Below are positions 1-64,000 of a stretch of DNA of 64,000 nt, one piece after another (position 1 is the stretch's first letter; each line of letters begins with the position of its first letter). The stretch is from Kribbella sp. VKM Ac-2569 (lineage in GTDB: Bacteria > Actinomycetota > Actinomycetes > Propionibacteriales > Kribbellaceae), in assembly GCF_004216905.1 (NCBI RefSeq), contig NZ_SGXJ01000004.1, forward strand, positions 620,001 through 684,000, given 5' to 3'. A program made the translations under genes and the position numbers. The notes under the pieces are model-generated. The model saw nothing but the letters and a program-made list of their open reading frames with translations, ran no database searches and was not told the DNA's origin.

Positions 1-241
1 CCGCCTGCTCGCGCACGTACACGCCGCTGCCGACGCGAGAGACGATCAGGCCCTCATCGCGCAAGATCCGTAGTGCTTGCTGGATTGTCATCCGGGCAAC
101 GCCGTACTGCGTCGCCAGCTCGTTCTGAGACGGGAGCTTCTCTCCCGCCTTCACCTTCTTCGTGAGGATCGCCGCGCGTAGAGCGTTGGCGACCTGCTTG
201 AACGGCGGTCGCGGGTCAGACGGATCTAGCAGTGGCTCCAT
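1..241 (-). CDS. GntR-family repressor of the element (partial, N-terminal 80 residues)
   Basis: Reading leftward from an ATG at 241 gives a winged-helix DNA-binding domain beginning MEPLLDPSDPRPPFKQVANA, with the GntR pattern LRAAILTKKVKAGEKLPSQN, then ATQYGVARMTIQQALRILRD and a wing VSRVGSGVYV. The gene runs off the left edge, so the effector-binding domain is not visible. By position it matches the KorSA/Pra-type GntR regulators that keep AICE transfer and excision genes off. It is divergent from the element's operon and faces a cluster of CTAG-type repeats, which are its likely operators. Family is clear; the KorSA-like role is inferred from context. Confidence 0.85.
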   Translation of the reverse strand, partial: MEPLLDPSDPRPPFKQVANALRAAILTKKVKAGEKLPSQNELATQYGVARMTIQQALRILRDEGLIVSRVGSGVYVREQA

Positions 242-248
242 ATCAACA

Positions 249-356
249 AGCCTACTAGCTGACTAGGCAGGCTAGGGCAATCGCGTCCAGATGCTTGACC
301 TGACTAGCCAGCCTATGTAGCTTTCTGTCTCACCAAATCTGGCTAGGCAGGCTAGG
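249..356. promoter_or_regulatory. CTAG-type operator cluster
   Basis: The divergent region repeats CTAGGCAGGCTAG exactly at 263-275 and 343-355. An inverted, slightly diverged copy CTAGCCAGCCTA lies at 304-315, and a further CTAG-rich stretch lies at 253-265. These are the natural binding sites for the neighbouring GntR repressor, controlling both directions. Confidence 0.65.
295..323 (+). promoter_or_regulatory. Candidate promoter of the element operon
   Basis: TTGACC at 295-300 and TAGCTT at 318-323 are separated by 17 bp. The middle operator copy (304-315) sits inside the spacer, so bound repressor would block RNA polymerase directly. Confidence 0.45.
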
Positions 357-438
357 CCGACTGGCCAGGTGGCGTCCCGGCGGTGGCACCCGCCGAGACG
401 CCTGGGTCGTACTAGTCATCTGAAGAGGAGCACAACCC

Positions 439-687
439 ATGAGCATCATCCACCTGTCGGCCGTCAGCAGCGAGGAGCCAACCGCTGCGGATCTGGCCGG
501 TATCGAGGCGGAATGGCCACTGATCGCGGCCGAGCTGGACCTGTTGGACGCACAGATCGCGTGCATCAACGCCGGGCCGCACGCGTCGGAGCTGGAGACG
601 CGCCGGATTCGGCGCGCAGAGCGTCGGGTGCTGGAGGCGGGCCGGGAGCTGGCCGTCCGTGCCCCGGAGACGGAGGGCGTGGCATGA
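439..687 (+). CDS. Small DUF6284-like element protein
   Basis: This 82-residue acidic, helical protein contains EPTAADLAGIEAEWPLIAAE and then LDLLDAQI, followed by a charged stretch RRIRRAERRVLEAGREL. The pattern resembles the small DUF6284 proteins found in Streptomyces AICEs near the Spd genes; I recognise the pattern but cannot assign a function. The ATG is preceded by GAAGAGGAG at 423-431, a good ribosome site. It is the first gene of the plus-strand element operon and its stop overlaps the start of the next gene (ATGA). Confidence 0.7.
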   Translation: MSIIHLSAVSSEEPTAADLAGIEAEWPLIAAELDLLDAQIACINAGPHASELETRRIRRAERRVLEAGRELAVRAPETEGVA

Positions 688-908
688 CCGCGCAGGTTGT
701 CGAGATGCCCCTGCCGGATCTCATGCAGGTCGATCTGGGCTGGTGGAAGCTCGCGGGCTACGACCTCGTGCAGGTCGTCTCGCCGCGTACGGCGCTGGGG
801 ACAGCGTGGATCGTCTGGCACGGCGACCACGTCCTGCACACCGCCGACTCCCTGCCCGACGCGGGCGGCTGGGTCGCTAGCCACCTGACGGGAGGCGAGA
901 CGCGATGA
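684..908 (+). CDS. Hypothetical small element protein
   Basis: A 74-residue protein starting at the ATG that overlaps the previous stop by 4 bp. It is rich in Trp, Val and Gly (for example DLGWWKLAGYDLVQVV) and has no membrane segment or known motif that I recognise. Its stop overlaps the start of the following Spd-like gene, so the three genes are probably translationally coupled. Longer readings upstream in the same frame are ignored because the coupled ATG fits the operon structure. Confidence 0.6.
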   Translation: MTAQVVEMPLPDLMQVDLGWWKLAGYDLVQVVSPRTALGTAWIVWHGDHVLHTADSLPDAGGWVASHLTGGETR

Positions 909-1765
909 GTACTCCGCTTCGCACGTCGTACCCGGTCCCGGTCGAGGACTTGATCCCGGCCGGACGCCGTCTCGCCGCCGAGCTGGGCGAGATCCCCTCG
1001 CAGAACCGGCTCATGAAGCACCTACGCGTTGGCAAGGACAAGGCCAAAGCCGTGCACATCGCCTTGACCGAGGAGCGTGCCGAGGACCGCCCGGAGACCC
1101 GGCTCCACTCGGTGCCGGACCCGGATGAGACCACCACGGAGACCACGGCCACCGACCCAACCCCTGACGGCGCTGCGGAGGAGTCTCCGCAGGTCACGCC
1201 GCCTGCAGACATGGTTTCGGCCGACGCCGCCGCGCCGGTCGAGCCGGTTCCCGCGGCTGCCAACGCGGAGGGCATCTCCCCGGCTTCCGAAGCGACCACG
1301 GACACCGCTCCTGAGACCGGGGACGAGATGCGCCCGGTTCGGTCGTGGCCGGTGCTGCTGCTGGCGCTGCCCGCGTTCGTCGCGGTCTGGTCCGGCTGGG
1401 TCGGGCTCGGTGAGCTGACCGGGTTCGGTGTCGTACATCCACTGCCGGGGATCGCGGACGGCTTCACCCTGAACTCTGCGATCACGCTTCCGATCGGTGT
1501 CGAGACCTATGCCGCGTTCGCGCTGCGGGTGTGGCTGTCCGGCTGCGTCCCGGTCCGTGCGCGCCGGTTCGCTAAGCGGTCCGCCCTGGCCGCGCTCGCG
1601 CTGGGCGCGCTGGGTCAGGTCGCCTATCACCTGCTGGAGGCCGCTGGCGTCACGGCCGCGCCGTGGCCGATCACCACTGCCGTTGCCTGCCTGCCGGTTG
1701 CCGTGCTCGGCATGGGCGCCGCGCTGGCCCACCTGATCCACACCCGCGAGAACGGGGAGAAGTGA
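905..1765 (+). CDS. Spd-like membrane protein of the transfer operon
   Basis: A 286-residue protein. Residues 1-60 look like a small DNA-binding domain (PSQNRLMKHLRVGKDKAKAV, a helix-turn-helix-like pattern). Residues 60-140 are a Pro/Ala/Glu/Thr-rich linker. About four hydrophobic segments follow from residue 145 onward (for example VLLLALPAFVAVW and ALAALALGALGQVAYHLL). This organisation matches the spread (Spd)/DUF2637-like membrane proteins next to TraB in Streptomyces conjugative elements, which help plasmid spread between hyphal compartments. It lies directly upstream of the translocase gene with one base between them. The family call rests on context and topology. Confidence 0.65.
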   Translation: MSTPLRTSYPVPVEDLIPAGRRLAAELGEIPSQNRLMKHLRVGKDKAKAVHIALTEERAEDRPETRLHSVPDPDETTTETTATDPTPDGAAEESPQVTPPADMVSADAAAPVEPVPAAANAEGISPASEATTDTAPETGDEMRPVRSWPVLLLALPAFVAVWSGWVGLGELTGFGVVHPLPGIADGFTLNSAITLPIGVETYAAFALRVWLSGCVPVRARRFAKRSALAALALGALGQVAYHLLEAAGVTAAPWPITTAVACLPVAVLGMGAALAHLIHTRENGEK

Positions 1766-1766
1766 C

Positions 1767-3980
1767 ATGACAGAACCCATGAGCAGCCAGAACAACGAGC
1801 TGGCCGACCCGATCGACCTGGACGCGCACCGCGCCCGGCGTGACGACGCGCAGGGGCCGGAGGATTTGGCCGGCGCGCCGGTGCCGGTGTCGCCTGCCGA
1901 GGTTGAGCGGATGGACACCGCCTACGAAATCGCGTTGGACGGCGACACCGACGACCCGGCGACGGGGAACGTGCTGGTGCCGGTGGACAAGCCGTCGCTG
2001 CCGGTGCCGGTGCAGTCGGGGGAGCGGCTGCCGATCGTTCCGGTGCATTTGCGGCCGAAGGCGCTGCCCGCGACGATGCGCCGAGCTGGCGGCCGGGCTG
2101 GGCACGTGACGGCGTTCCATGCGGTCCGTTCGCCCTGGTACGCAACGAAGTTTCTGTGGTTCGCCGGTCGTGGTCTGTCGCGGCTGATCGGGGCGCAGGT
2201 GCGGTGGTGGTGGGTGCCGAACTCGTTCGCGCTGGAGCAGAAGGCGGCCGACGAGAACGCGCTGAAGGAGTGGGAGCGGATCCACCGTCAGCTCAAGGCA
2301 ACGCGGCTGTGGCGTGGCGGCGTTCTGGCCGTCCAGAACATCGCCGTCACCGTTGGTGCGCTGGTGGGCCTAAACATGGCTCCTGCGGCCGCTGTAGCCG
2401 CTGTGCTGGCCGGGCTGACTGCGGTGCTGGCGCACTACGGCCGCCCTGCCGGAAAGTCGCTGGTCGGAACGGCCGTAGTCGCACCCCGGTACCGCAAGCT
2501 CAACTCCGACATCGTGCTGCGCGCCTACTACGCGGCCGGACTCGGCAAGCCGGACAAGCCCGGCGACGAGGTGCGGTTCGGTTCCACCATGTCCCGCGAC
2601 GCCCGCAACACCGGCACGCAGGTCACGATCGATCTCGGCTACGGCCGGACGTGGTCGCAAGTCCTGAACGCACGGGAGAAGATCGCTTCCGGCCTGGACG
2701 TGCACGTGAACCAGGTCTACCTGACCCCGAACAAGACCAGCACCAGGCGGCACACGCTATTCGTGGCCGACGTGGACCCGCTGACGATCCCGGCCGGGCG
2801 CACCGACATGCTGGACTGCAAGCCGCGTTCGGTGTGGAAGCCGATGCGGTTCGGCAAGGACGAGCGAGACGCGCTGGTGCTGCTGGACCTGCCGTGGTCC
2901 TCGATCATGGTCGGCGCTCAGCCGCGCATGGGTAAGACGTTCTCGGCTCGGCTGATCGCGTTGTACTGCGCGCTGGACCCGTACGTCAGGTTGATCGTTG
3001 CTGACGGCAAGAAGTCGAGTGACTGGCTGGCGTTCCGTCTCGTGGCGCACCGCTACATCGTGGGCGACTACCCGAACCCGCTGGATGACAACCCGATCGA
3101 GCACCTGATTGCGACCCTGGACGAGGTCTTGGCGCACATCGACAAGGTGAACACGATCCTTCAGTCGCTGCCGGTCTCGGAGTGCCCGGAGGGCAAGCTC
3201 ACCCCGGAGCTGGCGCGTGACCCGCGCTACCCGGACCTGCGGGTCACGGTGATGATCATGGAGGAGTTCCAGATCTACTTCGAGACCGAGGACCAGGAAG
3301 CCAATAAGAAGATCGCGCAGAAGCTCTCGCGGATTCAGGCCACCGGTCCGAGTGCTGGTGTGTGGCTGGTGGACTCCACTCAGAAGCCGTCCGGGATCGG
3401 TGCGGGTGACGTGCAGCGGCTGTTCAATCGCTACCGCGACAACCACTCGGTGCGGTTCGCGCTCAAGTGCGGCAACCGTGACGTGTCCATGGCCGTGCTC
3501 GGTGGCGACGCCTACGCCGAGGGCTACGACGCGTCTTCGCTGCCGGTCGGCCCGGAGTACAAGGGTGTGGGCTTCCTGTACGGCGCGGCCAACGACACCC
3601 CAACGGTGCGGACGTTCCTGGCCGACCACGAGGACGCCGAGAAGATCCTGAAGGCCGCCCGCAAGCACCGCGAGCACGCCGGGAGCCTGACAGGTGAGGC
3701 GGCCGGTGAGGAGATCGAGCGCAGCACCCGCGACGTGCTGGCCGACATGCTGACCGTTCTCGGTGCCGACACGGCCGCGCACTGGGAGGCGATCGCCGGG
3801 CGGCTGGCCGAGCAGATGCCCGAGCAGTACGAGGGCACGACGGCCGAGGCGATCTCCGCTCAAGCCCGTGCTCTGCACGTGGACTCCCGCGACGTGAAGC
3901 GTGACGGCGTGGTCCGCAAGGGCTGCCGCGCTGTCGATGTGCGGGCCGCCATGGGCCGCCGTGACGGGACCAGCCGCTAA
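1767..3980 (+). CDS. traB: FtsK/SpoIIIE-type conjugative DNA translocase (TraB-like)
   Basis: A 737-residue protein that should pump double-stranded DNA during mycelial conjugation. The N-terminal 130 residues are a Pro/Val-rich cytoplasmic part, a hydrophobic membrane region lies around residues 190-225, and the motor domain follows. Walker A is GAQPRMGKT near residues 382-390 and Walker B is VTVMIMEEF near 493-501. The C-terminal 130 residues include a helical segment typical of the winged-helix part that reads 8-bp clt repeats. The ATG at 1767 follows GGGGAGA at 1754-1760. A cluster of 8-bp repeats begins 41 bp after its stop, which fits the TraB-clt pairing. Confidence 0.9.
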   Translation: MTEPMSSQNNELADPIDLDAHRARRDDAQGPEDLAGAPVPVSPAEVERMDTAYEIALDGDTDDPATGNVLVPVDKPSLPVPVQSGERLPIVPVHLRPKALPATMRRAGGRAGHVTAFHAVRSPWYATKFLWFAGRGLSRLIGAQVRWWWVPNSFALEQKAADENALKEWERIHRQLKATRLWRGGVLAVQNIAVTVGALVGLNMAPAAAVAAVLAGLTAVLAHYGRPAGKSLVGTAVVAPRYRKLNSDIVLRAYYAAGLGKPDKPGDEVRFGSTMSRDARNTGTQVTIDLGYGRTWSQVLNAREKIASGLDVHVNQVYLTPNKTSTRRHTLFVADVDPLTIPAGRTDMLDCKPRSVWKPMRFGKDERDALVLLDLPWSSIMVGAQPRMGKTFSARLIALYCALDPYVRLIVADGKKSSDWLAFRLVAHRYIVGDYPNPLDDNPIEHLIATLDEVLAHIDKVNTILQSLPVSECPEGKLTPELARDPRYPDLRVTVMIMEEFQIYFETEDQEANKKIAQKLSRIQATGPSAGVWLVDSTQKPSGIGAGDVQRLFNRYRDNHSVRFALKCGNRDVSMAVLGGDAYAEGYDASSLPVGPEYKGVGFLYGAANDTPTVRTFLADHEDAEKILKAARKHREHAGSLTGEAAGEEIERSTRDVLADMLTVLGADTAAHWEAIAGRLAEQMPEQYEGTTAEAISAQARALHVDSRDVKRDGVVRKGCRAVDVRAAMGRRDGTSR

Positions 3981-4020
3981 CAGAGAGTTATCAACCGCGT
4001 TGGGGTGGTGGGACGGCTGA

Positions 4021-4216
4021 GGTAGCGGCCGGACCGCTACCGGTAGCGCTCGCGCTACCCGTCCCGCTACCCCCAATCTCCAACCTGACCAGGCCGTATT
4101 TCCGCAGGTAGCGGGTCGCGGCCACGGTCCCGCACGCCCAAAACCGGCTCCTGGAGGCTTCCCGTGCTTCACCCCGCCGCTACCCCCATCCTGACCGCCG
4201 CTACCCACGGTAGCGA
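4021..4216. repeat. Nine copies of an 8-bp repeat, candidate clt transfer locus
   Basis: GGTAGCGG or its complement CCGCTACC, allowing one mismatch, occurs at 4021-4028, 4034-4041, 4042-4049, 4052-4059, 4064-4071, 4107-4114, 4177-4184, 4198-4205 and 4209-4216, in both orientations. The pair at 4034-4049 forms a palindrome. In Streptomyces elements TraB recognises short 8-bp repeats (TRS) located just downstream of traB. The same arrangement here suggests the transfer recognition site. The last three copies lie in the next gene. Confidence 0.6.
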
Positions 4217-4499
4217 GCTGGCCGCGACCATCCACACCGCCGAACAGGCCGCCACGGTGACACTCATCGTGACCGCCGTCGCCGGGTTGTACCTGCTCAC
4301 CTGCGCTGTCTGGCCGTTCGGCAAGTGCCGCAAGTGCAAGGGCGTCGGCAAGTTCAAGTCGCCGTTCGGCAAGGCGTACCGGCACTGCCCGCGCTGCAAG
4401 GGAACCGGCCTGCGGGTCCGATTCGGACGCCACATCATCAACCGCATCCGCGCCACCCGAGGCGCGGGCACCAACTCGACCAGCAAGGGCGAGCGCTGA
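4164..4499 (+). CDS. Membrane-anchored zinc-finger protein, unknown role
   Basis: A 111-residue protein starting at GTG after CTGGAGG (4151-4157). One hydrophobic helix (VTLIVTAVAGLYLLTCAVW) spans residues 30-50. It is followed by two CxxCxG motifs, CRKCKG and CPRCKG, resembling half of a DnaJ-type zinc finger, and then a basic tail. Proteins of this shape are common in Streptomyces AICEs but their function is not known to me. The start region overlaps the 8-bp repeat cluster, and its stop overlaps the next start (TGATG). Confidence 0.65.
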   Translation: MLHPAATPILTAATHGSELAATIHTAEQAATVTLIVTAVAGLYLLTCAVWPFGKCRKCKGVGKFKSPFGKAYRHCPRCKGTGLRVRFGRHIINRIRATRGAGTNSTSKGER

Positions 4500-4930
4500 T
4501 GTGCGCCGCGCTGGCAGGGCTCAGCCTCCACCCGGCCAAGTCGTGCTGGGTCGAGCTGTGGAACGGCAAACAGGCTCTCGGCTGGGACTACTACGGCACC
4601 CCGGTGTTCAGGTTCCGGTGGGCACCCGCAGGGCTGGCCACTCGCCGTCAGCTCCGGGCGATGCGCATGTCTCCGGGCGGACAGGAACCGTACGCGCTGC
4701 TCGTGTGGCGAGGCGGCAAGCGGTGGGCCTGGCTGTACAGGCTCGACCTCGCCAAGCCCTCCCGCACCCCGTCACCGGCACAGCTCAACGCGCTCGACAA
4801 GGCGATGCAGGCACGCCGGACCTGCCGCAAGTGCGGCCGCGTCGTCACCTACTGCGTCCCGACACACGACCCGCTCTGTGACACGTGCATGTACGCGTAC
4901 GACCACGTAATCGGCGCTGACGCCGCCTAA
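4499..4930 (+). CDS. Element-encoded RRQ-type protein with C-terminal zinc knuckle
   Basis: A 143-residue protein beginning MCAALAGLSLHPAKSCW. A central RRQLRAMRMSPGGQEPYA segment is a signature I associate with small conserved proteins of actinobacterial plasmids and AICEs. The C-terminus has CRKCGRVVTYC and CDTCMYAY, a likely zinc-binding site. It overlaps the preceding gene by one base and is probably co-translated. No enzymatic motif is seen and the function is unknown. Confidence 0.6.
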   Translation: MCAALAGLSLHPAKSCWVELWNGKQALGWDYYGTPVFRFRWAPAGLATRRQLRAMRMSPGGQEPYALLVWRGGKRWAWLYRLDLAKPSRTPSPAQLNALDKAMQARRTCRKCGRVVTYCVPTHDPLCDTCMYAYDHVIGADAA

Positions 4931-4954
4931 CCCACCTCGAGCAAAGGAACCCTG

Positions 4955-5197
4955 ATGATGCGACTCATTCCCGCCGCCGTCGCGGCTGTCTTGCTCTGCC
5001 TGACCACCGGCTGTGCCACCGGCACCGTTGTAGACAAGGGCTACCGGACCGATCAGGTCGTCGTGAACGGCAAAGCCCAGTACCGGCCCTGCTGGTGGGT
5101 CAAGTTCCGCGACAGCGAGGGCAAGACCCACACCCGCTGCACCTCACACGCGAAGTGGAAGCACGCCAGCAAGGGTGACCAGTGGGGCGCGCAATGA
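4955..5197 (+). CDS. Small putative lipoprotein
   Basis: An 80-residue protein with an N-terminal signal (MMRLIPAAVAAVLLCLTTGC) ending in a lipobox LTTGC with Cys at residue 20. The mature part, about 60 residues, has aromatic and Cys residues (RPCWWVKF, HTRCTSH) that could form a disulfide. AAAGGAAC lies just upstream of the start. It could be a surface or entry-exclusion-type protein of the element, but nothing proves that. Its stop overlaps the primase start by 4 bp. Confidence 0.6.
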   Translation: MMRLIPAAVAAVLLCLTTGCATGTVVDKGYRTDQVVVNGKAQYRPCWWVKFRDSEGKTHTRCTSHAKWKHASKGDQWGAQ

Positions 5198-6075
5198 CCG
5201 CCCCGGAGCCGATCCTGACCGCCGCACTGGAGGCGGCCGGACGGGGCTGGCCGGTGTTCATGCTCGGTCGCTCCAAGCGGCCCGTCGCCAACTGCAACGA
5301 CTGTCCTCGTGACGCGCACGACCCGGCGACCTGCGGACACCTGACCTGCCACGGGTTCTACGCCGCCACGACCGACCCCGAACGAATCGCGCACGTCGTG
5401 GCCGCCGTTCCGGCCGGACAGCTCGCCGTCCGGACCGGTGCCGTGTCCGGGCTCGTGGTGGTCGATGTGGACCCCGCGCACGGTGGAGGCGCGAGTCTGG
5501 CGGAGCTGGTGGCGCACGAGCTGGTGCCGCGCACGCTGTGGGTTCGCACTGGCTCCGGTGGCGTGCATCTGTACTACCGCCACCCTGGCCGCGAGATCGG
5601 CTCGCGCCCGATGCCGAACCGAGCGGGGATCGACGTGAAGGCAGACGGCGGGTACGTCGTACTTCCGCCGTCGATCCACCACCGCACTCACCAGCCCTAC
5701 CGGTGGGGCGACGGGATGGGCGAACCGATCGAGATGCCCCCGCCGCTGATCGACGCGTGCCTGCCCCCTATGCCGGCCGATTCGACCACCCGCCCGGCCG
5801 GGCCGATCCGGACAACCCGAGCGGGGGGCATCTCGAACCCGCAGAGCCTGCTCACATCAACGCTCAATGCCGTACGCAACGCACCCGAGGGCAAGCGACG
5901 AACGACGCTCTACGGCGCCGCTCGCGGCGTTGCGCGGATGGTCGCGGCCGGTGCGATCACCCACGCCGACGCGATCGCCGCACTAACCGACGTGGGGCAG
6001 CAAGTCGAACAGACCGCCCGCGACATTCGAGCCGCGATCTCCGGTGGCTTCCATGACGAAGGGATCGCCGCATGA
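5194..6075 (+). CDS. Bifunctional primase/polymerase (prim-pol) replication protein
   Basis: A 293-residue protein with the N-terminal prim-pol fold found in AICE and phage replication proteins. It has an early GWPVFMLGRSKRP segment and a Cys/His zinc-like patch (NCNDCP, CGHLTCHG). The metal-binding aspartates are in VVVDVDPAHGG near residues 88-98, and SGGVHLYY lies near residues 120-127. The C-terminal 100 residues resemble the primase C-terminal helical domain. It starts at the ATG overlapping the lipoprotein stop and overlaps the next gene by 4 bp. With that gene it should replicate the excised element. Confidence 0.85.
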   Translation: MTAPEPILTAALEAAGRGWPVFMLGRSKRPVANCNDCPRDAHDPATCGHLTCHGFYAATTDPERIAHVVAAVPAGQLAVRTGAVSGLVVVDVDPAHGGGASLAELVAHELVPRTLWVRTGSGGVHLYYRHPGREIGSRPMPNRAGIDVKADGGYVVLPPSIHHRTHQPYRWGDGMGEPIEMPPPLIDACLPPMPADSTTRPAGPIRTTRAGGISNPQSLLTSTLNAVRNAPEGKRRTTLYGAARGVARMVAAGAITHADAIAALTDVGQQVEQTARDIRAAISGGFHDEGIAA

Positions 6076-7394
6076 CCACCCCGAACGACACCGCACCCGA
6101 GCGGATCGACGGTGCCGAACTGCTGAACGACGTTGCCGCCACCATCACCCGCTACGTCATCCTTCCCAGCCCGGCCGCGCTGATCGCCGTCGTGCTGTGG
6201 ATCGCCGCTACCCACGCGGTACCGGCGTGGAACTGCGCGGCACGGCTGGTTATCCGGGCACCGCAGCGACGGTGCGGGAAGTCGCGCCTGCTGGACATGG
6301 TAGAGGCAATGTGTCACCAGCCGATGATGACCGCGAACGCCAGCCCATCAGCGGTTTACCGGTCGATCGGGCTCACCCCGTCCGACCCGCCGACGCTGCT
6401 GATCGATGAGGCCGACACGATCTTTGGCCCGAAGGCAGGCGACAACGAAGACCTGCGCGGACTGCTCAACGCCGGTCACCAGCGGGGCCGCCCAACCAAG
6501 CGATACAACGCCGGACGCGACCGCGTGGAGAGCCACGAGACGTTCGCAATGGCCGCCCTGGCAGGGATCGGCGCGATGCCCGACACCATCGAGGACCGCG
6601 CCGCCGTCATCCGGATGCGACGCCGCGCAGCCGGTGAAACCGTCCAGCCCTACCGCGTACGCCGTGACGCCCCGGCCCTGGCGGTAGTCCGTAACCGGCT
6701 GCACGAATGGCTCACCGCGCACCTGGACGAGCTGACCGACGCCATGCCCACGATGCCGCTGGAAGACCGCGCCGCCGACACCTGGGAACCCCTCATCGCG
6801 GTCGCCGACCTGGCCGGAGACCACTGGCCCGCCGACGCACGGCAGGCCGCGCTGACGCTACTCGCTGATCAGGAGGACTCCGCCGAGCTGCCGCTATCGG
6901 TGCGGCTGCTGGCCGACTGCCGCAGCGCGTTCCGCGACGCCGACGCGCTACCTACTGCCGACCTGCTGCAACGGCTCCTGGCCGACGAAGAGGCACCCTG
7001 GGCGACGCTCGGATCGGGCGGGCTGTCACCGATGAAGCTCGGCATGCTGCTCCGTGACTTTGAGATCCGCAGCGGCAACATCCGGTTCCCCACCGGACAG
7101 GCCAAGGGCTACCACCGCAGCGCCTTCACCGACGCATGGAACCGCTACTGCCCCGAACCCGAAACCACCACCGACGACACGGGTACGGCACAAGCCGTCC
7201 CAGCCGTCCCAGCCGTCCCAATGCAGGTCGCGCCGGGGACGGCTTCCACCCCTGGGACGGCTCAAGCCGTCCCACCCACCCAAGCCGTCCCGCACCTGAC
7301 CAGCGAAGGGACGCCTGGGACGGCTGGGACGGCTTGGGCCCTCAGAGCCGTTCCAGACCTTGCCGACGACAACAACCGCACGGACTGCGCATGA
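6072..7394 (+). CDS. DUF3631 helicase-like replication partner protein
   Basis: A 440-residue P-loop protein. The Walker A-like stretch APQRRCGKSRLL is at about residues 63-74 and Walker B TLLIDEADTIF at about 108-118. The N-terminal two thirds match the DUF3631 helicase-like family that accompanies prim-pol in AICEs. The C-terminal 70 residues are low-complexity (repeats of QAVP, GTA and AVP). That composition is imposed by DNA repeats running through the reading frame, probably the origin iterons. It overlaps the primase by 4 bp and also overlaps the alternative upstream start of the excisionase. Confidence 0.85.
   Translation: MTTPNDTAPERIDGAELLNDVAATITRYVILPSPAALIAVVLWIAATHAVPAWNCAARLVIRAPQRRCGKSRLLDMVEAMCHQPMMTANASPSAVYRSIGLTPSDPPTLLIDEADTIFGPKAGDNEDLRGLLNAGHQRGRPTKRYNAGRDRVESHETFAMAALAGIGAMPDTIEDRAAVIRMRRRAAGETVQPYRVRRDAPALAVVRNRLHEWLTAHLDELTDAMPTMPLEDRAADTWEPLIAVADLAGDHWPADARQAALTLLADQEDSAELPLSVRLLADCRSAFRDADALPTADLLQRLLADEEAPWATLGSGGLSPMKLGMLLRDFEIRSGNIRFPTGQAKGYHRSAFTDAWNRYCPEPETTTDDTGTAQAVPAVPAVPMQVAPGTASTPGTAQAVPPTQAVPHLTSEGTPGTAGTAWALRAVPDLADDNNRTDCA
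7194..7355. repeat. Iteron-like 9-bp repeats inside the replication gene, candidate origin
   Basis: GCCGTCCCA occurs in direct tandem at 7194-7202, 7203-7211 and 7212-7220 and again at 7266-7274. The inverted form TGGGACGGC is at 7253-7261, 7316-7324 and 7325-7333. One-mismatch copies lie at 7235-7243, 7284-7292 and 7347-7355. That is ten sites in about 160 bp, direct and inverted, within the 3' end of the helicase-like gene. This is the usual look of a replication-initiator binding array. Confidence 0.65.
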
Positions 7395-7432
7395 GCGAAC
7401 GCGACCGACTGACTGAAGGAGATCTCTTCCCG

Positions 7433-7660
7433 ATGAGCATCGCTGAGGACTCGATCACCACCACTGCGCCGTTGTTGCTGACCGTGGAGCAGGCCGCGCA
7501 ACAGCTCGGCATCGGCCGGACAACTGTGTTCGCCCTGCTGAAGTCGGGCGACCTCGAATCGATCCCGCTCGGTCGCCTGCGGCGAATCCCAGCGGAGTGC
7601 ATCACCGAGTACATCGATCGTCTCCGGGCCGCTGCCCGCGACAGCCGACAGGCCGCCTAG
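7433..7660 (+). CDS. xis: Excisionase (helix-turn-helix, MerR/AlpA-like)
   Basis: A 75-residue DNA-binding protein. LTVEQAAQQLGIGRTTVFAL begins a winged-helix/AlpA-type helix-turn-helix, followed by LKSGDLESIPLGRLRRIP, the wing typical of excisionase-type proteins. I chose the ATG at 7433 because GAAGGAG lies 11 bases upstream (7415-7421). An in-frame ATG at 7391, overlapping the preceding stop, would add 14 residues. It lies 13 bp before the integrase, the standard xis-int pair that controls excision. Confidence 0.85.
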   Translation: MSIAEDSITTTAPLLLTVEQAAQQLGIGRTTVFALLKSGDLESIPLGRLRRIPAECITEYIDRLRAAARDSRQAA

Positions 7661-7673
7661 GAAGGAATCCCCA

Positions 7674-8969
7674 GTGAGTGAAGAGAAAGCGAAGCGTCAC
7701 AAGAACCCTGACGGCCGGTCGTCGATCTATCTCGGCTCGGATGGTTACTGGCACGGCCGCGTGACCATGGGCGTAAAGGACGACGGGAAGCCTGACCGGG
7801 CACACGTGAAGCGCAGGCGCAAGGAAGACGTGGTGGCACGCGTCAAGGAGCTGGAGAAGCAGCGCGACAGCGGCAAGGTACGCCGGACCGGGCCGAAGAA
7901 GTGGACGGTTGCGGAATGGCTTACGCACTGGCTGACGATCGCCCGGCCAACCCTGCGAGACGGCGCATACGACGCATATGAGGTCGCCGTGCGGGTGCAC
8001 CTCATTCCCGGTCTCGGAGCGCACAAGTTGAACAAGTTGCTGCCTGAGCACCTGGAGCGCTTCTACACGAAGATGCAGGAGAACGGATCGTCGGCCGGTA
8101 CAGCTCATCAGGCACACCGGACCATTCGGAGGGCGCTGGGTGAAGCCGAGAAGCGAGGTGCAATGACGGCGGATAACCCCGCTGAGTTGGCGATTCCGCC
8201 CCGGCTGGACTTGGAAGAAGAGGACGAGATCGATCCGTACACCGTCGATGAGATCAAGGCGATCTTGGTCGAGGCGAACAAGCGCCGAAACAGTGCGCGA
8301 TGGGCAATCGCCTTGGCGCTCGGATTGCGTCAGGGCGAGGCGCTAGGACTGAAGTGGTCGGACGTCGATATGAAGACCGGAGTGCTACGGGTACGGCGAA
8401 GCCTGAACCGGCCGAAGTACAAGCATGGGTGCGAAGACGATCCGTGCGGCCGGAAGCCCGGATTCTGTCCGAAGCGTCAGAAAGCTCGTCCGGACGCCGC
8501 GCCGACGAAATCGCGGGCCGGTCGCCGGACGATAGGTCTACCGAAGGAACTGACGAAGGTTTTGCAGGCGCACTGGAGAGAGCAGGCCGCCGAAAGGTCC
8601 CGTGCCCGGCAGCTCTGGAAGGACGAAGGGTGGGTGTTCGCCAAGCGAACCGGAGAAGCACTCAGCCCGAACATGGACTACCGGGAGTGGAAAGCGATTC
8701 TGGCTGCTGCTGGGATTCGTGACGGCCGACTGCACGATGCCCGGCACACGGCCGCAACGGTCCTGCTGTTGCTCGGTGTACCCGAGCGGGCGGTCATGGA
8801 CGTGATGGGCTGGTCCTCGTCATCGATGGTCAAGCGGTACCAGCACGTCACCGCGCCGGTCCGGATGGACATTGCCGAACGCGTCGGCGGCCTGCTCTGG
8901 GCGGCCACCGAGGCGGGGGAGGACGACGACCCGGACGAGGCAGCCGGTGGGGTTCTCGTGCCTGCCTGA
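7674..8969 (+). CDS. int: Site-specific tyrosine recombinase (AICE integrase)
   Basis: A 431-residue integrase starting at GTG after GAAGGA (7661-7666). The N-terminus has an arm-binding region (GSDGYWHGRVTMG), then a SAM-like core-binding domain. The catalytic residues are Arg about 218 (LGLRQGEALGLKW), His 354-x-x-Arg 357 (LHDARHTAA), Trp about 380 (GWSSSS) and nucleophile Tyr about 389 (KRYQHV). An inserted Cys/His-rich stretch near residues 240-270 may bind a metal. It should integrate the element into the adjacent tRNA-Ser gene. The gene is intact. Confidence 0.93.
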   Translation: MSEEKAKRHKNPDGRSSIYLGSDGYWHGRVTMGVKDDGKPDRAHVKRRRKEDVVARVKELEKQRDSGKVRRTGPKKWTVAEWLTHWLTIARPTLRDGAYDAYEVAVRVHLIPGLGAHKLNKLLPEHLERFYTKMQENGSSAGTAHQAHRTIRRALGEAEKRGAMTADNPAELAIPPRLDLEEEDEIDPYTVDEIKAILVEANKRRNSARWAIALALGLRQGEALGLKWSDVDMKTGVLRVRRSLNRPKYKHGCEDDPCGRKPGFCPKRQKARPDAAPTKSRAGRRTIGLPKELTKVLQAHWREQAAERSRARQLWKDEGWVFAKRTGEALSPNMDYREWKAILAAAGIRDGRLHDARHTAATVLLLLGVPERAVMDVMGWSSSSMVKRYQHVTAPVRMDIAERVGGLLWAATEAGEDDDPDEAAGGVLVPA

Positions 8970-8976
8970 GAGGGCT

Positions 8977-8999
8977 GTTGAGACCCTCGTTGAGACCCT
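8977..8999 (+). repeat. Two 11-bp direct repeats downstream of int
   Basis: GTTGAGACCCT is present at 8977-8987 and 8989-8999, a 12-bp period, between the integrase stop and the tRNA. Such short direct repeats next to the crossover site are typical of integrase arm-binding sites. Confidence 0.5.
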
Positions 9000-9008
9000 G
9001 GGACATGA

Positions 9009-9041
9009 AGAGGGGCCGGACGCTCAGCGTCCGGCCCCTCT
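9009..9041. terminator. Strong hairpin between integrase and tRNA-Ser
   Basis: Arms 9009-9023 and 9027-9041 are perfectly complementary (15 bp, G+C rich) with a 3-base loop and a short T-containing tail. It can stop transcription of int on the plus strand and of the tRNA on the minus strand. Confidence 0.8.
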
Positions 9042-9104
9042 GTCGTTCGTGCCTCCGGAGTCCGAAACCGCGCCTTGACCTGCGGTTTCTTCAATCCTGG
9101 AGAC

Positions 9105-9192
9105 TGGCGGAGGATACGAGATTCGAACTCGTGAGGGGTTGCCCCCAACACGCTTTCCAAGCGTGCGCCCTAGGCCTCTAGGCGAATCCTCC
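9105..9192 (-). tRNA. tRNA-Ser (anticodon GGA)
   Basis: On the minus strand the sequence begins GGAGGATT, ends with the matching acceptor strand ATCCTCC, discriminator G and an encoded CCA (9105-9107). The anticodon arm has loop TTGGAAA, giving anticodon GGA. A long variable arm (TTGGGGG/CCCCTCA region) and the T-loop GTTCGAATC confirm a class II serine tRNA. The gene is complete, so the element's attachment sequence restores its 3' end. Confidence 0.95.
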
Positions 9193-9262
9193 AAGGCGAG
9201 AGAATACCGAGGGCGCGCGGGAATCCGAAATCGGGGCGTCCTCGGACCTTAGGGTCGGGGAC

Positions 9263-9775
9263 ATGGGTGACTTGCTGTTGCGGGCGATCGGCGTGGGGGA
9301 CGTGGGTGGGCTGCAGGAGTTGATTGAGTCGGATCCGGGGTATACGGAGCGGATCACGGGGTATCCGCCGGGGGAGTCGGATGCGCAGAGTCTGTTGATG
9401 ATGCGGCCGGAGGGGCTGGCTGAGGACGCGAAGGTTGTGTTGGGGGCGTTCGCTGGGCAGCAGCTCGTTGCGGTCGTCGACCTGCTCAGGGGCTTCCCGA
9501 ACGAGCGCACCGCGTTCATCGGTCTGCTCGAGGTGCACTCGGGTCACCAGGGTCGCGGCTACGGCAGAACGACGTACGAGCTTGTCCAGCGGTACGTCGA
9601 GACCACGTGGCCTGAGATCCGGACGATGCGGCTGGCTGTGGTGGACACGAACGCACAGGTCGCTACCGGTTTCTGGCAGCGGCAGGGGTTCGAGGCGACT
9701 GGTGAGGTACGCCCGTACCGCTACGACAAGCTCGAGTCGAGCGCCCGCCTGTACGAGAAGCCGCTACCCGAGTAG
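9263..9775 (+). CDS. GNAT-family N-acetyltransferase
   Basis: A 170-residue protein with the GNAT fold. Motif A, the acetyl-CoA pyrophosphate loop, is HSGHQGRGYGRTTYELVQRY near residues 93-112, preceded by the strand FIGLLEVH. The following stretch MRLAVVDTNAQVATGFWQRQGFE is motif B. The substrate is unknown. It is the first chromosomal gene beyond the element's target tRNA and converges on the oxidoreductase gene, overlapping it by 12 bp. Confidence 0.85.
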   Translation: MGDLLLRAIGVGDVGGLQELIESDPGYTERITGYPPGESDAQSLLMMRPEGLAEDAKVVLGAFAGQQLVAVVDLLRGFPNERTAFIGLLEVHSGHQGRGYGRTTYELVQRYVETTWPEIRTMRLAVVDTNAQVATGFWQRQGFEATGEVRPYRYDKLESSARLYEKPLPE

Positions 9776-10579
9776 CGCGGGAGCTAGCGCCCGCCACTGC
9801 TCGATCGGCTGGGGTCCTGTCACTCCGGTGATCACGTTGACGGCCACGTGGTCTGCACCGGCGTCCAAGTGCTCGGTCAGCTTGGCCTTGATGTCCGCCG
9901 GACTGCCCCAGGCGGCGAGTGAATCGATCATGTGGTCAGGCAGCGAGGACAGGTCGTTTTCACTGAACCCCTGTCGTTTCAGCGAGGCAGCGTACCCAGG
10001 GATGCGCGGGAAGAAGCTGATGGTGTCCCGTGCGATCGCCCGAGCCCGGTCCGCGTCTGTCTCCAGTACGACGAGGTGGCTGACGGCAAGGAGCTTGTCT
10101 GGTCCCAGGACCTTCCGCGCCTCGGCGGAGTACGACGCACTGGTCAGGAACGGGTACGCGCCGGCGGATCGGTCCGCAGCGAGCTTCAGCATCCGCGGAC
10201 CGAGCGCCGCGAGCACCCGGTGCTCCACAGGTACGTCCAGCTCGTCCAGGTACGCGTTGAGCGTGGCAATCGGCTTGGCGCCGTGCGCCCCACCCAGCCC
10301 GACCGTGAACCGTCCCGGGGCAGATGCCTCCAACGCGGCGTACGTCGTACTCACGTCGACCGCGCTGTACTTCACCACCGCCAGGATCCCGCTGACGAAC
10401 TTGATCGCCGTCGTCGCGCCCACCAGATCGGTGATGGTCTGCAGCCCGGGCAGCGGCCCGCCGGACAGCCAGATCGCCGGGTACCCGAGCTCCTCGGCCG
10501 CCCGCGCCGCCGCAATGGACTCCGCACTGCTGTCGAGCCCGGTGGTGATGCCGAAGGGGCCGAATTGATGATCCGTCAC
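9764..10579 (-). CDS. LLM-class (luciferase-like) flavin/F420-dependent oxidoreductase
   Basis: A 271-residue TIM-barrel protein of the luciferase-like monooxygenase class. Indicators are GITTGLDSSAESIAAARAAEELG at the N-terminus, the PGRFTVGLGG strand in the middle and the C-terminal WGSPADIKAKLTEHLDAGAD, a pattern shared with the short TIGR03620-type members. Actinobacterial members mostly use F420; cofactor and substrate are inferred. It starts at GTG 10579 and reads toward the acetyltransferase. Confidence 0.8.
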   Translation of the reverse strand: MTDHQFGPFGITTGLDSSAESIAAARAAEELGYPAIWLSGGPLPGLQTITDLVGATTAIKFVSGILAVVKYSAVDVSTTYAALEASAPGRFTVGLGGAHGAKPIATLNAYLDELDVPVEHRVLAALGPRMLKLAADRSAGAYPFLTSASYSAEARKVLGPDKLLAVSHLVVLETDADRARAIARDTISFFPRIPGYAASLKRQGFSENDLSSLPDHMIDSLAAWGSPADIKAKLTEHLDAGADHVAVNVITGVTGPQPIEQWRALAPALLG

Positions 10580-10660
10580 CCACCAAGCTTGAACCTCGCG
10601 ACGGGGCCGCGCACCCCTGTTCGCTCACAGCTCAGAGGCCGGCGAATCTGCCGGGTGGAT

Positions 10661-10690
10661 TTCGGACGCGGTGTTGGGATCCCGTACACT
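10661..10690 (+). promoter_or_regulatory. Candidate ffs promoter
   Basis: TTCGGA at 10661-10666 and TACACT at 10685-10690 are spaced by 18 bp and lie immediately upstream of the SRP RNA. Confidence 0.5.
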
Positions 10691-10693
10691 CGT

Positions 10694-10790
10694 GGCTGGT
10701 TCCCCGCGTGGCGGTATCTCGCCCAATCCCCCCAGGGCCGGAAGGCAGCAAGGGTAAGTGAGCTCTTCCGGGTGCGCGGGGAATCCTCAT
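10694..10790 (+). ncRNA. ffs: Small signal recognition particle RNA (4.5S)
   Basis: The core GGGCCGGAAGGCAGCAAGG with the GGAA tetraloop and the asymmetric AGCA internal loop (about 10735-10753) is the universal Ffh-binding helix 8. The terminal arms TTCCCCGCG (10700-10708) and CGCGGGGAA (10775-10783) pair to close the hairpin. Length and placement near dnaX and a serine tRNA fit bacterial small SRP RNAs. The exact ends are estimated. Confidence 0.9.
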
Positions 10791-10825
10791 GTCTAGGCTT
10801 GGTCCTCCCGAGACAGAGGAGTGCG

Positions 10826-11644
10826 ATGAACCCCGAGAGCCGTTACCTGCAGGAACTGATCATTGCGGAGCTCGGTGTGCCCGCGACGTTCGACGTGGGC
10901 AACGAGGTCGAGCAGCGGGTCGAGTTCCTCGCGGACCGACTCCGGCGGAGCGGCGCGACGGCGTACGTGCTCGGGATCAGCGGCGGCGTCGACTCCGCCA
11001 CGGCCGGCCGACTTTGCCAGCTCGCGGTCGAGCGGGTCCGGTCGGAGGGCGGTCAGGCGACGTTCGTCGCGATGCGGCTGCCGTACGGCGTGCAGGCCGA
11101 CGAGGCGGACGCCCAGCGCTCGCTCGAGTTCATCAAGCCCGACGAGACCCTGGTGGTCGACGTGAAGCCGGCCACCGACGCCATGGTCGAGGCGGTGCGG
11201 CACTCCGGCCTGGGCGACCGTGAGGACTTCCACGTCGGCAACATCAAGGCTCGTCAGCGCATGGTCGCGCAGTACCTCGTGGCCGGCGCCCGCAGCGGTC
11301 TGGTGGTCGGCACGGACCACGCGGCGGAGGCCGTGATGGGCTTCTTCACCAAGTACGGCGACGGCGCGTGCGACCTGACGCCGCTGTCCGGGCTCTCCAA
11401 GCGCCGCGTCCGCGCGGTCGGCGAGTGGCTCGGTGCGTCACCGGACATCACCGGCAAGGTGCCGACCGCGGACCTGGAGACGAACAACCCGGGCGTCCCG
11501 GACGAGGCGGTCCTGGGCGTGACGTACGACGAGATCGACGACTTCCTCGAGGGCCGCGACGTGGACGAGAAGGCCGCGAGCACGATCATCGCCACGCACC
11601 GCCGTACGGCCCACAAACGAGCCGTCCCCCTCGCCTTCAGCTGA
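10826..11644 (+). CDS. nadE: Ammonia-dependent NAD+ synthetase
   Basis: A 272-residue protein that amidates nicotinic acid adenine dinucleotide, the last step of NAD synthesis. The ATP-pyrophosphatase loop is LGISGGVDSATAG near residues 49-61. GTDHAAEAVMGFFTKYGDGACDLTPLSGL is the conserved NadE substrate region and TADLETNNPGVPDE the following binding loop. The length fits the short ammonia-dependent type without a glutaminase domain. The ATG at 10826 follows AGAGGAG; longer in-frame readings would run through ffs. It overlaps the end of the convergent hydrolase gene by 8 bp. Confidence 0.92.
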   Translation: MNPESRYLQELIIAELGVPATFDVGNEVEQRVEFLADRLRRSGATAYVLGISGGVDSATAGRLCQLAVERVRSEGGQATFVAMRLPYGVQADEADAQRSLEFIKPDETLVVDVKPATDAMVEAVRHSGLGDREDFHVGNIKARQRMVAQYLVAGARSGLVVGTDHAAEAVMGFFTKYGDGACDLTPLSGLSKRRVRAVGEWLGASPDITGKVPTADLETNNPGVPDEAVLGVTYDEIDDFLEGRDVDEKAASTIIATHRRTAHKRAVPLAFS

Positions 11645-12485
11645 GGAACTCGGTCACCAGCCGGGCGAAGAGGTCCGCCTGCTCGGCGTGCAGGAAGTGC
11701 CCGGCGCCGCTCGCGTAGTAATAGGTGCCGTCCGGTACGTCGGAACGGAACAGCTCGATCTCCCGCGGGCTGGTGGCCGGGTCGTGCTCGCCCTTGATCA
11801 GGAGCGCCGGCTGGGTCAGCTGACCGAGATACTGCAAGACGGGCTCGACGAAGCTGGCTGACTTGGTGATCTCGCCGGAGAAATGGCCCGAGCGCTCGTG
11901 GTACTCGTCGGGGAGCTCGGTGTCGGCGGGCAGTCGCAGGTCCTGGGAGTCCGGCCCGAGGTACATCCCCATGCGCTTGTCGCCGAGCTGGCCGAGCAGT
12001 GCGATCCGCTCGTCCCACATTTGCTTGGTTGCCGGACCGGTGTGTGGCGGGAGCTCGGCTCCCGGGAGAAGTGGCAGTGCGGCGCGGACGAGGTTCTCGG
12101 TGGCGAGCGCCATGTCCCAGGCGGGGTTCTCGAAGACGACCCGGGTGATCGAGTCCGGGTGCGCGACGGCGTACCGGAGCGCCAGGCGGCCGCCGTACGA
12201 ATGACCAAGCAGTGACCACTGCTCGATGCCGAGTTGCTCGCGTAGCGCTTCGAAGTCGGCGATCAGGTCCTGTTCGTCGACCGGACCGGTGAGTGCGTCG
12301 GACCGCTGCACACCGCGCTGGTCGACGCCGATCAGATGGAAGTCGCCGGCGAGCCGGTCGCCTTGGAACGCCATGAAGTCGTACGAGCCCGCACCGGGGC
12401 CGCCGTGGACGAAGAGCAGTGGCGGCGCGTCTGTGCGGCCGCGCTGGTCAACGTACAGCCTGGTGTCGCGAACCTCCGTCAGCAT
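11637..12485 (-). CDS. Alpha/beta hydrolase, proline-iminopeptidase-like
   Basis: A 282-residue hydrolase. The oxyanion motif FVHGGPGAGS is at residues 25-34, DQRG at 55-58, and the nucleophile elbow GHSYGG has Ser near residue 96. The acid (GEHDPATS) and His (GAGHFLHAEQ) are near the C-terminus. HGGPG together with DQRG is characteristic of the S33 prolyl aminopeptidase branch, although many members act on other esters or amides. It starts at ATG 12485; the long upstream extension in frame has no homology-like content. Confidence 0.8.
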   Translation of the reverse strand: MLTEVRDTRLYVDQRGRTDAPPLLFVHGGPGAGSYDFMAFQGDRLAGDFHLIGVDQRGVQRSDALTGPVDEQDLIADFEALREQLGIEQWSLLGHSYGGRLALRYAVAHPDSITRVVFENPAWDMALATENLVRAALPLLPGAELPPHTGPATKQMWDERIALLGQLGDKRMGMYLGPDSQDLRLPADTELPDEYHERSGHFSGEITKSASFVEPVLQYLGQLTQPALLIKGEHDPATSPREIELFRSDVPDGTYYYASGAGHFLHAEQADLFARLVTEFLS

Positions 12486-12510
12486 GAGCGGAGCGTAGTG
12501 CGCGTCTGGT

Positions 12511-12915
12511 TCAGGCGGTATGGGCGAGCTGTAGCTGGCGGACGCGGTTGGCGAGGCGGGCCAGGCGGATGGTGGCGATGTTGCGGTAGGCCGGGCGGAG
12601 GACGTTCGCGAGCGGGCCGGACTGCTCGAACGTGTGGGTGACGAGGCTGTCCGCCCCGATGGTCCACGTACCGACCTCGCGGAAGCCGGGGACCTGCCAG
12701 ACGATCTCGACGCGGTCCACCTCGACCACGGTGTACTGCAGTTCGCCAGAGAAGCCTGGACGCACGCGGAGCGCATAGCGGGTCCCCGGGTTCGTCTCGC
12801 GGGGGCCGTCGATGGCGATGAACGCCTCGTTCCACTCCGGCAGGCCCAGGGCGTCCAGCAGCACCTGCCGGATCGTCGCCTGGCCGGCGTGGATGGTCTC
12901 GGTGGCCTTTTCCAT
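12511..12915 (-). CDS. SRPBCC-type (START-like) ligand-binding protein
   Basis: A 134-residue protein beginning MEKATETIHAGQATIRQVLL. The pattern of N-terminal strand, helix and a central stretch of strands (YTVVEVDRVEIVWQVPG, VGTWTIGADSLVTHTFEQSG) and a long C-terminal helix matches SRPBCC/polyketide-cyclase-like proteins. AGGAGA precedes the ATG at 12915. It follows the MarR-type regulator by 2 bp and is presumably controlled by it. Ligand unknown. Confidence 0.7.
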   Translation of the reverse strand: MEKATETIHAGQATIRQVLLDALGLPEWNEAFIAIDGPRETNPGTRYALRVRPGFSGELQYTVVEVDRVEIVWQVPGFREVGTWTIGADSLVTHTFEQSGPLANVLRPAYRNIATIRLARLANRVRQLQLAHTA

Positions 12916-12917
12916 GA

Positions 12918-13394
12918 CTAGTTCTCCTGGTGGGCGAGTGCGGGACCCCGACGGCGGGCCAGGGCAGCCCCGGTCGGGAAGGCGTCGGCGAGCGAACGAA
13001 GGGTCGAGATCGTCTCGTCGAGCGCCTGGCCGGCGAGACGGTCGTCCATGGTGCGGTGCAGCCGGTTCTCCGCGGTGATGATGCGGCGGTGCAGCGCGCG
13101 GCCCTGCGGAGTCAGGCTGAGCGCGAGATAACGCCGGTCGATCTTGTCGATGCCGCGTTTGACCAGACCCTGCGCGACGAGCCGGTCGACGAGACGGCTC
13201 GGACTGTTGCCGGTCTCGCACACGAGCAGCCCGCCGAGAGCGTTCAGCGTCAGTGGGCCGTGGTCGCGGAGCACGCGCAGAACCTCTGCCTGGGAAGGCG
13301 TGATGCCGAGCGGCCGCAGCTCCGCCGCGAGCAGGCGGTTGCCCTCACGCTGGATCGCCAGCACGAGATAACGAAGCTCCTCGACAACCTTCAT
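12918..13394 (-). CDS. MarR-family transcriptional regulator
   Basis: A 158-residue winged-helix regulator. ITPSQAEVLRVLRDHGPLTL leads into the recognition region LLVCETGNSPSRLVDRLVAQ, and the wing is GIDKIDRRYLALSLTPQG. Helices at both ends form the dimer interface. It starts at ATG 13394, 12 bp from a near-perfect palindrome that is its likely operator. It forms a two-gene operon with the SRPBCC gene and is divergent from the acyl-CoA synthetase gene, which it may also control. Confidence 0.85.
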   Translation of the reverse strand: MKVVEELRYLVLAIQREGNRLLAAELRPLGITPSQAEVLRVLRDHGPLTLNALGGLLVCETGNSPSRLVDRLVAQGLVKRGIDKIDRRYLALSLTPQGRALHRRIITAENRLHRTMDDRLAGQALDETISTLRSLADAFPTGAALARRRGPALAHQEN

Positions 13395-13406
13395 GGCAGA
13401 TATATT

Positions 13407-13426
13407 ACACGACACGTGTGTCATGT
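13407..13426. promoter_or_regulatory. Candidate MarR operator palindrome
   Basis: ACACGACA-CGTG-TGTCATGT is a 20-bp inverted repeat with one mismatched pair, centred at 13416/13417, directly upstream of the MarR start in the divergent promoter region. Confidence 0.6.
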
Positions 13427-13557
13427 CATCTGTTGGCCGTGAGTGTCTCGCCGACTGTTGCCTGAGGCGACAGTTCTGGATGGGTTCCGGATGAGTTCCG
13501 GAGAAAGTCCGGTTGAGGTCATGGTCAAGGTGACATCGCGGCTGGCACAGTGTCTGC

Positions 13558-15183
13558 ATGAAGGGTCTGATGCAGAGTTACCAGCTGTCCCTGGACACGA
13601 TCTTCCGGCGGGCGGAGCAGTTCTACCCGGACAAGACCGTCTACACAGGCGGTCCGGCGCCGACGAAGGTGACGTACGGCGAGTGGGCGGACCGGACCAG
13701 ACGCCTGGGCGGGGTGCTGGACACGCTCGGGATCAGCCCTGACGGCCGCGTCGCGACTTTCGCGTGGAACTCGGGGCGTCACCTCGAGCTGTACTTCGCC
13801 GCGCCCTGCACCGGCCGGGTGCTGCACACGCTGAACATCAGACTCTTCCCCGACCAGGTCGTTTACATCGCGAACCACGCCGAGGACGAGGTCGTGTTCG
13901 TCGACAAGTCACTGCTGGGGTTGTTCCTGCCGTTGCTGGAGCGGCTGCCGGAGGTTCGCCATGTCGTCGTGATGGACGACCTGCCGGCGGGGGCGCCGGC
14001 GGCGGAGATCCCGGACGACCCGCGGTTCCACGACTACGAGGAACTGGTCGCCGCGGCCGAGCCGGTGGAGTTCCACGTCGAGGACGAGAACCAGGCCGCC
14101 GCGATGTGTTACACGAGCGGTACGACGGGAAACCCGAAGGGCGTCGTCTACTCGCACCGATCCACCTGGCTGCATTCGATCGGCGTCCTGACCAACGCCG
14201 GGATCGGGCTCGACGAGACTGACACCGTGATGCCGGTCGTGCCGATGTTCCACGCGAACGCCTGGGGCCTGGCGCACGCGGCGCCCATGGCCGGCGCCTC
14301 GCTGGTGTTCCCCGGCCCGGACATGAGCCCGAAGGGGATTCTCAAGCTGCTCCAGGAGCAGGAGGTCACGCTGTCGGCGGGCGTACCAACGATCTGGCAG
14401 GGGTTGCTGCCGCTGCTCGACGGGGTGGAGTTGCCGAAGCTGCGGAGGATCCCGTGCGGTGGGTCCGCCGTACCGGAGGCGCTGTCGGAGGCGTTCCGTG
14501 CGAAGTTGGGCCGGCCGATCCTGCAGGCGTGGGGGATGACGGAGACGAGCCCGGTGGCGACGGCGGCGCACGTTGCCGCGCGGAACAAGGACCTTCCGGA
14601 GGAGGAGCAGGCGCATCTGCGGGCGCGGGCAGGTCTGCCGTTGCCGGGTGTCGAGGTGCGGATCGTGGAGCCTGGTTCGATCACGCCGTTGCCGTGGGAC
14701 GACGACGTGACGGGCGAGCTGCAGGTGCGTGGGCCGTGGATCGCCGCCGAGTACTACCGGCCGGACGACGGGGTGCAGCTGAACACCGAGGACGGGTGGA
14801 TGAAGACGGGGGACGTCGCCGCCATCGATCAGTACGGGTCGGTGCGGATCGTTGACCGCACGAAGGACCTGGTGAAGTCCGGCGGCGAGTGGATCAGCTC
14901 TGTCGAGCTGGAGAACCTGTTGATGGCGCATCCCGCGGTGAAGGAGGCCGCGGTGATCGGCGTACCGCATCCGAAGTGGGACGAGCGGCCGCTCGCCTGT
15001 GTCGTCCTCCAGGAGGGCGCGAGTGCGACGGGCGAGGAGATCCTGGAGTACCTGCAGCCGTTGGTGGCGAAATGGTGGCTCCCCGATGCGGTCGAGTTCA
15101 TCGACGAGGTTCCGAAGACGTCAGTCGGCAAGTTCTCGAAGAAGGATCTCCGCAGCCGCTTCGCCAACTACCACTTGAAGTAA
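13558..15183 (+). CDS. Medium/long-chain fatty-acid-CoA ligase
   Basis: A 541-residue ANL-superfamily enzyme that activates a carboxylic acid with ATP and CoA. The AMP-binding P-loop is CYTSGTTGNPKGVVYSH near residues 184-200. The A5 region is LQAWGMTETSPVA, A8 is DGWMKTGDVAAID with VDRTKDLVKSGGEWIS, and the catalytic lysine motif is KTSVGKFSKKDLR at the C-terminus. The substrate is probably a fatty acid. The start may be ATG 13558 or, with AAGGG directly upstream, ATG 13570 (MQSYQLSLDTIF). It is divergent from marR. Confidence 0.88.
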   Translation: MKGLMQSYQLSLDTIFRRAEQFYPDKTVYTGGPAPTKVTYGEWADRTRRLGGVLDTLGISPDGRVATFAWNSGRHLELYFAAPCTGRVLHTLNIRLFPDQVVYIANHAEDEVVFVDKSLLGLFLPLLERLPEVRHVVVMDDLPAGAPAAEIPDDPRFHDYEELVAAAEPVEFHVEDENQAAAMCYTSGTTGNPKGVVYSHRSTWLHSIGVLTNAGIGLDETDTVMPVVPMFHANAWGLAHAAPMAGASLVFPGPDMSPKGILKLLQEQEVTLSAGVPTIWQGLLPLLDGVELPKLRRIPCGGSAVPEALSEAFRAKLGRPILQAWGMTETSPVATAAHVAARNKDLPEEEQAHLRARAGLPLPGVEVRIVEPGSITPLPWDDDVTGELQVRGPWIAAEYYRPDDGVQLNTEDGWMKTGDVAAIDQYGSVRIVDRTKDLVKSGGEWISSVELENLLMAHPAVKEAAVIGVPHPKWDERPLACVVLQEGASATGEEILEYLQPLVAKWWLPDAVEFIDEVPKTSVGKFSKKDLRSRFANYHLK

Positions 15184-15190
15184 GGGACGG

Positions 15191-16006
15191 TCAGTCGAAG
15201 CTGACGTGGAAGTAGTTCTGGAGGTGCGCGAGGGTTACGTCCACGAACTCTTGAGGCCACTCGCCGCCGGTTCGTTTGGCGAGGGCCGTGCCGCGGGTGA
15301 CGAACTGGCGGCAGATGTACTGGTTCGCCGCAATGATGTCGGCGAGGTCGGTGCCGGCCGCCGGGATGGACTCCAGGGTGGCGCGTTGCTCGTCGGACAG
15401 GAACGCGTTCAGGCGCTTGACTCCGCTGTTTCGACGTACGCCGCGTTCGGCGAGCATGAGCGCGACGAGTTGGTCGCGTACGACGCCGATGCCCTGGTTG
15501 CCGACGATCCGCTCGTCGCGTCCGAGGACCGTGACCAAATTTCCGAGGAAGTAGAAGAAGAGGTTCACGTTGGTGGCGGGCCAGTACGGTTCCCCGGGCT
15601 TGCCGCCCTTCGGCGCGAGATCGCCCTCTGGGAACAGGGCCCCGTCCCGGTCGAACAGCACCCGTACGCCGTCGTACTGGAACCGGTCGAACGACGTGAG
15701 CGGATGCACGATCAGATCGACGTGCAACCAATCGGCCGTGATCCCGAGCCCGCCGATCATCCCCGGCAGCCGCTCCGCCAGCACGGTCGGCCCGGCGAGC
15801 TCCCGCAGTACGTCGTCCCAGTGCTCTCTGAACCACTCGGTGCTGTCGTCCGTCACCACCAGATGTACGTCGACATCGCTGAAGCGGTCGGCGGCGCCTG
15901 TCGCGTAACTGCCGATCAGGTACACCCCCAGCACCCGCTCGTCGGCGCGCAGTACCTCTCCCGCGCGGGTGATCACCGCCTGCTGCCGCTCATCCCCAGT
16001 CGTCAC
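15191..16006 (-). CDS. Nucleotidyltransferase-domain protein
   Basis: A 271-residue protein with an N-terminal polymerase-beta-like nucleotidyltransferase domain. The motif is GVYLIGSYATGAADRFSDVD near residues 27-46, with metal-binding acidic residues in DVDVHLVV and again in DWLHVDLIVHP. The rest is helical, as in the kanamycin/lincosamide-type or other minimal nucleotidyltransferase fusions. A resistance role is possible but not shown. It starts at GTG 16006, close to and divergent from dnaX, and converges with the CoA ligase with a 7-bp gap. Confidence 0.75.
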   Translation of the reverse strand: MTTGDERQQAVITRAGEVLRADERVLGVYLIGSYATGAADRFSDVDVHLVVTDDSTEWFREHWDDVLRELAGPTVLAERLPGMIGGLGITADWLHVDLIVHPLTSFDRFQYDGVRVLFDRDGALFPEGDLAPKGGKPGEPYWPATNVNLFFYFLGNLVTVLGRDERIVGNQGIGVVRDQLVALMLAERGVRRNSGVKRLNAFLSDEQRATLESIPAAGTDLADIIAANQYICRQFVTRGTALAKRTGGEWPQEFVDVTLAHLQNYFHVSFD

Positions 16007-16076
16007 CGGACCACCCTAGGACGCTCACCAGGGCGGGGGCGGGGAATTGTCCGCGGGCGGCGCTAGGGTGGCGGGC

Positions 16077-18758
16077 GTGGAAGCGCCCCTTGCCTTGTAC
16101 CGCCGGTACCGCCCGGACACGTTCGCGCAAGTGATCGGGCAGGACCATGTCACCGCGCCGCTGCGGAACGCGCTGAGCAACAACCGGGTGAATCACGCCT
16201 ACCTGTTCTCCGGGCCGCGCGGGTGTGGAAAGACCACCAGCGCGCGGATCCTCGCCCGGGCGATCAACTGTGAGAAAGGACCGATCGCCGAGCCGTGCGG
16301 GGTGTGCAAGTCGTGCACCGACCTGGCGCGCGGCGGGCCCGGCAGCATCGACGTGATCGAGATCGACGCGGCGTCGCACGGTGGCGTCGACGACGCCCGT
16401 GACCTGCGGGAGCGGGCGTTCTTCGCGCCGGTCGAGAGCCGCTACAAGATCTACATCATCGACGAGGCGCACATGGTGACCACGCAGGGCTTCAACGCCC
16501 TGCTCAAGCTGGTCGAGGAGCCGCCGCCGCACCTCAAGTTCATCTTCGCCACCACCGAGCCCGACAAGGTGATCGGGACCATTCGGTCGCGGACGCACCA
16601 CTACCCCTTCCGCCTGGTGCCGCCGAAGGTGCTCGCCGAGTACATGGCGACGCTCTGCGAGTCGGAGGGCGTGTCGATCGAGCCGGCCGCGTTGCCGCTG
16701 GTCGTGCGGGCAGGCGCCGGGTCGGTGCGTGACTCGCTGAGCGTGCTCGACCAGTTGATCGGTGGCGCCGGGCCGGACGGCGTGACGTACGCGCTGGCGG
16801 TCGCGCTGCTCGGGTTCACGCCCGACTCGCTGCTCGACGCGTGTGTGGACGGGTTCGCGGCGCATGACAGCGCGGCGGTGTTCGAGACGATCGAGAAGGT
16901 CATCGAGACCGGTCAGGACCCGAAGCGCTTCGCCGAGGACCTGCTGCGGCGTCTGCGGGACCTCGTCATCCTGTCCGCCGTACCGACGGCTGTGACCACC
17001 GGCCTGATCGAGGCCGCCGAGGACCAGGCGGAGCGACTGCAGACGCAGGCCGCTGGGATCGGCCCGGCGGAGCTGACGCGGGCGGCGGACATCGTCGCGG
17101 AGGGTTTGCTGGACATGCGCGGGGCGACCGCACCTCGCCTGCAGCTCGAGCTGATCTGCGCCAAGGTGCTCCTCCCCGGCGCCGACGACTCCACGAACGG
17201 CATCCAAGCCCGCCTCGACCGCATGGAACGCCGCCTCACGATCGGAGTCCCCGGAGGCGGTGCGCCAGACGCTGCAGCAGTCAGCGCAGGTACGCCGGAC
17301 TCCGCTCAGGCACCTGCAGGTACGCCGGACTCCGCTCAGGCACCTGCTGGTACGCCGGGCGCTGCCGCCACCAGCAGAGCAGCCGCCCGCGCTGCCGCAA
17401 CCGCAGGCAACCGCCCAGCCCCCACGGACCCACCCACCGCGACGCCCACCCCAGCCAGCCCAGACGCCGCAGCCGCTCCGGGTAGCACGGCCGGTGCGAG
17501 CGATGGGGCTGGCGGCGGTTCGGAGGGTGCTGGCGGTGCGGGGCAGGCCGGTGGTGCAGAGCCGTCCGGTGGTGACGCATCTGCTGGGGCTGCGTCCGGT
17601 GCTGGGGTCGGTGGCGACGAGGTCAAGCGGTCTGGTGTCAGTGCTGGCCCCGCGGCGCAGGGCTCTGGTGGCGGGGCGCGTACGGGGGCCTGGGGCGACG
17701 AACCATCTGCGCAGTCCAGTTCACCTGCACAGTCCAGCTCGCAGCCACCGTCCAGTCCACCTGCGCAGGTCGTCCAGCCTCCGCAGTCGGGTCAGGCTGG
17801 GTCGGGTGCTGGGGCGGCTGCTGGTGGGGTTGGGGCTGTGGGGTTGGGGGACATTCGGCGGTTGTGGCCTGAGGTTTTGGAGGCTGTGAAGGCGCAGCGG
17901 CGGTTCGCTTGGATCATGCTGAGTCAGAACGCTCAGGTGATCGCGATTGACGATCAGACTCTGACGCTTGGCCTGGTGAATGCTGGTGCTCGGGAGAGCT
18001 TTGCGCGGTCCGGAAGCGACGAGATTCTTCGCCAGGCGATGATCGACACTATTGGCGTCGACCGCCGAGTCGAGGCAGTCGTCGACCCGTCGACTGACCC
18101 GGGTGCGGGGGGCGGCTCGGCCGGGCGGCCCAGTCCGCAGTCCGGCGGACCTGGTCATTCGGGCGGTTCCAGCCCGCAGCCCGGTGGCGCAGCAGGCTCC
18201 GGCGGCCCTGGAGTTGCTGGTCCCGGCAGCCCTGCAGCCGAGCCAGGCGGAGCAGCCACGAGCGGTCCAGGTGCAGGCGGACCGGGTGCAGGCGGACTCA
18301 GCATGAGCAGTCCCGGCGCCGGCGATTCAGGTGCGGGCGGCGCTGGTTCTGGGGCGGCGGTTGTTGCGGGCCCTGCGGGCGCGGGTAGCTCGCCGGGTGC
18401 GGTTGCTTTGCAGGAGCCGCCTGATTCTGAGTACGACGTACCGCCGGAAGACCCTTGGGAGGACGGGCCGGCGGCTCGGCCTGCGCGGCAGCAGTCGGCT
18501 CAGCCGGTGCAGCAGTCTGTGGCGGAGCGGCGAGAGGCGGGGAGTAAGCGTCGGGCGGCTGAGGCGGCGGTTGCTGCTGAGCAGGCGCGGCAGGCGGCTT
18601 CTGCGGCTACGGCTGCTCCTGAGGTGCAGCTGACTCCCGAAGAGGAAGCCGACTCGATCGGCGAGGACGACGTCGTGCTGGAAGAGGACTCCCGTTCGCA
18701 CACGGACCTCCTCCGAGAAACCCTCGGAGCCCAGATCATCACCGAAGAACCCAACTGA
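16077..18758 (+). CDS. dnaX: DNA polymerase III subunits gamma and tau (clamp loader)
   Basis: An 893-residue clamp-loader ATPase from GTG 16077. Walker A is SGPRGCGKTT at about residues 45-54, a four-Cys zinc module follows (CEKGPIAEPCGVCKSC), Walker B is IIDEAH, and FATTEPDKVIGTIRSR is the sensor/arginine-finger region. After residue 390 comes a very long Gly/Ala/Ser/Pro-rich linker with a helical patch near 590-660 (DIRRLWPEVLEAVKAQRRFA) that resembles the tau polymerase-contact domain, and then another low-complexity tail. A TTG 10 codons upstream is an alternative start. No slippery frameshift site is evident. Confidence 0.93.
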   Translation: MEAPLALYRRYRPDTFAQVIGQDHVTAPLRNALSNNRVNHAYLFSGPRGCGKTTSARILARAINCEKGPIAEPCGVCKSCTDLARGGPGSIDVIEIDAASHGGVDDARDLRERAFFAPVESRYKIYIIDEAHMVTTQGFNALLKLVEEPPPHLKFIFATTEPDKVIGTIRSRTHHYPFRLVPPKVLAEYMATLCESEGVSIEPAALPLVVRAGAGSVRDSLSVLDQLIGGAGPDGVTYALAVALLGFTPDSLLDACVDGFAAHDSAAVFETIEKVIETGQDPKRFAEDLLRRLRDLVILSAVPTAVTTGLIEAAEDQAERLQTQAAGIGPAELTRAADIVAEGLLDMRGATAPRLQLELICAKVLLPGADDSTNGIQARLDRMERRLTIGVPGGGAPDAAAVSAGTPDSAQAPAGTPDSAQAPAGTPGAAATSRAAARAAATAGNRPAPTDPPTATPTPASPDAAAAPGSTAGASDGAGGGSEGAGGAGQAGGAEPSGGDASAGAASGAGVGGDEVKRSGVSAGPAAQGSGGGARTGAWGDEPSAQSSSPAQSSSQPPSSPPAQVVQPPQSGQAGSGAGAAAGGVGAVGLGDIRRLWPEVLEAVKAQRRFAWIMLSQNAQVIAIDDQTLTLGLVNAGARESFARSGSDEILRQAMIDTIGVDRRVEAVVDPSTDPGAGGGSAGRPSPQSGGPGHSGGSSPQPGGAAGSGGPGVAGPGSPAAEPGGAATSGPGAGGPGAGGLSMSSPGAGDSGAGGAGSGAAVVAGPAGAGSSPGAVALQEPPDSEYDVPPEDPWEDGPAARPARQQSAQPVQQSVAERREAGSKRRAAEAAVAAEQARQAASAATAAPEVQLTPEEEADSIGEDDVVLEEDSRSHTDLLRETLGAQIITEEPN
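17290..17358 (+). repeat. 30-bp tandem repeat in the dnaX linker
   Basis: Two identical 30-bp units except for one base (17290-17319 and 17320-17349) and the start of a third encode TPDSAQAPAG twice. This marks recent slippage growth of the gamma/tau linker. Confidence 0.8.
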
Positions 18759-18831
18759 ACCTCAGCCGAGACACCACAACTGGCCGCCGCGAGAGCCACG
18801 ACGGTGCTGCGCGACTCGTACGCGCGGGTTC

Positions 18832-19578
18832 GTGGCGGATGCTGGGCTCGTGACCGATGCGGACGTCGTAGAAGCGCTGGCGGGTAGCTTCCTCGGGAAG
18901 CTGCCGCCCGAGGTGGTGAGGCAGTTACTCGCGACCGGAGACTCCGCCGAATACCCGGCAGGCACCACGATCTACCGGGAGGGGTCGGCTCCGAAGGCGC
19001 TGCTGGTTGTCCACGGGTTGCTGCGCGTCTACATGGCCTCACCCCAGGGACGGCAGGTGACGGTGCGGTACGCGCGGGACCGTGACGTGCTCGGAATCGC
19101 GGTGTTGGTCGCGGGGCCTGCGGACGTCGGCGCGCAGACGCTCTCTGATTGCACGTTGTTCCGGATCGACGCTGCCACGTTGACTGCCGCCGCGCACAAC
19201 GACAGCAAAGTCGCCTGGGCCTTGGCCGAAGAACTCGGCCGACGGCTGTACGAGAGTCTTCAACAGACGGCGATCAACACGTTCGGCACCGTCCGGCAGC
19301 GGGTTGCCGGTCACCTGCTGGATCTGGCGTCGGCACAGCAGCGTCCCCACGGCGACCTCGTCGCTCGGGTGTCTCAGCAGGACCTCGCCGATGCCGTCGG
19401 TTCGGCCCGCGAGGTGGTGGCTCGTGTCCTGCGAGACCTTCGACTGGCCGGCTTGGTCGCGACCGCGCCGGACCGGATCCAGATCCTCGACGCCGCGGGC
19501 GTGTACGACCAGTCGTGGAACCCGACCGAGCCGACGACAAAAGTCACAGACATGCGGAGACCGACGGCGAAAGACTGA
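18832..19578 (+). CDS. Crp/Fnr-family transcriptional regulator
   Basis: A 248-residue regulator. The N-terminal 140 residues form a cyclic-nucleotide-type beta-roll (YPAGTTIYREGSAPKALLVVHG, then GRQVTVRYARDRDVLGIAVLV). A long dimer helix follows, and the winged helix-turn-helix includes RVSQQDLADAVGSAREVVARVLRD. No Cys cluster for an FeS centre is seen. GTG 18832 or GTG 18850 could be the start. The following SRPBCC gene lies 49 bp downstream on the same strand and may be co-regulated. Confidence 0.85.
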   Translation: MADAGLVTDADVVEALAGSFLGKLPPEVVRQLLATGDSAEYPAGTTIYREGSAPKALLVVHGLLRVYMASPQGRQVTVRYARDRDVLGIAVLVAGPADVGAQTLSDCTLFRIDAATLTAAAHNDSKVAWALAEELGRRLYESLQQTAINTFGTVRQRVAGHLLDLASAQQRPHGDLVARVSQQDLADAVGSAREVVARVLRDLRLAGLVATAPDRIQILDAAGVYDQSWNPTEPTTKVTDMRRPTAKD

Positions 19579-19627
19579 CTCTCTCGGCCACGAAGCGATC
19601 GTGCCGATCGCCAGTTGAGGAGATCAC

Positions 19628-20056
19628 ATGCAGTTCACCAACACGATCACGATCGATCGGCCACCGGCCGCGGTGTTCGAGTACCTGGCCGATCTCGAGA
19701 ACGTGCCGCGGTGGAACTATGCGATCGGTGAGACCCGGAAGGTCACCAGCGGGCCGGTCGGCGTCGGCTCGCGTTACCTGCAGACCCGGACCATCCCGGC
19801 CCACGCCGAGGAAACCCTGGAAGTGACCGAGTTCGAGCCCGACCTGGGGCTCAGCCTCAGCGGAACGCTGAGCTCAATGCCTGCGCGGATCAGCTACACG
19901 CTCCGTCCCGAGGGGAATGCGACGACCCTGACCAACACCATCGAGCTGGAGCCGCCGCGCCACCTGGCGCTGTTGGCGCCCATCGCGGTCCGTCGGATCA
20001 AGTCCGCGGTCGCGGCCAACCTCGCAGTACTCCAGGAGATCCTCGAACGCGCCTGA
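19628..20056 (+). CDS. SRPBCC-family (polyketide cyclase/START-like) protein
   Basis: A 142-residue protein beginning MQFTNTITIDRPPAAVFEYL, the classic first strand and helix of SRPBCC lipid- or ligand-binding folds. RWNYAIGETRKVTSGPVGVGSRYLQTR follows, and a C-terminal helix SAVAANLAVLQEIL ends it. GAGGAG lies just before the ATG. Ligand unknown; it probably shares a transcript with the Crp-like regulator upstream. Confidence 0.8.
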   Translation: MQFTNTITIDRPPAAVFEYLADLENVPRWNYAIGETRKVTSGPVGVGSRYLQTRTIPAHAEETLEVTEFEPDLGLSLSGTLSSMPARISYTLRPEGNATTLTNTIELEPPRHLALLAPIAVRRIKSAVAANLAVLQEILERA

Positions 20057-20061
20057 GGGGG

Positions 20062-20149
20062 AAGTCCACAGCGGGTGGGGATCGATTGCGGAGGGTATCC
20101 ACAGGATTCACAGGCGTGTGGAAGAACCTGTCCACAGGCCTGTGGACAA
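20062..20149. promoter_or_regulatory. DnaA-box-like cluster upstream of ybaB-recR
   Basis: Within 88 bp there are AAGTCCACA (20062-20070), GTATCCACA (20095-20103), CTGTCCACA (20128-20136) and, inverted, TGTGGACAA (20141-20149), whose complement TTGTCCACA is the actinobacterial DnaA-box consensus. A further degenerate copy is GATTCACAG at 20105-20113. Confidence 0.6.
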
Positions 20150-20253
20150 ACTGGGGAGACCGGTCGGTTTCTGGGTGCGGGTGGGGTTGTCAGCGGGACC
20201 GGCTAGTGTTGAGGCCCGGGGTAGTCACGAGCGGTTGGAACGAGGAGATCGCA

Positions 20254-20784
20254 GTGTTCGACGGTGGCGGTGCTGGGGGCTTCGACATGTCCAACCTGCT
20301 CGCGCAGGCACAGGCGATGCAGAACCAGTTGATGGAAGCGCAGGCCGACCTGGAGGGTCAGGAGATCGAAGGATCCGCCGGTGGCGGTCTGGTGACCGCT
20401 CTGGTGTCCGGCACGGGCGAGCTTCTCAGCCTGAACATCAAGAAAGAGGCCGTCGATCCGGACGACACCGAGACGCTGGCCGACCTGATCGTCGCCGCGG
20501 TGCGGGACGCCTCGGAGAACGCCAAGCAGGCTGCGGCCGCCGCGATGGGACCGCTGGCCGGTGGGCTGGGCGGCGCGTTCGGCGGTGACGGCGGCTTCCC
20601 CGGCTTCGGCGGTGACGCCCCGGCGTCCCCGGCAGGTTTCGGCCTGCCCGGCACTCCGCCCGCGGTCGAGGCGGCCGAGCCGGCTGACGACCCCGACCAA
20701 GGCAAGCGTGACGACAACCGCGGCAACGTCGGGTTCGTGAACCCGGGGAATCCGGCCGGCGAGCCCGGCCAGAACCCGGGCTGA
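20254..20784 (+). CDS. YbaB/EbfC nucleoid-associated protein
   Basis: A 176-residue protein from GTG 20254, preceded by GAGGAG (20242-20247). [20 protein letters not shown], then [38 protein letters not shown], is the YbaB DNA-binding core. After residue 100 it carries a Gly/Pro-rich tail ([18 protein letters not shown]), longer than the usual 105-residue family length but common in actinobacteria. It precedes recR by one base, the conserved ybaB-recR pair. Confidence 0.9.
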
Positions 20785-20785
20785 C

Positions 20786-21385
20786 GTGTACGAGGGGGCC
20801 GTTCAGGATCTCATCGACGAGCTGGGGCGGTTGCCCGGTGTGGGTCCGAAGTCCGCGCAGCGGATCGCGTTCCACCTGCTCGCGGCCGACGAGACCGACG
20901 TACGGCGGCTCGCGCACGTGCTCGTGCAGGTGAAGGAGAGGGTCAAGTTCTGCGAGATCTGCGGCAACGTCTCCGAGGAGACGCAGTGCCGGATCTGCCG
21001 GGACCCGCGCCGCGACCTGAGCCTGATCTGTGTGGTCGAGGAGGCCAAGGACGTGGTCGCGATCGAGCGCACCCGCGAATTCCGCGGCCGGTACCACGTG
21101 CTCGGCGGGGCGATCTCGCCGATCGAGGGCATCGGGCCGGACGAGCTGCGGATCAAGGAACTCATGCAGCGGCTGGCGAGCGGTGAGGTGACCGAGATCA
21201 TTCTGGCCACCGATCCGAACCTCGAAGGAGAGGCGACCGCGACGTACTTGAGCCGCCTGCTGCGGCCCATGGGGTTGCGCGTCACCCGATTGGCTAGTGG
21301 ACTTCCAGTAGGCGGTGACCTCGAGTACGCCGACGAGGTGACCCTCGGACGGGCGTTTGAAGGGCGACGATCAATCGATGACTGA
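20786..21385 (+). CDS. recR: Recombination protein RecR
   Basis: A 199-residue recombinational-repair protein that acts with RecO/RecF to load RecA. The helix-hairpin-helix [17 protein letters not shown] is at residues 12-28. The four-Cys zinc finger [16 protein letters not shown] spans about 55-70. The Toprim domain has [17 protein letters not shown] and [15 protein letters not shown]. It starts at GTG one base after ybaB and overlaps the following gene by 8 bp. Confidence 0.95.
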
Positions 21386-22022
21386 ACCAACAGATATTGC
21401 AGAGCTGGCGCTGAGCACGGACTCCGAGGATCTCGAGGAGTTCGCCGAGCAGATCGCCGACCAGGTCCGGAGCTTCCTGATCTCGGTGCGGGACATCGCC
21501 GCGCAGCCGGACGAGGACGGGGTCGACGAGGGCCTCGCCTCGCTGCCGTACCTGCTGCTCGAGGTGAGCCAGTTGCTGCTCGCCGGCGGCCGGCTCGGCG
21601 CGTTCGAGGACTTCGTGCCGGAGGAGCGCTTCGAGAGCGACGCCGGCCCGGACCCCGACCTGGACGCGATGCGGGACCGGCTCGCGGTGCTGTTCGAGGG
21701 CCTGGACGAGTATGCGGAGGTCTTCGATCCGTACGCCGCTCCGCCGGAGATCACCGTCAACCGGCTCTCCGACGACCTCACCGCGATCGCGACCGACCTG
21801 GTGCACGGCCTCGCGCACTACGAGGAAGGCCGGGTCACCGAGGCGCTGTGGTGGTGGCAGTTCTCGTACGTGTCCACGTGGGGTGCTGCTGCGAGCGCCG
21901 TACTGCGGGCCATCCAGTCGCTGATCGCGCACGACCGGCTGGAGCCGGCGCACGACCCGGAGACCGAGGCGACCGACCGCGAGCTCGTCGAGGTCGCCGA
22001 AGAGGCCGTCCAGCGCCGCTGA
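21378..22022 (+). CDS. DUF5063-like conserved protein
   Basis: A 214-residue acidic helical protein, with [20 protein letters not shown] and the aromatic stretch [26 protein letters not shown] recognise it as the conserved gene downstream of recR in many actinobacteria (DUF5063-type). No catalytic motif is visible. The ATG at 21378 overlaps the recR end, implying coupled translation. Confidence 0.75.
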
Positions 22023-22026
22023 CGCG

Positions 22027-22674
22027 ATGTCTGTTCTCGAACTCGTACGGCGGTTGCCCGAGCCGGCCGTCGTACGGCGGGTGAGTCGTGCGCTCGCGGT
22101 GCTCGATCTGGTGCTGAACGACGACGCGTCGACCAGGTACTACGAGTTCGACGCGCGCTGGTCCGGGACCGAGGAAGCTGCCCTGATGCGGGACGGGTCG
22201 GGGAACGAGTACTCGATCGTGTTCTCGCCGGACGGGGCGTTCGCATACGGGTTCGATCACGAGTCGTCGATGTCGCCGTACGTCAATGGGATGAAGCCCT
22301 GGCCCGGGCTGCTGGACGGCGTACCCGAGGTGTTCCACGCCCAGCGGGACGACAAGGCGTTCTGGGATGAAGCGCCGCGAGCGACGGTGTGCTTCTGGCG
22401 TACGACGGAAGACACAGCCTGGCGTTGTGGCCCGGTGGAGAACGCCGACGCGGACGGAGCGGACCGGTTGTTCGAACTGGTCGCGGACGGTCGGCCCGAG
22501 GCCTACCTGACGTTCGCCGAGGACTACTACGAACAAGCGCTGGATCTCGACGCCGTTCGGCACGTGTACGCGTTGATGCCGCTGACGGAGTACGTCGTCA
22601 CGTCGCTCAATCGCCAGCGCCGCTTGGCCGATCTCAAGGAATCCATCGCCGAGATCGGTTACCCGCGCAGTTAG
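22027..22674 (+). CDS. Hypothetical protein
   Basis: A 215-residue soluble acidic protein starting at ATG 4 bp after the DUF5063-like gene. The sequence has an alpha/beta look (EYSIVFSPDGAFAYGFDHES, ATVCFWRTTEDTAW, YLTFAEDYYEQALDLDAVRHVYALMPL), without a motif I recognise; the pattern faintly recalls immunity/SMI1-like proteins, but I do not assert it. It ends 4 bp inside the convergent dinB end. Confidence 0.6.
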   Translation: MSVLELVRRLPEPAVVRRVSRALAVLDLVLNDDASTRYYEFDARWSGTEEAALMRDGSGNEYSIVFSPDGAFAYGFDHESSMSPYVNGMKPWPGLLDGVPEVFHAQRDDKAFWDEAPRATVCFWRTTEDTAWRCGPVENADADGADRLFELVADGRPEAYLTFAEDYYEQALDLDAVRHVYALMPLTEYVVTSLNRQRRLADLKESIAEIGYPRS

Positions 22675-23873
22675 TCCGGGAGCATGGGCATCTCCAGGCC
22701 CTGGGACTTGCCGAGGAGGATGCCTCGGGTGATGGCGTTGGTGCCGAACTTGTCCTTGACCTGGTCGAGAGCGGAGTCGAGCTCGTTGTTGGCAGCCTTG
22801 TCGAAGGGGAGCGCCAACTGGAGCGCTGCCTCGTTCTCCAGGTTGCCGACCGAGATGCCGATCATCGTGAGGCCTTGGGTAGTGATCAGCGGGTTGGCCG
22901 CGCGGAGCAGCGCGCGGGCGGTGATCAGGATCGCGCGCGTCTGATCTGTTGCCTGGGGCAACGTGTGGGAGCGGGTGGCGCGGGTGAAGTCGTCGAAGCG
23001 CAGCCGCAACGTCACCGTCCGGCCCGAGCGGCCCGCGGATCGCATCCGGCGGCTGACGCGGTCGACGAGACCTGCGAGTACGGCGTCCAGCGTGGCCGGC
23101 GACTTCGGCGAACGTCCCAATGCCCGTTGCGATCCGATCGACCGGCGCCGTCGGCCCACCTCGATCGGACGAGGGTCCCGGTTGTGCGCGAGGGCGTGCA
23201 GATGCCGCCCGGAGGCCCGGCCGAGCATCGCGACCAGCGCCGCCTCGGGCAGCATCGCGACATCGCCCACCCTGGTCAGCCCGCGATTCCGCAGCTTCTC
23301 CGCGGTCACCTCACCGACGCCCCACAACCGCGAAACATCCAATGGGTGCAGGAACTCCAGCTCCCGGTCCGGCGCGACCTCGAGGAGGCCGTCCGGCTTC
23401 GCGACACCGCTCGCCACCTTCGCCAGGAACTTCGTCCGCGCCACCCCGACCGTGATCGGCAGCCCGACCCGCGACAGCACCTCGGCGCGCAGACGTCGCG
23501 CGATCTCCACCGGCGCACCGCGGATCTTCCGTAGGCCGGCCACATCCAGGAACGCCTCGTCGATCGAGAGCCCCTCGACCAGCGGCGTGGTGTCCTCGAA
23601 GACCTTGAACACCGCCTTGCTGGCCTCGGAATACGCCGACATCCGCGGCTCGACCACGATCGCGCCCGGGCACCGACGCATCGCCTGCCCGCCGTTCATC
23701 GCCGTCCGCACGCCGAACGCCTTGGCCTCGTAGCTGCAGGCGAGCACCACGCCGGCGCCCACGATCACCGGCCGGCCGCGCAGGCGTGGGTCATCGCGCT
23801 GCTCGACCGACGCGTAGAAGGCGTCGAGGTCGGCATGCAGGATGGTCGCCGCCTGCAGTTCGGGCACGAACAT
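22671..23873 (-). CDS. dinB: DNA polymerase IV (Y-family translesion polymerase)
   Basis: About 400 residues from ATG 23873. The N-terminal metal motif is ILHADLDAFYASVEQRDDP, the second is GLSIDEAFLDVAGL, and KFLAKVASGVAKPDG belongs to the thumb entry. The little-finger domain follows RSIGSQRALGRSP. A perfect 14-bp LexA-type palindrome overlaps the start codon, so the gene is likely SOS controlled. GTG two codons in is another possible start, whereas longer upstream readings would place the LexA site inside the gene. Confidence 0.92.
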   Translation of the reverse strand: MFVPELQAATILHADLDAFYASVEQRDDPRLRGRPVIVGAGVVLACSYEAKAFGVRTAMNGGQAMRRCPGAIVVEPRMSAYSEASKAVFKVFEDTTPLVEGLSIDEAFLDVAGLRKIRGAPVEIARRLRAEVLSRVGLPITVGVARTKFLAKVASGVAKPDGLLEVAPDRELEFLHPLDVSRLWGVGEVTAEKLRNRGLTRVGDVAMLPEAALVAMLGRASGRHLHALAHNRDPRPIEVGRRRRSIGSQRALGRSPKSPATLDAVLAGLVDRVSRRMRSAGRSGRTVTLRLRFDDFTRATRSHTLPQATDQTRAILITARALLRAANPLITTQGLTMIGISVGNLENEAALQLALPFDKAANNELDSALDQVKDKFGTNAITRGILLGKSQGLEMPMLPD

Positions 23874-23880
23874 ATGTTCG
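23867..23880. promoter_or_regulatory. LexA-type SOS box at the dinB start
   Basis: CGAACATATGTTCG is a perfect palindrome matching the actinobacterial LexA consensus CGAAC-N4-GTTCG. It covers the dinB ATG. Confidence 0.8.
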
Positions 23881-23954
23881 CATAAACCGTGGACAATTGA
23901 GATAGGGAGAATTCCCGACGCGGCGGACATCGATGTCAGGAAAGAATGATCCTT

Positions 23955-25187
23955 ATGGACCTGACGGCGTACCGCGATCTCTGGAAGACCCAAGGCGTGA
24001 TGGCGCTGCTCGCCTCGGCCTTGATCGCGCGGTTGCCGGTGCTGGCGACGATGGTCCCGCTGGCGTTCCTGGCCAAGGACGCGGCCGGCAACTTCGGCTG
24101 GGCCGGTGTGGTCGCAGGCGCCTACTCCGTCGGTACGGCGGTTGCGAGCGTCGTCTGGTCACGGATGGCTGACCGTAAGGGCGCTCGCAAGGTAGTGATC
24201 GGCACTGGGATGGCCTGGGGCGTCTGGATGGCAGTGCTCGCTCTGCTGCCGTACAGCTGGTACCGGCTGCTCCCGATCGCGGCCGCGCTGGCTGGTGTGT
24301 TCGTCGCGCCCGTCACGTCCGCCCTGCGCGCCAACTGGCCGCGGATCGTGCACGGCTCCCGCCTCCGTGCGGTCTACTCACTGGACGCCACAGCACAGGA
24401 GCTGCTGTTCGTCTTCGGCCCGATGCTCGGCGCGGTCATGGTCAGTTTCGCGAGTCCACGGGCCGGTCTGCTGGCCTGTGCGGTCACGGCGGCGGCAGCG
24501 ATCTGGTGGTTCGGTCTGAGCCAGCAGTCCGGCGTACCGCATGACGAAGAGGCTGGTCCGCGTCCCACTGCCTGGCAACTGGTGTTCCATCCGCACCGTA
24601 CGCCGATCTTGCTCGCCTGGGCGTGTCTGGTGATGGCTGAGGTGGCTGCTGAGCAGAAGGCTGCGTCGATGTCACTCGGCATGGTCGCTGTCGCGGACGA
24701 GCACGGCAACCGGCTGATCGCCGGCATTCTCGAGACGGTCGCAGCGGTCGGCAGCGTGACCGGCGGTGTGATCAACGGGGCCCTGCCCGGCGGACGTACG
24801 TCGGCCGTCTGGCGGCGGATGCTGTTGTTCGCCGGACTGGTCGCCGCCTGCATCTTCGTGACGTCGTCGGTGGTTGCGTTGGCGATCGGGATGTTCGCCG
24901 CCGGCTGCATGATCGCTCCGACGGTCGCGGCGCTCTACGAACGCATCGGCGCGCTCACCCCGAGCTCCGCGCACACCGAGATCTTCGGGTGGGCGCAGAG
25001 CGGTGGAATGGTTGGCTCAGCCATCGGATCCGCCGTCGCCGGCGCGGTGGTCGAGGCGTTCGGCGTTCGCTACGCGTGGGTCCTGACCGCGGGCCTCACC
25101 GTGCTCGCGACCCTGTCCCTGCTCCGGGTTCCGCCCCACCGGCCGCTCGACACCAGCGCCGTCGACGGCGCAGCGGTCGCCGCGTAG
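23955..25187 (+). CDS. Major facilitator superfamily transporter
   Basis: About 410 residues with 12 predicted membrane helices. The conserved MFS loop is SRMADRKGARKVVIGTG between helices 2 and 3, with a central cytoplasmic loop near residue 210. The sequence resembles small-molecule efflux members; the substrate is unknown. I prefer ATG 23955, about 11 bp after AGGAAAG, over ATG 23946, which is only 2 bases from that site. The 3' end overlaps the convergent DHFR-like gene by 118 bp. Confidence 0.85.
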   Translation: MDLTAYRDLWKTQGVMALLASALIARLPVLATMVPLAFLAKDAAGNFGWAGVVAGAYSVGTAVASVVWSRMADRKGARKVVIGTGMAWGVWMAVLALLPYSWYRLLPIAAALAGVFVAPVTSALRANWPRIVHGSRLRAVYSLDATAQELLFVFGPMLGAVMVSFASPRAGLLACAVTAAAAIWWFGLSQQSGVPHDEEAGPRPTAWQLVFHPHRTPILLAWACLVMAEVAAEQKAASMSLGMVAVADEHGNRLIAGILETVAAVGSVTGGVINGALPGGRTSAVWRRMLLFAGLVAACIFVTSSVVALAIGMFAAGCMIAPTVAALYERIGALTPSSAHTEIFGWAQSGGMVGSAIGSAVAGAVVEAFGVRYAWVLTAGLTVLATLSLLRVPPHRPLDTSAVDGAAVAA

Positions 25188-25657
25188 CGCACGCGGTAGT
25201 TCGCCTCCAGTACGCCGCCGTCGCGGGCACACATCGAGATCAGTTGCAGGTGCCGCCGGTCCAGGAGCATGCCGCGACCCGCGGCGACCGGGTGGATGAG
25301 CAGGGAGATCTCGTCGAGCAGGCGCCACCGCAGCAGCGAGCGGACCAGCGTGAGGCTGCCGATCACGCGCAGGTCGTCACCGGGCACCGCCTTGAGGGCG
25401 GACAGCACCCGGCGGGTGTCGCCCTGCAGCATCTCCGTGCCGGGGCGCGCGACGATGGGCCGGGATCCGACCACGAGGTTCCGGGTGTGTTCGAGACCCT
25501 CGAGTGAACCGGCGTACCGCTCGAACGTGCGCCGGCCCCACAGCACGGTGCCGTTCTCGGGTATCAGTTGCCCGATCGCCGGTCGCGCGAGCCATTGCTC
25601 CGGCCGCTCGACGATGCCGTCCTCGGACATGCACAACCTGGCCACGATGTTCCGCAT
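25070..25657 (-). CDS. Dihydrofolate-reductase-like (RibD C-terminal domain) protein
   Basis: A 195-residue protein beginning MRNIVARLCMSEDGIVE. GTVLWGRRTFERYAG, then NLVVGSRPI and the C-terminal ISLLIHPVAAGRG, are characteristic of the RibD_C/DHFR-like reductases that accompany ArsR-type regulators. The C-terminal ~40 residues (STALVSSGRWGG onward) look non-homologous and lie entirely over the MFS gene, suggesting read-through into antisense sequence. The ArsR-type gene is 31 bp upstream on the same strand. Confidence 0.75.
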   Translation of the reverse strand: MRNIVARLCMSEDGIVERPEQWLARPAIGQLIPENGTVLWGRRTFERYAGSLEGLEHTRNLVVGSRPIVARPGTEMLQGDTRRVLSALKAVPGDDLRVIGSLTLVRSLLRWRLLDEISLLIHPVAAGRGMLLDRRHLQLISMCARDGGVLEANYRVRYAATAAPSTALVSSGRWGGTRSRDRVASTVRPAVRTHA

Positions 25658-25688
25658 ACCAACTGAGATGCAGGTAATGCCTCGAAGG

Positions 25689-26009
25689 TTATGACCGGCG
25701 GCCGCGATGCAGCTCTGTCTCCAGGGCGTCGAGCCGGTTGGTCCAGAACTTGCGGTACTGGTCCAGCCAGCTGTCGATCTCCCGCAGTGGCTCGGGATCG
25801 ACGGCGTACAGCCTCCGCGTGCCGTCGACGGTCACGGTCGCGAACCCGTTGTCACGCAGCACTCGCAGGTGCTGCGACACGGCCGGCTGGCTGATGCCGA
25901 ACTCCGCGCCGATGGTGCCGGCGATACTGCCGGCCGGCAGTTCGCCGTCGGCGAGCAGCTCCAGGATCCGGCGCCGGACCGGGTCGCCGAGAATGTCGAA
26001 CGCGTGCAC
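25689..26009 (-). CDS. ArsR-family helix-turn-helix regulator
   Basis: A 106-residue regulator from GTG 26009. MHAFDILGDPVRRRILELLA is the standard N-terminal helix pair, and EFGISQPAVSQHLRVLRDNG the recognition helix. The wing is TVDGTRRLYAVDPE. No metal-binding Cys motif is seen, so this belongs to the metal-independent branch often paired with START or DHFR-like proteins. It leads the DHFR-like gene. Confidence 0.88.
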   Translation of the reverse strand: MHAFDILGDPVRRRILELLADGELPAGSIAGTIGAEFGISQPAVSQHLRVLRDNGFATVTVDGTRRLYAVDPEPLREIDSWLDQYRKFWTNRLDALETELHRGRRS

Positions 26010-26047
26010 CGGTACAGTATTTCAGCGATGACTTATATGGACAAGTG

Positions 26048-26101
26048 CGGCTGACCGGTTGCTGGTCAGCCGGTAGGCAACGGTCAGGTCACGGCTAGAA
26101 T
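26048..26101 (+). promoter_or_regulatory. Hairpin and -10 element upstream of lysC
   Basis: CGGCTGACC (26048-26056) and GGTCAGCCG (26064-26072) form a 9-bp inverted repeat with a 7-base loop between the ArsR promoter and lysC. TAGAAT at 26096-26101 is a strong -10 hexamer for lysC; no good -35 is evident, and the palindrome ends just upstream of where one would lie. An operator role is possible. Confidence 0.4.
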
Positions 26102-26170
26102 GAACCGAACGACTACGCCTGGTGCAACGCCGCACGGCGTACCGCAACCAGTGGTTTGAGGAGAAACACT

Positions 26171-27439
26171 GTGGGACGCGTCGTACACAAGTACGGCGGT
26201 TCTTCGGTCGCCGACGCCGATTGCATCAAGCGCGTGGCCCAACGGATCGTCGCGACAAAGAAGGCCGGGAACGACGTCGTGGTGGTCATCTCCGCCATGG
26301 GCGACACCACCGACGAACTGATGGACCTGGCCCAGCAGGTCTCTCCGCTGCCCCCGCCGCGCGAGCTGGACATGCTGCTCACCTCGGGTGAGCGGATCTC
26401 CGCCGCGCTGCTGGCGATGGCGATCGCGAACCTGGGCTACGAAGCCCGGAGCTTCACCGGCTCGCAGGCCGGCGTGATCACGACCGCCGCGCACGGCAAC
26501 GCGCGCATCATCGACATCACGCCGGGCCGGATCGAGGACGCGCTCGGCGAGGGCCACATCGCGATCGTGGCCGGTTTCCAGGGCGTCGCCCAGGACACCA
26601 AGGACATCACCACGATGGGCCGCGGCGCCTCCGACACCACCGCGGTCGCGCTGGCCGCCGCGCTGGAGGCCGACTACTGCGAGATCTACACCGACGTGGA
26701 CGGCATCTTCACCGCGGACCCGCGGATCGTGCCGGCCGCCCAGCAGATCCCGAAGATCTCCTACGAGGAGATGCTCGAGATGGCTGCCTGCGGCGCCAAG
26801 GTGCTGCACCTGCGCTGCGTCGAGTACGCGCGGCGTTACAACGTCCCCGTCCATGTGCGTTCCTCCTTCTCGCAGAAGGAAGGCACCTGGGTCGTCGATG
26901 CGAAGGAACTGGATCAGATGGAACAGGCGATCATCTCCGGCGTCGTGCAGGACCGCGGCGAGGCCAAGATCACGGTGGTCGGCGTGCCCGACAAGCCGGG
27001 TGAGGCGGCCCGGATCTTCGAGACGGTCGCCGGTGCCGACACCAACATCGACATGATCGTGCAGAACGTGTCGGCGGTCGCCACGAACCGCACCGACATC
27101 TCGTTCACGCTGCCCCGCTCCGACGGCGCCCGGGCGATGTCCGCGCTGGCGCGGATGAAGGACGAGGTCGGCTACGAGCAGTTGCTGTACGACGACCAGA
27201 TCGGAAAGGTCTCCGTCGTCGGGGTCGGAATGCGCTCGCACCCGGGCGTTTCCGCGAAGTTCTTCTCCGCGCTCGCCGACGCCGGCGTGAACATCGAGAT
27301 GATCTCCACCTCGGAGATCCGGATCTCGGTGGTCGTGGACGAGAACCTGGTGGATGCTGCCGTGACCGCGGCGCACACCGCATTCGATCTGGACGACGAG
27401 CACACCTCTGCTGTCGTGTACGGAGGAACGGGACGGTGA
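26171..27439 (+). CDS. lysC: Aspartate kinase
   Basis: A 422-residue enzyme that phosphorylates aspartate, the first step toward lysine, threonine and methionine. The N-terminal motif is [14 protein letters not shown] and the substrate region [31 protein letters not shown]. Two ACT domains at the C-terminus ([20 protein letters not shown] and [19 protein letters not shown]) mediate feedback inhibition. GTG 26171 follows GAGGAGAA. Actinobacterial homologues also make a beta subunit from an internal start; the Met at [10 protein letters not shown] is a candidate. It overlaps asd by 4 bp. Confidence 0.95.
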
Positions 27440-28554
27440 CCCCTGTGAGCGCTGTGGAGAACACGATCGAGGACCGGACGGGTCTGCCCTCCCTGGCGGT
27501 GGTCGGTGCGACCGGCGCCGTCGGGACGGTGATGCTGACCTTGCTCTCGACCAGGCAGAACGTCTGGGGAGAGATCCGGCTGATCGCCTCCGAGCGCTCC
27601 GCGGGCAAGCGGCTCAAGGTCCGCGGCGAGGAGGTCGAGGTCGTCGCGATCAGCGAGCAGGCCTTCGACGGCATCGACGTGGCGATGTTCGACGTACCGG
27701 ACGAGGTGTCGGCGCACTGGGCGCCGATCGCGGCCGCCAAGGGCGCCGTCGTGGTGGACAACTCCGGCGCCTTCCGGATGGACCCGGACGTGCCGCTGGT
27801 GGTCCCGGAGGTGAACGCCGAGGCTGCGCGGAACCGGCCGAAGGGCATCATCTCCAACCCGAACTGCACGACGCTGTCGATGATCGTCGCGATGGGCGCC
27901 CTGCACCACCGCTACGAGCTCGAGCAGCTGGTGGTCGCGTCGTACCAGGCCGCGTCGGGTGCCGGGCAGTCCGGGATCGACGCGTTGTACGACCAGCTCA
28001 CCAAGGTGGCCGGCAACCGCGAGCTGGGAAGCACGCCGGGTGACGTACGGCGCGTGGTCGGCAACGACCTCGGCCCGTTCCCCGCCCCGCTGGCGCTGAA
28101 CGTCGTACCGTGGGCCGGCTCGCTCAAGGACGACGGCTGGTCGTCGGAGGAGCTGAAGGTCCGCAACGAGTCCCGCAAGATCCTCGGCCTGCCGGACCTC
28201 AAGGTGTCCGCGACCTGTGTGCGGGTCCCGGTCGTCACCACGCACTCGCTGTCGGTGCACGCCCGGTTCGTCCAGGAGGTCGACGCCGACGGCGCCCGCG
28301 AGGTACTGCGGGACGCTCCCGGCGTGCTGCTCTTCGACAACCCGGCCGAGGGTGAGTTCCCGACGCCGGCCGACGTGGTCGGCACCGACCCGACCTGGGT
28401 CGGCCGGATCCGCAAGTCGCTCGACGACCCGAACGCCCTGGAGCTGTTCGTGTGCGGCGACAACCTCCGCAAGGGCGCCGCGCTGAACACCGCCCAGATC
28501 GCCGAGGTCGTCGCCAAGGAGTTCATCCCCGCCGCAGACCTGACAACGGCCTGA
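27436..28554 (+). CDS. asd: Aspartate-semialdehyde dehydrogenase
   Basis: A 372-residue NADPH enzyme that reduces aspartyl phosphate. The nucleotide motif [13 protein letters not shown] is near residues 22-34. The catalytic Cys is in [12 protein letters not shown] near residue 145, and [17 protein letters not shown] holds the catalytic His. The GTG start overlaps the lysC stop (GTGA). A slightly later GTG (VSAVEN) is possible. Confidence 0.95.
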
Positions 28555-28560
28555 GCGGGT

Positions 28561-29550
28561 CTACAACCAGTTCTCCCGGGCCGCGTGCAGGGCGAGCTGG
28601 AAGCGGGTGCTGGCGCCGGTGCGGTTCATCAGGCGCTCCAGGTAGCGGAAGAACGTCCGGCGGCTGATACCGAGCGTGCGGGCGATGGTGTCGTCCGCGG
28701 CGCCGGTCGCCAGCAACGCCAGCAGGCGACGCTCGATCGGCTCCAGGCGGTCGTCCTCGGCGCCCACCGACGCGTGCAGTGGCAGCGCGTTGCGCCAGCA
28801 CAGCTCGAACATCCCGATCAGCGCGGACAGCAGGCTGCTCGGCCGGATGATCAGCAGCGACCGGTTCACGTCGGTGTCGCGCGCGGACATCGACACGAAC
28901 GCGATCGCGCCGTCGATGATCGTCAGCTTCGCCGGTACGTCGGGTAACACCCGCGCCTGCTCACCGGCCTCCACACAGGGAAGGATGTTCTCGGTCAGGT
29001 ACCCCGGCACCTCGACCGATTCCGGCGAGTACACGACCCGGTAGGAGACGCCGCGGCGGAGCTGGTCGATCTCCTCCTGGTTCGGTCCGCCGATGTAGTA
29101 CGGCGGGGAGTCGATGGCCAGGATCTCGCGCTGTACACCGCTCTTGATCTGGTGGATCCGCTCGACGATCGCGCTGCCGGTGACGACCTCGATCAGGTGT
29201 GTCGTGGACTCGTTGTGCACGGTCCGGCGGAACTCGTCGTACGCGTTCAGGACCTCGATCCGGGCCTGCTTCAGCTCGGACTCGCGACGCAGCGTCATCG
29301 CCTCCAGGCCCGCGTCCGGCGGCACCGGCAGATAGCGCGAGTGGTCCGAACCGGATCGCCTGGCCAGCCCGGCCTGCACCAGGCCGCCCAGGGTGGCGTC
29401 GATCGAGCGCTCGCGGTCGGGGACCGCCTCGCCCAGTTCGGTGATCGACGACGGGCCGGTCCGCAGCAGATGCTGGTAGACCTTGATCTCGTCGTCGTTG
29501 AGCCCGAGCACCTTCAAGTGGCCGACACGCTCCGTGTCCGTTGTGCTCAC
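28561..29550 (-). CDS. TrmB-like/LuxR-type transcriptional regulator
   Basis: A 329-residue regulator from GTG 29550, with GGAGGGGAG upstream. The N-terminal 80 residues are a TrmB-type winged helix (LGLNDDEIKVYQHLLRTGPS). A central phospholipase-D-like TrmB sensor region (EREILAIDSPPYY-type strand) follows. A C-terminal LuxR-type helix-turn-helix (IERRLLALLATGAADDTIART, then LGISRRTFFRYLERLMNRTG) ends it. This double-HTH architecture is common in Streptomyces and its relatives and often controls adjacent small genes. Its target is unknown; the DNA upstream is a 1-kb gene-poor region. Confidence 0.82.
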   Translation of the reverse strand: MSTTDTERVGHLKVLGLNDDEIKVYQHLLRTGPSSITELGEAVPDRERSIDATLGGLVQAGLARRSGSDHSRYLPVPPDAGLEAMTLRRESELKQARIEVLNAYDEFRRTVHNESTTHLIEVVTGSAIVERIHQIKSGVQREILAIDSPPYYIGGPNQEEIDQLRRGVSYRVVYSPESVEVPGYLTENILPCVEAGEQARVLPDVPAKLTIIDGAIAFVSMSARDTDVNRSLLIIRPSSLLSALIGMFELCWRNALPLHASVGAEDDRLEPIERRLLALLATGAADDTIARTLGISRRTFFRYLERLMNRTGASTRFQLALHAARENWL

Positions 29551-29744
29551 TACGCTCCCCTCCCTTCCGGCTGCTGTCACCGTCCGCTACCGCCCCTCCA
29601 GCCTAGACGGGGCGATCCAGAGCCGTCGGCACTGAACGTGTCGACCCAAATGCACGCAGCGATATTTGTTGTCCTGTCAGCATTGTTGTGCCGTGTCACC
29701 ATCTGGCCACCATTTCCGCGCAGTCGTGAGCGAGAATTGAGGTC

Positions 29745-29787
29745 CAGCAGCCCGGCGACGGACCACCTGAGCGCCGCCGGGCTGCTG
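29745..29787. terminator. Inverted repeat, possible attenuator or terminator
   Basis: CAGCAGCCCGGCG (29745-29757) pairs exactly with CGCCGGGCTGCTG (29775-29787) across a 17-base loop. There is no T tract, so it may be a regulatory stem rather than a simple terminator. Confidence 0.4.
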
Positions 29788-29953
29788 TTCCAATTCTGGC
29801 CCGAGTTGGCTGTCTCGTCAGCGGAGCCTGTTTCGGTTGGGTCTCGATCCCGGCGCATCGGTGCCCTCGCACTTCCGTGCCATCACTGGCTGTGCTGGAG
29901 GGTGTACAAAATGTGGCATCTCCAATCGTGAGGCCGATGAGGAGGAGTGCCCG

Positions 29954-30352
29954 ATGCGACCGGTTCCGCCCTTTGCCGCCGACCGTACCGGTGCTGCCGT
30001 CCCCAGCGCCCGCGGGTCCCTGCAGGGATCCCGGCAGGCGTTGTCCTCCTGCGGTCTCCGGTCCGTCCCCACACCTGCTGCGCGCACCTGCCGGCGAACG
30101 CAGCACCTCTGGGGACGGACGCGAGGCGCGATGACCGCCGCCCTGGTCATCGTGCTGCCCGATCCGGCGCGGCTGTCCGCTACCGCCCACTGCGGACGTG
30201 CTCCCGGATCGACGGTGGAACCCCAGGGGGTGCTGAAGGGTGCTCCGTGGATGGTGAGGCTGTCCATGGGGCGCGCGGATGTGGTGTTGCGTGTCACGTC
30301 CGCCGCCCGGCACGCCCCGGCCAGGACGCACTTCCTGGGGTCCCGCTCATAA
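29954..30352 (+). CDS. Weak hypothetical ORF
   Basis: A 132-codon frame with a very good ribosome site (GGAGGAG at 29941-29947, 6 bases before ATG). The product is Arg/Ser/Ala/Pro-rich and has no motif, and third-position G+C is uneven, so coding is doubtful. A second frame starting at GTG 29929 overlaps it and cannot be excluded. Confidence 0.25.
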   Translation: MRPVPPFAADRTGAAVPSARGSLQGSRQALSSCGLRSVPTPAARTCRRTQHLWGRTRGAMTAALVIVLPDPARLSATAHCGRAPGSTVEPQGVLKGAPWMVRLSMGRADVVLRVTSAARHAPARTHFLGSRS

Positions 30353-30473
30353 CATCCGTGCCCGCTGACCCCTCTGGTCACGCGGCCGGTGTGACAGGTC
30401 ACTCCAACTTCGCACGGCGGGGTAGCGTCGTACTTCGTGAATTGACCGCGATTTGACTTGGCTGGAAGGCGTT

Positions 30474-30503
30474 TTGGTCGTCCCCGGCTGTCAAATGTAT
30501 ATT
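30474..30503 (+). promoter_or_regulatory. Candidate promoter of the surface-polymer operon
   Basis: TTGGTC at 30474-30479 and TATATT at 30498-30503 are separated by 18 bp, leaving a leader of about 95 bases before the leader ORF. These A+T-rich elements stand out in an otherwise G+C-rich region. Confidence 0.5.
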
Positions 30504-30604
30504 CCGGATAACGATCGGCGAGGGACGACGCAGGTGTTGTGGATGCAGCGGGGTACGACGTTTGGTAGCCGTCCGTACGTCGTTGCTCACTAAGGAGGAC
30601 CGCT

Positions 30605-30703
30605 GTGTCGTCGGCGTCCGTGTCGATCCGCTACTCTGCTTCCCGGTCTGCGTCGGCCATCGTGGATCCAACTTTCCGGCAGAGAGAGGCATCGCCTGAA
30701 TGA
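30605..30703 (+). CDS. 32-residue leader peptide coupled to the ABC exporter gene
   Basis: A short frame from GTG 30605 (VSSASVSIRYSASRSASAIV at its start) with the best Shine-Dalgarno sequence in the region (AAGGAGG, 30592-30598, 6 bases upstream). Its TGA (30701-30703) overlaps the ATG of the permease gene (30700-30702). The arrangement implies that translation of the leader delivers ribosomes to the permease start, whose own upstream sequence AGAGAGAGGC is weaker. Ser/Arg-rich; no homology known to me. Confidence 0.5.
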   Translation: MSSASVSIRYSASRSASAIVDPTFRQREASPE

Positions 30704-31543
30704 ACGCGACTAGCGTCGACGAGGAGTTCAACCCGTCGGTGCACGTGTACGAACCACACAAGGTCGGTCTGCCGGCACTGCGCCCGTACTTCAAGGCGCT
30801 GTGGCAGCGGCGGGAGTTCGCAGCGGAGATGTCCCGGACCAACATCCGGGCCGCGAACACGAACACCTTCTTCGGCCAGGTGTGGCTGGTGCTGAACCCA
30901 CTGCTCCTGGCAGCGGTCTACTACCTACTGGTCGACATCATCGCCGGTGGGAGTTCCAAGATCGATGCCGGCGAGCGGTTCGCGCACATGTGCGGCGGCC
31001 TCTTCGCCTTTTACTACTTCTCGGGTGCCATGACAGCGGGCGCGGCCAGCGTCGTCGGCGGCGGCAAGCTGCTGATGAACCAGTCGTTCCCGCGGATGTT
31101 GCTGCCGCTGTCGGCGGTTCGGACCGCGTTCTTCCGCTTCCTGCCGACCTTGGTCGTCTATCTGGTCATCCACCTCGCGATGCGGCAGCGCCTGCACTGG
31201 GCGATGCTGCTGGCCCCGGCGTTCCTGATCATGCTGACGGTGTTCGCCGCCGGCATGGGGATGATCTTCGCGGCCCTACAGGTGTACTTCCGCGACACGA
31301 CCAGCTTCCTGCCGTACTTCGTGCGGATCTGGCTGTACCTGTCACCGGTCCTGTGGTTCGCCGAGCAGGCGCCGGCGAAGTTCAAGGGCTTCATCCAGTA
31401 CAACCCGCTGTACCCCCTGATCGGCGGCTGGGCGGACCTGCTGGTCCGCGGCGACATCCCGAAGTGGCAGATGTGGGCCGGCGGTGGGTTCTGGGCGATC
31501 GTCGCCTTCGTGATCGGCTCGCTGTTCTTCATGTCGAGGGAGC

Positions 31544-31566
<23 letters not shown>
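30700..31566 (+). CDS. ABC-2-type polysaccharide export permease (Wzm-like)
   Basis: A 288-residue inner-membrane protein with about six membrane helices. The N-terminal cytoplasmic segment ALWQRREFAAEMSRTNIRA, then FFGQVWLVLNPLLLAAVYYLLV, is typical of the O-antigen/teichoic-acid permease family (Wzm/TagG/RfbD type). It should move a lipid-linked polymer across the membrane, energised by the next gene's product. Its start overlaps a leader peptide stop, and its end overlaps the ATPase gene by 23 bp. Confidence 0.88.
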
Positions 31567-32371
<805 letters not shown>

Positions 32372-32374
32372 CCA

Positions 32375-33469
32375 ATGTCACGCAGCACCGCGCCGGACGT
32401 GGGGATCATCACGACCGGCCACGACGTGGCCGATGCGCGCCTGCACAAGATCACCGCTGCCCTGCAGCACCGTGACCTGTCGGTCGAGCTGTGGGGCCTC
32501 GGCGACGCCGACGGAGGACCGGCGGGCGCGGTGGTGCACGCCGGGCCGCGCGGCAACCTGGTGCAGCGGCTGGCGCGCACCGCCGTACTGCCGTGGCGGA
32601 CCAACGCCAAGGTCGTGATGACGGTCGACCCGGACATGATCCCGGTCACCCGGCTCGTCACCACGCTGCGGCGGCGCAAATTCGTGGTCGACGTGCACGA
32701 GGACTATGAGCGCCTGCTCGCCGATCGCGCGTGGGCGCAGGGTCCGGCGGGTCTGCCGGCCCGGCTGATCGTCCGCGCCGGCTCGAAGCTGGCCGCGGGC
32801 GCCGACCTCACCGTGGTCGCCGACTCGCATCTCGCACCGCACCAGGCGAAGCACCGCATCGTGGTGCAGAACCTTCCCAACCGCGGCTTCCTGGCCCCGT
32901 CCCCGCCCACCGGCGCACCGCGTGCGGTGTACGTCGGGGACCTGCGCAGGAGCCGTGGACTGTTCGACATGGTCGAGACCGTCGCCGCGGCGCCGGACTG
33001 GTCTCTCGACCTGGTCGGCCCGGTCGCACCGTCGGACCGGGACGAACTGGAGGCCCGGATCGCCCGGCCCGACCTGACCGGTCGGGTCCGGCTGCACGGG
33101 CGCCAGCCACCGGCAGAGGCATGGCAGCTCACCAAGGGAGCTTGGGCGAGCCTGGCCATGCTGCAGCCGACCCCGGCGTTCGTGGAAGCGATGCCGTCCA
33201 AGATCTACGAGTACCTCGCCAGCGGCCTTCCCGTGCTGTCCACCCGGCTGCCTCGGCAGACCAAGGTGATCGAGGAGTCCGGTGGCGGAGTCCTGGTGGA
33301 CTCGGTGGCGGAGGCGTCCGAGACCCTGCGGCGCTGGTCCGCGGACCCCGGTGAGCTGGAGAAGCTGCGCGACCACGCGCTGCAGTGGGCGGCGGACCAT
33401 CTGCCCACGACCACGCCGTACGACGACCTGGCCGACGCGATTCTCAAACTGCTAAAGGGAAGTGCATGA
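32375..33469 (+). CDS. GT4-type glycosyltransferase
   Basis: A 364-residue GT-B fold enzyme. The N-terminal half contains DVHEDYERLLADRAW, typical of GT4 family members. The C-terminal half carries the donor-binding region AMPSKIYEYLASGLPVLST with the E-x7-E-type pattern, preceded by VGPVAPSDRDELEARI. It starts 3 bp after the ABC ATPase gene and overlaps the next transferase gene by 4 bp. Likely adds one sugar of the exported polymer; donor and linkage unknown. Confidence 0.8.
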   Translation: MSRSTAPDVGIITTGHDVADARLHKITAALQHRDLSVELWGLGDADGGPAGAVVHAGPRGNLVQRLARTAVLPWRTNAKVVMTVDPDMIPVTRLVTTLRRRKFVVDVHEDYERLLADRAWAQGPAGLPARLIVRAGSKLAAGADLTVVADSHLAPHQAKHRIVVQNLPNRGFLAPSPPTGAPRAVYVGDLRRSRGLFDMVETVAAAPDWSLDLVGPVAPSDRDELEARIARPDLTGRVRLHGRQPPAEAWQLTKGAWASLAMLQPTPAFVEAMPSKIYEYLASGLPVLSTRLPRQTKVIEESGGGVLVDSVAEASETLRRWSADPGELEKLRDHALQWAADHLPTTTPYDDLADAILKLLKGSA

Positions 33470-34788
33470 CCGACCGCCCTCATCTGTTGTACGTCGCCTG
33501 GGGCTTCCCGCCCTGCCGTGGCGGCGGTGTCTACCGGGCCCTGGCCACGGCCAACCGGTTCGCCGCGCTCGGCTGGAAGGTGACCGTGCTGACGGCCGAC
33601 CGCGATACGTTCTTCCGGTTCACCGGTGCGGACCTGACCCTCGAGGAGCGGGTCGATGAGTCCGTCGAGGTCGTCCGGGTCCCGTTCGAGTGGCCGATTC
33701 TCGAAGCCGACCTGCGCCGCTGGTCGAAGCGCCGGGCGTCGAACCCGAAGCTCTGGGCCAAGTGGCGTACGAAGCAGGACCAGATCCCGTTCCCGGAGAG
33801 CGGCTACGGGCCGTGGCGTTCGGTGATCGAGAAGGCCGCGGAGCGCATCCACCAGGCGAACAAGGTCGACCTGACGGTCGCCACCGCCAACCCGCACGTC
33901 GCGTTCACCGCGGCGTACCACCTGCACAAGAAGTTCCAGGTGCCGTACGTCATGGACTACCGCGACGCGTGGCTGCTGGACGTGTTCACCGGTGACCGGC
34001 TGCACGAGCCGAACAGCCGCGCGGCCAAGTGGGAGAAGAAGCTGGTCGAGTCCGCTCGCGAGGTCTGGTTCGTGAACGACCCGATCAAGGACTGGCACGA
34101 GAAGCTCTACCCGGCGCAGGCGAGCAGGATGCACACCGTCGCCAACGGCTTCGACCCCGACCTGGTGCCGGACACGCAGGACCGGGGCGCGGTCACCGAC
34201 CGGCCGCTGGTCTTCGGGTACGTCGGAACGGTGTCGCCGAAGGTGCCGCTCGCGGACTTCGTCAAGGGCTGGCAGCTCGCCAAGGAGCAGTCCGAGGAGC
34301 TCGCCGGCGCGAAGGCGAAGATCTACGGCTACCTCGGGTACTACGCGCAGCCGCGGGCGGACATGCTCGCGACGATCAACGCCGCAGGAGAGGACGGGGT
34401 CAGCTACGAGGGCCCGGTCGGCAAGGCGGAGATCGCCAAGGCGTACGACGAGTTCGACGCGCAGCTGCTGATGCTGGGCAAGGGCCGGTACGTGACGAGC
34501 GGCAAGGTGTTCGAGTACCTCGCCACCGGGTTGCCGGTGGTGTCGGTGCACGACCCGGAGAACGCGGCGTCCGACGTACTGCGTGGGCATCCGTTGTGGT
34601 TCCCGGTCGCGGACGTGACGCCGGAGGCGATCGCGGCGGCGCTGATCGAGGCGGCGCACGCGGCCCGCACCGCGGACGAGGGGATCCGGGCGAAGGCGCG
34701 CGAGTTCGGTGCGTCGTACCGACGGGACCTGCAGCTGGATCCGCGGATCGAGTCGCTCGCGGCGAGCGTGAAGGGGGTAGCGGCATGA
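33466..34788 (+). CDS. GT4-type glycosyltransferase
   Basis: A 440-residue enzyme from ATG 33466 (MTDRPHLLYVAWGFPPCRGG). The N-terminal glycine-rich loop (PCRGGGVYRALATANRFAALG) and the acceptor half ending in PYVMDYRDAWLLD are typical of GT4 transferases. The donor half has KVFEYLATGLPVVSVHDPEN. The N-terminal insertion (residues 55-125) is longer than usual. It overlaps both neighbours by 4 bp, so it is translated as part of a tight operon. Confidence 0.82.
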   Translation: MTDRPHLLYVAWGFPPCRGGGVYRALATANRFAALGWKVTVLTADRDTFFRFTGADLTLEERVDESVEVVRVPFEWPILEADLRRWSKRRASNPKLWAKWRTKQDQIPFPESGYGPWRSVIEKAAERIHQANKVDLTVATANPHVAFTAAYHLHKKFQVPYVMDYRDAWLLDVFTGDRLHEPNSRAAKWEKKLVESAREVWFVNDPIKDWHEKLYPAQASRMHTVANGFDPDLVPDTQDRGAVTDRPLVFGYVGTVSPKVPLADFVKGWQLAKEQSEELAGAKAKIYGYLGYYAQPRADMLATINAAGEDGVSYEGPVGKAEIAKAYDEFDAQLLMLGKGRYVTSGKVFEYLATGLPVVSVHDPENAASDVLRGHPLWFPVADVTPEAIAAALIEAAHAARTADEGIRAKAREFGASYRRDLQLDPRIESLAASVKGVAA

Positions 34789-35519
34789 GCAACGTCGTTC
34801 TGCTGTCCACGCGCAAGCTGCCGCCGACGTACTTCGACCAGGTCCGTGAGGACCTCGGCGACCAGGACATCACCATCGACGTCGTCGGTTGGGTGGCACC
34901 GTCCGCCTGGGTGGCCGACAAGGTCAACACCTTCACGCTGATCGGCCCGGGTCGCATGCCGGCCGCGCCGGTCGTGGAGCCCGAGCCCGAGACGGTCACG
35001 GAGCCGACGGACGAGGCGCCGGACGCGGTCATCGCGCCGGAGGCCGTTGCCGATCCGGAAACTGTCGTCGAGGACGAGGCAGAGGTTGCTCCGGCGGCCG
35101 CGCAGGTTGCGGCCGCTGCCTCCACTCCCACTCCGCCTGCTACCCCGCCTCCTGCTGCGAAGCCGCGTCCCACCGGGGCCAAGCGGGTCGTGAAGGCCGT
35201 CGAGTGGCGCGCCCGGAAGGCGAAGAAGGTCGCCGGCCGGATGTTGCCCAAGGCAATCAAGACCTCGGCGCCGGTGAAGTTCCTGCGCGGCCAGCGGGCG
35301 ACCAGCGATCTCGGCAAGACGTACTGGGAGCGGGTGCTCAGCCGTCGCGACGTGCTGTCGACCATCGACCAGGCCGATGTCGTGATCGCGCTCGACGCCG
35401 GCGCCATCTGGGCCGGCTGGAACCTCGGCCAGCGGAAGGCCAGCACGCCGGTCGTGCTCGGTCTGCCGGCGGCCCGCCGGGAGCTCGACATGATGAAGGC
35501 ACCAGTAGGTAATGGGTGA
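34785..35519 (+). CDS. Unrecognised three-part protein of the polymer operon
   Basis: A 244-residue protein with an N-terminal alpha/beta piece (NVVLLSTRKLPPTYF, residues 1-55), a Glu/Pro/Ala-rich linker of about 80 residues (VEPEPETVTEPTDEAPD type), a strongly basic stretch (RVVKAVEWRARKAKKVAGRM) and a C-terminal part (STIDQADVVIALDAGAIWAG). No catalytic motif is seen. The C-terminal strand could be the remains of a GT-B Rossmann domain. ATGA overlap with the transferase upstream and overlap with the next gene place it firmly in the operon. Function unknown. Confidence 0.55.
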   Translation: MSNVVLLSTRKLPPTYFDQVREDLGDQDITIDVVGWVAPSAWVADKVNTFTLIGPGRMPAAPVVEPEPETVTEPTDEAPDAVIAPEAVADPETVVEDEAEVAPAAAQVAAAASTPTPPATPPPAAKPRPTGAKRVVKAVEWRARKAKKVAGRMLPKAIKTSAPVKFLRGQRATSDLGKTYWERVLSRRDVLSTIDQADVVIALDAGAIWAGWNLGQRKASTPVVLGLPAARRELDMMKAPVGNG

Positions 35520-36705
35520 CACAGCGACGATGACGATCCGCGAGCACCTGCCTGCGCCATTGGCCCGGACCGCGGGAGCGGTCCGGCGGCGCCTGCGGGG
35601 CTTGCGGTACTCGTACGCGCAGCTGCCGGCGTTCCCGCCGGCAGCGACGACGCCGGTGCGGATGCTGGTCGGACCGACCAACTCCGCCGGTCAGGGGCAT
35701 GCCTGGGCACAGGCCGCCAAGACCCTGCCGGACGCCAGCGCCGTCGCGTTCTCCCTGCACCGCAAGGGCCAGTTCCAGTTCGCCGACGACTACGGCGTAC
35801 CGCTGGCGTGGTTCGGTCAGCCGCGCTGGCAGCGCGCCCAGCAGCAGTACGTCGTCGAGAACTACACGCATGTGATGGTCGAGTCGCTGCGTCCGATCTT
35901 CGGCGCCCGCGGCTTCTCGGACGCCTCCGCCGACATCGAGACTATGGTCGCCAAGGGCATCAATGTGAGTCTGCTCTTCCACGGCTCCGATATCCGCCTG
36001 CCCAGCCGGCACGCGAAGCGCGAGCGCTGGTCGCCGTTCGCTCCGGGTGACGAGCTGACCGACCGCCTCGAGCCGCAGGCCCGCCGGCACGCCGAGCTCG
36101 TCGAGTCGCTGCAGCTTCCGGTGTTCGTCTCCACGGTCGACCTGCTGGACGACGTACCGAACGCCCAGTGGCTGCCGGTCGCGATCGACCCGGCGCCTTG
36201 GCAGCAGGCCGCGCGGCCGTTGTTCTCCGGCGAGAAGCCGGTCGTCGCACACGTTCCCTCGAACGCGAAACTCAAGGGCACCGAGGAGATCGACGCGGTG
36301 CTGACCGGGCTGCACGAGAGCGGCGTGGTCGAGTACCGGCGGATCGCCGGCGTACTGCACGAGCAGATGGCCAACGTCATCGGCGACGCAGACATCGTTG
36401 TCGATCAGCTCCGGATCGGCCTGTACGGCGTGGCAGCCGCGGAAGCGCTGGCGGCCGGGCGGATCGTGGTTTCGTACGTCGGTGACGGGGTGCGCCACCG
36501 GGTGCGTAGTCTGGCCGGGCGAGAGGTGCCGATCGTGGAGGCGGATCCCGACACCCTGGGTGAGGTCCTCACCGGCCTGATCGCGGATCGTGACGCCGCC
36601 GCCGAGCGGGCGGCCGCCGGCCCCGGTTTCGTGGCGGAGCTGCACGACGGACGCCGCTCGGCCGAAGTACTGAGAAGTTGGCTCATTTCGAAGGAGACCC
36701 TGTGA
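35512..36705 (+). CDS. Stand-alone 'NSAGQ'-domain glycosyltransferase-like protein
   Basis: A 397-residue protein with a basic N-terminal segment, then LVGPTNSAGQGHAWAQA near residue 52. Other landmarks are LLFHGSDIRLPS, WSPFAPGDELTDRL, FVSTVDLLDDVPNAQWLPVA, KLKGTEEIDAVL and ADIVVDQLRIGLYGVAAAEALAAG. The last stretch is like the donor site of GT-B transferases, while the N-terminus has lost classic motifs. The same landmarks occur, in order, in the C-terminal half of the 874-residue protein encoded at 42990-45614. Probably a surface-polymer transferase. Confidence 0.65.
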   Translation: MGDTATMTIREHLPAPLARTAGAVRRRLRGLRYSYAQLPAFPPAATTPVRMLVGPTNSAGQGHAWAQAAKTLPDASAVAFSLHRKGQFQFADDYGVPLAWFGQPRWQRAQQQYVVENYTHVMVESLRPIFGARGFSDASADIETMVAKGINVSLLFHGSDIRLPSRHAKRERWSPFAPGDELTDRLEPQARRHAELVESLQLPVFVSTVDLLDDVPNAQWLPVAIDPAPWQQAARPLFSGEKPVVAHVPSNAKLKGTEEIDAVLTGLHESGVVEYRRIAGVLHEQMANVIGDADIVVDQLRIGLYGVAAAEALAAGRIVVSYVGDGVRHRVRSLAGREVPIVEADPDTLGEVLTGLIADRDAAAERAAAGPGFVAELHDGRRSAEVLRSWLISKETL

Positions 36706-37313
36706 CGTCCCGCATCGCGCCATCCGCCGACGTCGACGACAGCGCCCAGATCGGCGACGGTTCGTCGGTCTGGCACCTGGCCCAGATCCGCGAGAACGCG
36801 GTCCTCGGCGAGAACTGCATCGTCGGCCGCGGAGCCTACGTCGGGACCGGGGTCCGGATGGGCGACAACTGCAAGATCCAGAACTACGCGCTGGTGTACG
36901 AGCCCGCGTCCCTCGAGGACGGCGTGTTCATCGGCCCGGCGGTGGTGCTCACCAACGACTACTTCCCGCGCGCGGTGAACCCGGACGGGTCGCCGAAGAG
37001 CGGGCACGACTGGGAACCGGTCGGGGTGACGATGAAGGAAGGCTGCTCACTCGGTGCGCGCAGCGTGTGCGTGGCCCCGGTCACCATCGGCCGCTGGGCG
37101 ACCGTCGCCGCGGGTGCGGTGGTGACCAAGGACGTGCCAGACTTCGCGCTGGTCGCCGGGGTCCCGGCGCGCCGGCTCAAGTGGGTCGGCAAGGCCGGGG
37201 TTCCGCTGCTCTCCGTCGGGGACGGCGAGTGGAAGTGCCCGAACACGGGCGAGATGTACATCGAAACCGACGGACGGCTGCGGCCGGCCGGTGAAGCAAT
37301 GGAGGAGAACTGA
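36702..37313 (+). CDS. wbpD: Left-handed beta-helix N-acetyltransferase (WbpD/WlbB-like)
   Basis: A 203-residue hexapeptide-repeat protein from GTG 36702, with AAGGAG upstream and overlapping the previous stop. Repeats such as DDSAQIGDGSSVWHLAQIRENAVLGENCIVGRGAYVG build the beta-helix. NDYFPRAVNPDG and EGCSLGARSVCVAPVTIGRWATVAAGAVVTKDVPDFALVAGVPAR are signatures of the sugar acetyltransferases that act on UDP-3-amino-GlcNAcA. Neighbouring genes supply the matching 3-dehydrogenase and aminotransferase. The symbol is by pathway homology. Confidence 0.85.
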   Translation: MTSRIAPSADVDDSAQIGDGSSVWHLAQIRENAVLGENCIVGRGAYVGTGVRMGDNCKIQNYALVYEPASLEDGVFIGPAVVLTNDYFPRAVNPDGSPKSGHDWEPVGVTMKEGCSLGARSVCVAPVTIGRWATVAAGAVVTKDVPDFALVAGVPARRLKWVGKAGVPLLSVGDGEWKCPNTGEMYIETDGRLRPAGEAMEEN

Positions 37314-38401
37314 TGGTGCAGCCGATTCCGGCCGCGAAGCCGATCATCGGGAAGGAGGAGCGCGAGGCTGTCGACCGTGTCATGCAGTCCGGCATGCTCG
37401 CCCAGGGTCCTGAGGTGGCGGCGTTCGAGCAGGAGTTCGGCGCGGCGCTGGTCTCCGGCCGGGCGTGCGTCGCGACGAACTCGGGCACGTCGGGTCTCCA
37501 CCTCGGCCTGCTGGCCGCCGGGGTCGGACCGGGTGACGAGGTCATCGTCCCGTCCTTCACCTTCGCCGCGACCGCGAACAGCGTCGCGCTGACCGGCGCC
37601 ACCCCGGTGTTCGTCGACATCGAGCCGACGTACTTCTGCCTGGACCCGGTCGCGGTCGAGGCCGCGATCACCGAGAAGACCAAGGCCGTCATGCCGGTGC
37701 ACCTGTTCGGTCACCCGGCCAATGTCACCGCGCTGCAGGCGATCGCCGAGAAGCACGGCATCCAGATCTACGAGGACGCCGCGCAGGCCCACGGCGCCAC
37801 GTGGAACGGCGCCCCGGTCGGTACGTTCGGTGAGTTCGCGATGTTCAGCCTCTACCCGACCAAGAACATGACGTCCGGTGAGGGCGGCATGAACTCGGTC
37901 GCGAACGCCGACCTCGAGCGCCGGATGCGGCTGTTCCGCAACCAGGGCATGCTCAAGCAGTACGAGAACGAGGTCGTCGGCCTGAACAACCGGATGACCG
38001 ACCTGCACGCCGCCATCGGCCGCGTGCAGCTGACCAAGGTCGGCGGCTGGACCAAGCAGCGGCAGGAGAACGCGGCCTTCCTGGACGCGAACCTGCAGGG
38101 TGTCGCCGTTCCGGCAGTTGCCGCCGAGGCGACCCACGTGTACCACCAGTACACGATCCGCGTGACCGAGGACCGTGACGGCTTCGCGAACGCACTCCGG
38201 ACCGAGTACGGCGTCGGCTGCGGCGTGTACTACCCGATCCCGAACCACCGGCTCCCGTCGTTCCAGCGTGAGCTGGACCTGCCGGAGACCGAGAAGGCCG
38301 CGGCCGAGGTGCTCTCGCTGCCGGTCCACCCCTCGCTGTCCGAGGACGACCTGAACCGGATCGTGGCCGCGGTGAACACCGTGGCGAAGGCTGGTGCGTG
38401 A
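37313..38401 (+). CDS. wbpE: PLP-dependent sugar aminotransferase (WbpE/WlbC-like)
   Basis: A 362-residue DegT/DnrJ/EryC1-type enzyme. VATNSGTSGLHLGLLAAGVGPGDEVIVPSFTF is the canonical N-terminal motif. YEDAAQAHGATW holds the ring-stacking residues, and the PLP lysine lies in SLYPTKNMTSGEGGM near residue 183. It should transfer an amino group from glutamate to UDP-3-keto-GlcNAcA. It overlaps the acetyltransferase gene by one base and precedes the dehydrogenase. Confidence 0.88.
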   Translation: MVQPIPAAKPIIGKEEREAVDRVMQSGMLAQGPEVAAFEQEFGAALVSGRACVATNSGTSGLHLGLLAAGVGPGDEVIVPSFTFAATANSVALTGATPVFVDIEPTYFCLDPVAVEAAITEKTKAVMPVHLFGHPANVTALQAIAEKHGIQIYEDAAQAHGATWNGAPVGTFGEFAMFSLYPTKNMTSGEGGMNSVANADLERRMRLFRNQGMLKQYENEVVGLNNRMTDLHAAIGRVQLTKVGGWTKQRQENAAFLDANLQGVAVPAVAAEATHVYHQYTIRVTEDRDGFANALRTEYGVGCGVYYPIPNHRLPSFQRELDLPETEKAAAEVLSLPVHPSLSEDDLNRIVAAVNTVAKAGA

Positions 38402-38402
38402 G

Positions 38403-39404
38403 ATGGCGAACCTGCGTGCGGGCCTGATCGGCCTGGGCATGATGGGCCGGCACCACGGCCGCGTCCTGGCGTCCCTCGAGGGCGTCGACCTGGTCGCGGT
38501 GGCCGACCCGGGCGGTGACAAGTTCAACGTGGCCGGCGGTCGTCCGGTGCACAAGACCATCGAGCAGCTGATCGCGGAGAAGCTCGACTACTGCATGGTC
38601 GCGGTGCCGACGCAGTACCACGCCGAGATCGCGAAGGCGCTGGCCGAGGCCGGCGTGCACGCGATGATCGAGAAGCCGCTGGCCGGTTCCTCGGCCGAGG
38701 CGACCGAGATCGCGAAGGCGTTCGAGGCGGCCGGTCTGGTCGGCGCGGTCGGCCACATCGAGCGGTACAACCCGGCGCTGCAGGCGCTGCGGGTGCGGCT
38801 GGAGGCCGGCGAGCTGGGCGATATCTACCAGATCACCACCCGCCGCCAGGGCCCGTTCCCGGCCCGGATCGCCGATGTCGGCGTGGTGCTCGACCTGGCC
38901 ACCCACGACATCGACCTGACCGCCTGGGTGACCCAGTCGCCGTTCGTCTCGGTGTCCGCGCAGAGCGCCCACAAGTCGGGCCGGCAGTACGAGGACCTGA
39001 TCGCGGTGACCGGCAAGCTGGCCGACGGCACCGTCACCAGCCACCTGGTCAACTGGCTGTCCCCGATGAAGGAGCGGCTCACCGTCGTCACCGGTGAGAA
39101 GGGCGCGTTCATCGCGGACACTCTGACCGCCGACCTGACCTTCCACGCGAACGGCACCGTCGTCACCGCGTGGGACGACGTCGCGCACTTCCGTGGTGTC
39201 AGCGAGGGCGACATGGTCCGGTACGCGATCAGCAAGCCGGAGCCGCTGCGCACCGAGCACGAGGCGTTCCGCGACGCGGTGCTCGGCAAGGAGGCGGACA
39301 TCGTCACGCTGCAGCAGGGTCTGACCACCGTGAAGGTGGCCGAGGCCGTTCTGCAGTCGGCGTCCGAGGATCGAACCGTCAAGGTCGCCGGGGAGTCCCA
39401 GTAG
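38403..39404 (+). CDS. wbpB: Gfo/Idh-type UDP-GlcNAcA 3-dehydrogenase (WbpB/WlbA-like)
   Basis: A 333-residue NAD-dependent oxidoreductase (an alternative start, GTG 38394, adds three residues). LIGLGMMGRHHGRVLASLE is the nucleotide-binding fold. EKPLAGSSAEATEIAKAFE and VGHIERYNPALQAL are the typical Gfo/Idh signatures. It should oxidise C3 of UDP-GlcNAcA, making the keto sugar for the neighbouring aminotransferase. The assignment depends on the surrounding wbp-type genes. Confidence 0.82.
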   Translation: MANLRAGLIGLGMMGRHHGRVLASLEGVDLVAVADPGGDKFNVAGGRPVHKTIEQLIAEKLDYCMVAVPTQYHAEIAKALAEAGVHAMIEKPLAGSSAEATEIAKAFEAAGLVGAVGHIERYNPALQALRVRLEAGELGDIYQITTRRQGPFPARIADVGVVLDLATHDIDLTAWVTQSPFVSVSAQSAHKSGRQYEDLIAVTGKLADGTVTSHLVNWLSPMKERLTVVTGEKGAFIADTLTADLTFHANGTVVTAWDDVAHFRGVSEGDMVRYAISKPEPLRTEHEAFRDAVLGKEADIVTLQQGLTTVKVAEAVLQSASEDRTVKVAGESQ

Positions 39405-39406
39405 CC

Positions 39407-40459
39407 ATGAAGGTTCTGAGCGTTGTCGGGGCGCGCCCGCAGTTCGTGAAGCTGGCGCCGGTCGCGGAGGCATTTGCCGCGACCGAGCACCAGCACGTGA
39501 TCGTGCACACCGGGCAGCACTACGACAAGAACATGTCCGACGTGTTCTTCGCCGACCTGCGGATCCCGGCCCCGGACGTCCACCTGGGCGTCGGGTCCGG
39601 CAGCCACGGTGTCCAGACCGGTGCGATGCTGGCCGCGATGGACGCCGTACTGGACGAGCACAAGCCGGACTGGGTGCTGGTGTACGGCGACACGAACTCG
39701 ACGCTCGCCGGCACGCTGTCCGCGGTGAAGATGCACCTGCCGGTCGCGCACCTCGAGGCCGGGCTGCGCTCGTTCAACCGGCTGATGCCGGAGGAGCACA
39801 ACCGGGTACTTACTGACCACGCGGCTGATCTGCTCCTTGCGCCCACGCAGGTGGCGATGGACCACCTGGCGAACGAGGGTCTGAAGGACAGGTCGCGGCT
39901 GGTCGGCGACGTGATGACCGACGTGTGCTTCCGGGTCCGTGACGCGGTCAAGGACAACGAGCTCGACCTGCCGTTCAAGCGCGGTGAGTACGTTGTCTCG
40001 ACCATCCACCGGGCCGAGAACACCGACGACCCGGAGCGGCTGGCCGCGATCGTCGACGGTCTCGGCGCTGCCGGTACGCCGGTCCTGCTGCTGGCCCACC
40101 CGCGGCTCGTCGCGAAGTGCGCGGAGCACGGCATCAAGTTGGAGCGTCCGGACGGTTCGCTGCACGTCCGGGAGCCGCTGGCGTACCCGGAGATGGTCGC
40201 GGCCGTGCTCGGTTCGGCCGGTGTCGTGACCGACTCCGGCGGTCTCCAGAAGGAGGCCTTCCTGCTCGGCCGGGTGTGCACCACGCTGCGCACCGAGACC
40301 GAGTGGGTCGAGACGCTGGACGACGGATGGAACGTGTTGACATCCGACGTGAGTAAGCTGCCCGAGTTGGCTGCCCGGCCGACGCCCACGGGTGACCGCC
40401 CGATGCCGTACGGCGACGGCCACGCTGCAGAGCGTGTCGTTTCCACTCTCGCGGAGTAA
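39407..40459 (+). CDS. wbpI: UDP-sugar 2-epimerase, non-hydrolysing (WbpI/WecB-like)
   Basis: A 350-residue enzyme. VVGARPQFVKLAPV at residues 6-19, VYGDTNSTLAGTL, HLEAGLRSFNRLMPEEHNRVLTDH and VTDSGGLQKEAFLLG are the hallmarks of the UDP-GlcNAc 2-epimerase fold. In a wbpBDE context it is expected to convert UDP-2,3-diacetamido-glucuronate to the manno form. A plain UDP-GlcNAc 2-epimerase activity is the alternative. Confidence 0.85.
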   Translation: MKVLSVVGARPQFVKLAPVAEAFAATEHQHVIVHTGQHYDKNMSDVFFADLRIPAPDVHLGVGSGSHGVQTGAMLAAMDAVLDEHKPDWVLVYGDTNSTLAGTLSAVKMHLPVAHLEAGLRSFNRLMPEEHNRVLTDHAADLLLAPTQVAMDHLANEGLKDRSRLVGDVMTDVCFRVRDAVKDNELDLPFKRGEYVVSTIHRAENTDDPERLAAIVDGLGAAGTPVLLLAHPRLVAKCAEHGIKLERPDGSLHVREPLAYPEMVAAVLGSAGVVTDSGGLQKEAFLLGRVCTTLRTETEWVETLDDGWNVLTSDVSKLPELAARPTPTGDRPMPYGDGHAAERVVSTLAE

Positions 40460-40463
40460 CTAC

Positions 40464-41666
40464 ATGACGAAGGCCGCCGAAGAGAACCAGACGTCGCCGA
40501 CCCAGGAAGCCCCGGGGTCGGCCGCTGTCACGACTCCGCCTCCCGGCGCGCCCGTCAGTACGTTCCCCGGCGACGCGGGCCCACCGCGCCCCGGCAAGAG
40601 GTTGCCACGAGTCGAGTCGCTCACCGGTTTGCGCTGGTGGGCGGCCTTCTTCGTGTTCTGCCACCACATGACCCAGCTGGCGCCGCTGCCGGTCTGGAAC
40701 TTCCTGAAGTACGGCACGTCCGGCGTCACGTTCTTCTTCGTGCTGTCCGGTTTCGTGCTCACCTGGTCGGCGCAGCCGGGGACGAAGATCAGCACGTTCT
40801 ACCGGCGCCGGTTCGCCCGGATCTTCCCGCTGTACTTCCTCACCCTGGTGGCGGCCGTCTTCGTCTTCTACCGGTTCGAGCCGCCGGCCGGGATGTCCTG
40901 GATCAAGCCGGTGTCGATGACGGTGCTGGTGATGTCGGCGTTCCTGGTGCAGGGCTGGTCGAACAACCCGACCATCCTGTACGGCGGTAACCCGGCGGGC
41001 TGGACGCTGTCGGTCGAGGCGTTCTTCTACGCGTACTTCCCGTTCGTCTGGCGGGCCACGCAGCGGCTGAAGACGGTCGGCGGCCTGATCCTCTGCGTCT
41101 CGGTGCTCGTGCTCGGCGGGGCGTACCGCCTGGCGCTGTTCCACTACAAGGCCGACGTACCGGTGCTGCCGCAGCCGGTGCTGCACTCGGTGGCGTTCCT
41201 GTTCGGTATCGGCCTGGCGATCTCGCTGCGGTCCGGCTGGAAGCCGCGGATCCCGGTGTGGTTCGCGTTCCTGGTCACCGGCGGCGGGCTGTACCTGCTC
41301 TGGTACTCCGGCTTGCACCCGACCCAAATCCCGGGCGCGGTCACGATGGGCCTGTGCCAGAAGGAAGTCCTCACGTTCCTGTACGGCTTCCTGATCCTCG
41401 CGGTCGCCGCCCGCGACACCCGCGGCGGCCGGTCGGTGCTGCGCAGCAAGCCGATGGTGGCGCTGGGCCAGTGGTCCTACGCCTTCTACCTGGTGCACGC
41501 CACGATCCTGTACGCGATCAAGGAGTACCACGGCATCGCCGGCCCGATCGGCTGGTCCAACCTGACCTGGTACGCCGGTGTCCTGGTCATCTCGATCTTC
41601 GCCTCGGCGCTGCTCTACAAACTTGTCGAGCACCCGCTGGAACGGAAGCTCCGAGGCCCCCGATGA
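40464..41666 (+). CDS. Membrane acyltransferase (acyltransferase-3 family)
   Basis: A 400-residue integral membrane protein with about ten helices. After a Pro-rich cytoplasmic N-terminus, LTGLRWWAAFFVFCHHM, then SGVTFFFVLSGFVLTWS and FYRRRFARIFPLYFL, are the conserved family motifs; the His of FCHHM is the catalytic candidate. It probably O-acetylates the polysaccharide or a lipid intermediate. It sits inside the wbp-type gene group. Confidence 0.82.
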   Translation: MTKAAEENQTSPTQEAPGSAAVTTPPPGAPVSTFPGDAGPPRPGKRLPRVESLTGLRWWAAFFVFCHHMTQLAPLPVWNFLKYGTSGVTFFFVLSGFVLTWSAQPGTKISTFYRRRFARIFPLYFLTLVAAVFVFYRFEPPAGMSWIKPVSMTVLVMSAFLVQGWSNNPTILYGGNPAGWTLSVEAFFYAYFPFVWRATQRLKTVGGLILCVSVLVLGGAYRLALFHYKADVPVLPQPVLHSVAFLFGIGLAISLRSGWKPRIPVWFAFLVTGGGLYLLWYSGLHPTQIPGAVTMGLCQKEVLTFLYGFLILAVAARDTRGGRSVLRSKPMVALGQWSYAFYLVHATILYAIKEYHGIAGPIGWSNLTWYAGVLVISIFASALLYKLVEHPLERKLRGPR

Positions 41667-41691
41667 AGAATCACTACCTAGTGGAGTTCCT

Positions 41692-42993
41692 GTGCGTGTC
41701 AGTGTTGTTGCCTTAGGCAAGATCGGACTGCCGTTGGCGGTCCAGTTCGCGGCCAAGGGCCATCAGGTCGTCGGCGTCGACATCAACGAGAAGTTCGTCG
41801 AGCTGGTGAACGCCGGCCAGGAGCCGTTCCCGGGTGAGGCCCACCTGCAGGAGCTGCTCTCCGAGACCGTGGCCGACGGCCGCCTGCGGGCGACCACGGA
41901 CTACGCGGACGCGATCCCGAACAGCGACGCGGTCGTCGTGGTCGTGCCGCTGTTCGTGGACGAGCAGACCGGTCAGCCCGAGTTCGGCTGGATGGAGAAC
42001 GCGACCCGTTCGCTGGCCGAGCACCTGGCGCCCGGCACGCTGGTCAGCTACGAGACCACGCTCCCGGTCGGCACCACCCGGAACCGGTGGAAGCCGATGC
42101 TCGAGGAGATCTCCGGCCTGACCGAGGGCACCGACTTCCACCTGGTGTTCTCGCCGGAGCGGGTGCTCACCGGCCGCGTCTTCGCGGACCTGCGCAAGTA
42201 CCCGAAGCTGGTCGGCGGCCTGTCCGAGGAGGGCGCCAAGCGCGCCACCGCGTTCTACGAGGCCGTCCTGGACTTCGACGAGCGCCCGGACCTGGACCGC
42301 GCGAACGGCGTCTGGGACCTGGGCTCGGCGGAGGCGGCCGAGCTGGCGAAGCTGGCCGAGACCACCTACCGCGACGTGAACATCGGCCTGGCGAACCAGT
42401 TCGCCCGGTTCGCCGGCCAGAACGGCATCGACGTGCACGCCGTCATCGAGGCGTCGAACTCGCAGCCGTACAGCCACATCCACCGGCCGGGCATCGCGGT
42501 CGGCGGCCACTGCATCCCGGTCTACCCGCGGCTGTACCTGTACACCGACCCGGACGCCACCGTCGTCCGGGCCGCCCGCGAGGCGAACGCCGGGATGCCC
42601 GACTACACGATCGGTCTGCTCGAGGGCGCGTTCGGTGACCTCAAGGGCGCCAAGGTCGTCGTGCTCGGCGCGTCGTACCGCGGTGGCGTCAAGGAGACCG
42701 CGTTCTCCGGGGTGTTCCCGGCCGTGGAGGCGTTGAAGGCGCGCGGCGCCGAGGTGTCCGTGCACGACCCGCTGTACACCGACGAGGAGCTCCAGGGTCT
42801 CGGCTTCACGCCGTACACGCTGGGCACGCCGGTGGACGCCGCGGTGCTGCAGGCGGATCACGCGGAGTACGCGCAGCTGAGCCCGGCCGACCTGCCGGGC
42901 GTGAAGGTACTCGTCGACGGTCGCGACCGCACCGACCCGGCCAAGTGGGCGGGCGTGCGTCGGATTGTGATCGGAAGGTCGGTCAGCCAGTGA
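41692..42993 (+). CDS. wbpA: UDP-N-acetylhexosamine 6-dehydrogenase (WbpA/WecC-like)
   Basis: A 433-residue enzyme from GTG 41692 (GTGCGTGTC, preceded by GGAG). VVALGKIGLPLAVQFAAKG is the NAD-binding start and the second domain is RAREANAGMPDY-like. The catalytic Cys lies in GGHCIPVYPRLYL near residue 274. It oxidises a UDP-HexNAc to the uronic acid, the first step of the diacetamido-uronic acid pathway. The next gene's GTG overlaps its stop. Confidence 0.87.
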   Translation: MRVSVVALGKIGLPLAVQFAAKGHQVVGVDINEKFVELVNAGQEPFPGEAHLQELLSETVADGRLRATTDYADAIPNSDAVVVVVPLFVDEQTGQPEFGWMENATRSLAEHLAPGTLVSYETTLPVGTTRNRWKPMLEEISGLTEGTDFHLVFSPERVLTGRVFADLRKYPKLVGGLSEEGAKRATAFYEAVLDFDERPDLDRANGVWDLGSAEAAELAKLAETTYRDVNIGLANQFARFAGQNGIDVHAVIEASNSQPYSHIHRPGIAVGGHCIPVYPRLYLYTDPDATVVRAAREANAGMPDYTIGLLEGAFGDLKGAKVVVLGASYRGGVKETAFSGVFPAVEALKARGAEVSVHDPLYTDEELQGLGFTPYTLGTPVDAAVLQADHAEYAQLSPADLPGVKVLVDGRDRTDPAKWAGVRRIVIGRSVSQ

Positions 42994-45614
42994 CACATGC
43001 CGACCTGCGGGTCGTGATGATGGTCGCCAACGACGTCACCAACGACAGTCGGGTCCGCAAGGAGGCCGCAGCACTGGCCGAGACCGGAGCAGAGGTGACT
43101 GTGCTCGGGGTCTCGGCCAGCGGTCTGCCGTCGAGGGAGATGCTCGACGGAGCGCTGATCGTCCGGGTGGCAGTGCCTTTCACACTGCGTGAGGAACGGA
43201 AACGAAGCCGCACGGCGCGCCGCAACTGGCGGCCGCCGCTGGTGGGGTACCGGTACCGAGCAACCTATGTGGCGCGCAGCCAGCGGATCGCGGCCGAGCT
43301 CAAGGAGCTCAAGGCGGACTCCGGGCACGCGATCGCGCGCGCCAAGGCGGGCCAGGGGAATCCGGTCAAGTTCAAGGCCGGCGTCGCCACCCGGCTGCTC
43401 CGCCGGGCGCGCTGGCAGGCCGCCGGGCGCGCCGCCTGGGTCCGCAAGGGCGTCGGCAACAAGGCGGACGGACCGTTCAAGTTCGGCTGGCGGGCGTACG
43501 ACGGGGTGCTGCACCGGCTGCCCTGGCCGGCGCCGTGGCGCAAGCTGCACCCGGAGGCGCTGGACCTGGAGATCGCGTTCGGCGACCTGATCGACCGCCT
43601 CGAGCCGGACGTGGTGCACGCCCACGACATGCACGTGATCGGTGTCGCGACCCGCGCCGCCGGCCGCGCCAAACTGCGTGGCCGCAAGCTGAAGGTCGTG
43701 TACGACGCGCACGAGTACGTCGCCGGACTCTCGCAGTACGGCGCCCGTACCCGGCGTTCGATCGCGGCCTGGGCCAACCACGAGCGCGAGTACATCGGCG
43801 AAGCGGACCGGGTGATCACCGTCAGCCCGGCCATCGCGACCCGGTTGCAGCGCGAGCACAACCTGCGGCACGAGCCGGCCGTGGTGATGAACACGCCGAA
43901 CCCTGCTGACGTGTCGGTCGAGGTGTCCGACATTCGCAGCCAGATCGGCCTGGCATCCGACGTACCGCTGCTGGTCTACAGCGGTGGTGTGACGCGGGCG
44001 CGTGGCATCCACACCGCCGTACAGGCGCTGGCGGATCTGCCGGACGCGCACCTGGCCGTCGTGTGTGTACCTGGTGTGGCGACGGATGCTGTCCGCGAGC
44101 TGCAGGCGCAAGCAGTGCAGCTGGAGGTGCAGGACCGCCTGCACTGCCTGGACCCGGTGAAGCCGGACGAGGTGGTCGCGTTCCTGCGGACCGCCGACAT
44201 CGGCCTGATCCCGATCCTGCGCTACCCGAGCCACGAGATGGCGCTGCCGAACAAGCTGTTCGAGTACGCGTTCGCGGGGCTGCCGGTGGTGGTCAGCGAC
44301 ATGCCGAGCATGAAGGAGTTCGTCGACCGCACCAAGATCGGCGAGGTCTTCACCGCGGCCGACGCGCACGACCTGGCGTCGAAGGTCCGCACGGTGCTCG
44401 GCGACCTGGACAGCTACCGCGAGCGGGTTGCGGATCCGGCGTACCAGCAGGAGGTGTCCTGGGCCGGGCAGGCGACCAAGCTCCGTGAGCTGTACAGCGA
44501 GCTGACCGGGCAGCAGCTCGACGTCACGCGGCCGGGTGGCAAGATGCGCAAGACCGGGCGGCACCTGCTGCTCGGACCGGTCAACAGCGCCGGACAGGCA
44601 TGGTTGTGGGCGACCGCGCTCGAGCGTGAGGTGCCGGACGTCAAGGCGGAGTCGCTCACCACGGGCAGTGGCGCGTTCGACTTCCGCGTGCACCGCACGG
44701 GCACGTACCGCCAGTACCGGTCCGACCTGCGCTGGCAGCTGGAGCTGACGTCGTACGCGTTGCGTGAGGTCACCCACGTGCTGTTCGAGGCGGGCCGGCC
44801 GATGTTCGGTCAGCAGCGCGGGCAGATGTGGACGACCGACGTACCGATGCTGGACCAGGCCGGGATCAAGCACGGTCTGGTGTTCCACGGGTCGGAGATC
44901 CGCGATCCTGCGCAGCACCGCGAGCAGTACCGGTACTCGCCGTTCCGCAACCCGGACGACGAGCTCACGGTGCGCCTGCAGGCCGCGAACAACCTGATGC
45001 GCCACCACCTCGACGGCTACAAGGGACCGGTCTTCGTCACCACGCCGGACCTGCTGGAGTTCGTCGACAACGGCATCTGGTTGCCGCTCGCCGTCGACGT
45101 CGAGGGTTTCGTGTCGACGCAGCCGGTGCTCGAGCGGGAAGTCCCGGTGGTGCTGCACGCGCCGTCGGCTTCAGCTTTGAAGGGTTCGGCGTACGTCGAC
45201 CCGGTGCTGACGGACCTGGATGCACGGGGCCTGATCAAGTACCAGCGGGTCCAGGGTGTGCCGCATGCTGAGCTCGCCGAGATGGTGAAGAGCGCCGACA
45301 TCGTGGTCGACCAGTTGCTGCTCGGTTCGTACGGCGTGTTCGCCTGCGAGGCGATGGCCGCCGGGCGAGTCACCGTCGGGCACATCGCGGACCCGGTTCG
45401 CGACCTGTTGCCGACCGACCTGCCGATCGCCGAGGCGAACCCGGACGACCTGGCGGAGGTGATCGAGCGGCTGGTCGCCGAGCGCGACACCGCCCGCAAG
45501 ATCGCCGACGCGGGACCGTCGTTCGTCCGGGACCTGCACGACGGGCGGAAGTCGGTCGCGGAATTGCTGCCGTTCCTCAACAACGAACTGGTGTATGAGG
45601 ACGAGAGCGAGTAA
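42990..45614 (+). CDS. Two-domain glycosyltransferase: GT4 fused to an 'NSAGQ' domain
   Basis: An 874-residue protein. Residues 1-500 are a GT4-type transferase with MVANDVTNDSRVRKEAAALA, DVVHAHDMHVIGVA and YDAHEYVAGLSQYG in the acceptor half and MALPNKLFEYAFAGLPVVVS in the donor half. A short linker follows (LDVTRPGGKMRKTG). Residues about 525-870 contain LLGPVNSAGQAWLWATA, LVFHGSEIRDPA, FVTTPDLLEFVDNGIWLPLA and ADIVVDQLLLGSYGVFACEA. This last half matches the protein at 35512-36705 in motif order, so a duplication and fusion occurred. Confidence 0.8.
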   Translation: MTHADLRVVMMVANDVTNDSRVRKEAAALAETGAEVTVLGVSASGLPSREMLDGALIVRVAVPFTLREERKRSRTARRNWRPPLVGYRYRATYVARSQRIAAELKELKADSGHAIARAKAGQGNPVKFKAGVATRLLRRARWQAAGRAAWVRKGVGNKADGPFKFGWRAYDGVLHRLPWPAPWRKLHPEALDLEIAFGDLIDRLEPDVVHAHDMHVIGVATRAAGRAKLRGRKLKVVYDAHEYVAGLSQYGARTRRSIAAWANHEREYIGEADRVITVSPAIATRLQREHNLRHEPAVVMNTPNPADVSVEVSDIRSQIGLASDVPLLVYSGGVTRARGIHTAVQALADLPDAHLAVVCVPGVATDAVRELQAQAVQLEVQDRLHCLDPVKPDEVVAFLRTADIGLIPILRYPSHEMALPNKLFEYAFAGLPVVVSDMPSMKEFVDRTKIGEVFTAADAHDLASKVRTVLGDLDSYRERVADPAYQQEVSWAGQATKLRELYSELTGQQLDVTRPGGKMRKTGRHLLLGPVNSAGQAWLWATALEREVPDVKAESLTTGSGAFDFRVHRTGTYRQYRSDLRWQLELTSYALREVTHVLFEAGRPMFGQQRGQMWTTDVPMLDQAGIKHGLVFHGSEIRDPAQHREQYRYSPFRNPDDELTVRLQAANNLMRHHLDGYKGPVFVTTPDLLEFVDNGIWLPLAVDVEGFVSTQPVLEREVPVVLHAPSASALKGSAYVDPVLTDLDARGLIKYQRVQGVPHAELAEMVKSADIVVDQLLLGSYGVFACEAMAAGRVTVGHIADPVRDLLPTDLPIAEANPDDLAEVIERLVAERDTARKIADAGPSFVRDLHDGRKSVAELLPFLNNELVYEDESE

Positions 45615-46772
45615 GTGCGGATTTTGATGATCGCGCAGTCCCCGATCGCCGGGGACTCGCGGATCCTGCGGGAGGCGACGGCGCTCGCCGCGGCCGGTCA
45701 CACGCTGCATGTGATCGGCCGGGACGTCCCTGAGGGCTTCGAGGTGGGGCCTGGGATCACGGTGGAGTCGGTCTCCCGCTCTTCCGGTCTGCGGAGCGGG
45801 AACGGCGGGTTGACGGTCGGGCACGGGCATTCCGGGCCCAAGGTGCTGGCCAAGCGGTTCGGGCGGTGGCTGTTGCTGCCCGAGCACCGGAACCGCACCG
45901 AGAAGCAGTGGCGGATCGCCGCGGCCCCGCGAGTGGCCGACGCCGGTCCGGTCGATGTTGTGCATGCGCACGACTTCAACACGTTGGAACTCGCCGCCGA
46001 GTACGCCGAGAAGTGGTCGGCGGCGCTGATCTACGACAGCCATGAGCTGTGGTTCGACCGGGCGCTGCCGGGGCGGCCGACGCCGTTGTGGCGGGCGCGT
46101 GGGCGGCGGTACGAGGTGGCGTTGGCGTCGAAGGCGCGGGTCGTCCTCACGGTGTCGGACGGGATCGCGGCGCGGCTGCGGTCGCGTGGATTGGCCGATG
46201 TGCGCGTCGTACGGAACACGTTCCCGCGTGCGGACGACGTACCGCCGGCACCTTCGCAGCCCGAGGGTTTGCTGTACGCCGGACGCGTCGGAGCCGGGCG
46301 GGACCTGCCGACCGTGGTGGCGGCGGCTCGTGAGCTGGCGCCGTTCCGGACGGTGCTGATGGGGTCGGTGGATCCCAACTATCGCTTGGATCTGGGGCCG
46401 GTGGAGACCGTCGCGGAGCGGTCCATCGACGAGGTCGACGACACGCTGCGCTCGTACGGCATCTCGCTCGTCACCCTCACCAACACCTGCGAGAACCACC
46501 GCCTCGCGCTGCCGAACAAACTCTTCCACGCGGTCCGGGCCGGTGTCCCGGTCGTCGCGGCTGATCTTCCCGAGCTGAGGGCGGTCGTCACGCAGTACAA
46601 GCTCGGCGGCCTCTACGAGCCCGGCAACGCGCACTCGTTGGCCACGGCGGTCCGCACGGTGATCGACAACTACACGGCGTACACCGACGGAGTCCGCGCA
46701 GCCGCCGCAGAACTCAACTGGGAACACGACGCAGCCACCCTCGTCGCTGCCTACACCGACCTCCCCCAGTAA
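45615..46772 (+). CDS. GT4-type glycosyltransferase
   Basis: A 385-residue enzyme from GTG 45615, immediately after the fused protein's stop. RILMIAQSPIAGDSRILREATALAAAG is the GT4 N-terminal pattern, and DVVHAHDFNTLELAAEYAEKW follows. The donor half contains LALPNKLFHAVRAGVPVVAADLPELR. It resembles the first domain of the fused 42990-45614 protein. It is the last gene of the operon and is followed by a strong terminator. Confidence 0.82.
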   Translation: MRILMIAQSPIAGDSRILREATALAAAGHTLHVIGRDVPEGFEVGPGITVESVSRSSGLRSGNGGLTVGHGHSGPKVLAKRFGRWLLLPEHRNRTEKQWRIAAAPRVADAGPVDVVHAHDFNTLELAAEYAEKWSAALIYDSHELWFDRALPGRPTPLWRARGRRYEVALASKARVVLTVSDGIAARLRSRGLADVRVVRNTFPRADDVPPAPSQPEGLLYAGRVGAGRDLPTVVAAARELAPFRTVLMGSVDPNYRLDLGPVETVAERSIDEVDDTLRSYGISLVTLTNTCENHRLALPNKLFHAVRAGVPVVAADLPELRAVVTQYKLGGLYEPGNAHSLATAVRTVIDNYTAYTDGVRAAAAELNWEHDAATLVAAYTDLPQ

Positions 46773-46869
46773 CCCCATTTGCCTGGCTGACCCATCAAAT
46801 GCGGGGTTTGTGACCCTGGATGAGGGTCACAAACCCCGCATTTCGCTGGTCTACCAGCCAAATGGGTTA
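46770..46869. terminator. Nested bidirectional terminator
   Basis: Inner arms 46797-46817 and 46823-46843 are perfectly complementary over 21 bp with a 5-base loop. Outer arms (about 46770-46789 and 46855-46869) pair imperfectly, with one base missing. It separates the operon from the convergent peptidase gene and ends exactly at both stops. Confidence 0.85.
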
Positions 46870-48774
46870 GCGGGAGGCTTCGACCATCTGCTTCATCAGT
46901 TCGACCGGGTTCTTCTCCGGCTCGGGCTGGGCGAGCCTCGTGGAGGGGACTCTCGCCTGCGGTACCTCGGCTGTTTGGAGGGCTGTGGTGTAGCCCGTCA
47001 GCGGAAGGGTGAGGGACGAGCGCGTCGGGTCAAGCGTGATCGTCGCACCCGTGAACGGGACCGACGGGTTGTCCGGCTCGACAGTCAGAACGAGACCCAA
47101 CCGGTGACCCGCGGCGAACACCACATCGTCCGCGTTCAGCTCGAACGTGAGGTCGTACCAACGATCCGAACGCAGCGATTCCTTCACGTATGGGGACTTG
47201 TAGTGCCCGACGTCTGCCAGCGTCCGTACGACGACGGACGTGTCGGAGACCGCGGTGTTGATCTGCGTCTTCGCGTAGCAACCGGTGTCGAGCGCGTTGC
47301 CGTCGCCCCAGCAAACACGCGTATCCGGCACGTTGGTGACGTTCACGTACCGGTTCGCCGTACCGTAGTCGACCAGCCGCGCCTTGATGCCTGAGGCAAC
47401 CTTGTTGACCTTGACTCGGACCGACACCTTCCCGGTGCCGCTGACCCGGACCGCCTTCTCCAGCTCGTCGCTGAGGAACACCGCCCGATCGGTCCGCGGT
47501 GTCGTCGGATCGAGTACGACGGTGTCCGCCGACTCCTTGTCCGTCCCGGTGAAGCTGACCGGGTTGCTCGTGCCGGTCAGCTTGCTGAGCTTCAGCGTGG
47601 TTTGCGTGGCGCCGGCCGCCGGCCATTTCGCCTCGTCGACGAACGCCCCGTCCTCACGCTGGACCGTCGCCTGCGGCGTGTCCATCACGCCGTTCTTCAG
47701 GCCCTGCAGCCAGTAGTCGAACCACGGGTGCAGCTTGTCCACCCACTCGTCGCGGAAGCTGAACCCGTCCAGGTGTACGCCCTGGTGCAGGAAGATCTTC
47801 CGCGGCACGTTCTGCTTCGCGAGCTCGTCCCACCACTCGCCGAACTGGCGGGTCTTCACGTTCTCGTCGCCTAGCCCGTGCACGACGTACACGCTGGACC
47901 GGACGTTCGAGGCGTCGAGCCGGTAGTTCCGCGGGTCCCACCACGTGCTGTACGAGCCGGTGCGGGTGTCGGAGTCCTGCTCGATCTCGTTCGTCATCTG
48001 CTCGCACCGCGGCGAGGCGTCGTTGCTGACGTAGTCGTGCAGGAAGCCCATGTACTCGTCGTAGAACGGCACCCCGAAGCCGCGGGTGTAGTCGTACCAG
48101 CTGGAGATCGCCGCGATCGGCACGATCGTCTCCAGCCCGCGGACGCCGGTGCTCGCGACCGAGTTCGCGATCGTCCCGTTCCAGGACACGCCGATCATGC
48201 CGGCCTTGCCGGTCGACCAGTCGGCCTTCGCGGCGCTGCCGTCCGGCTTGTGCCCGGTGGTCCGGTTGTTCAGCCAGTCGATGACCGCCTTGGTGCCGAG
48301 CACCTCGAGATCCGCGCCGACGTCGCTGCAGCCGGTGGACCGGAACGTCCCGGGCATGTCGACGAACGCGACGGCGTACCCCCGGGGCACGAAGTAGTTG
48401 TCCAGCCAGCTCCCGAACACCTGCCGGGTGCCGGTCGCGTCGAAGTAGGTCGTCGGGTCGCCCGCGTAGTACGGCGACGCCTGGATGATCACCGGTACGT
48501 CGATGCCGGCCTGGGCCGCCTCGCCCGGCCGGATGATGTCGACCGTGATCTGGTCGGTGATCCCGTTCGCGTCGCCGTCGAGCCGGGGTACGTCGACCTG
48601 CACCTTCTCGTGGATCGCGTTGTCGTAGTCGTAGGCGGGCACCGTCGCGGTGCCCTGGACGAAGGGTTTGGACGGTACGGCGGTAGGCCCGGCGACCGCG
48701 GTGAGCGAGGCGGCCGGGGCCACCACCGCCGCGAGCACCAGGGCCAGCCCGGTACGTAACCGAGTTCTGCGCAT
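46867..48774 (-). CDS. Secreted X-Pro dipeptidyl-peptidase (S15/CocE family)
   Basis: A 635-residue protein from ATG 48774 with a signal peptide (RTGLALVLAAVVAPAASLTAVAG). GVSWNGTIANSVAST is the serine elbow (nucleophile Ser) of the S15 family, preceded by VIDWLNNRTTG. DENVKTRQFGEWWDELAKQ and HQGVHLDGFSF hold the acid and His regions. A beta-sandwich C-terminal domain (about residue 430 onward) is typical. It likely removes X-Pro dipeptides or hydrolyses related substrates outside the cell. Confidence 0.88.
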   Translation of the reverse strand: MRRTRLRTGLALVLAAVVAPAASLTAVAGPTAVPSKPFVQGTATVPAYDYDNAIHEKVQVDVPRLDGDANGITDQITVDIIRPGEAAQAGIDVPVIIQASPYYAGDPTTYFDATGTRQVFGSWLDNYFVPRGYAVAFVDMPGTFRSTGCSDVGADLEVLGTKAVIDWLNNRTTGHKPDGSAAKADWSTGKAGMIGVSWNGTIANSVASTGVRGLETIVPIAAISSWYDYTRGFGVPFYDEYMGFLHDYVSNDASPRCEQMTNEIEQDSDTRTGSYSTWWDPRNYRLDASNVRSSVYVVHGLGDENVKTRQFGEWWDELAKQNVPRKIFLHQGVHLDGFSFRDEWVDKLHPWFDYWLQGLKNGVMDTPQATVQREDGAFVDEAKWPAAGATQTTLKLSKLTGTSNPVSFTGTDKESADTVVLDPTTPRTDRAVFLSDELEKAVRVSGTGKVSVRVKVNKVASGIKARLVDYGTANRYVNVTNVPDTRVCWGDGNALDTGCYAKTQINTAVSDTSVVVRTLADVGHYKSPYVKESLRSDRWYDLTFELNADDVVFAAGHRLGLVLTVEPDNPSVPFTGATITLDPTRSSLTLPLTGYTTALQTAEVPQARVPSTRLAQPEPEKNPVELMKQMVEASR

Positions 48775-48812
48775 GCGTGGATCTCCCCCTATGGGCGGTA
48801 GGTGAAGACCTA

Positions 48813-48854
48813 TTCTGTGCACAGAACTCACCTGCCCGCTCACTTTTCGTGCAC
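48813..48854. promoter_or_regulatory. Operator-like GTGCAC repeats in a divergent promoter region
   Basis: TTCTGTGCACAGAA at 48813-48826 is a perfect 14-bp palindrome. A second GTGCACAG lies at 48849-48856, with centres 32 bp apart (about three helical turns). Both lie between the peptidase start (48774) and the secreted-protein start (48936). Confidence 0.5.
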
Positions 48855-48935
48855 AGCAGGGGTAAAACTTCGCCCGCAACTTTCGCTGTCCGCCAGGTAT
48901 CAAGTGGTGTGAGATTCCTCCGAAAGGACAGCTTG

Positions 48936-49862
48936 ATGTTTCGTAAGGCTCGTGGGCTCGCCGGCGCTGCCGGACTTGTGCTCACCCTCGGTCCGACGCT
49001 CCAGCCTGCTGCTGCCGCGCCAGCGACCAACAGTGCGGTCGCGGCGGCCTGTGCGCTCGGGCTGGGCTCGTTCGACTCGGCCTCCGGCGTCAACAGCCGG
49101 GTCGTCAGTGCCACGGCGCCGCCGACCGTGAGCCCGGCCCTCAACACGCCGAATCTCTACACGACGCCGTACGCGGTGAGCGATCCGACCGCGTTCACTG
49201 CGGTCCCCGCCGGCAACGGCCGGACGACCCGGAGCGGCAAGGTCGTCTGGGGCGCCGGCTATCTGATGGAGAGCACCTACACCATCGGCAGCGACGGCAA
49301 GATCGTCGGTACGCCGGTGTTCAAGCGGATCGGCAACGGGTGGGGCGGGCGGTTCCTGATCCAGTCGCAGTACAAGGCGTCCGCGACCAGCAAGCCGACC
49401 CGGACGATGCTGTACTCGCAGGACATGTACGGCAAGTTCGGGCGCTGGACCGATGTCGGCAAGGGGTTCCGCAACACCGGGTACGTGACCGGGATGAGCA
49501 CGATGAAGTCGTTCGCACTGATCGCGACGACGCCGGCGTACGACATGTTCCTGGCGAACAACCGCGCCGGCGGTCTGTACACGGTCAAGATCCCGACCAG
49601 CGTCCCGCTGAAGCCGATCATCACGCCGGTCCGGACGTCGAGCTGGCAGATCTTCGAGCAACTCGTCGCGGCACCGTGTGGCCGGACGGGTTCGATCCTG
49701 CTCGGCATCGACAAGGACGCGAAGACCGCCTACCTCTACGCGGTCGGGCACGCGAACGGCACGTCAACCGTGATCAAGAGCCTCGGCAAGGCGCCGGGAG
49801 CCATCACCGACTGGGAGTACTTCCGGTTCGCTCCGGCGTACGACCCGCTGAACGGAGGCTGA
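48936..49862 (+). CDS. Secreted protein, tandem paralogue A
   Basis: A 308-residue protein with a signal peptide (ARGLAGAAGLVLTLGPTLQPA) preceded by GAAAGGAC. The mature part is Gly/Thr/Ser-rich strand repeats without a catalytic motif. Its final 150 residues (AYDMFLANNRAGGLYTVKIP, then VRTSSWQIFEQLVAAPCG, LLGIDKDAKTAYLYAVGHAN) closely match the next protein. The alternation of strands and tryptophans suggests a beta-propeller, perhaps lectin-like; this is inference. Confidence 0.65.
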   Translation: MFRKARGLAGAAGLVLTLGPTLQPAAAAPATNSAVAAACALGLGSFDSASGVNSRVVSATAPPTVSPALNTPNLYTTPYAVSDPTAFTAVPAGNGRTTRSGKVVWGAGYLMESTYTIGSDGKIVGTPVFKRIGNGWGGRFLIQSQYKASATSKPTRTMLYSQDMYGKFGRWTDVGKGFRNTGYVTGMSTMKSFALIATTPAYDMFLANNRAGGLYTVKIPTSVPLKPIITPVRTSSWQIFEQLVAAPCGRTGSILLGIDKDAKTAYLYAVGHANGTSTVIKSLGKAPGAITDWEYFRFAPAYDPLNGG

Positions 49863-49863
49863 C

Positions 49864-50778
49864 ATGTGGTGGCGTGCGGCGGCAGTAGCGAGTTGTGCGG
49901 TCCTGGCAGTGGGCTTCGTGCCGACGTCTGCCGAGGGCGCGGGGCAGGCGGCGACCGAGGCGTGCTCGGCGGCGATCGGCTCGGTGACGGCGCAGGGTGA
50001 ACACGTCATTCGCGGCCTGAAGGCGACCAACCCGCCTTCGCTCTCCGCGGGGTCTTCGGCCGTGAAGCTGTATGCGCCCGGGGTTGTCCGGCTGAGCACC
50101 TACTTCGAGGACTACCCGGGGTCCGGTGGCGGCACCTCGCGGAACGGGAACGTCGTCATCGGGGACAGCCTGTACGGCAGCTTCTACTACCTCGACGCCG
50201 GCGGCGAGTCCATGGAGCACCGGCTGACCCGGATCGGCGGCGGCTGGTCGAACTTCACCCAGCTGGAGCGGGCGACGTTCGACAAGCCGGTCGGGTCGGG
50301 GATCGTGCCGCGGAGCGACCTGTACGCGCTGCGCAAGGACGGTGTGCTGTTCCGCTGGCACCACACGTCCGCCGGCTGGCGCAGCACCGGTTCGTACCCG
50401 GGGTTCGCGGCGGTGAAGTCGATGGCCGTGATCAGCAAGACGCAGACGTACGACACGTTCATCGCGAACACTCGCGGCGGCGCGCTGTACACGATCCGGA
50501 TCCCCACCACGTCACCGATGAAGCCGATCGTCAGGCCGGTCCGGACCAGCACGTGGCAGGGCTTCGAGACGCTGATCGCGGCGGCCTGCGGTCAGTACGG
50601 CACGCTCCTGCTGGGCATCGACAAGGACACCGGGAACGGTTACGCGTACGCCGTTGGGCACGCCAACGGAACCGCCACGGTCATCAACGGCCTGGGCAAG
50701 GTCAACGGCTCGTTCACCGACCCAGTGCAGTTCCGCTTCTCCGGCGTCTCCTTCTACGACTGGCTCAACGGCGAATGA
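49864..50778 (+). CDS. Secreted protein, tandem paralogue B
   Basis: A 304-residue paralogue of the preceding protein, starting one base after its stop. It has a signal peptide (MWWRAAAVASCAVLAVG). DLYALRKDGVLFRWHH is reminiscent of tachylectin-type propeller blades. The shared C-terminal region is TYDTFIANTRGGALYTIRIP, then VRTSTWQGFETLIAAACG and LLGIDKDTGNGYAYAVGHAN. The conserved Cys before the GID motif is kept in both. Co-secreted, possibly a carbohydrate-binding pair. It overlaps the convergent regulator gene by 25 bp. Confidence 0.65.
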   Translation: MWWRAAAVASCAVLAVGFVPTSAEGAGQAATEACSAAIGSVTAQGEHVIRGLKATNPPSLSAGSSAVKLYAPGVVRLSTYFEDYPGSGGGTSRNGNVVIGDSLYGSFYYLDAGGESMEHRLTRIGGGWSNFTQLERATFDKPVGSGIVPRSDLYALRKDGVLFRWHHTSAGWRSTGSYPGFAAVKSMAVISKTQTYDTFIANTRGGALYTIRIPTTSPMKPIVRPVRTSTWQGFETLIAAACGQYGTLLLGIDKDTGNGYAYAVGHANGTATVINGLGKVNGSFTDPVQFRFSGVSFYDWLNGE

Positions 50779-51569
50779 TCACGGACCAGCATGGCCGCGA
50801 GACGCGCCCTCGTGCTGTCGTCGGACGGCGTGTACGTGATGACGAACTGGCCGTCGTCGCCGGGTAGCTGGAGTGACTCCAGCGAGAAGGTGAGTTGCCC
50901 GGCGACCGGGTGGTTCAGGATCTTTGGGCAGTGGGAGCGGTTCTGGACGTCCTGGGAGGTCCAGAACCGCTCGAACTCGGGGCTGGCGGTGCGGAGCTCG
51001 TCGACCAGGGCCGCCAGCTCCGTGTCGTCGGCGTACCCGGCCGATGCCCGCCGGAGTACGGCGACCGCGTCCTGGGCGACGGTCTCCCAGTCGGCGTAGT
51101 AGTCGCGGGAACCCGGGTCCAGGAAGTACAAGCGGGCCAGGTTTTGGTGTGCCTCGAAGTCCGCGACCACCTCGAGAGCGGCGGCGTTCCACGCGAGGAC
51201 GTTGCTCAGCCGGTCCACGACGATCGCCGGCAGGTCCTGCATCGCGTCGATCATCGCCTTCAGCTGTGGGCGGACAGGCGATTTCGGCGGTATGGCGGGC
51301 GGCGCCGCGCATGACAGCGACCGGAGGTGATCTCGCTCGGCCGGATCCATCCGCAGCGCGTCGGCCACCGCGGTCAGGACCGCCGTCGACGGGTTCCCGG
51401 CGCGACCCTGCTCCAGCCGGATGTAGTAGTCGACGCTCACGTTGGCCAGCAACGCGACCTCTTCGCGACGGAGGCCGGAGACCCGGCGATCCTGCCCGGG
51501 CCGCAGGCCGACGTCCTCCGGGCGCACCCGTGCCCGTCTGGTCTGCAGGAACTCTCCCAGCGCGCTCAC
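50754..51569 (-). CDS. Helix-turn-helix regulator with MmyB-like ligand domain
   Basis: A 271-residue regulator from GTG 51569. The N-terminal Xre-type HTH contains GLRREEVALLANVSVDYYIRLEQGR. The C-terminal 190 residues are the MmyB-like domain, with IVVDRLSNVLAWNAAALEVVADF, ARLYFLDPGSRDYYADWE and FERFWTSQDVQNRSHCPKILNHPVAGQL. Members bind small lipophilic ligands and usually control an adjacent reductase. The divergent SDR gene is its probable target. Confidence 0.87.
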   Translation of the reverse strand: MSALGEFLQTRRARVRPEDVGLRPGQDRRVSGLRREEVALLANVSVDYYIRLEQGRAGNPSTAVLTAVADALRMDPAERDHLRSLSCAAPPAIPPKSPVRPQLKAMIDAMQDLPAIVVDRLSNVLAWNAAALEVVADFEAHQNLARLYFLDPGSRDYYADWETVAQDAVAVLRRASAGYADDTELAALVDELRTASPEFERFWTSQDVQNRSHCPKILNHPVAGQLTFSLESLQLPGDDGQFVITYTPSDDSTRARLAAMLVRDHSPLSQS

Positions 51570-51671
51570 CAATCCAGTATCCCCGGGAGGTTCAACCGAC
51601 CGGGTGGTACTGCCAGACCTACGGTCGAAGCGGATCTTCTGAGCCGGCGCCGTCCGGCGGAGCGTGGAGCC

Positions 51672-52418
51672 ATGAGCACTTCACGCATCGCACTTGTCAC
51701 CGGCGCCGCCAGCGGAATCGGCGCCGCCATCGCCACTCGTCTCGCCGCCGATGGCGCGTCCGTCGCGCTGCTCGCCCGACGCCGCGATCGCCTCGAGAAG
51801 GTCGCCGCCCAGATCGCCGAGGCCGGCGGCACGGCGCTCGTCGTCCCGGCCGACGTCACCTCGGAGCAGTCCGTCGCCGAAGCCGCCGACCTGGTGCAGA
51901 GCCGCCTGGGTGACCTCGACCTGCTGGTGAACAACGCCGGGCTGATGCAGGTGATCCCGTTCGGCGACGCACCGGCCGCGGACTGGAGGCGTCTGGTCGA
52001 CGTCAACCTGTCCGGCGTCATCAACGTCACGCACGCGTTCCTGCCCGCGCTGAAGCGGTCCGCCGAGACCCGGACGTCCGACCTGATCAACGTGTCGTCG
52101 CTGGCCGCGCAGCGGTTCCTTCCCGGGATGGCGACGTACGGCGCGTCGAAGGCGGGCGTCAGCTACCTGACTCGGGCGCTGCGCACGGAACTGGCTGATC
52201 AGGGGATCCGGGTGACCGGTGTGGAGCCCGGAATGATCGACGGCACCGAGCTCGCCGACAGCTTCCCGGCCGAGCTGCAGTCGATGGTGGACGACCTCCG
52301 CAGCACCCTCCCCGCGGTCCCGGTCAGCGAGGTCGCCGAGCTGGTCGCGTACGTCGTCAGCCGCCCACGAGACGTGAATCTCCCACACCTGATCATCCAG
52401 CCGTCGAAGGAGATCTAG
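51672..52418 (+). CDS. Short-chain dehydrogenase/reductase
   Basis: A 248-residue NAD(P)H-dependent oxidoreductase from ATG 51672 (RBS GTGGAGCC). The coenzyme motif is TGAASGIGAAIA at residues 10-21 and NNAGLMQV follows. The catalytic Ser is in LINVSSLAAQ, and the Tyr and Lys in YGASKAGVSYL. The substrate is unknown. It is divergent from the MmyB-type regulator, a common regulator-SDR pair. Confidence 0.88.
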   Translation: MSTSRIALVTGAASGIGAAIATRLAADGASVALLARRRDRLEKVAAQIAEAGGTALVVPADVTSEQSVAEAADLVQSRLGDLDLLVNNAGLMQVIPFGDAPAADWRRLVDVNLSGVINVTHAFLPALKRSAETRTSDLINVSSLAAQRFLPGMATYGASKAGVSYLTRALRTELADQGIRVTGVEPGMIDGTELADSFPAELQSMVDDLRSTLPAVPVSEVAELVAYVVSRPRDVNLPHLIIQPSKEI

Positions 52419-52461
52419 CGACCTGGACAGGTTGGTGTGAACGCGCAAATCGGTGTCGAGG

Positions 52462-52505
52462 TTGGGGAGGATTTCTTCCCGAATCGGGTAGACGATCCTC
52501 CCCAA
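52462..52505. terminator. Hairpin after the SDR gene
   Basis: TTGGGGAGGAT (52462-52472) and ATCCTCCCCAA (52495-52505) pair over 11 bp, with an internal CCCGA/TCGGG stem at 52478-52488 in the loop. Likely terminator. Confidence 0.6.
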
Positions 52506-52606
52506 GTCGCCTCCGATGACCACGAGAGGCTCGCGGGCTCAGGTGATCATCCAGTCGTTGGAGGAAAGCTAGCGAGTGTTCACCATCGGTTCGTAGGGTC
52601 GCGGGC

Positions 52607-53656
52607 ATGATTGCGACGCGACGCACGTTGTTGAAGGCCGGGGCTCTGGGGATCGGGCTTGCTGCGACGCCGGGGCTCTCGGTGGCTGCCCGGCCGCGGC
52701 GGACTCGGGTGCTGCTGGCAACGAACGAGCCTTGGGGGACGTACCACGCCCAACCGTTGCTGGCTGAGGCCGTACGGCGTGGTTGGGAGCTGGTCCAGGT
52801 CGTCCCGGATCTGACGCAGATCAAGCCGGGTGATCCGGTGCCGGTCGCGACGCTGAGCGACGTACCGCAGGCTGATCTGCTGGTGGTGAACGGGGCTTCG
52901 GACTGGCCGGCTGATGTGGCGGCGGCGCTGAAGCGGTTGCCGATGGCGGCGAGTTCGCTGGCGTATCTCAAGCCGGTGGAAGCGCCGCGGGCCAAGGAGT
53001 TCCGATCGCGGTTGGAGCTCGTGACGGCTGCGTCGCCGGCCGAGTCGGACGTGTTCGCGGCGTACCTCGGTTGGACGCATCGAGTGCGGATGGTGGGGTC
53101 GGCGCAGACCGACAACCTGCCGACGTACGCGCCACAGAAGGACCGGGTGTTGGTGCTGACCAGCGTCACGCACCCGGACCAGACCGGCGACGCGGCGCCG
53201 GGCACGCAGTTGCTGCTCGATGCGGCGGCGAAGTTGGAGGCGGCGGGCAAGCACATCGTGGTCGGCCTGCATCCGCGGGAGGACCGGACCCTTTGGGAGC
53301 AGTACGAGATCAGCGCTCTCGGTTCGGTGCCGGAGTCGGCGACCGCGGAATGCGCGGTGGGCATCCCCGGCACAGTGTTCCCGATCGTCGCGGCTGTCGG
53401 CGTACCGCTGGTTGGCTGCGTCGACCCGAAGCTGCAGGTGCCGGACTACATCCTGGACGTGTGTTCGGCGACGATCGACGCGCCCGAGCAGGCCGTCGAC
53501 GCGATCGAGAACGCCAAGCCGGCCAGCCGTGGAGCGGTCTTCAACGCGGTCGGTCCGATCGGCGGATCGGCGCGGCGGCTGTACTCCGCGTGGCACGCCA
53601 CGATTCAGACCACCAGGTGCAACTTGACCGCGGCGACGCCGATCTCGATCCGCTGA
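52607..53656 (+). CDS. Tat-exported protein of unknown function
   Basis: A 349-residue protein with a Tat signal (TRRTLLKAGALGIGLAA). The mature part is alpha/beta with Rossmann-like strands (RVLLATNEPWGTYHAQPLLAEAV, then DRVLVLTSVTHPDQTGD and HIVVGLHPRED), as in GT-B or CDP-glycerol transferase folds; no catalytic residues are identifiable. Its 3' end overlaps the convergent NAD-kinase-like gene by 52 bp. I do not assign a function. Confidence 0.55.
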   Translation: MIATRRTLLKAGALGIGLAATPGLSVAARPRRTRVLLATNEPWGTYHAQPLLAEAVRRGWELVQVVPDLTQIKPGDPVPVATLSDVPQADLLVVNGASDWPADVAAALKRLPMAASSLAYLKPVEAPRAKEFRSRLELVTAASPAESDVFAAYLGWTHRVRMVGSAQTDNLPTYAPQKDRVLVLTSVTHPDQTGDAAPGTQLLLDAAAKLEAAGKHIVVGLHPREDRTLWEQYEISALGSVPESATAECAVGIPGTVFPIVAAVGVPLVGCVDPKLQVPDYILDVCSATIDAPEQAVDAIENAKPASRGAVFNAVGPIGGSARRLYSAWHATIQTTRCNLTAATPISIR

Positions 53657-54480
53657 CCCCAGCCGATACTCAAGGTGTCGGACTCCATCCCGTCGCCGAA
53701 CACGACCAGGTCCGACTCGGCCGTGATCGTCAACGAATCCGGTGCCTTGAGCAACCCTTCGGTGTTGTCGGTGCCGGTCGCCGGTGACGGCCAGGCCTCG
53801 CGGACGAACCAGCACAGCACCGGATCGATCGGTGTTGGCAGCGCCAACGGACTGCGCCGTTCCTGCCAGGCCGATCGGCACCAGCCGGTCGAGCCGGTCC
53901 CGGTGCCGATCAGGATCCCGGATGACGACTGCCGCTCCGGCAATCCATCGGGCGAACTCAGCCGGTAGCGCGCGGACTGGTGTGTCCGATGGCCGACGTA
54001 CACCTCGTTCAACGCGACCAGTTGCTGCCCGTCGTCGGTGCTCGCGGCAACCATCGTCCGCTCGGCGACCTGACGTTCGGCCAGGAGATCGGCGATGGCG
54101 GCGGGTTCGTGCGGCACGAGTACGCCGGGGTTGCGGGACGGCTCGGGGTTGATCCCGATCACCGGCTGACCGTCCAGGTACTTGGCCACATTCGCGACCA
54201 GACCGTCCTGGCCGACCGCGATCACCACATCCTCGGGACCGAAGCCGAACCGGTCCAGGTCGTTGCGCTCGGCAACGGCGCGGCGCCAGTCCAGCGGGAT
54301 CGCCGCCGAGACCGTGGCGAGCGCGTCCTGCTGGGCCTGGTGCCGTGCGTCGAGTTCCGCCAGGTCCCGCCCGCGGCCGGCCAGGAAGAACCCGGCCTGC
54401 TGCCGCGTCCCGTGCCGGGCGACGAGTTCGGTCAACTCGGTCGCCCGATGCACGATCACCGCCCGTGGGGGAAGCGTCAT
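53605..54480 (-). CDS. NAD-kinase-like protein paired with the SPFH protein
   Basis: A 291-residue protein of the ATP-NAD kinase fold with altered motifs. The GGDG motif reads VGQDGLV (residues 89-95). The NE motif is ALNEVYVG (156-163), and the C-terminal loop TPTGSTAY reads GTGTGSTGW (192-200). The core Asp of GxDG is kept, so activity is possible but modified. It overlaps the SPFH gene by 4 bp in one operon. The divergent regulator is of the NrtR type, which in known cases senses ADP-ribose, which fits an NAD-linked role. Confidence 0.7.
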   Translation of the reverse strand: MTLPPRAVIVHRATELTELVARHGTRQQAGFFLAGRGRDLAELDARHQAQQDALATVSAAIPLDWRRAVAERNDLDRFGFGPEDVVIAVGQDGLVANVAKYLDGQPVIGINPEPSRNPGVLVPHEPAAIADLLAERQVAERTMVAASTDDGQQLVALNEVYVGHRTHQSARYRLSSPDGLPERQSSSGILIGTGTGSTGWCRSAWQERRSPLALPTPIDPVLCWFVREAWPSPATGTDNTEGLLKAPDSLTITAESDLVVFGDGMESDTLSIGWGQRIEIGVAAVKLHLVV

Positions 54481-55469
54481 CGCTGCTCGGCCAACCTTGT
54501 GAGGAGCGGCGTGATCAGGTCCGGGGTCACGTTGAGCGTGCCGATCTCCGGTAGTGCGCCCTGCTTGATCGCGACCGCGAGGATGGTCGCCTGGTCGAGT
54601 TCGGCGTACGCCTCCAGCAGAGCCTTCTCGGCAGCAGCCTCCGCTGCCCCGATCACCCGCTTGGCGTCGGCCTCCGCCTCGGCCAGCGCGCGCTGGCGAC
54701 CGGCCGCGGCCTGCGTCTCGATCTGACCGGCGGCCGCGGCCTCGGTCGCACGCATGCGCTCGTTCTGACCGCGCTGGTTGACCAGCTGCTCTTCGCGCCG
54801 GGCGAGCTCGATCTGGTTCTGCAGTTCGTTCTCCGCGATCGACCGCTCCCGCTCGACGGCCATTGCCCGGCGTTCGTACGTCGCCTTGTCCGCGGCCTGC
54901 TGCACCATCTCGCGTGTCGGCGTCTGCAGCGCCTTCTCCACGTCCCGCTCCGCGCGTACGGCGACCACGCGCACGTCCTCGACGCCGATGCCGATCCCGG
55001 TCAGCCGCTGGTCCTCCCGCAGGCCGCTGCCCACCGCCTGGCGAAGCGCGGTCATTCCCTCGGACAGCGCCTCGGTGAGCGTCATGCGGGCGAGCAGGTC
55101 GAGTGCGGTCTGTTGTGCCAGTTCGGTCAGCAGCCCACCGAGTTGCTCGAGCGGGGTTGACCGCCAGAGCCCGGTGTCCGGGTCGATGCCGAAGTCCAGC
55201 CGGGCCGAGGCCAGCGCAGGGTCGGTCACCCGGTAGGTGACGGTGGCCTGCACCACGACGTCCTGGAAGTCCTGCGTGCGGCCGTGGAACAGCAGCGGCT
55301 GCTCGCGGTCGTCGACCGGGATCTCGCTCAGCGACGAGTTCAGGGCCCGGAACCAGAACGCCTGGCCGGCGCCGTCGTGCGCGACCTTGCCGTTGCGCAG
55401 GTGCCGCACGTGGGTGGTCGGGTTGGCCCGTAGGTGGCTGATGAAGCGGAACCGGGTGATGTCTGCCAT
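54477..55469 (-). CDS. SPFH/band-7-like protein
   Basis: A 330-residue protein beginning MADITRFRFISHLRANPTTH. An SPFH/prohibitin-homology domain covers residues 1-180 (QDVVVQATVTYRVTDPALAS, then VEDVRVVAVRAERDVEKAL). It is followed by a long coiled coil (ERRAMAVERERSIAENELQN, then AEAEADAKRVIGAAEAAAEK). No transmembrane helix is seen, so it would be peripheral or cytosolic, unlike classic flotillins. It is transcribed from the NrtR-type promoter region and its end overlaps the NAD-kinase-like gene. Confidence 0.82.
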   Translation of the reverse strand: MADITRFRFISHLRANPTTHVRHLRNGKVAHDGAGQAFWFRALNSSLSEIPVDDREQPLLFHGRTQDFQDVVVQATVTYRVTDPALASARLDFGIDPDTGLWRSTPLEQLGGLLTELAQQTALDLLARMTLTEALSEGMTALRQAVGSGLREDQRLTGIGIGVEDVRVVAVRAERDVEKALQTPTREMVQQAADKATYERRAMAVERERSIAENELQNQIELARREEQLVNQRGQNERMRATEAAAAGQIETQAAAGRQRALAEAEADAKRVIGAAEAAAEKALLEAYAELDQATILAVAIKQGALPEIGTLNVTPDLITPLLTRLAEQR

Positions 55470-55486
55470 CTCTTCGTTCTCCTTGT

Positions 55487-55533
55487 CGTCACTATGACGA
55501 TAAGGGGTTGGGTGACTTCTCGTCAAGGTGACG
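55487..55533. promoter_or_regulatory. Two CGTCA-N3-TGACG operators between spfh and nrtR
   Basis: CGTCACTATGACG (55487-55499) and CGTCAAGGTGACG (55521-55533) have identical half-sites and 3-bp spacers, with centres 34 bp apart, between the divergent SPFH and Nudix genes. Two equal palindromes point to one regulator binding twice, most likely the NrtR-type protein encoded beside them. Confidence 0.75.
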
Positions 55534-55547
55534 ATTAGAGTGGGGTC

Positions 55548-56231
55548 ATGGACTTCGAGCCACTCGGCCTGGCCACTGACCTGGTAATCCTCACCGTCCG
55601 CGACGGCCGCCTCCAGGTGCTGCTGATCCGCCGCGGCATCCCGCCGTACCGGGGCCGGTGGGCGCTGCCTGGCGGGTTCGTGCGGCCGAACGAGGACCTG
55701 GAGACGACCGCGCGCCGCGAGCTGGCGGAGGAGACCGGGCTGTCCGCGGAGCGGATCCACCTCGAACAGGTCGCGACGTACGGCGCTCCCGATCGCGACC
55801 CGCGCGGCCGGGTGGTCAGCGTGGCGTACCTGGCCCTGGTGCCGGACCTGCCCGCCCCCGTCGCGGGCTCCGATGCCGCGTCGGCGAGCTGGGTCGACGC
55901 CACCGACGTACTGGACGACTCCGGCCGGCTGGCGTTCGACCACTACCGGATTTTGGCCGACGGCGTGGAACGCGCCCGCGCCAAACTCGAGTACTCACCC
56001 CTGGCCACCGCGTTCTGCCCACCGGAGTTCACCATCTCCGAACTTCGCGGCGTCTACGAAGCAGTCTGGGGCCTCCCCCTGGACCCCCGAAACTTCCACC
56101 GCAAGGTCACCAAAACCCCCGACTTCGTAGAGCCGGCCGGCACCACCACAACCCGAGACGGCGGCCGCCCCGCCCAACTATTCCACCGAGGCACAGCAAC
56201 AACCCTCCACCCACCCATGACCCGCGGTTGA
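55548..56231 (+). CDS. nrtR: NrtR-type Nudix transcriptional regulator
   Basis: A 227-residue protein with an N-terminal Nudix domain and a C-terminal winged helix. The Nudix box G43-x5-E49-x7-RELAEETGL is fully intact (residues 43-65), so hydrolase activity is possible. The C-terminal half has FTISELRGVYEAVWGLPLDP, then NFHRKVTKTPDF, the winged-helix DNA-binding region of NrtR regulators that control NAD metabolism in other bacteria. It is divergent from the SPFH/NAD-kinase-like operon and autoregulation is likely. Confidence 0.87.
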   Translation: MDFEPLGLATDLVILTVRDGRLQVLLIRRGIPPYRGRWALPGGFVRPNEDLETTARRELAEETGLSAERIHLEQVATYGAPDRDPRGRVVSVAYLALVPDLPAPVAGSDAASASWVDATDVLDDSGRLAFDHYRILADGVERARAKLEYSPLATAFCPPEFTISELRGVYEAVWGLPLDPRNFHRKVTKTPDFVEPAGTTTTRDGGRPAQLFHRGTATTLHPPMTRG

Positions 56232-56232
56232 A

Positions 56233-57123
56233 CTAGAGCTGACGGGTGCGGAGGGCTAGGTCTTCGGCGGTTATCAGGTTGGTGTGGGTGCCGGGGGAGG
56301 TGCAGGCCCAGCCGGCGGCTACGGTGCCGGCGGTGCCGGCGGCTTGCCAGGAGGCTCCGTCCAGGTAGCGGGCCAGGAAGGCGGCTACGTAGGCGTCGCC
56401 GGCGCCGTTGGTGTCGACCACGGGGCGGTCGGGGAAGGTGATCGCGGGGAAGTGGTGGACCGGTTCGCCGCGGACGTGGAGGTAGCTGCCGTCTGCGCCG
56501 GCCATGGCGACCACGACGTCGGCGCGGCCGTTGGCCAGGATCCAGTCGACGCCGTCGGGTGGGAGGGCCGCGGCGGAGACGAAGACGATGTCGGATGCGG
56601 TGGCGAAGTCCTTGTGGTGGTCGTTGCGGCCGTCCCAGTCGTGCAGGTCGGTGGAGATCGAGCGGTCGGCGGCGATCGCGTCCCCGAGGGCGTCGCGGGC
56701 GAAGTCCATGATCGAGACATGGACGTGCTGGGCGTGCCGGATCACCGGGCGCCAGAGGTTCGGGTCGACGCGGAGACCGCGCGGGTGGCGGCCGTCGTAC
56801 ATCGAGAGCCGTCTGCCGTCCGGGGCGACCAGGTTGACCGATCGGCGGGTGCCGCTCGGGTGCAGGACGACGCGCAGCGGGATGCCGAGTTCGTCGTACG
56901 CCCGGCGGATCCGCGCGCCCTCGGGATCGTCGCCGATCACGTCCACCAGCCCGGCGTTGAGCCCGAGCAGGTGACAGCCGAGCGCGACGCCGTGACCCGT
57001 GTGCGCCAGGTACGACTCGATCGGTTCGACCGGAACCGTGTCCACATCCGCCAACGGCAGGCCGGGCACCCGCACGATCGTGTCGATGCCTACTCCGCCG
57101 ATCACCAGCACATCCAACTCCAC
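56233..57123 (-). CDS. PfkB-family carbohydrate kinase
   Basis: A 296-residue kinase from GTG 57123. ELDVLVIGGVGIDTIVRVPG is the N-terminal PfkB pattern, and the C-terminal signature DTNGAGDAYVAAFLA holds the catalytic Asp. YDGRHPRGLRVDP and SIMDFARDALGDA are in the middle. The substrate (sugar or nucleoside) is not readable. It converges with the nrtR gene at 1 bp and is divergent from the lipase-like gene. Confidence 0.85.
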   Translation of the reverse strand: MELDVLVIGGVGIDTIVRVPGLPLADVDTVPVEPIESYLAHTGHGVALGCHLLGLNAGLVDVIGDDPEGARIRRAYDELGIPLRVVLHPSGTRRSVNLVAPDGRRLSMYDGRHPRGLRVDPNLWRPVIRHAQHVHVSIMDFARDALGDAIAADRSISTDLHDWDGRNDHHKDFATASDIVFVSAAALPPDGVDWILANGRADVVVAMAGADGSYLHVRGEPVHHFPAITFPDRPVVDTNGAGDAYVAAFLARYLDGASWQAAGTAGTVAAGWACTSPGTHTNLITAEDLALRTRQL

Positions 57124-57210
57124 CCGTCCCGTAATACCCGACTTTCGCCAGGGATCACAGGTGTCTTTCGCAAGCTGAACGGATAGTTGGTCTCCAGGCA
57201 CAGTCGATCC

Positions 57211-58425
57211 ATGCTCAACCGACGAATTCTGCTCACCTCCGCCGCCCTCGTCCCGCTCGCCGGCCTCGCCGCCTCCCGGACAGCGGAAGCAACGGGCAGT
57301 GGGGTGCCGGTTCCGATTCGCCTCCCGCGGCCGACCGGTCCGTTCCCGGTCGGTACGACCGAGCTGCACCTGGTCGACGCCGGCCGTGACGACCCGTTCG
57401 TTCCCGGTCGCCCACGCGAGCTGATGATCAGCGTCTGGTACCCGGCGAGCCGGCTGACCGCGCCCGCGTCGTACCTGCCGCCGTTGACCGCCGAGGTGTT
57501 CGGCGAAGGCGCCGCGATCGCCCTGCAGCAACCCGTCGGGACGATCGACTGGGCCGGCGCCAAGAGTCACGCCGGCCTGCTCGCCCCGGTCTGCCCCGGG
57601 AAGCGGCCGGTCGTGCTGTTCTCGCCGGGGTTCGGCGTGCCGCGGGGGCTCGCGTCGATCAGCGTCGCCGAGCTCGCCAGCCGCGGGTACGTCGTGGTGA
57701 CCGTCGACCACACGTACGAGGTCTCAGGCGTCGAGTTCCCCGGCAACCGGATCGAAGTGCAGACGCTGCCGCCCGCGCCGTACGCGATGCTCGCCCGCAC
57801 GACCCGCTTCGCCGACCTGCGCTTCGTCCTGGACAGCCTCACCCGGCTCGCCCGCGGCGAGAACCCGGACGCGGAACAACGCCGTCTCCCCAACGATCTC
57901 GGCAACGTCTTCGACCTCGACCGGATCGGGTCGTACGGGCACTCCGCCGGCGGCCTCAGCTCGATCGACCTGCTGGTCGCCGACCCGCGGATCCGCGCCG
58001 CGATCGACCTCGACGGCGAGCTCGGCTACGGGTACGACGACCCGGCCGACGCACCGACCGTCGCGAAGGGTACGAACCGCCCGTTCCTCCTGATGGGCTC
58101 GGGCGCGATCGGCCCGGGCCCGCACGACCACCGCACGGACCCGTCCTGGGGACTGTTCTGGGAGCACTCGAGCGGCTGGAAGCGTGACCTGAACCTCCCG
58201 AACGGCCGCCACTACAGCTTCGTCGACTACCAGGCGCTGATCCCGTGGTTCCAGCGGTTCTTCACCGTCCCGCCGGAACTGATCGCGAACACCGTCGGTA
58301 CGGCGAACGCGGACCAGGTACTGCGCGCCATGCGCACCTACATCCCGGCGTTCTTCGACCAGCATCTCCGGTACCGCCCGCACAACTGGAGCCACGCGCT
58401 GCCGGAGACGAGGTTCATCGCGTGA
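57211..58425 (+). CDS. Secreted alpha/beta hydrolase, PAF-acetylhydrolase/lipase-like
   Basis: A 404-residue protein with a twin-arginine or Sec-type signal (LNRRILLTSAALVPLAGLAA). The oxyanion segment is RPVVLFSPGFGVPRG and the nucleophile elbow is GSYGHSAGGLSSIDLL with Ser in GHSAGG. DLDGELGYG and the conserved His (GRHYSFVDY) complete the probable triad. The fold matches platelet-activating-factor acetylhydrolase-like esterases of actinobacteria. Its end overlaps the HTH gene by 11 bp. Confidence 0.82.
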   Translation: MLNRRILLTSAALVPLAGLAASRTAEATGSGVPVPIRLPRPTGPFPVGTTELHLVDAGRDDPFVPGRPRELMISVWYPASRLTAPASYLPPLTAEVFGEGAAIALQQPVGTIDWAGAKSHAGLLAPVCPGKRPVVLFSPGFGVPRGLASISVAELASRGYVVVTVDHTYEVSGVEFPGNRIEVQTLPPAPYAMLARTTRFADLRFVLDSLTRLARGENPDAEQRRLPNDLGNVFDLDRIGSYGHSAGGLSSIDLLVADPRIRAAIDLDGELGYGYDDPADAPTVAKGTNRPFLLMGSGAIGPGPHDHRTDPSWGLFWEHSSGWKRDLNLPNGRHYSFVDYQALIPWFQRFFTVPPELIANTVGTANADQVLRAMRTYIPAFFDQHLRYRPHNWSHALPETRFIA

Positions 58426-58633
58426 CTTCGAGAAGGTCTCCCGGCTGGCATCCGAGCGCATCGCAGATCGCGGTCAGGGTGGAGAACCGGATCGCCTTGG
58501 CCCGGCCGTTCTTCAGCACGGACAGGTTCACGACGGTGACGTCGATGCGCCGCGCCAGCTCGGCCAGGGTCATGTTGCGCTCGGCCAGCAAACGGCCGAG
58601 GTTGACCTGGATGCGGTGGTCGTCGTCCGGCAT
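58415..58633 (-). CDS. Small Xre-type helix-turn-helix regulator (YozG-like)
   Basis: A 72-residue protein from ATG 58633 (or GTG 58636). IQVNLGRLLAERNMTLAELARRIDVTVVNLSVLKNGRAKAIRFSTL is a complete Cro/CI-type HTH. It is the partner of the upstream DUF2975 gene, as in the Bacillus YoaS-YozG pair. It is last in the operon and probably binds the 37-bp palindrome in front of the DUF2975 gene. Confidence 0.85.
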   Translation of the reverse strand: MPDDDHRIQVNLGRLLAERNMTLAELARRIDVTVVNLSVLKNGRAKAIRFSTLTAICDALGCQPGDLLEVTR

Positions 58634-59232
58634 CACACCAGCCCTTCGGTGTCCGCACGGAGCCGTACGCCGACACGGAACGCTTCAGCGAGCGCAGCGA
58701 CGACCGCGGCGATGCCCAGCGGCAGGAACGAGATCTGCAGCGCGAACGGCACGTGGTCCTCCAGCGGCGTACCGGCCACGAGGAGATGGTTGGTGAAGGC
58801 GGTCAGCACGCTGTCACCGAGCGAGCCGACAGCGATCAGGACGGCGATCCCGAACACGCGCCTCGGGTTCCGCGGCGCGAACGGATCGCCTGCCCTCAAC
58901 GTGCGGGCGACCAGGAACAGCCAGTAGATCCCCAGCAGGATCGGCACCGCGTCGAACAGGCCTGGCAGGTCGAGCAGGATCCGCTGGCCGAGGTCGGGGT
59001 CGGCAACGGTCAGAGTCGCGGATTCGGCGGCGGACAGCTTGAGACCGCCGGCCTCGGCGAGCGCGGTCTCCAGACCGCTCACTCCGACGTCGCGGCTGCT
59101 CTGGGCGGTGAAGAGACCGACGACGTGCAGCGCCGGGATCAGTACGCCGATCACGGCCTCGACGGCGAACGCGAGACCGAGCAAGACGGTCAGAAGATTC
59201 GTGTCACCGCGGGTCCACCGGGAAGTCAGCAT
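58633..59232 (-). CDS. DUF2975-type membrane protein
   Basis: A 199-residue protein with about four membrane helices (LLTVLLGLAFAVEAVIGVLI, AVPILLGIYWLFLVART, FGIAVLIAVGSLGDSVLTA, FLPLGIAAVVAALAEAF) and an extracellular loop between the first two. This is the DUF2975 layout. It precedes the small Xre-type regulator, whose start overlaps its stop. A role in sensing or in regulator anchoring is inferred only. Confidence 0.8.
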   Translation of the reverse strand: MLTSRWTRGDTNLLTVLLGLAFAVEAVIGVLIPALHVVGLFTAQSSRDVGVSGLETALAEAGGLKLSAAESATLTVADPDLGQRILLDLPGLFDAVPILLGIYWLFLVARTLRAGDPFAPRNPRRVFGIAVLIAVGSLGDSVLTAFTNHLLVAGTPLEDHVPFALQISFLPLGIAAVVAALAEAFRVGVRLRADTEGLV

Positions 59233-59241
59233 GCGACGCCT

Positions 59242-59278
59242 CCATATCGTTTATCGATGGTAACGATAAACGATATGG
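59242..59278. promoter_or_regulatory. 37-bp palindrome upstream of the DUF2975 gene
   Basis: Arms 59242-59256 and 59264-59278 are perfectly complementary (15 bp: CCATATCGTTTATCG and its complement) around a 7-bp spacer. A+T-rich and unlike the surrounding G+C-rich DNA. Probable autoregulatory operator of the Xre-type regulator. Confidence 0.7.
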
Positions 59279-59291
59279 GGGTGCAGGAGAG

Positions 59292-59921
59292 CTACTGCTT
59301 GATCGGGGCGCCGGTCTTCTCCTGGAGTTCGTCGAAGGTGACGCCCTCGGCGAGCTCGACCAGTTGCAGGCCGTCGTCGGTGACGTCCAGGACGGCGAGG
59401 TCGGTGATGATCCGGTTGACGACGCCGCGACCGGTGTACGGCAGGTCGCACTCGGCGAGGATCTTGTGCGAGCCGTCCTTGGCGACGTGCTCCATCAGCA
59501 CGATCACCTTCTTCGCGCCGTGCACCAGGTCCATCGCGCCGCCCATCCCCTTGACCATCTTGCCGGGGATCATCCAGTTCGACAGGTCGCCGGTGGCCGA
59601 GACCTGCATGGCGCCCAGGATGGCCGCGTCGATCGCTCCGCCGCGGATCATCCCGAAGGACAGCGACGAGTCGAAGAACGAGGCGCCGGGCAGCGTCGTG
59701 ACGGTCTCCTTGCCGGCGTTGATCAGGTCGGGGTCCTCGTCGCCCTCGACCGGGTACGGCCCGACGCCGAGGATGCCGTTCTCGGACTGCAGTACGACGG
59801 TGACGCCGTCCGGGATGTAGTTCGGGACCAGGGTCGGCAGGCCGATGCCCAGGTTCACGTACGAGCCGTCCTCGAGTTCGGCGGCGGCCCGGGCGGCCAT
59901 CTGCTCACGGGTGAGTGGCAT
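59292..59921 (-). CDS. scoB: 3-oxoacid CoA-transferase subunit B
   Basis: A 209-residue subunit from ATG 59921. [31 protein letters not shown] includes the catalytic Glu about 47 of the SENGILG motif. [39 protein letters not shown] is typical of the SCOT beta subunit. With the A subunit it transfers CoA between succinyl-CoA and a 3-oxoacid, in ketone body or short-chain acid use. Confidence 0.9.
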
Positions 59922-59922
59922 C

Positions 59923-60711
59923 TCAGGCCTCCAGCTTCTCGCGCGCGGCCTCGTACGCCTCGCGGGGTTGGACCGTCCGCTTCTCGATCCGCTTCTCGAT
60001 GTCCTTGCCGACGGCAACCACACGCTGGACGTAGACACCGGGCAGATGGATCGAGTCCGGGTCCAGCTCACCAGGCTGGACCAGCTCCTCCACCTGCGCG
60101 ATCGTCACCCGCCCGGCCATCGCGGCGAGCGGGTTGAAGTTCCGCGCGCTGCGGTCGAAGACCAGGTTCCCGTGGGTGTCGCCCTTGAGCGCGTGCACCA
60201 GCCCGAAATCGGTGGTGATCGAGTCCTCCAGCACGTACGTCGTACCGTCGATCTCCCGTGTCTCCTTGGGCTCCGACGCCTTCGCGACCGAACCGTCCGC
60301 GTTGTACTTCTGCGGCAGCCCGCCGTCGGCGACCTGCGTCCCGACACCGGCCAGGGTGAAGAACGCGGCGATCCCGCAGCCGCCGGCCCGGAGCTTCTCG
60401 GCCAGCGTGCCCTGCGGGGTCAGCTCGACCTCCAGCTCCCCGGACAGGAACTGCCGGGCGAACTCCTTGTTCTCCCCGACGTACGACGACGTCATCTTGG
60501 CGATCCGCTTGTCGGCGAGCAGGATGCCGAGTCCCCAGTCGTCGACGCCGCAGTTGTTCGACACGACGCTGAGCCCGGAGACCCCCTTGTCGTGCAGAGC
60601 GCTGATGAGCTGCATGGGGTTGCCGCACAACCCGAAGCCGCCGACGGCCAGGCTTGCGCCGTCCCCGATGTCCGCCACCGCTTCCTGCGGCGACCCGTAC
60701 GTCTTGTCCAT
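59923..60711 (-). CDS. scoA: 3-oxoacid CoA-transferase subunit A
   Basis: A 262-residue subunit from ATG 60711. [24 protein letters not shown] is the N-terminal CoA-transferase type I pattern, and [29 protein letters not shown] follows. The C-terminal part includes [14 protein letters not shown]-like substrate residues. It is 1 bp upstream of scoB, forming the usual A/B operon. Confidence 0.9.
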
Positions 60712-60782
60712 CAGCTGCTCCGTTGCAGTGTCGAGGCCCGATTCGCTCCGACTCTAACCAGCCGACCCGCGTCCCGCGATGT

Positions 60783-60796
60783 GAGTGGTACCACTC
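60783..60796. promoter_or_regulatory. GAGTGGTACCACTC palindrome upstream of scoAB
   Basis: A perfect 14-bp palindrome lies 72 bp before the scoA start. Its symmetry is consistent with a dimeric repressor operator. No regulator gene is adjacent. Confidence 0.45.
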
Positions 60797-60813
60797 GGGT
60801 ATGTGGTCAGGTG

Positions 60814-61755
60814 CTACGCGGATGCCTCGGAGGCGTTCAGCGCCGCCAGTTCGTGCAACGCCTCGTAGTGCGCGTCGTCCAACTCGGGGATGGCGAGTAC
60901 GGCGGACAGGTGCGCGCGAGCGGCCGGGAGATTGCCGGAGCCGCGCGCCGTACGCGCCAAACCGACCCGTGCCACTGCAACGGTCTCCGGCTGGTCGGCG
61001 TGCTCGCCGATCGACAGGGCCCGGCTGTAGTCCGCGTGGGCGTCTTCCAGCTTCCCCTGCCGTCGGTAGAGCTCGGCACGCTCGCACAGCAGCAGTGCGG
61101 TCTCGTCTGCGAGGCACAGGTGCTCGGCGAGCTCCAGCGCCTCGGTGGTGGCGTCCAGCGGCTCGTCGACGACCTGCCGGAGCGCGCTGAGGGCCAGGAA
61201 CATGCCCCACCGGTCCTCGAGCATCCGGAAGCGGCCCAGCGCCGTACGCAGGCTCTGTGCCGTGTCACCGGGTGCAGCTGTCGTCAGACCGGGGTAGCCA
61301 CGGCACAGTTCGACTGCTGCGCGCGTCCACGCGTCGCCGGCCTCGTTGCGCTCCAACACGTCCTCAACCACGGCGGCCGGTTCGAACGGTCCGAACACGA
61401 GTGACCACAGCAGCACCGTCACGGAGTACCGGAACGGGCCGGTCGTCGTCAGCACGATCTGCTGGGCCAGCTCCACCTGCTCCTGCTCAGCCGACGCCGC
61501 ACCGTGGATGACCGCCAGCAGGTACTCCTCGTCCAGCCCGACCGGGACGGTCCGGCCGAGCATGCTGAGCACCCGCTCGGCCGCGGCAGCAGCCTCGTCC
61601 TGGAGCCCGTTCGACCACCAGTACGCCGAATAGCGCGCAACGAGCCGTAAGGCGGTCCGTAGGTCGCTCTCACACGCGCGCTCGATCGCGCTGACGACCT
61701 GGTCCGCCTCCAGACTGTGTGGTCCGCCGGAGCCCCCCAAGTTCACGTGCTTCAT
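60814..61755 (-). CDS. TPR-like helical protein, regulator-derived
   Basis: A 313-residue helical protein from ATG 61755. Degenerate TPR-like repeats (ALRLVARYSAYWWSNGLQDEA, LFCERAELYRRQGKLEDAHADYSRALSIGEH, VARVGLARTARGSGNLPAARAHL) match the C-terminal helical part of large actinobacterial transcriptional activators such as the SARP/AfsR or LuxR-type ATPase regulators. No DNA-binding or ATPase domain is present, so it is either a stand-alone TPR protein or a remnant. Confidence 0.6.
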   Translation of the reverse strand: MKHVNLGGSGGPHSLEADQVVSAIERACESDLRTALRLVARYSAYWWSNGLQDEAAAAAERVLSMLGRTVPVGLDEEYLLAVIHGAASAEQEQVELAQQIVLTTTGPFRYSVTVLLWSLVFGPFEPAAVVEDVLERNEAGDAWTRAAVELCRGYPGLTTAAPGDTAQSLRTALGRFRMLEDRWGMFLALSALRQVVDEPLDATTEALELAEHLCLADETALLLCERAELYRRQGKLEDAHADYSRALSIGEHADQPETVAVARVGLARTARGSGNLPAARAHLSAVLAIPELDDAHYEALHELAALNASEASA

Positions 61756-61789
61756 TGTCGCTCGCCCGTGTTAACGCCGTGTCACGGGG

Positions 61790-62488
61790 TCAGAAACGGA
61801 GTACTCCCCAGGTCGCCGGGCGGTGCATGTCCGCGACGCCCTGCGGGGACCAGACCCAGAACTCGCAGTCGTCGCCCTTCACGTACGCGCCGTCGACGAC
61901 CTCGTGCGGCCACTCGCAGCGCATCAGGTTCATCCGCCACTCGTCACCCGGGTTCGGTGGGGTTGCCCGGCCCTTGTTGTAGGGAGCCAGCTCGGCCCAC
62001 GGTACGGCGACCTCCGCCGACCACCCGGTGTCCGTGTCGGACGGGTCGTTGAGCGTGCCGTCGACGTGGACCGCGGTCCGCAGACCGGGCAGGTTCGTCG
62101 GGTCGATCGGCACGCCGCCGTCGACGTACGGCTTCGGCAGCGTGAGCTCCCAGATCGTCCCGAGCGGGTTGATCTCGAACTCGTAGTAGTTCTGCCCGTC
62201 GCCGTCCGGGTCGAGGAACAGCTCGAAGTTGTTCTCGTGGAACAGCTTGCTGTTGTGCTCGGTCATCGTCGCCCAGACGTGCGGCTCCTCGAGCAGGCCG
62301 CCGACGTACAGGTACTGGTCGTCGTACATCAGCTTCGCCCGGGTCCGGAACCGTGGCGTGGGGCCGTCGTGGATCGGGACGAAGCCGGTCGTCCACGGCG
62401 CGGCCTCCCAGGCCGGGTCGGTCAGGGTGCCGTCGAGGTTCGGCGTGGTGGCGGTCCGCGGGCACTCGTAGACGGGCAGGTCAGGCAT
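61790..62488 (-). CDS. CBM9-like carbohydrate-binding protein
   Basis: A 232-residue protein from ATG 62488. TTPNLDGTLTDPAWEAAPW, then AKLMYDDQYLYVGGLLEEPHVWATM, NNFELFLDPDGDGQNYYEFEINPLG and WSAEVAVPWAEL are the family-9 carbohydrate-binding module pattern. Conserved Asp/Trp residues bind sugars and calcium in known members. No signal peptide is seen, so it may be cytosolic. Its start region overlaps the membrane protein gene by 8 bp. Confidence 0.85.
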   Translation of the reverse strand: MPDLPVYECPRTATTPNLDGTLTDPAWEAAPWTTGFVPIHDGPTPRFRTRAKLMYDDQYLYVGGLLEEPHVWATMTEHNSKLFHENNFELFLDPDGDGQNYYEFEINPLGTIWELTLPKPYVDGGVPIDPTNLPGLRTAVHVDGTLNDPSDTDTGWSAEVAVPWAELAPYNKGRATPPNPGDEWRMNLMRCEWPHEVVDGAYVKGDDCEFWVWSPQGVADMHRPATWGVLRF

Positions 62489-62966
62489 CGGCACGCTCCA
62501 GCAGTCGGGCGAGAAGGTTGGCGAGCAGGAAGGTGACGGCGGTCAGCACCGGTACGACGGCGAGGATCCAGGGCGAGTCCAGGTGGCCGGTCAGGAACGC
62601 CACCACCAGCGCGACCATGAACGCGACGCCGAGGAACGGGATCAGCTTCGGGTGCGGCATCGCCAGCCGGCTCAGCGCCGTACCGCCGAGCACCATCGTG
62701 ACGACCACGATCACGATCAGCAGCGGCAGCCCGAGGGCGCCGCAGTTCGTGGTGTCCCGGAACCGCTCGCAGCCGCGCTCGCTCAGCCACACCAGCGCGA
62801 TGGTCGCGAACCCGCACAGCAGCCCGACGACGGCCAGGATCAGCCCCGGCGGCAGCGGCGGCCCGTCGTACCGCCCCGGGCGCTCCTCCTCCGCCTCGTC
62901 GTCGGCGGCCTCCAGCGCGGCTTCCAGATCGTCCGGCATCCGGTCGTCGTCGTCCTCCTGACCCAT
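62481..62966 (-). CDS. Small membrane protein of unknown function
   Basis: A 161-residue protein with an acidic N-terminus (QEDDDDRMPDDLEAALEAAD) and about four membrane helices (GLILAVVGLLCGFATIALVW, LPLLIVIVVVTMVLGGTAL, LIPFLGVAFMVALVVAFLTG, WILAVVPVLTAVTFLLANLL). Two Cys in the loop CERFRDTTNC could form a disulfide. It lies between the CBM9 and lipB genes. No function can be assigned. Confidence 0.7.
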   Translation of the reverse strand: MGQEDDDDRMPDDLEAALEAADDEAEEERPGRYDGPPLPPGLILAVVGLLCGFATIALVWLSERGCERFRDTTNCGALGLPLLIVIVVVTMVLGGTALSRLAMPHPKLIPFLGVAFMVALVVAFLTGHLDSPWILAVVPVLTAVTFLLANLLARLLERADA

Positions 62967-62975
62967 TGCGGCAGG

Positions 62976-63605
62976 CTATCGGGCTCCCAGGGAGTTCGCG
63001 ATGGCATCGCGCACGTCGGCGTCGGTGGGCGCGGTCAGGCCCTGCTCCGCGGCCAGCTCGGCGAGCGAGACCATCGTGACGTCGTCCAGCCCGCAGCTGG
63101 TGAACGTGTGAAACACGGTCATGTCCGGGTCCACGTTCACCGAGAACCCATGGCTGGTCACGCCGCGCCGGATCCGCATGCCGATCGAGCAGAGCTTCCG
63201 GCCGTCCTCGGTCCAGACACCGACCAGGCTGCTCGCTCCCTTCGGCGTGTCCCGGCGTACCAGCGGGAAACCGAGTGACCCGAGGGCCTCGATCAGACCG
63301 TTCTCCAACCAGCGCACGATGTCGACCGGGCCGCGCTGGTGCAGGTCGATCACCAGGTACCCGACCAGCTGGCCGGGGCCGTGGTACGTCGCGTACCCGC
63401 CGCGGTCGACCTGCACCGTCGGGATCGCGGCCGCCTCCGCGGGCAGGTCGTCGAGGACCGTCCGCGGTCCGTAGGTGATCACCGGCGGATGACTCAGCAG
63501 GAACAGGCGATCCTCGGCCTTGCCCTCGACGCGCTCCTCGACCCAGCCACGCATGTCCTTCGAGGCGACGTCGTACTCCACCTCACCGAGATCAATCCGC
63601 TGCAT
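62976..63605 (-). CDS. lipB: Lipoyl (octanoyl) transferase
   Basis: A 209-residue enzyme that moves the octanoyl group from acyl carrier protein to lipoate-dependent enzymes. RGGYATYHGPGQLVGYLVID (residues 68-87) is the family signature. The catalytic Lys138 is in RKLCSIG and the nucleophile Cys171 in FTSCGLDDV. It starts at ATG 63605, 4 bp after the next gene's stop, and heads this group. Confidence 0.93.
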   Translation of the reverse strand: MQRIDLGEVEYDVASKDMRGWVEERVEGKAEDRLFLLSHPPVITYGPRTVLDDLPAEAAAIPTVQVDRGGYATYHGPGQLVGYLVIDLHQRGPVDIVRWLENGLIEALGSLGFPLVRRDTPKGASSLVGVWTEDGRKLCSIGMRIRRGVTSHGFSVNVDPDMTVFHTFTSCGLDDVTMVSLAELAAEQGLTAPTDADVRDAIANSLGAR

Positions 63606-63609
63606 ACGT

Positions 63610-64000
63610 TCAGGTTAGGCCGTACGGCGCGCGGCGCAGGACGTCGTACAGCAGCCGGCGATCGACCACGTTGCCCTCCGGCTCCAGCCAGTTGAGGAGT
63701 TCACGGTCGGCGGACCGTGCCGACACACACGTCACGGCGGCCTCGGAGCCGGCCTGCGTCATGATCCCGCCCTGGCCGTCCACGGTCGGGTGAACGATCA
63801 GGAAGCCGCGTACCTCAGCCGTCCGGAGCCGCCCGCTCCAGGCAGCCACAGCGGACTCCAGCGCGGGCACCGGGCTGTCGATCGGCTGGCCGTTGAAGAC
63901 GAGGGACCCGTAGGCGTCGAGCGAGTACGCGCCGGGAGGTCCGACCAGCGACACGATCAGAGCGACGCGGTGCCCGTTGAGCAGCATGTGATCGACGGCG
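63610..64000 (-). CDS. NERD-like nuclease-related domain protein (partial)
   Basis: The C-terminal 130 residues of a gene that starts beyond the right edge. The reading begins AVDHMLLNGHRVALIVSLVGPPGAYSLDAYG. The Asp-His pair followed by strands GPPGAYSLDAYGSLVFNG recalls the NERD (nuclease-related) domain, in which D-H-L and the ID-K core bind metal; the canonical Lys is not visible. The rest (EVRGFLIVHPTVDGQGGIMTQ) has alternating strands. Identity is tentative because the N-terminus is missing. Confidence 0.45.
   Translation of the reverse strand, partial: AVDHMLLNGHRVALIVSLVGPPGAYSLDAYGSLVFNGQPIDSPVPALESAVAAWSGRLRTAEVRGFLIVHPTVDGQGGIMTQAGSEAAVTCVSARSADRELLNWLEPEGNVVDRRLLYDVLRRAPYGLT

Follow-up and report, generated by a model that had tools for sequence, protein, structure and literature searches.

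Why should a regulator of the NrtR/AraR family be combined with an SPFH protein and a protein that has the fold of NAD kinases? This question is raised by a locus in the window, by which we mean the whole stretch of 64,000 nucleotides from the soil bacterium Kribbella sp. VKM Ac-2569 that was analysed. On the minus strand, an NADK2-like kinase-family protein of 291 amino acids with GQDG, NE and GTGTGSTGW motifs (53605..54480) is preceded by an SPFH/Band 7 protein of 330 amino acids that has no predicted membrane segment and a long C-terminal helix (54477..55469), and the stop of the SPFH gene overlaps with the start of the kinase gene by 4 bases. Divergent from this pair, the plus strand encodes a regulator of 227 amino acids in which a Nudix domain with an intact box is followed by an NrtR winged helix (55548..56231). 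The original prediction had the three genes, their strands and their coordinates right, and the limits of the SPFH gene have been added to it. In the window, the unit is also neighboured by a PfkB sugar kinase, and there are no adjacent NAD-biosynthesis genes. To our knowledge, few bacterial SPFH proteins have a clear client; here, the SPFH protein is tied without exception in the sampled genomes to one enzyme and an operator, and its function is thus directly testable. Our answer, which we hold with about even confidence, is that an SPFH ring and an NADK2-type kinase are under the control of a repressor of their own that probably leaves the DNA in response to an NAD-derived nucleotide, whereby we infer the ligand, the substrate and the complex. 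The open-access literature searched contained no paper with both ‘SPFH’ and ‘NAD kinase’, in line with the earlier view that this combination had no known description.

SPFH protein and kinase were found together in every sampled genome that has either of them. Of the 256 genomes sampled from the class, 44 encode the kinase, and exactly these also encode this SPFH subfamily, with the two genes adjacent in all 44; the 44 genomes represent 13 genera and are not independent. Neither an orphan kinase nor an orphan SPFH protein of this subfamily was detected in the 256 genomes at the thresholds used (1e-10 for kinase and regulator, 1e-30 for SPFH), with profiles derived from the unit's own members, which distant orphans could escape. 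The co-location elsewhere, on which the original prediction had staked itself, is therefore the rule, and the operator is kept even where the regulator is encoded at another place; the regulator is adjacent in at least 25 of the 44 genomes. In all 85 fetched actinobacterial loci, the SPFH gene lies upstream of the kinase gene with a gap of at most 366 bases, and with script-chosen start codons the −4 overlap recurs in 68 of them. Distance matrices calculated for SPFH protein, kinase and regulator agree with r values of 0.80-0.96, at permutation maxima of no more than 0.41, in a comparison that omits L139, which has a broken SPFH gene, and L137, in which the regulator is not adjacent.

The intergenic region contains two palindromes that are likely to serve as operators. 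Operator 1 on the side of the SPFH gene (55483..55503) reads TTATCGTC-N5-GACGACAA on the minus strand and has a footprint in other genomes, and operator 2 on the side of the regulator gene (55517..55537) follows at a distance of 34 bp. Inside the two operators lies a promoter-like site of the SPFH-kinase operon, TTGACG-18-TATCGT (55497..55526, minus strand), which is the only such match between 53300 and 56400, where shuffles gave a mean of 0.1; a looser promoter form is present upstream in 61 of 85 loci, a count that has no shuffle control. The two palindromes had been described as identical and shared. The sharing and the palindromic nature hold, but the sites are only near-identical, as their 12 specified bases TCGTCA-N3-TGACGA agree while the agreement over 23 bases is 78%. 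The pair is more than a chance occurrence: at up to 1 mismatch to TTMTCGTCANNNTGACGAKAA, the whole 8.4 Mb Kribbella genome has these two operators and no other site. The remaining matches are five places with 3 mismatches each, and the reversed-pattern control, searched with up to 3 mismatches, yielded 2 places. The short operator core alone is not unique, with 7 exact places in the genome of which 2 are at this locus. A wider Kribbella regulon was considered and rejected, as there is no third site at 1 or 2 mismatches.

In other genomes, the palindrome TTATCGTC-N5-GACGATAA is a mark of the SPFH-kinase operon in most of the fetched actinobacterial loci. Two sites were found in 68 of 85 loci; they are spaced by 34 bp at 48 of these loci and by 33 bp at 15. 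With up to 4 mismatches, an operator is found upstream of the SPFH gene in 55/56 loci with an adjoining regulator and in 25/29 without, whereas mononucleotide shuffles gave 2/425. A conserved pair of putative operators, common to the NrtR-type gene and the operon and overlying the −35 and −10 elements of the SPFH-kinase promoter, is thus shown by comparison of the loci, and the earlier claim that an NrtR-family regulator shares its predicted operators with this operon is upheld and extends to other genomes. Where the regulator is encoded away from the operon, as in 22 genomes that belong to one genus, its own promoter carries the operator in 21. A search of 22 operon-holding genomes at up to 1 mismatch gave 39 sites, 34 of them upstream of the SPFH gene, as read by hand from the site list against the SPFH coordinates, and the reversed control gave 0; the other 5 lie elsewhere, as do 4 of the 12 sites in genomes that lack the operon. 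The tie of the regulator to the operon is not absolute, since the operator is missing at L039, L040, L076 and L111, all of which have no adjoining regulator, and since the regulator outlives the SPFH-kinase operon in other genomes. One genome, G080, has two extra perfect operator sites, and for the gene next to the first of them no Pfam match was found.

The NrtR family was reportedly described by Rodionov et al. in 2008. The assignment of the regulator to this family is based on matches to PF00293 (87.7 bits) and PF21906 (53.4 bits, cut-off 27), which correspond to the N-terminal Nudix domain and the C-terminal NrtR winged helix, respectively. The nearest solved structures are AraR (5bs6, E 3.5e-34), a Nudix-family protein (2fml, E 1.4e-30) and NrtR (3gz5, E 1.9e-29). 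The domain composition is the same as in S. oneidensis NrtR (3GZ5), M. smegmatis MsNrtR and, in the AraR branch, B. thetaiotaomicron AraR (5BS6), and these systems also resemble each other in a probable autoregulation and in the palindromic operator between divergent genes, which appears to be common to the regulator and its predicted targets, as is expected in the NrtR/AraR family. The targets differ, being SPFH protein and kinase here, and nadABC or arabinose genes there, and with 135.3 bits the regulator stays below the cut-off of 400 of the NCBIfam equivalog NF050029, which covers the characterised NrtR of NAD metabolism. The Nudix box G-X5-E-X7-RELAEETGL was found whole in Kribbella, as had been predicted, and it is intact in 54 of 56 actinobacterial regulators but not in any of the 8 adjacent proteobacterial copies, whereas it is impaired in characterised NrtR and AraR (PMC6800001, PMC4666351).

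We propose that the unit is a dedicated, autoregulated repressor-operon, in which a regulator dimer on each palindrome would block both promoters. An NAD-derived nucleotide would release the repressor, and ADP-ribose is the best guess by analogy to the characterised NrtR proteins. AraR, the nearest solved relative, speaks against this, as its ligand is arabinose and not a nucleotide. The mycobacterial NrtR operator is GTTTTCGA-N7-TCGAAAAC; the Kribbella-type operator differs from it, and knowledge on the ligand therefore cannot be directly transferred. The actinobacterial regulators, with their intact Nudix site, may destroy the ligand and thereby reset the switch, and the NrtR-type regulator may be sensor and hydrolase both.

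What is the function of the kinase-like protein? The original prediction regarded it as a degenerate NAD kinase. Its GQDG and GTGTGSTGW motifs are present as quoted, but degeneration is not supported, as GQDGLVAN is found family-wide (95 of 96 members examined, with GPDG in the remaining one) and as the region-II change and the SSG are common to human NADK2. The AF2 model (mean pLDDT 93) has human mitochondrial NAD kinase as best Foldseek match (E 3.4e-19), and a VIA-align comparison with this enzyme, NADK2/C5orf33 (7R4J-7R4M, 7N29), indicates the same fold with Z 25.4 over 275 of the 291 residues. NADK2 is also the best profile match (63 bits), whereas NADK2 comes last, at 19 bits, for a control, one of the ordinary NAD kinases that Kribbella also encodes. 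In both proteins, SSG and GTGTGS-W replace the DG and TPTGSTAY of ordinary enzymes while the catalytic Asp and NE are retained. Differences to NADK2 are the GQDGLVAN in place of GGDGT, a length that is about 100 residues shorter than that of the solved NADK2 chains, and the SPFH partner in every copy examined. From ordinary bacterial NAD kinases (M. tuberculosis Ppnk, 1U0R, and the two of Kribbella itself), which share the fold, the catalytic Asp, the Asn-Glu/Asp and the Thr, the protein is set apart by the missing GGDG and TPTGSTAY and by an identity of 22% to the two Kribbella enzymes. As GGDG is absent in the family, we file the kinase as NADK2-like and not as NAD kinase; SSG, GTGTGS-W and NADK2 as best solved relative place it in the NADK2-like branch, as judged from these features. 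The GQDG in place of GGDG remains a peculiarity. Kinases of the NADK2 type thus appear to be conserved in bacteria, and this is of relevance to the origin of the mitochondrial enzyme.

With GQDG in place of GGDG next to the catalytic Asp, the loop that binds phosphate may have a changed function or none, and the region-II Asp is also changed to Ser, as it is in NADK2. It is possible, though rather doubtful, that the protein is no NAD kinase but phosphorylates another NAD-derived molecule, such as ADP-ribose or an NAD breakdown product, or that it is an NAD(P)-binding pseudokinase by which the state of the SPFH ring is set. The near-invariant GQDG would fit to this, as would a controlling regulator that belongs to the ADP-ribose-sensing type and the PF01513 score of 14.9 bits, which is below the cut-off of 25.5 and leaves the protein unlisted in a genome-wide PF01513 search. 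Moreover, two ordinary NAD kinases are already encoded elsewhere in the Kribbella genome, these being the two that were examined of four places over the PF01513 cut-off. However, the catalytic Asp, the NE/D and the Thr are kept in all aligned actinobacterial, proteobacterial and spirochaete kinases, and NADK2, to which the similarity is high, is an active NAD kinase. According to a review, Asp85, Asn159, Glu160, Thr200 and Tyr202 are vital in Ppnk of M. tuberculosis; four of these five are kept as Asp92, Asn158, Glu159 and Thr198, and in place of the Tyr there is a Trp, which is also found in NADK2. For an NADK2-type kinase, the most likely reaction would be the conversion of NAD(H) to NADP(H), which could serve as an inducible supply beside the two ordinary enzymes.

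The SPFH protein was recognized by PF01145 (51.5 bits, cut-off 23.6), and its AF2 model (mean pLDDT 86.7, pTM 0.55) has a helix at residues 175-289. The best folds are HflK/C, an SPFH-family assembly, stomatin and erlin, and the top 15 matches have TM-scores of 0.37-0.49 when these are related to the whole model. The SPFH domain and the long helix are the same as in the ring proteins HflK/C, stomatin, erlin, flotillin and QmcA, but a hydrophobic segment is missing here, and the partner is a kinase, whereas FtsH or NfeD are partners of other SPFH proteins. As none of the 85 actinobacterial copies has a 19-residue stretch with a mean hydropathy of at least 1.6, the protein may not be at the membrane; a peripheral binding would be compatible with its sequence. 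This argues against a membrane- or envelope-stress unit, in which the SPFH protein would have the leading role, with the kinase as accessory and the regulator sensing a sugar or another non-NAD ligand. Such a role could be deduced from AraR as closest solved relative, which senses L-arabinose and not a nucleotide, and from bacterial SPFH proteins being mostly membrane-linked, but we regard it as quite unlikely, also because kinase and SPFH protein never occur without each other in the 256 genomes.

In the preferred repressor-operon model, coupled translation would yield an SPFH ring or cage together with an NADK2-type kinase that acts on or in it. A more far-reaching version, which is unlikely to be correct in all its parts, would have the NADK2-type kinase, a bacterial cousin of the mitochondrial enzyme, housed or activated by an SPFH ring or cage that is soluble, with NADP(H), or else a novel phosphorylated derivative of NAD, being formed in a protein-bounded space, and a repressor that also destroys the inducing nucleotide, resulting in a self-resetting NAD-damage switch.

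The patchy occurrence (12 of 296 genomes of the phylum), the plasmid copies in distant phyla and the association of NAD-linked proteins with such systems might suggest a mobile stress or conflict (anti-phage) cassette, but this is very improbable, as a defence library has no match to SPFH protein or kinase and one weak Nudix-domain match to the regulator (PDC-S07), as no relatives of kinase or SPFH protein were found in viral contigs, nor in phage records with two kinase queries, as the operator is conserved together with its own regulator, and as no neighbour is recurrent. A known defence system and a phage or viral origin are thus rejected. With all reading frames of at least 110 codons considered, the commonest cluster outside the unit occurs at 11 of 78 loci, 65 of which have at least 4 kb before and at least 2 kb after the kinase gene, and a fourth conserved gene is thus rejected as well. 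RtcB was rejected as a partner, being beside one Rhizobium copy and absent beside another. No E. coli copy was found by DNA similarity with the Providencia unit, a search that distant copies would escape. The relatives search kept 80 of at least 587 confirmed places. Similar three-gene units are present on proteobacterial plasmids (11 copies fetched out of 57 records), and the proteobacterial operator pattern was derived from the same proteobacterial spacers on which it was scored, so that its P values favour the pattern. Of the SPFH proteins of the fetched plasmid copies, 3 of 11 reach a hydropathy of 1.61-1.77, at residues 149-166.

The start of the kinase-like gene (53605-54480, - strand) overlaps the end of the SPFH gene (54477-55469, - strand) by 4 bases, and the NrtR-type regulator gene (55548-56231, + strand) is divergent from both. 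Pfam assigns the SPFH protein to SPFH/Band 7 (51.5 bits) and the regulator to Nudix (87.7 bits) plus NrtR winged helix (53.4 bits), while the kinase-like protein scores under the PF01513 cut-off. The three components of the original prediction are all present. The 78-base spacer between the SPFH and regulator genes holds two 21-bp palindromes, 34 bp apart, which had been taken for identical operators; they have the core TCGTCA-N3-TGACGA in common but are not identical. The only promoter-like match in 53300-56400, TTGACG-18-TATCGT on the - strand (0.1 expected), coincides with these sites, as its -35 is the inner half of one palindrome and its -10 the inner half of the other. In several spacers (window 55533-55548 and other loci), the regulator promoter ends with TAnnnT 6 to 8 bases ahead of the start codon, a placement that suggests a leaderless transcript. 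Elsewhere in the window, a bacterial small signal recognition particle RNA is found at 10695-10791 (+).

A kinase scan of one genome per species (84,980 species) yielded at least 587 confirmed relatives, the best 80 of which were compared together with five further loci. In all 85 loci, the SPFH gene lies upstream of the kinase gene on the same strand, with a gap of -4 in 68 and of 366 bases at most, and the divergent regulator adjoins the pair in 56. Profile searches of a separate set of 256 genomes from this class found the kinase (E up to 1e-10) in 44 and SPFH (E up to 1e-30) in the identical 44; the two genes are adjacent in every one of them, and the regulator is adjacent to the pair in at least 25. 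The co-location of the SPFH and kinase-like genes is therefore not restricted to the window. The unit is patchy, as the kinase was found in 12/296 genomes of a phylum-wide sample. Pairwise distances of the three proteins correlate with 0.93-0.96 over 63 loci and with 0.80-0.88 over 56 actinobacterial loci (permutations ≤0.41 in both cases), so the three-gene unit has mostly travelled together. A recurrent fourth gene was not found beside it, the commonest outside cluster occurring in 11/78 loci.

The operator TTATCGTC-N5-GACGATAA is kept in the spacers of distant actinobacteria, usually in two copies; among the 68/85 loci with two sites, 48 have them 34 bp apart and 15 have them 33 bp apart. 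With up to 4 mismatches, it is present upstream of SPFH in 55/56 loci with and 25/29 loci without adjacent regulator (2/425 shuffled spacers match); it is absent in loci L039, L040, L076 and L111, all four without adjacent regulator. In genus g11, whose arrangement is that of named Streptomyces loci and which is therefore taken to be Streptomyces, the regulator is encoded elsewhere in the genome. These unlinked regulators are 62-63% identical and have the same RNFHRKVT stretch (three copies aligned), and their own promoter carries the operator in 21/22 genomes (3/3 by eye, 18/19 scored; 0/400 shuffles), 13 of which have the operon and 9 of which lack it; a twentieth scored regulator locus, from another genus, is without operator. 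In 22 operon-holding genomes, which only partly overlap the former 22, 39 sites with at most one mismatch were found, 34 of them directly upstream of SPFH and five elsewhere; the reversed pattern has none, and two genomes have no site at this stringency. One operator is thus common to two unlinked loci, which is strong comparative evidence for an action of the regulator on the SPFH-kinase operon and lends comparative support to the predicted sharing of operators. In ten operon-less genomes, a slightly different pattern hit the regulator's own promoter in 8 of 12 places, so the regulator can persist after operon loss and may have other targets in such genomes, for which the four places away from the regulator gene (loci L205, L207, L209, L215) might be candidates. 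One genome, G080, has two extra perfect operator-like palindromes (L176:5070 and L176:11509; G080:C1:439069 and 445508), well away from the SPFH operon and separated from each other by about 6.4 kb; no Pfam match was obtained for the gene closest to the first.

The solved proteins nearest to the regulator are AraR (E 3.5e-34), the Nudix-family protein 2fml (1.4e-30) and NrtR (1.9e-29). Passages of two papers describe impaired Nudix boxes in published NrtR and AraR proteins, and an MsNrtR that has lost hydrolase activity yet is released by ADP-ribose at 50 mM (PMC6800001, PMC4666351). In contrast to the proteins described there, 54/56 actinobacterial regulators of the unit keep the full box; none of the 8 adjacent proteobacterial regulators does. 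Ligand binding is probably the function common to both groups, with hydrolysis probably either lost in one or kept in the other. The window's genome encodes a second NrtR-type regulator (L173:5795-6373, contig C3) with 42% identity; its Nudix box is broken, and another stretch stands in place of RNFHRKVT.

The kinase had been regarded as degenerate, but, GQDG apart, the residues in question match human NADK2: ALNEVYVG and SSGILIGTGTGSTGW of the unit's kinase correspond to ALNEVFIG and SSGLNLCTGTGSKAW. Its confident AlphaFold2 model (mean pLDDT 93) has human mitochondrial NAD kinase as top Foldseek match (E 3.4e-19), and VIA-align gave Z 25.4 (rmsd 3.1, 275 residues) for this pair and 22.3 for the next NAD kinase. 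A profile search agrees (NADK2 63 bits, next match 37), and in a single-sequence control one ordinary NAD kinase of the same genome matched M. tuberculosis Ppnk with 301-302 bits and NADK2 last, with 19 bits. Of five residues named as vital in Ppnk in a passage of a review (PMC8553519), the alignment has four kept (Asp, Asn, Glu, Thr) and Tyr replaced by Trp; the Glu position is Asp in most proteobacterial copies and in the spirochaete copy. GQDGLVAN occurs in 95/96 family members and GPDGLVAN in one. As the same genome also encodes two ordinary NAD kinases (motifs GGDG and TPTGSTAY), the unit's kinase is unlikely to be the housekeeping source of NADP.

The SPFH model (mean pLDDT 86.7, pTM 0.55) has strands at the start, a helix of about 115 residues and no N-terminal membrane helix; its closest folds are HflK/C, stomatin and erlin assemblies (TM-scores 0.37-0.49 to the whole model, top 15 rows). 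No 19-residue window with mean hydropathy ≥1.6 exists in any of the 85 actinobacterial copies, and 3/11 plasmid copies reach 1.61-1.77 within the domain. From the fold, we would expect a ring or cage, soluble or peripherally bound. Mechanistically, a repressor likely sits on the two palindromes, thereby covering both promoters, and an NAD-derived nucleotide would release it, permitting synthesis of regulator, SPFH protein and kinase. The SPFH ring could then hold the kinase as it acts on NAD(H) or a related molecule, and in actinobacteria hydrolysis of the ligand may reset the switch. The gene set, the 4-base gene overlap, the comparative link between operator and regulator, the position of the promoter over the operators, and the kept fold and residues of the kinase are shown, whereas binding, ligand, substrate, complex and reset are inferred.

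No description of this combination had been known, and the open-access papers searched yielded none: none of them had both 'SPFH' and 'NAD kinase', none had NrtR, Nudix and SPFH together, and the three-gene set is not described among the matches listed, although an earlier description may exist outside open access. Passages of a 2026 Pseudomonas SPFH study (PMC13086221) report NfeD and rtc contexts; its main text contains neither 'Nudix' nor 'NAD'. The Nudix, SPFH and Band-7 mentions in passages of PMC7159879 are unrelated.

The kinase is also present in 57 plasmid records (tblastn), annotated as 'sugar kinase', 'ATP-NAD kinase PpnK-type protein' or 'hypothetical protein'. SPFH lies upstream in all 11 plasmid loci compared (interrupted in L139), and a divergent Nudix regulator is adjacent in eight (two of Rhizobium, and Cupriavidus, Methylomonas, Moraxella, Acinetobacter, Providencia, Proteus) and not in those of Roseomonas, Treponema and Kitasatospora. 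A TTAGTGTC-N5-GACACTAA-like site beats nearly all shuffles in 6/7 spacers, the pattern being derived from these same spacers; clear matches (1-2 mismatches, same GTC-N5-GAC core) are confined to Moraxella, Proteus and Providencia, whereas Rhizobium and Methylomonas have 3-4 mismatches and the Cupriavidus spacer has no such site. The tetracycline-resistance genes tet(H) or tet(J) stand beside the unit in the Moraxella, Acinetobacter and Proteus records (L138, L139, L141). In plasmids of Actinobacillus, Psychrobacter, Wohlfahrtiimonas, Moellerella, Mannheimia, Aeromonas and others (matches H148-H157), similarity is limited to the 3' part of the kinase gene, which may mark where tet-type genes were picked up. 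On the Roseomonas plasmid (L132:5989-7176), the kinase has a C-terminal extension bearing a hydrophobic segment, as if membrane-anchored. One Rhizobium plasmid has an RtcB RNA-ligase gene after the unit (L133:6956-8398); another does not. At a distance of about 4 kb from its SPFH-kinase pair, Treponema (L137:1101-2832) has genes for a HEPN nuclease and for a Nudix protein, the latter with an intact box and similar to the regulator.
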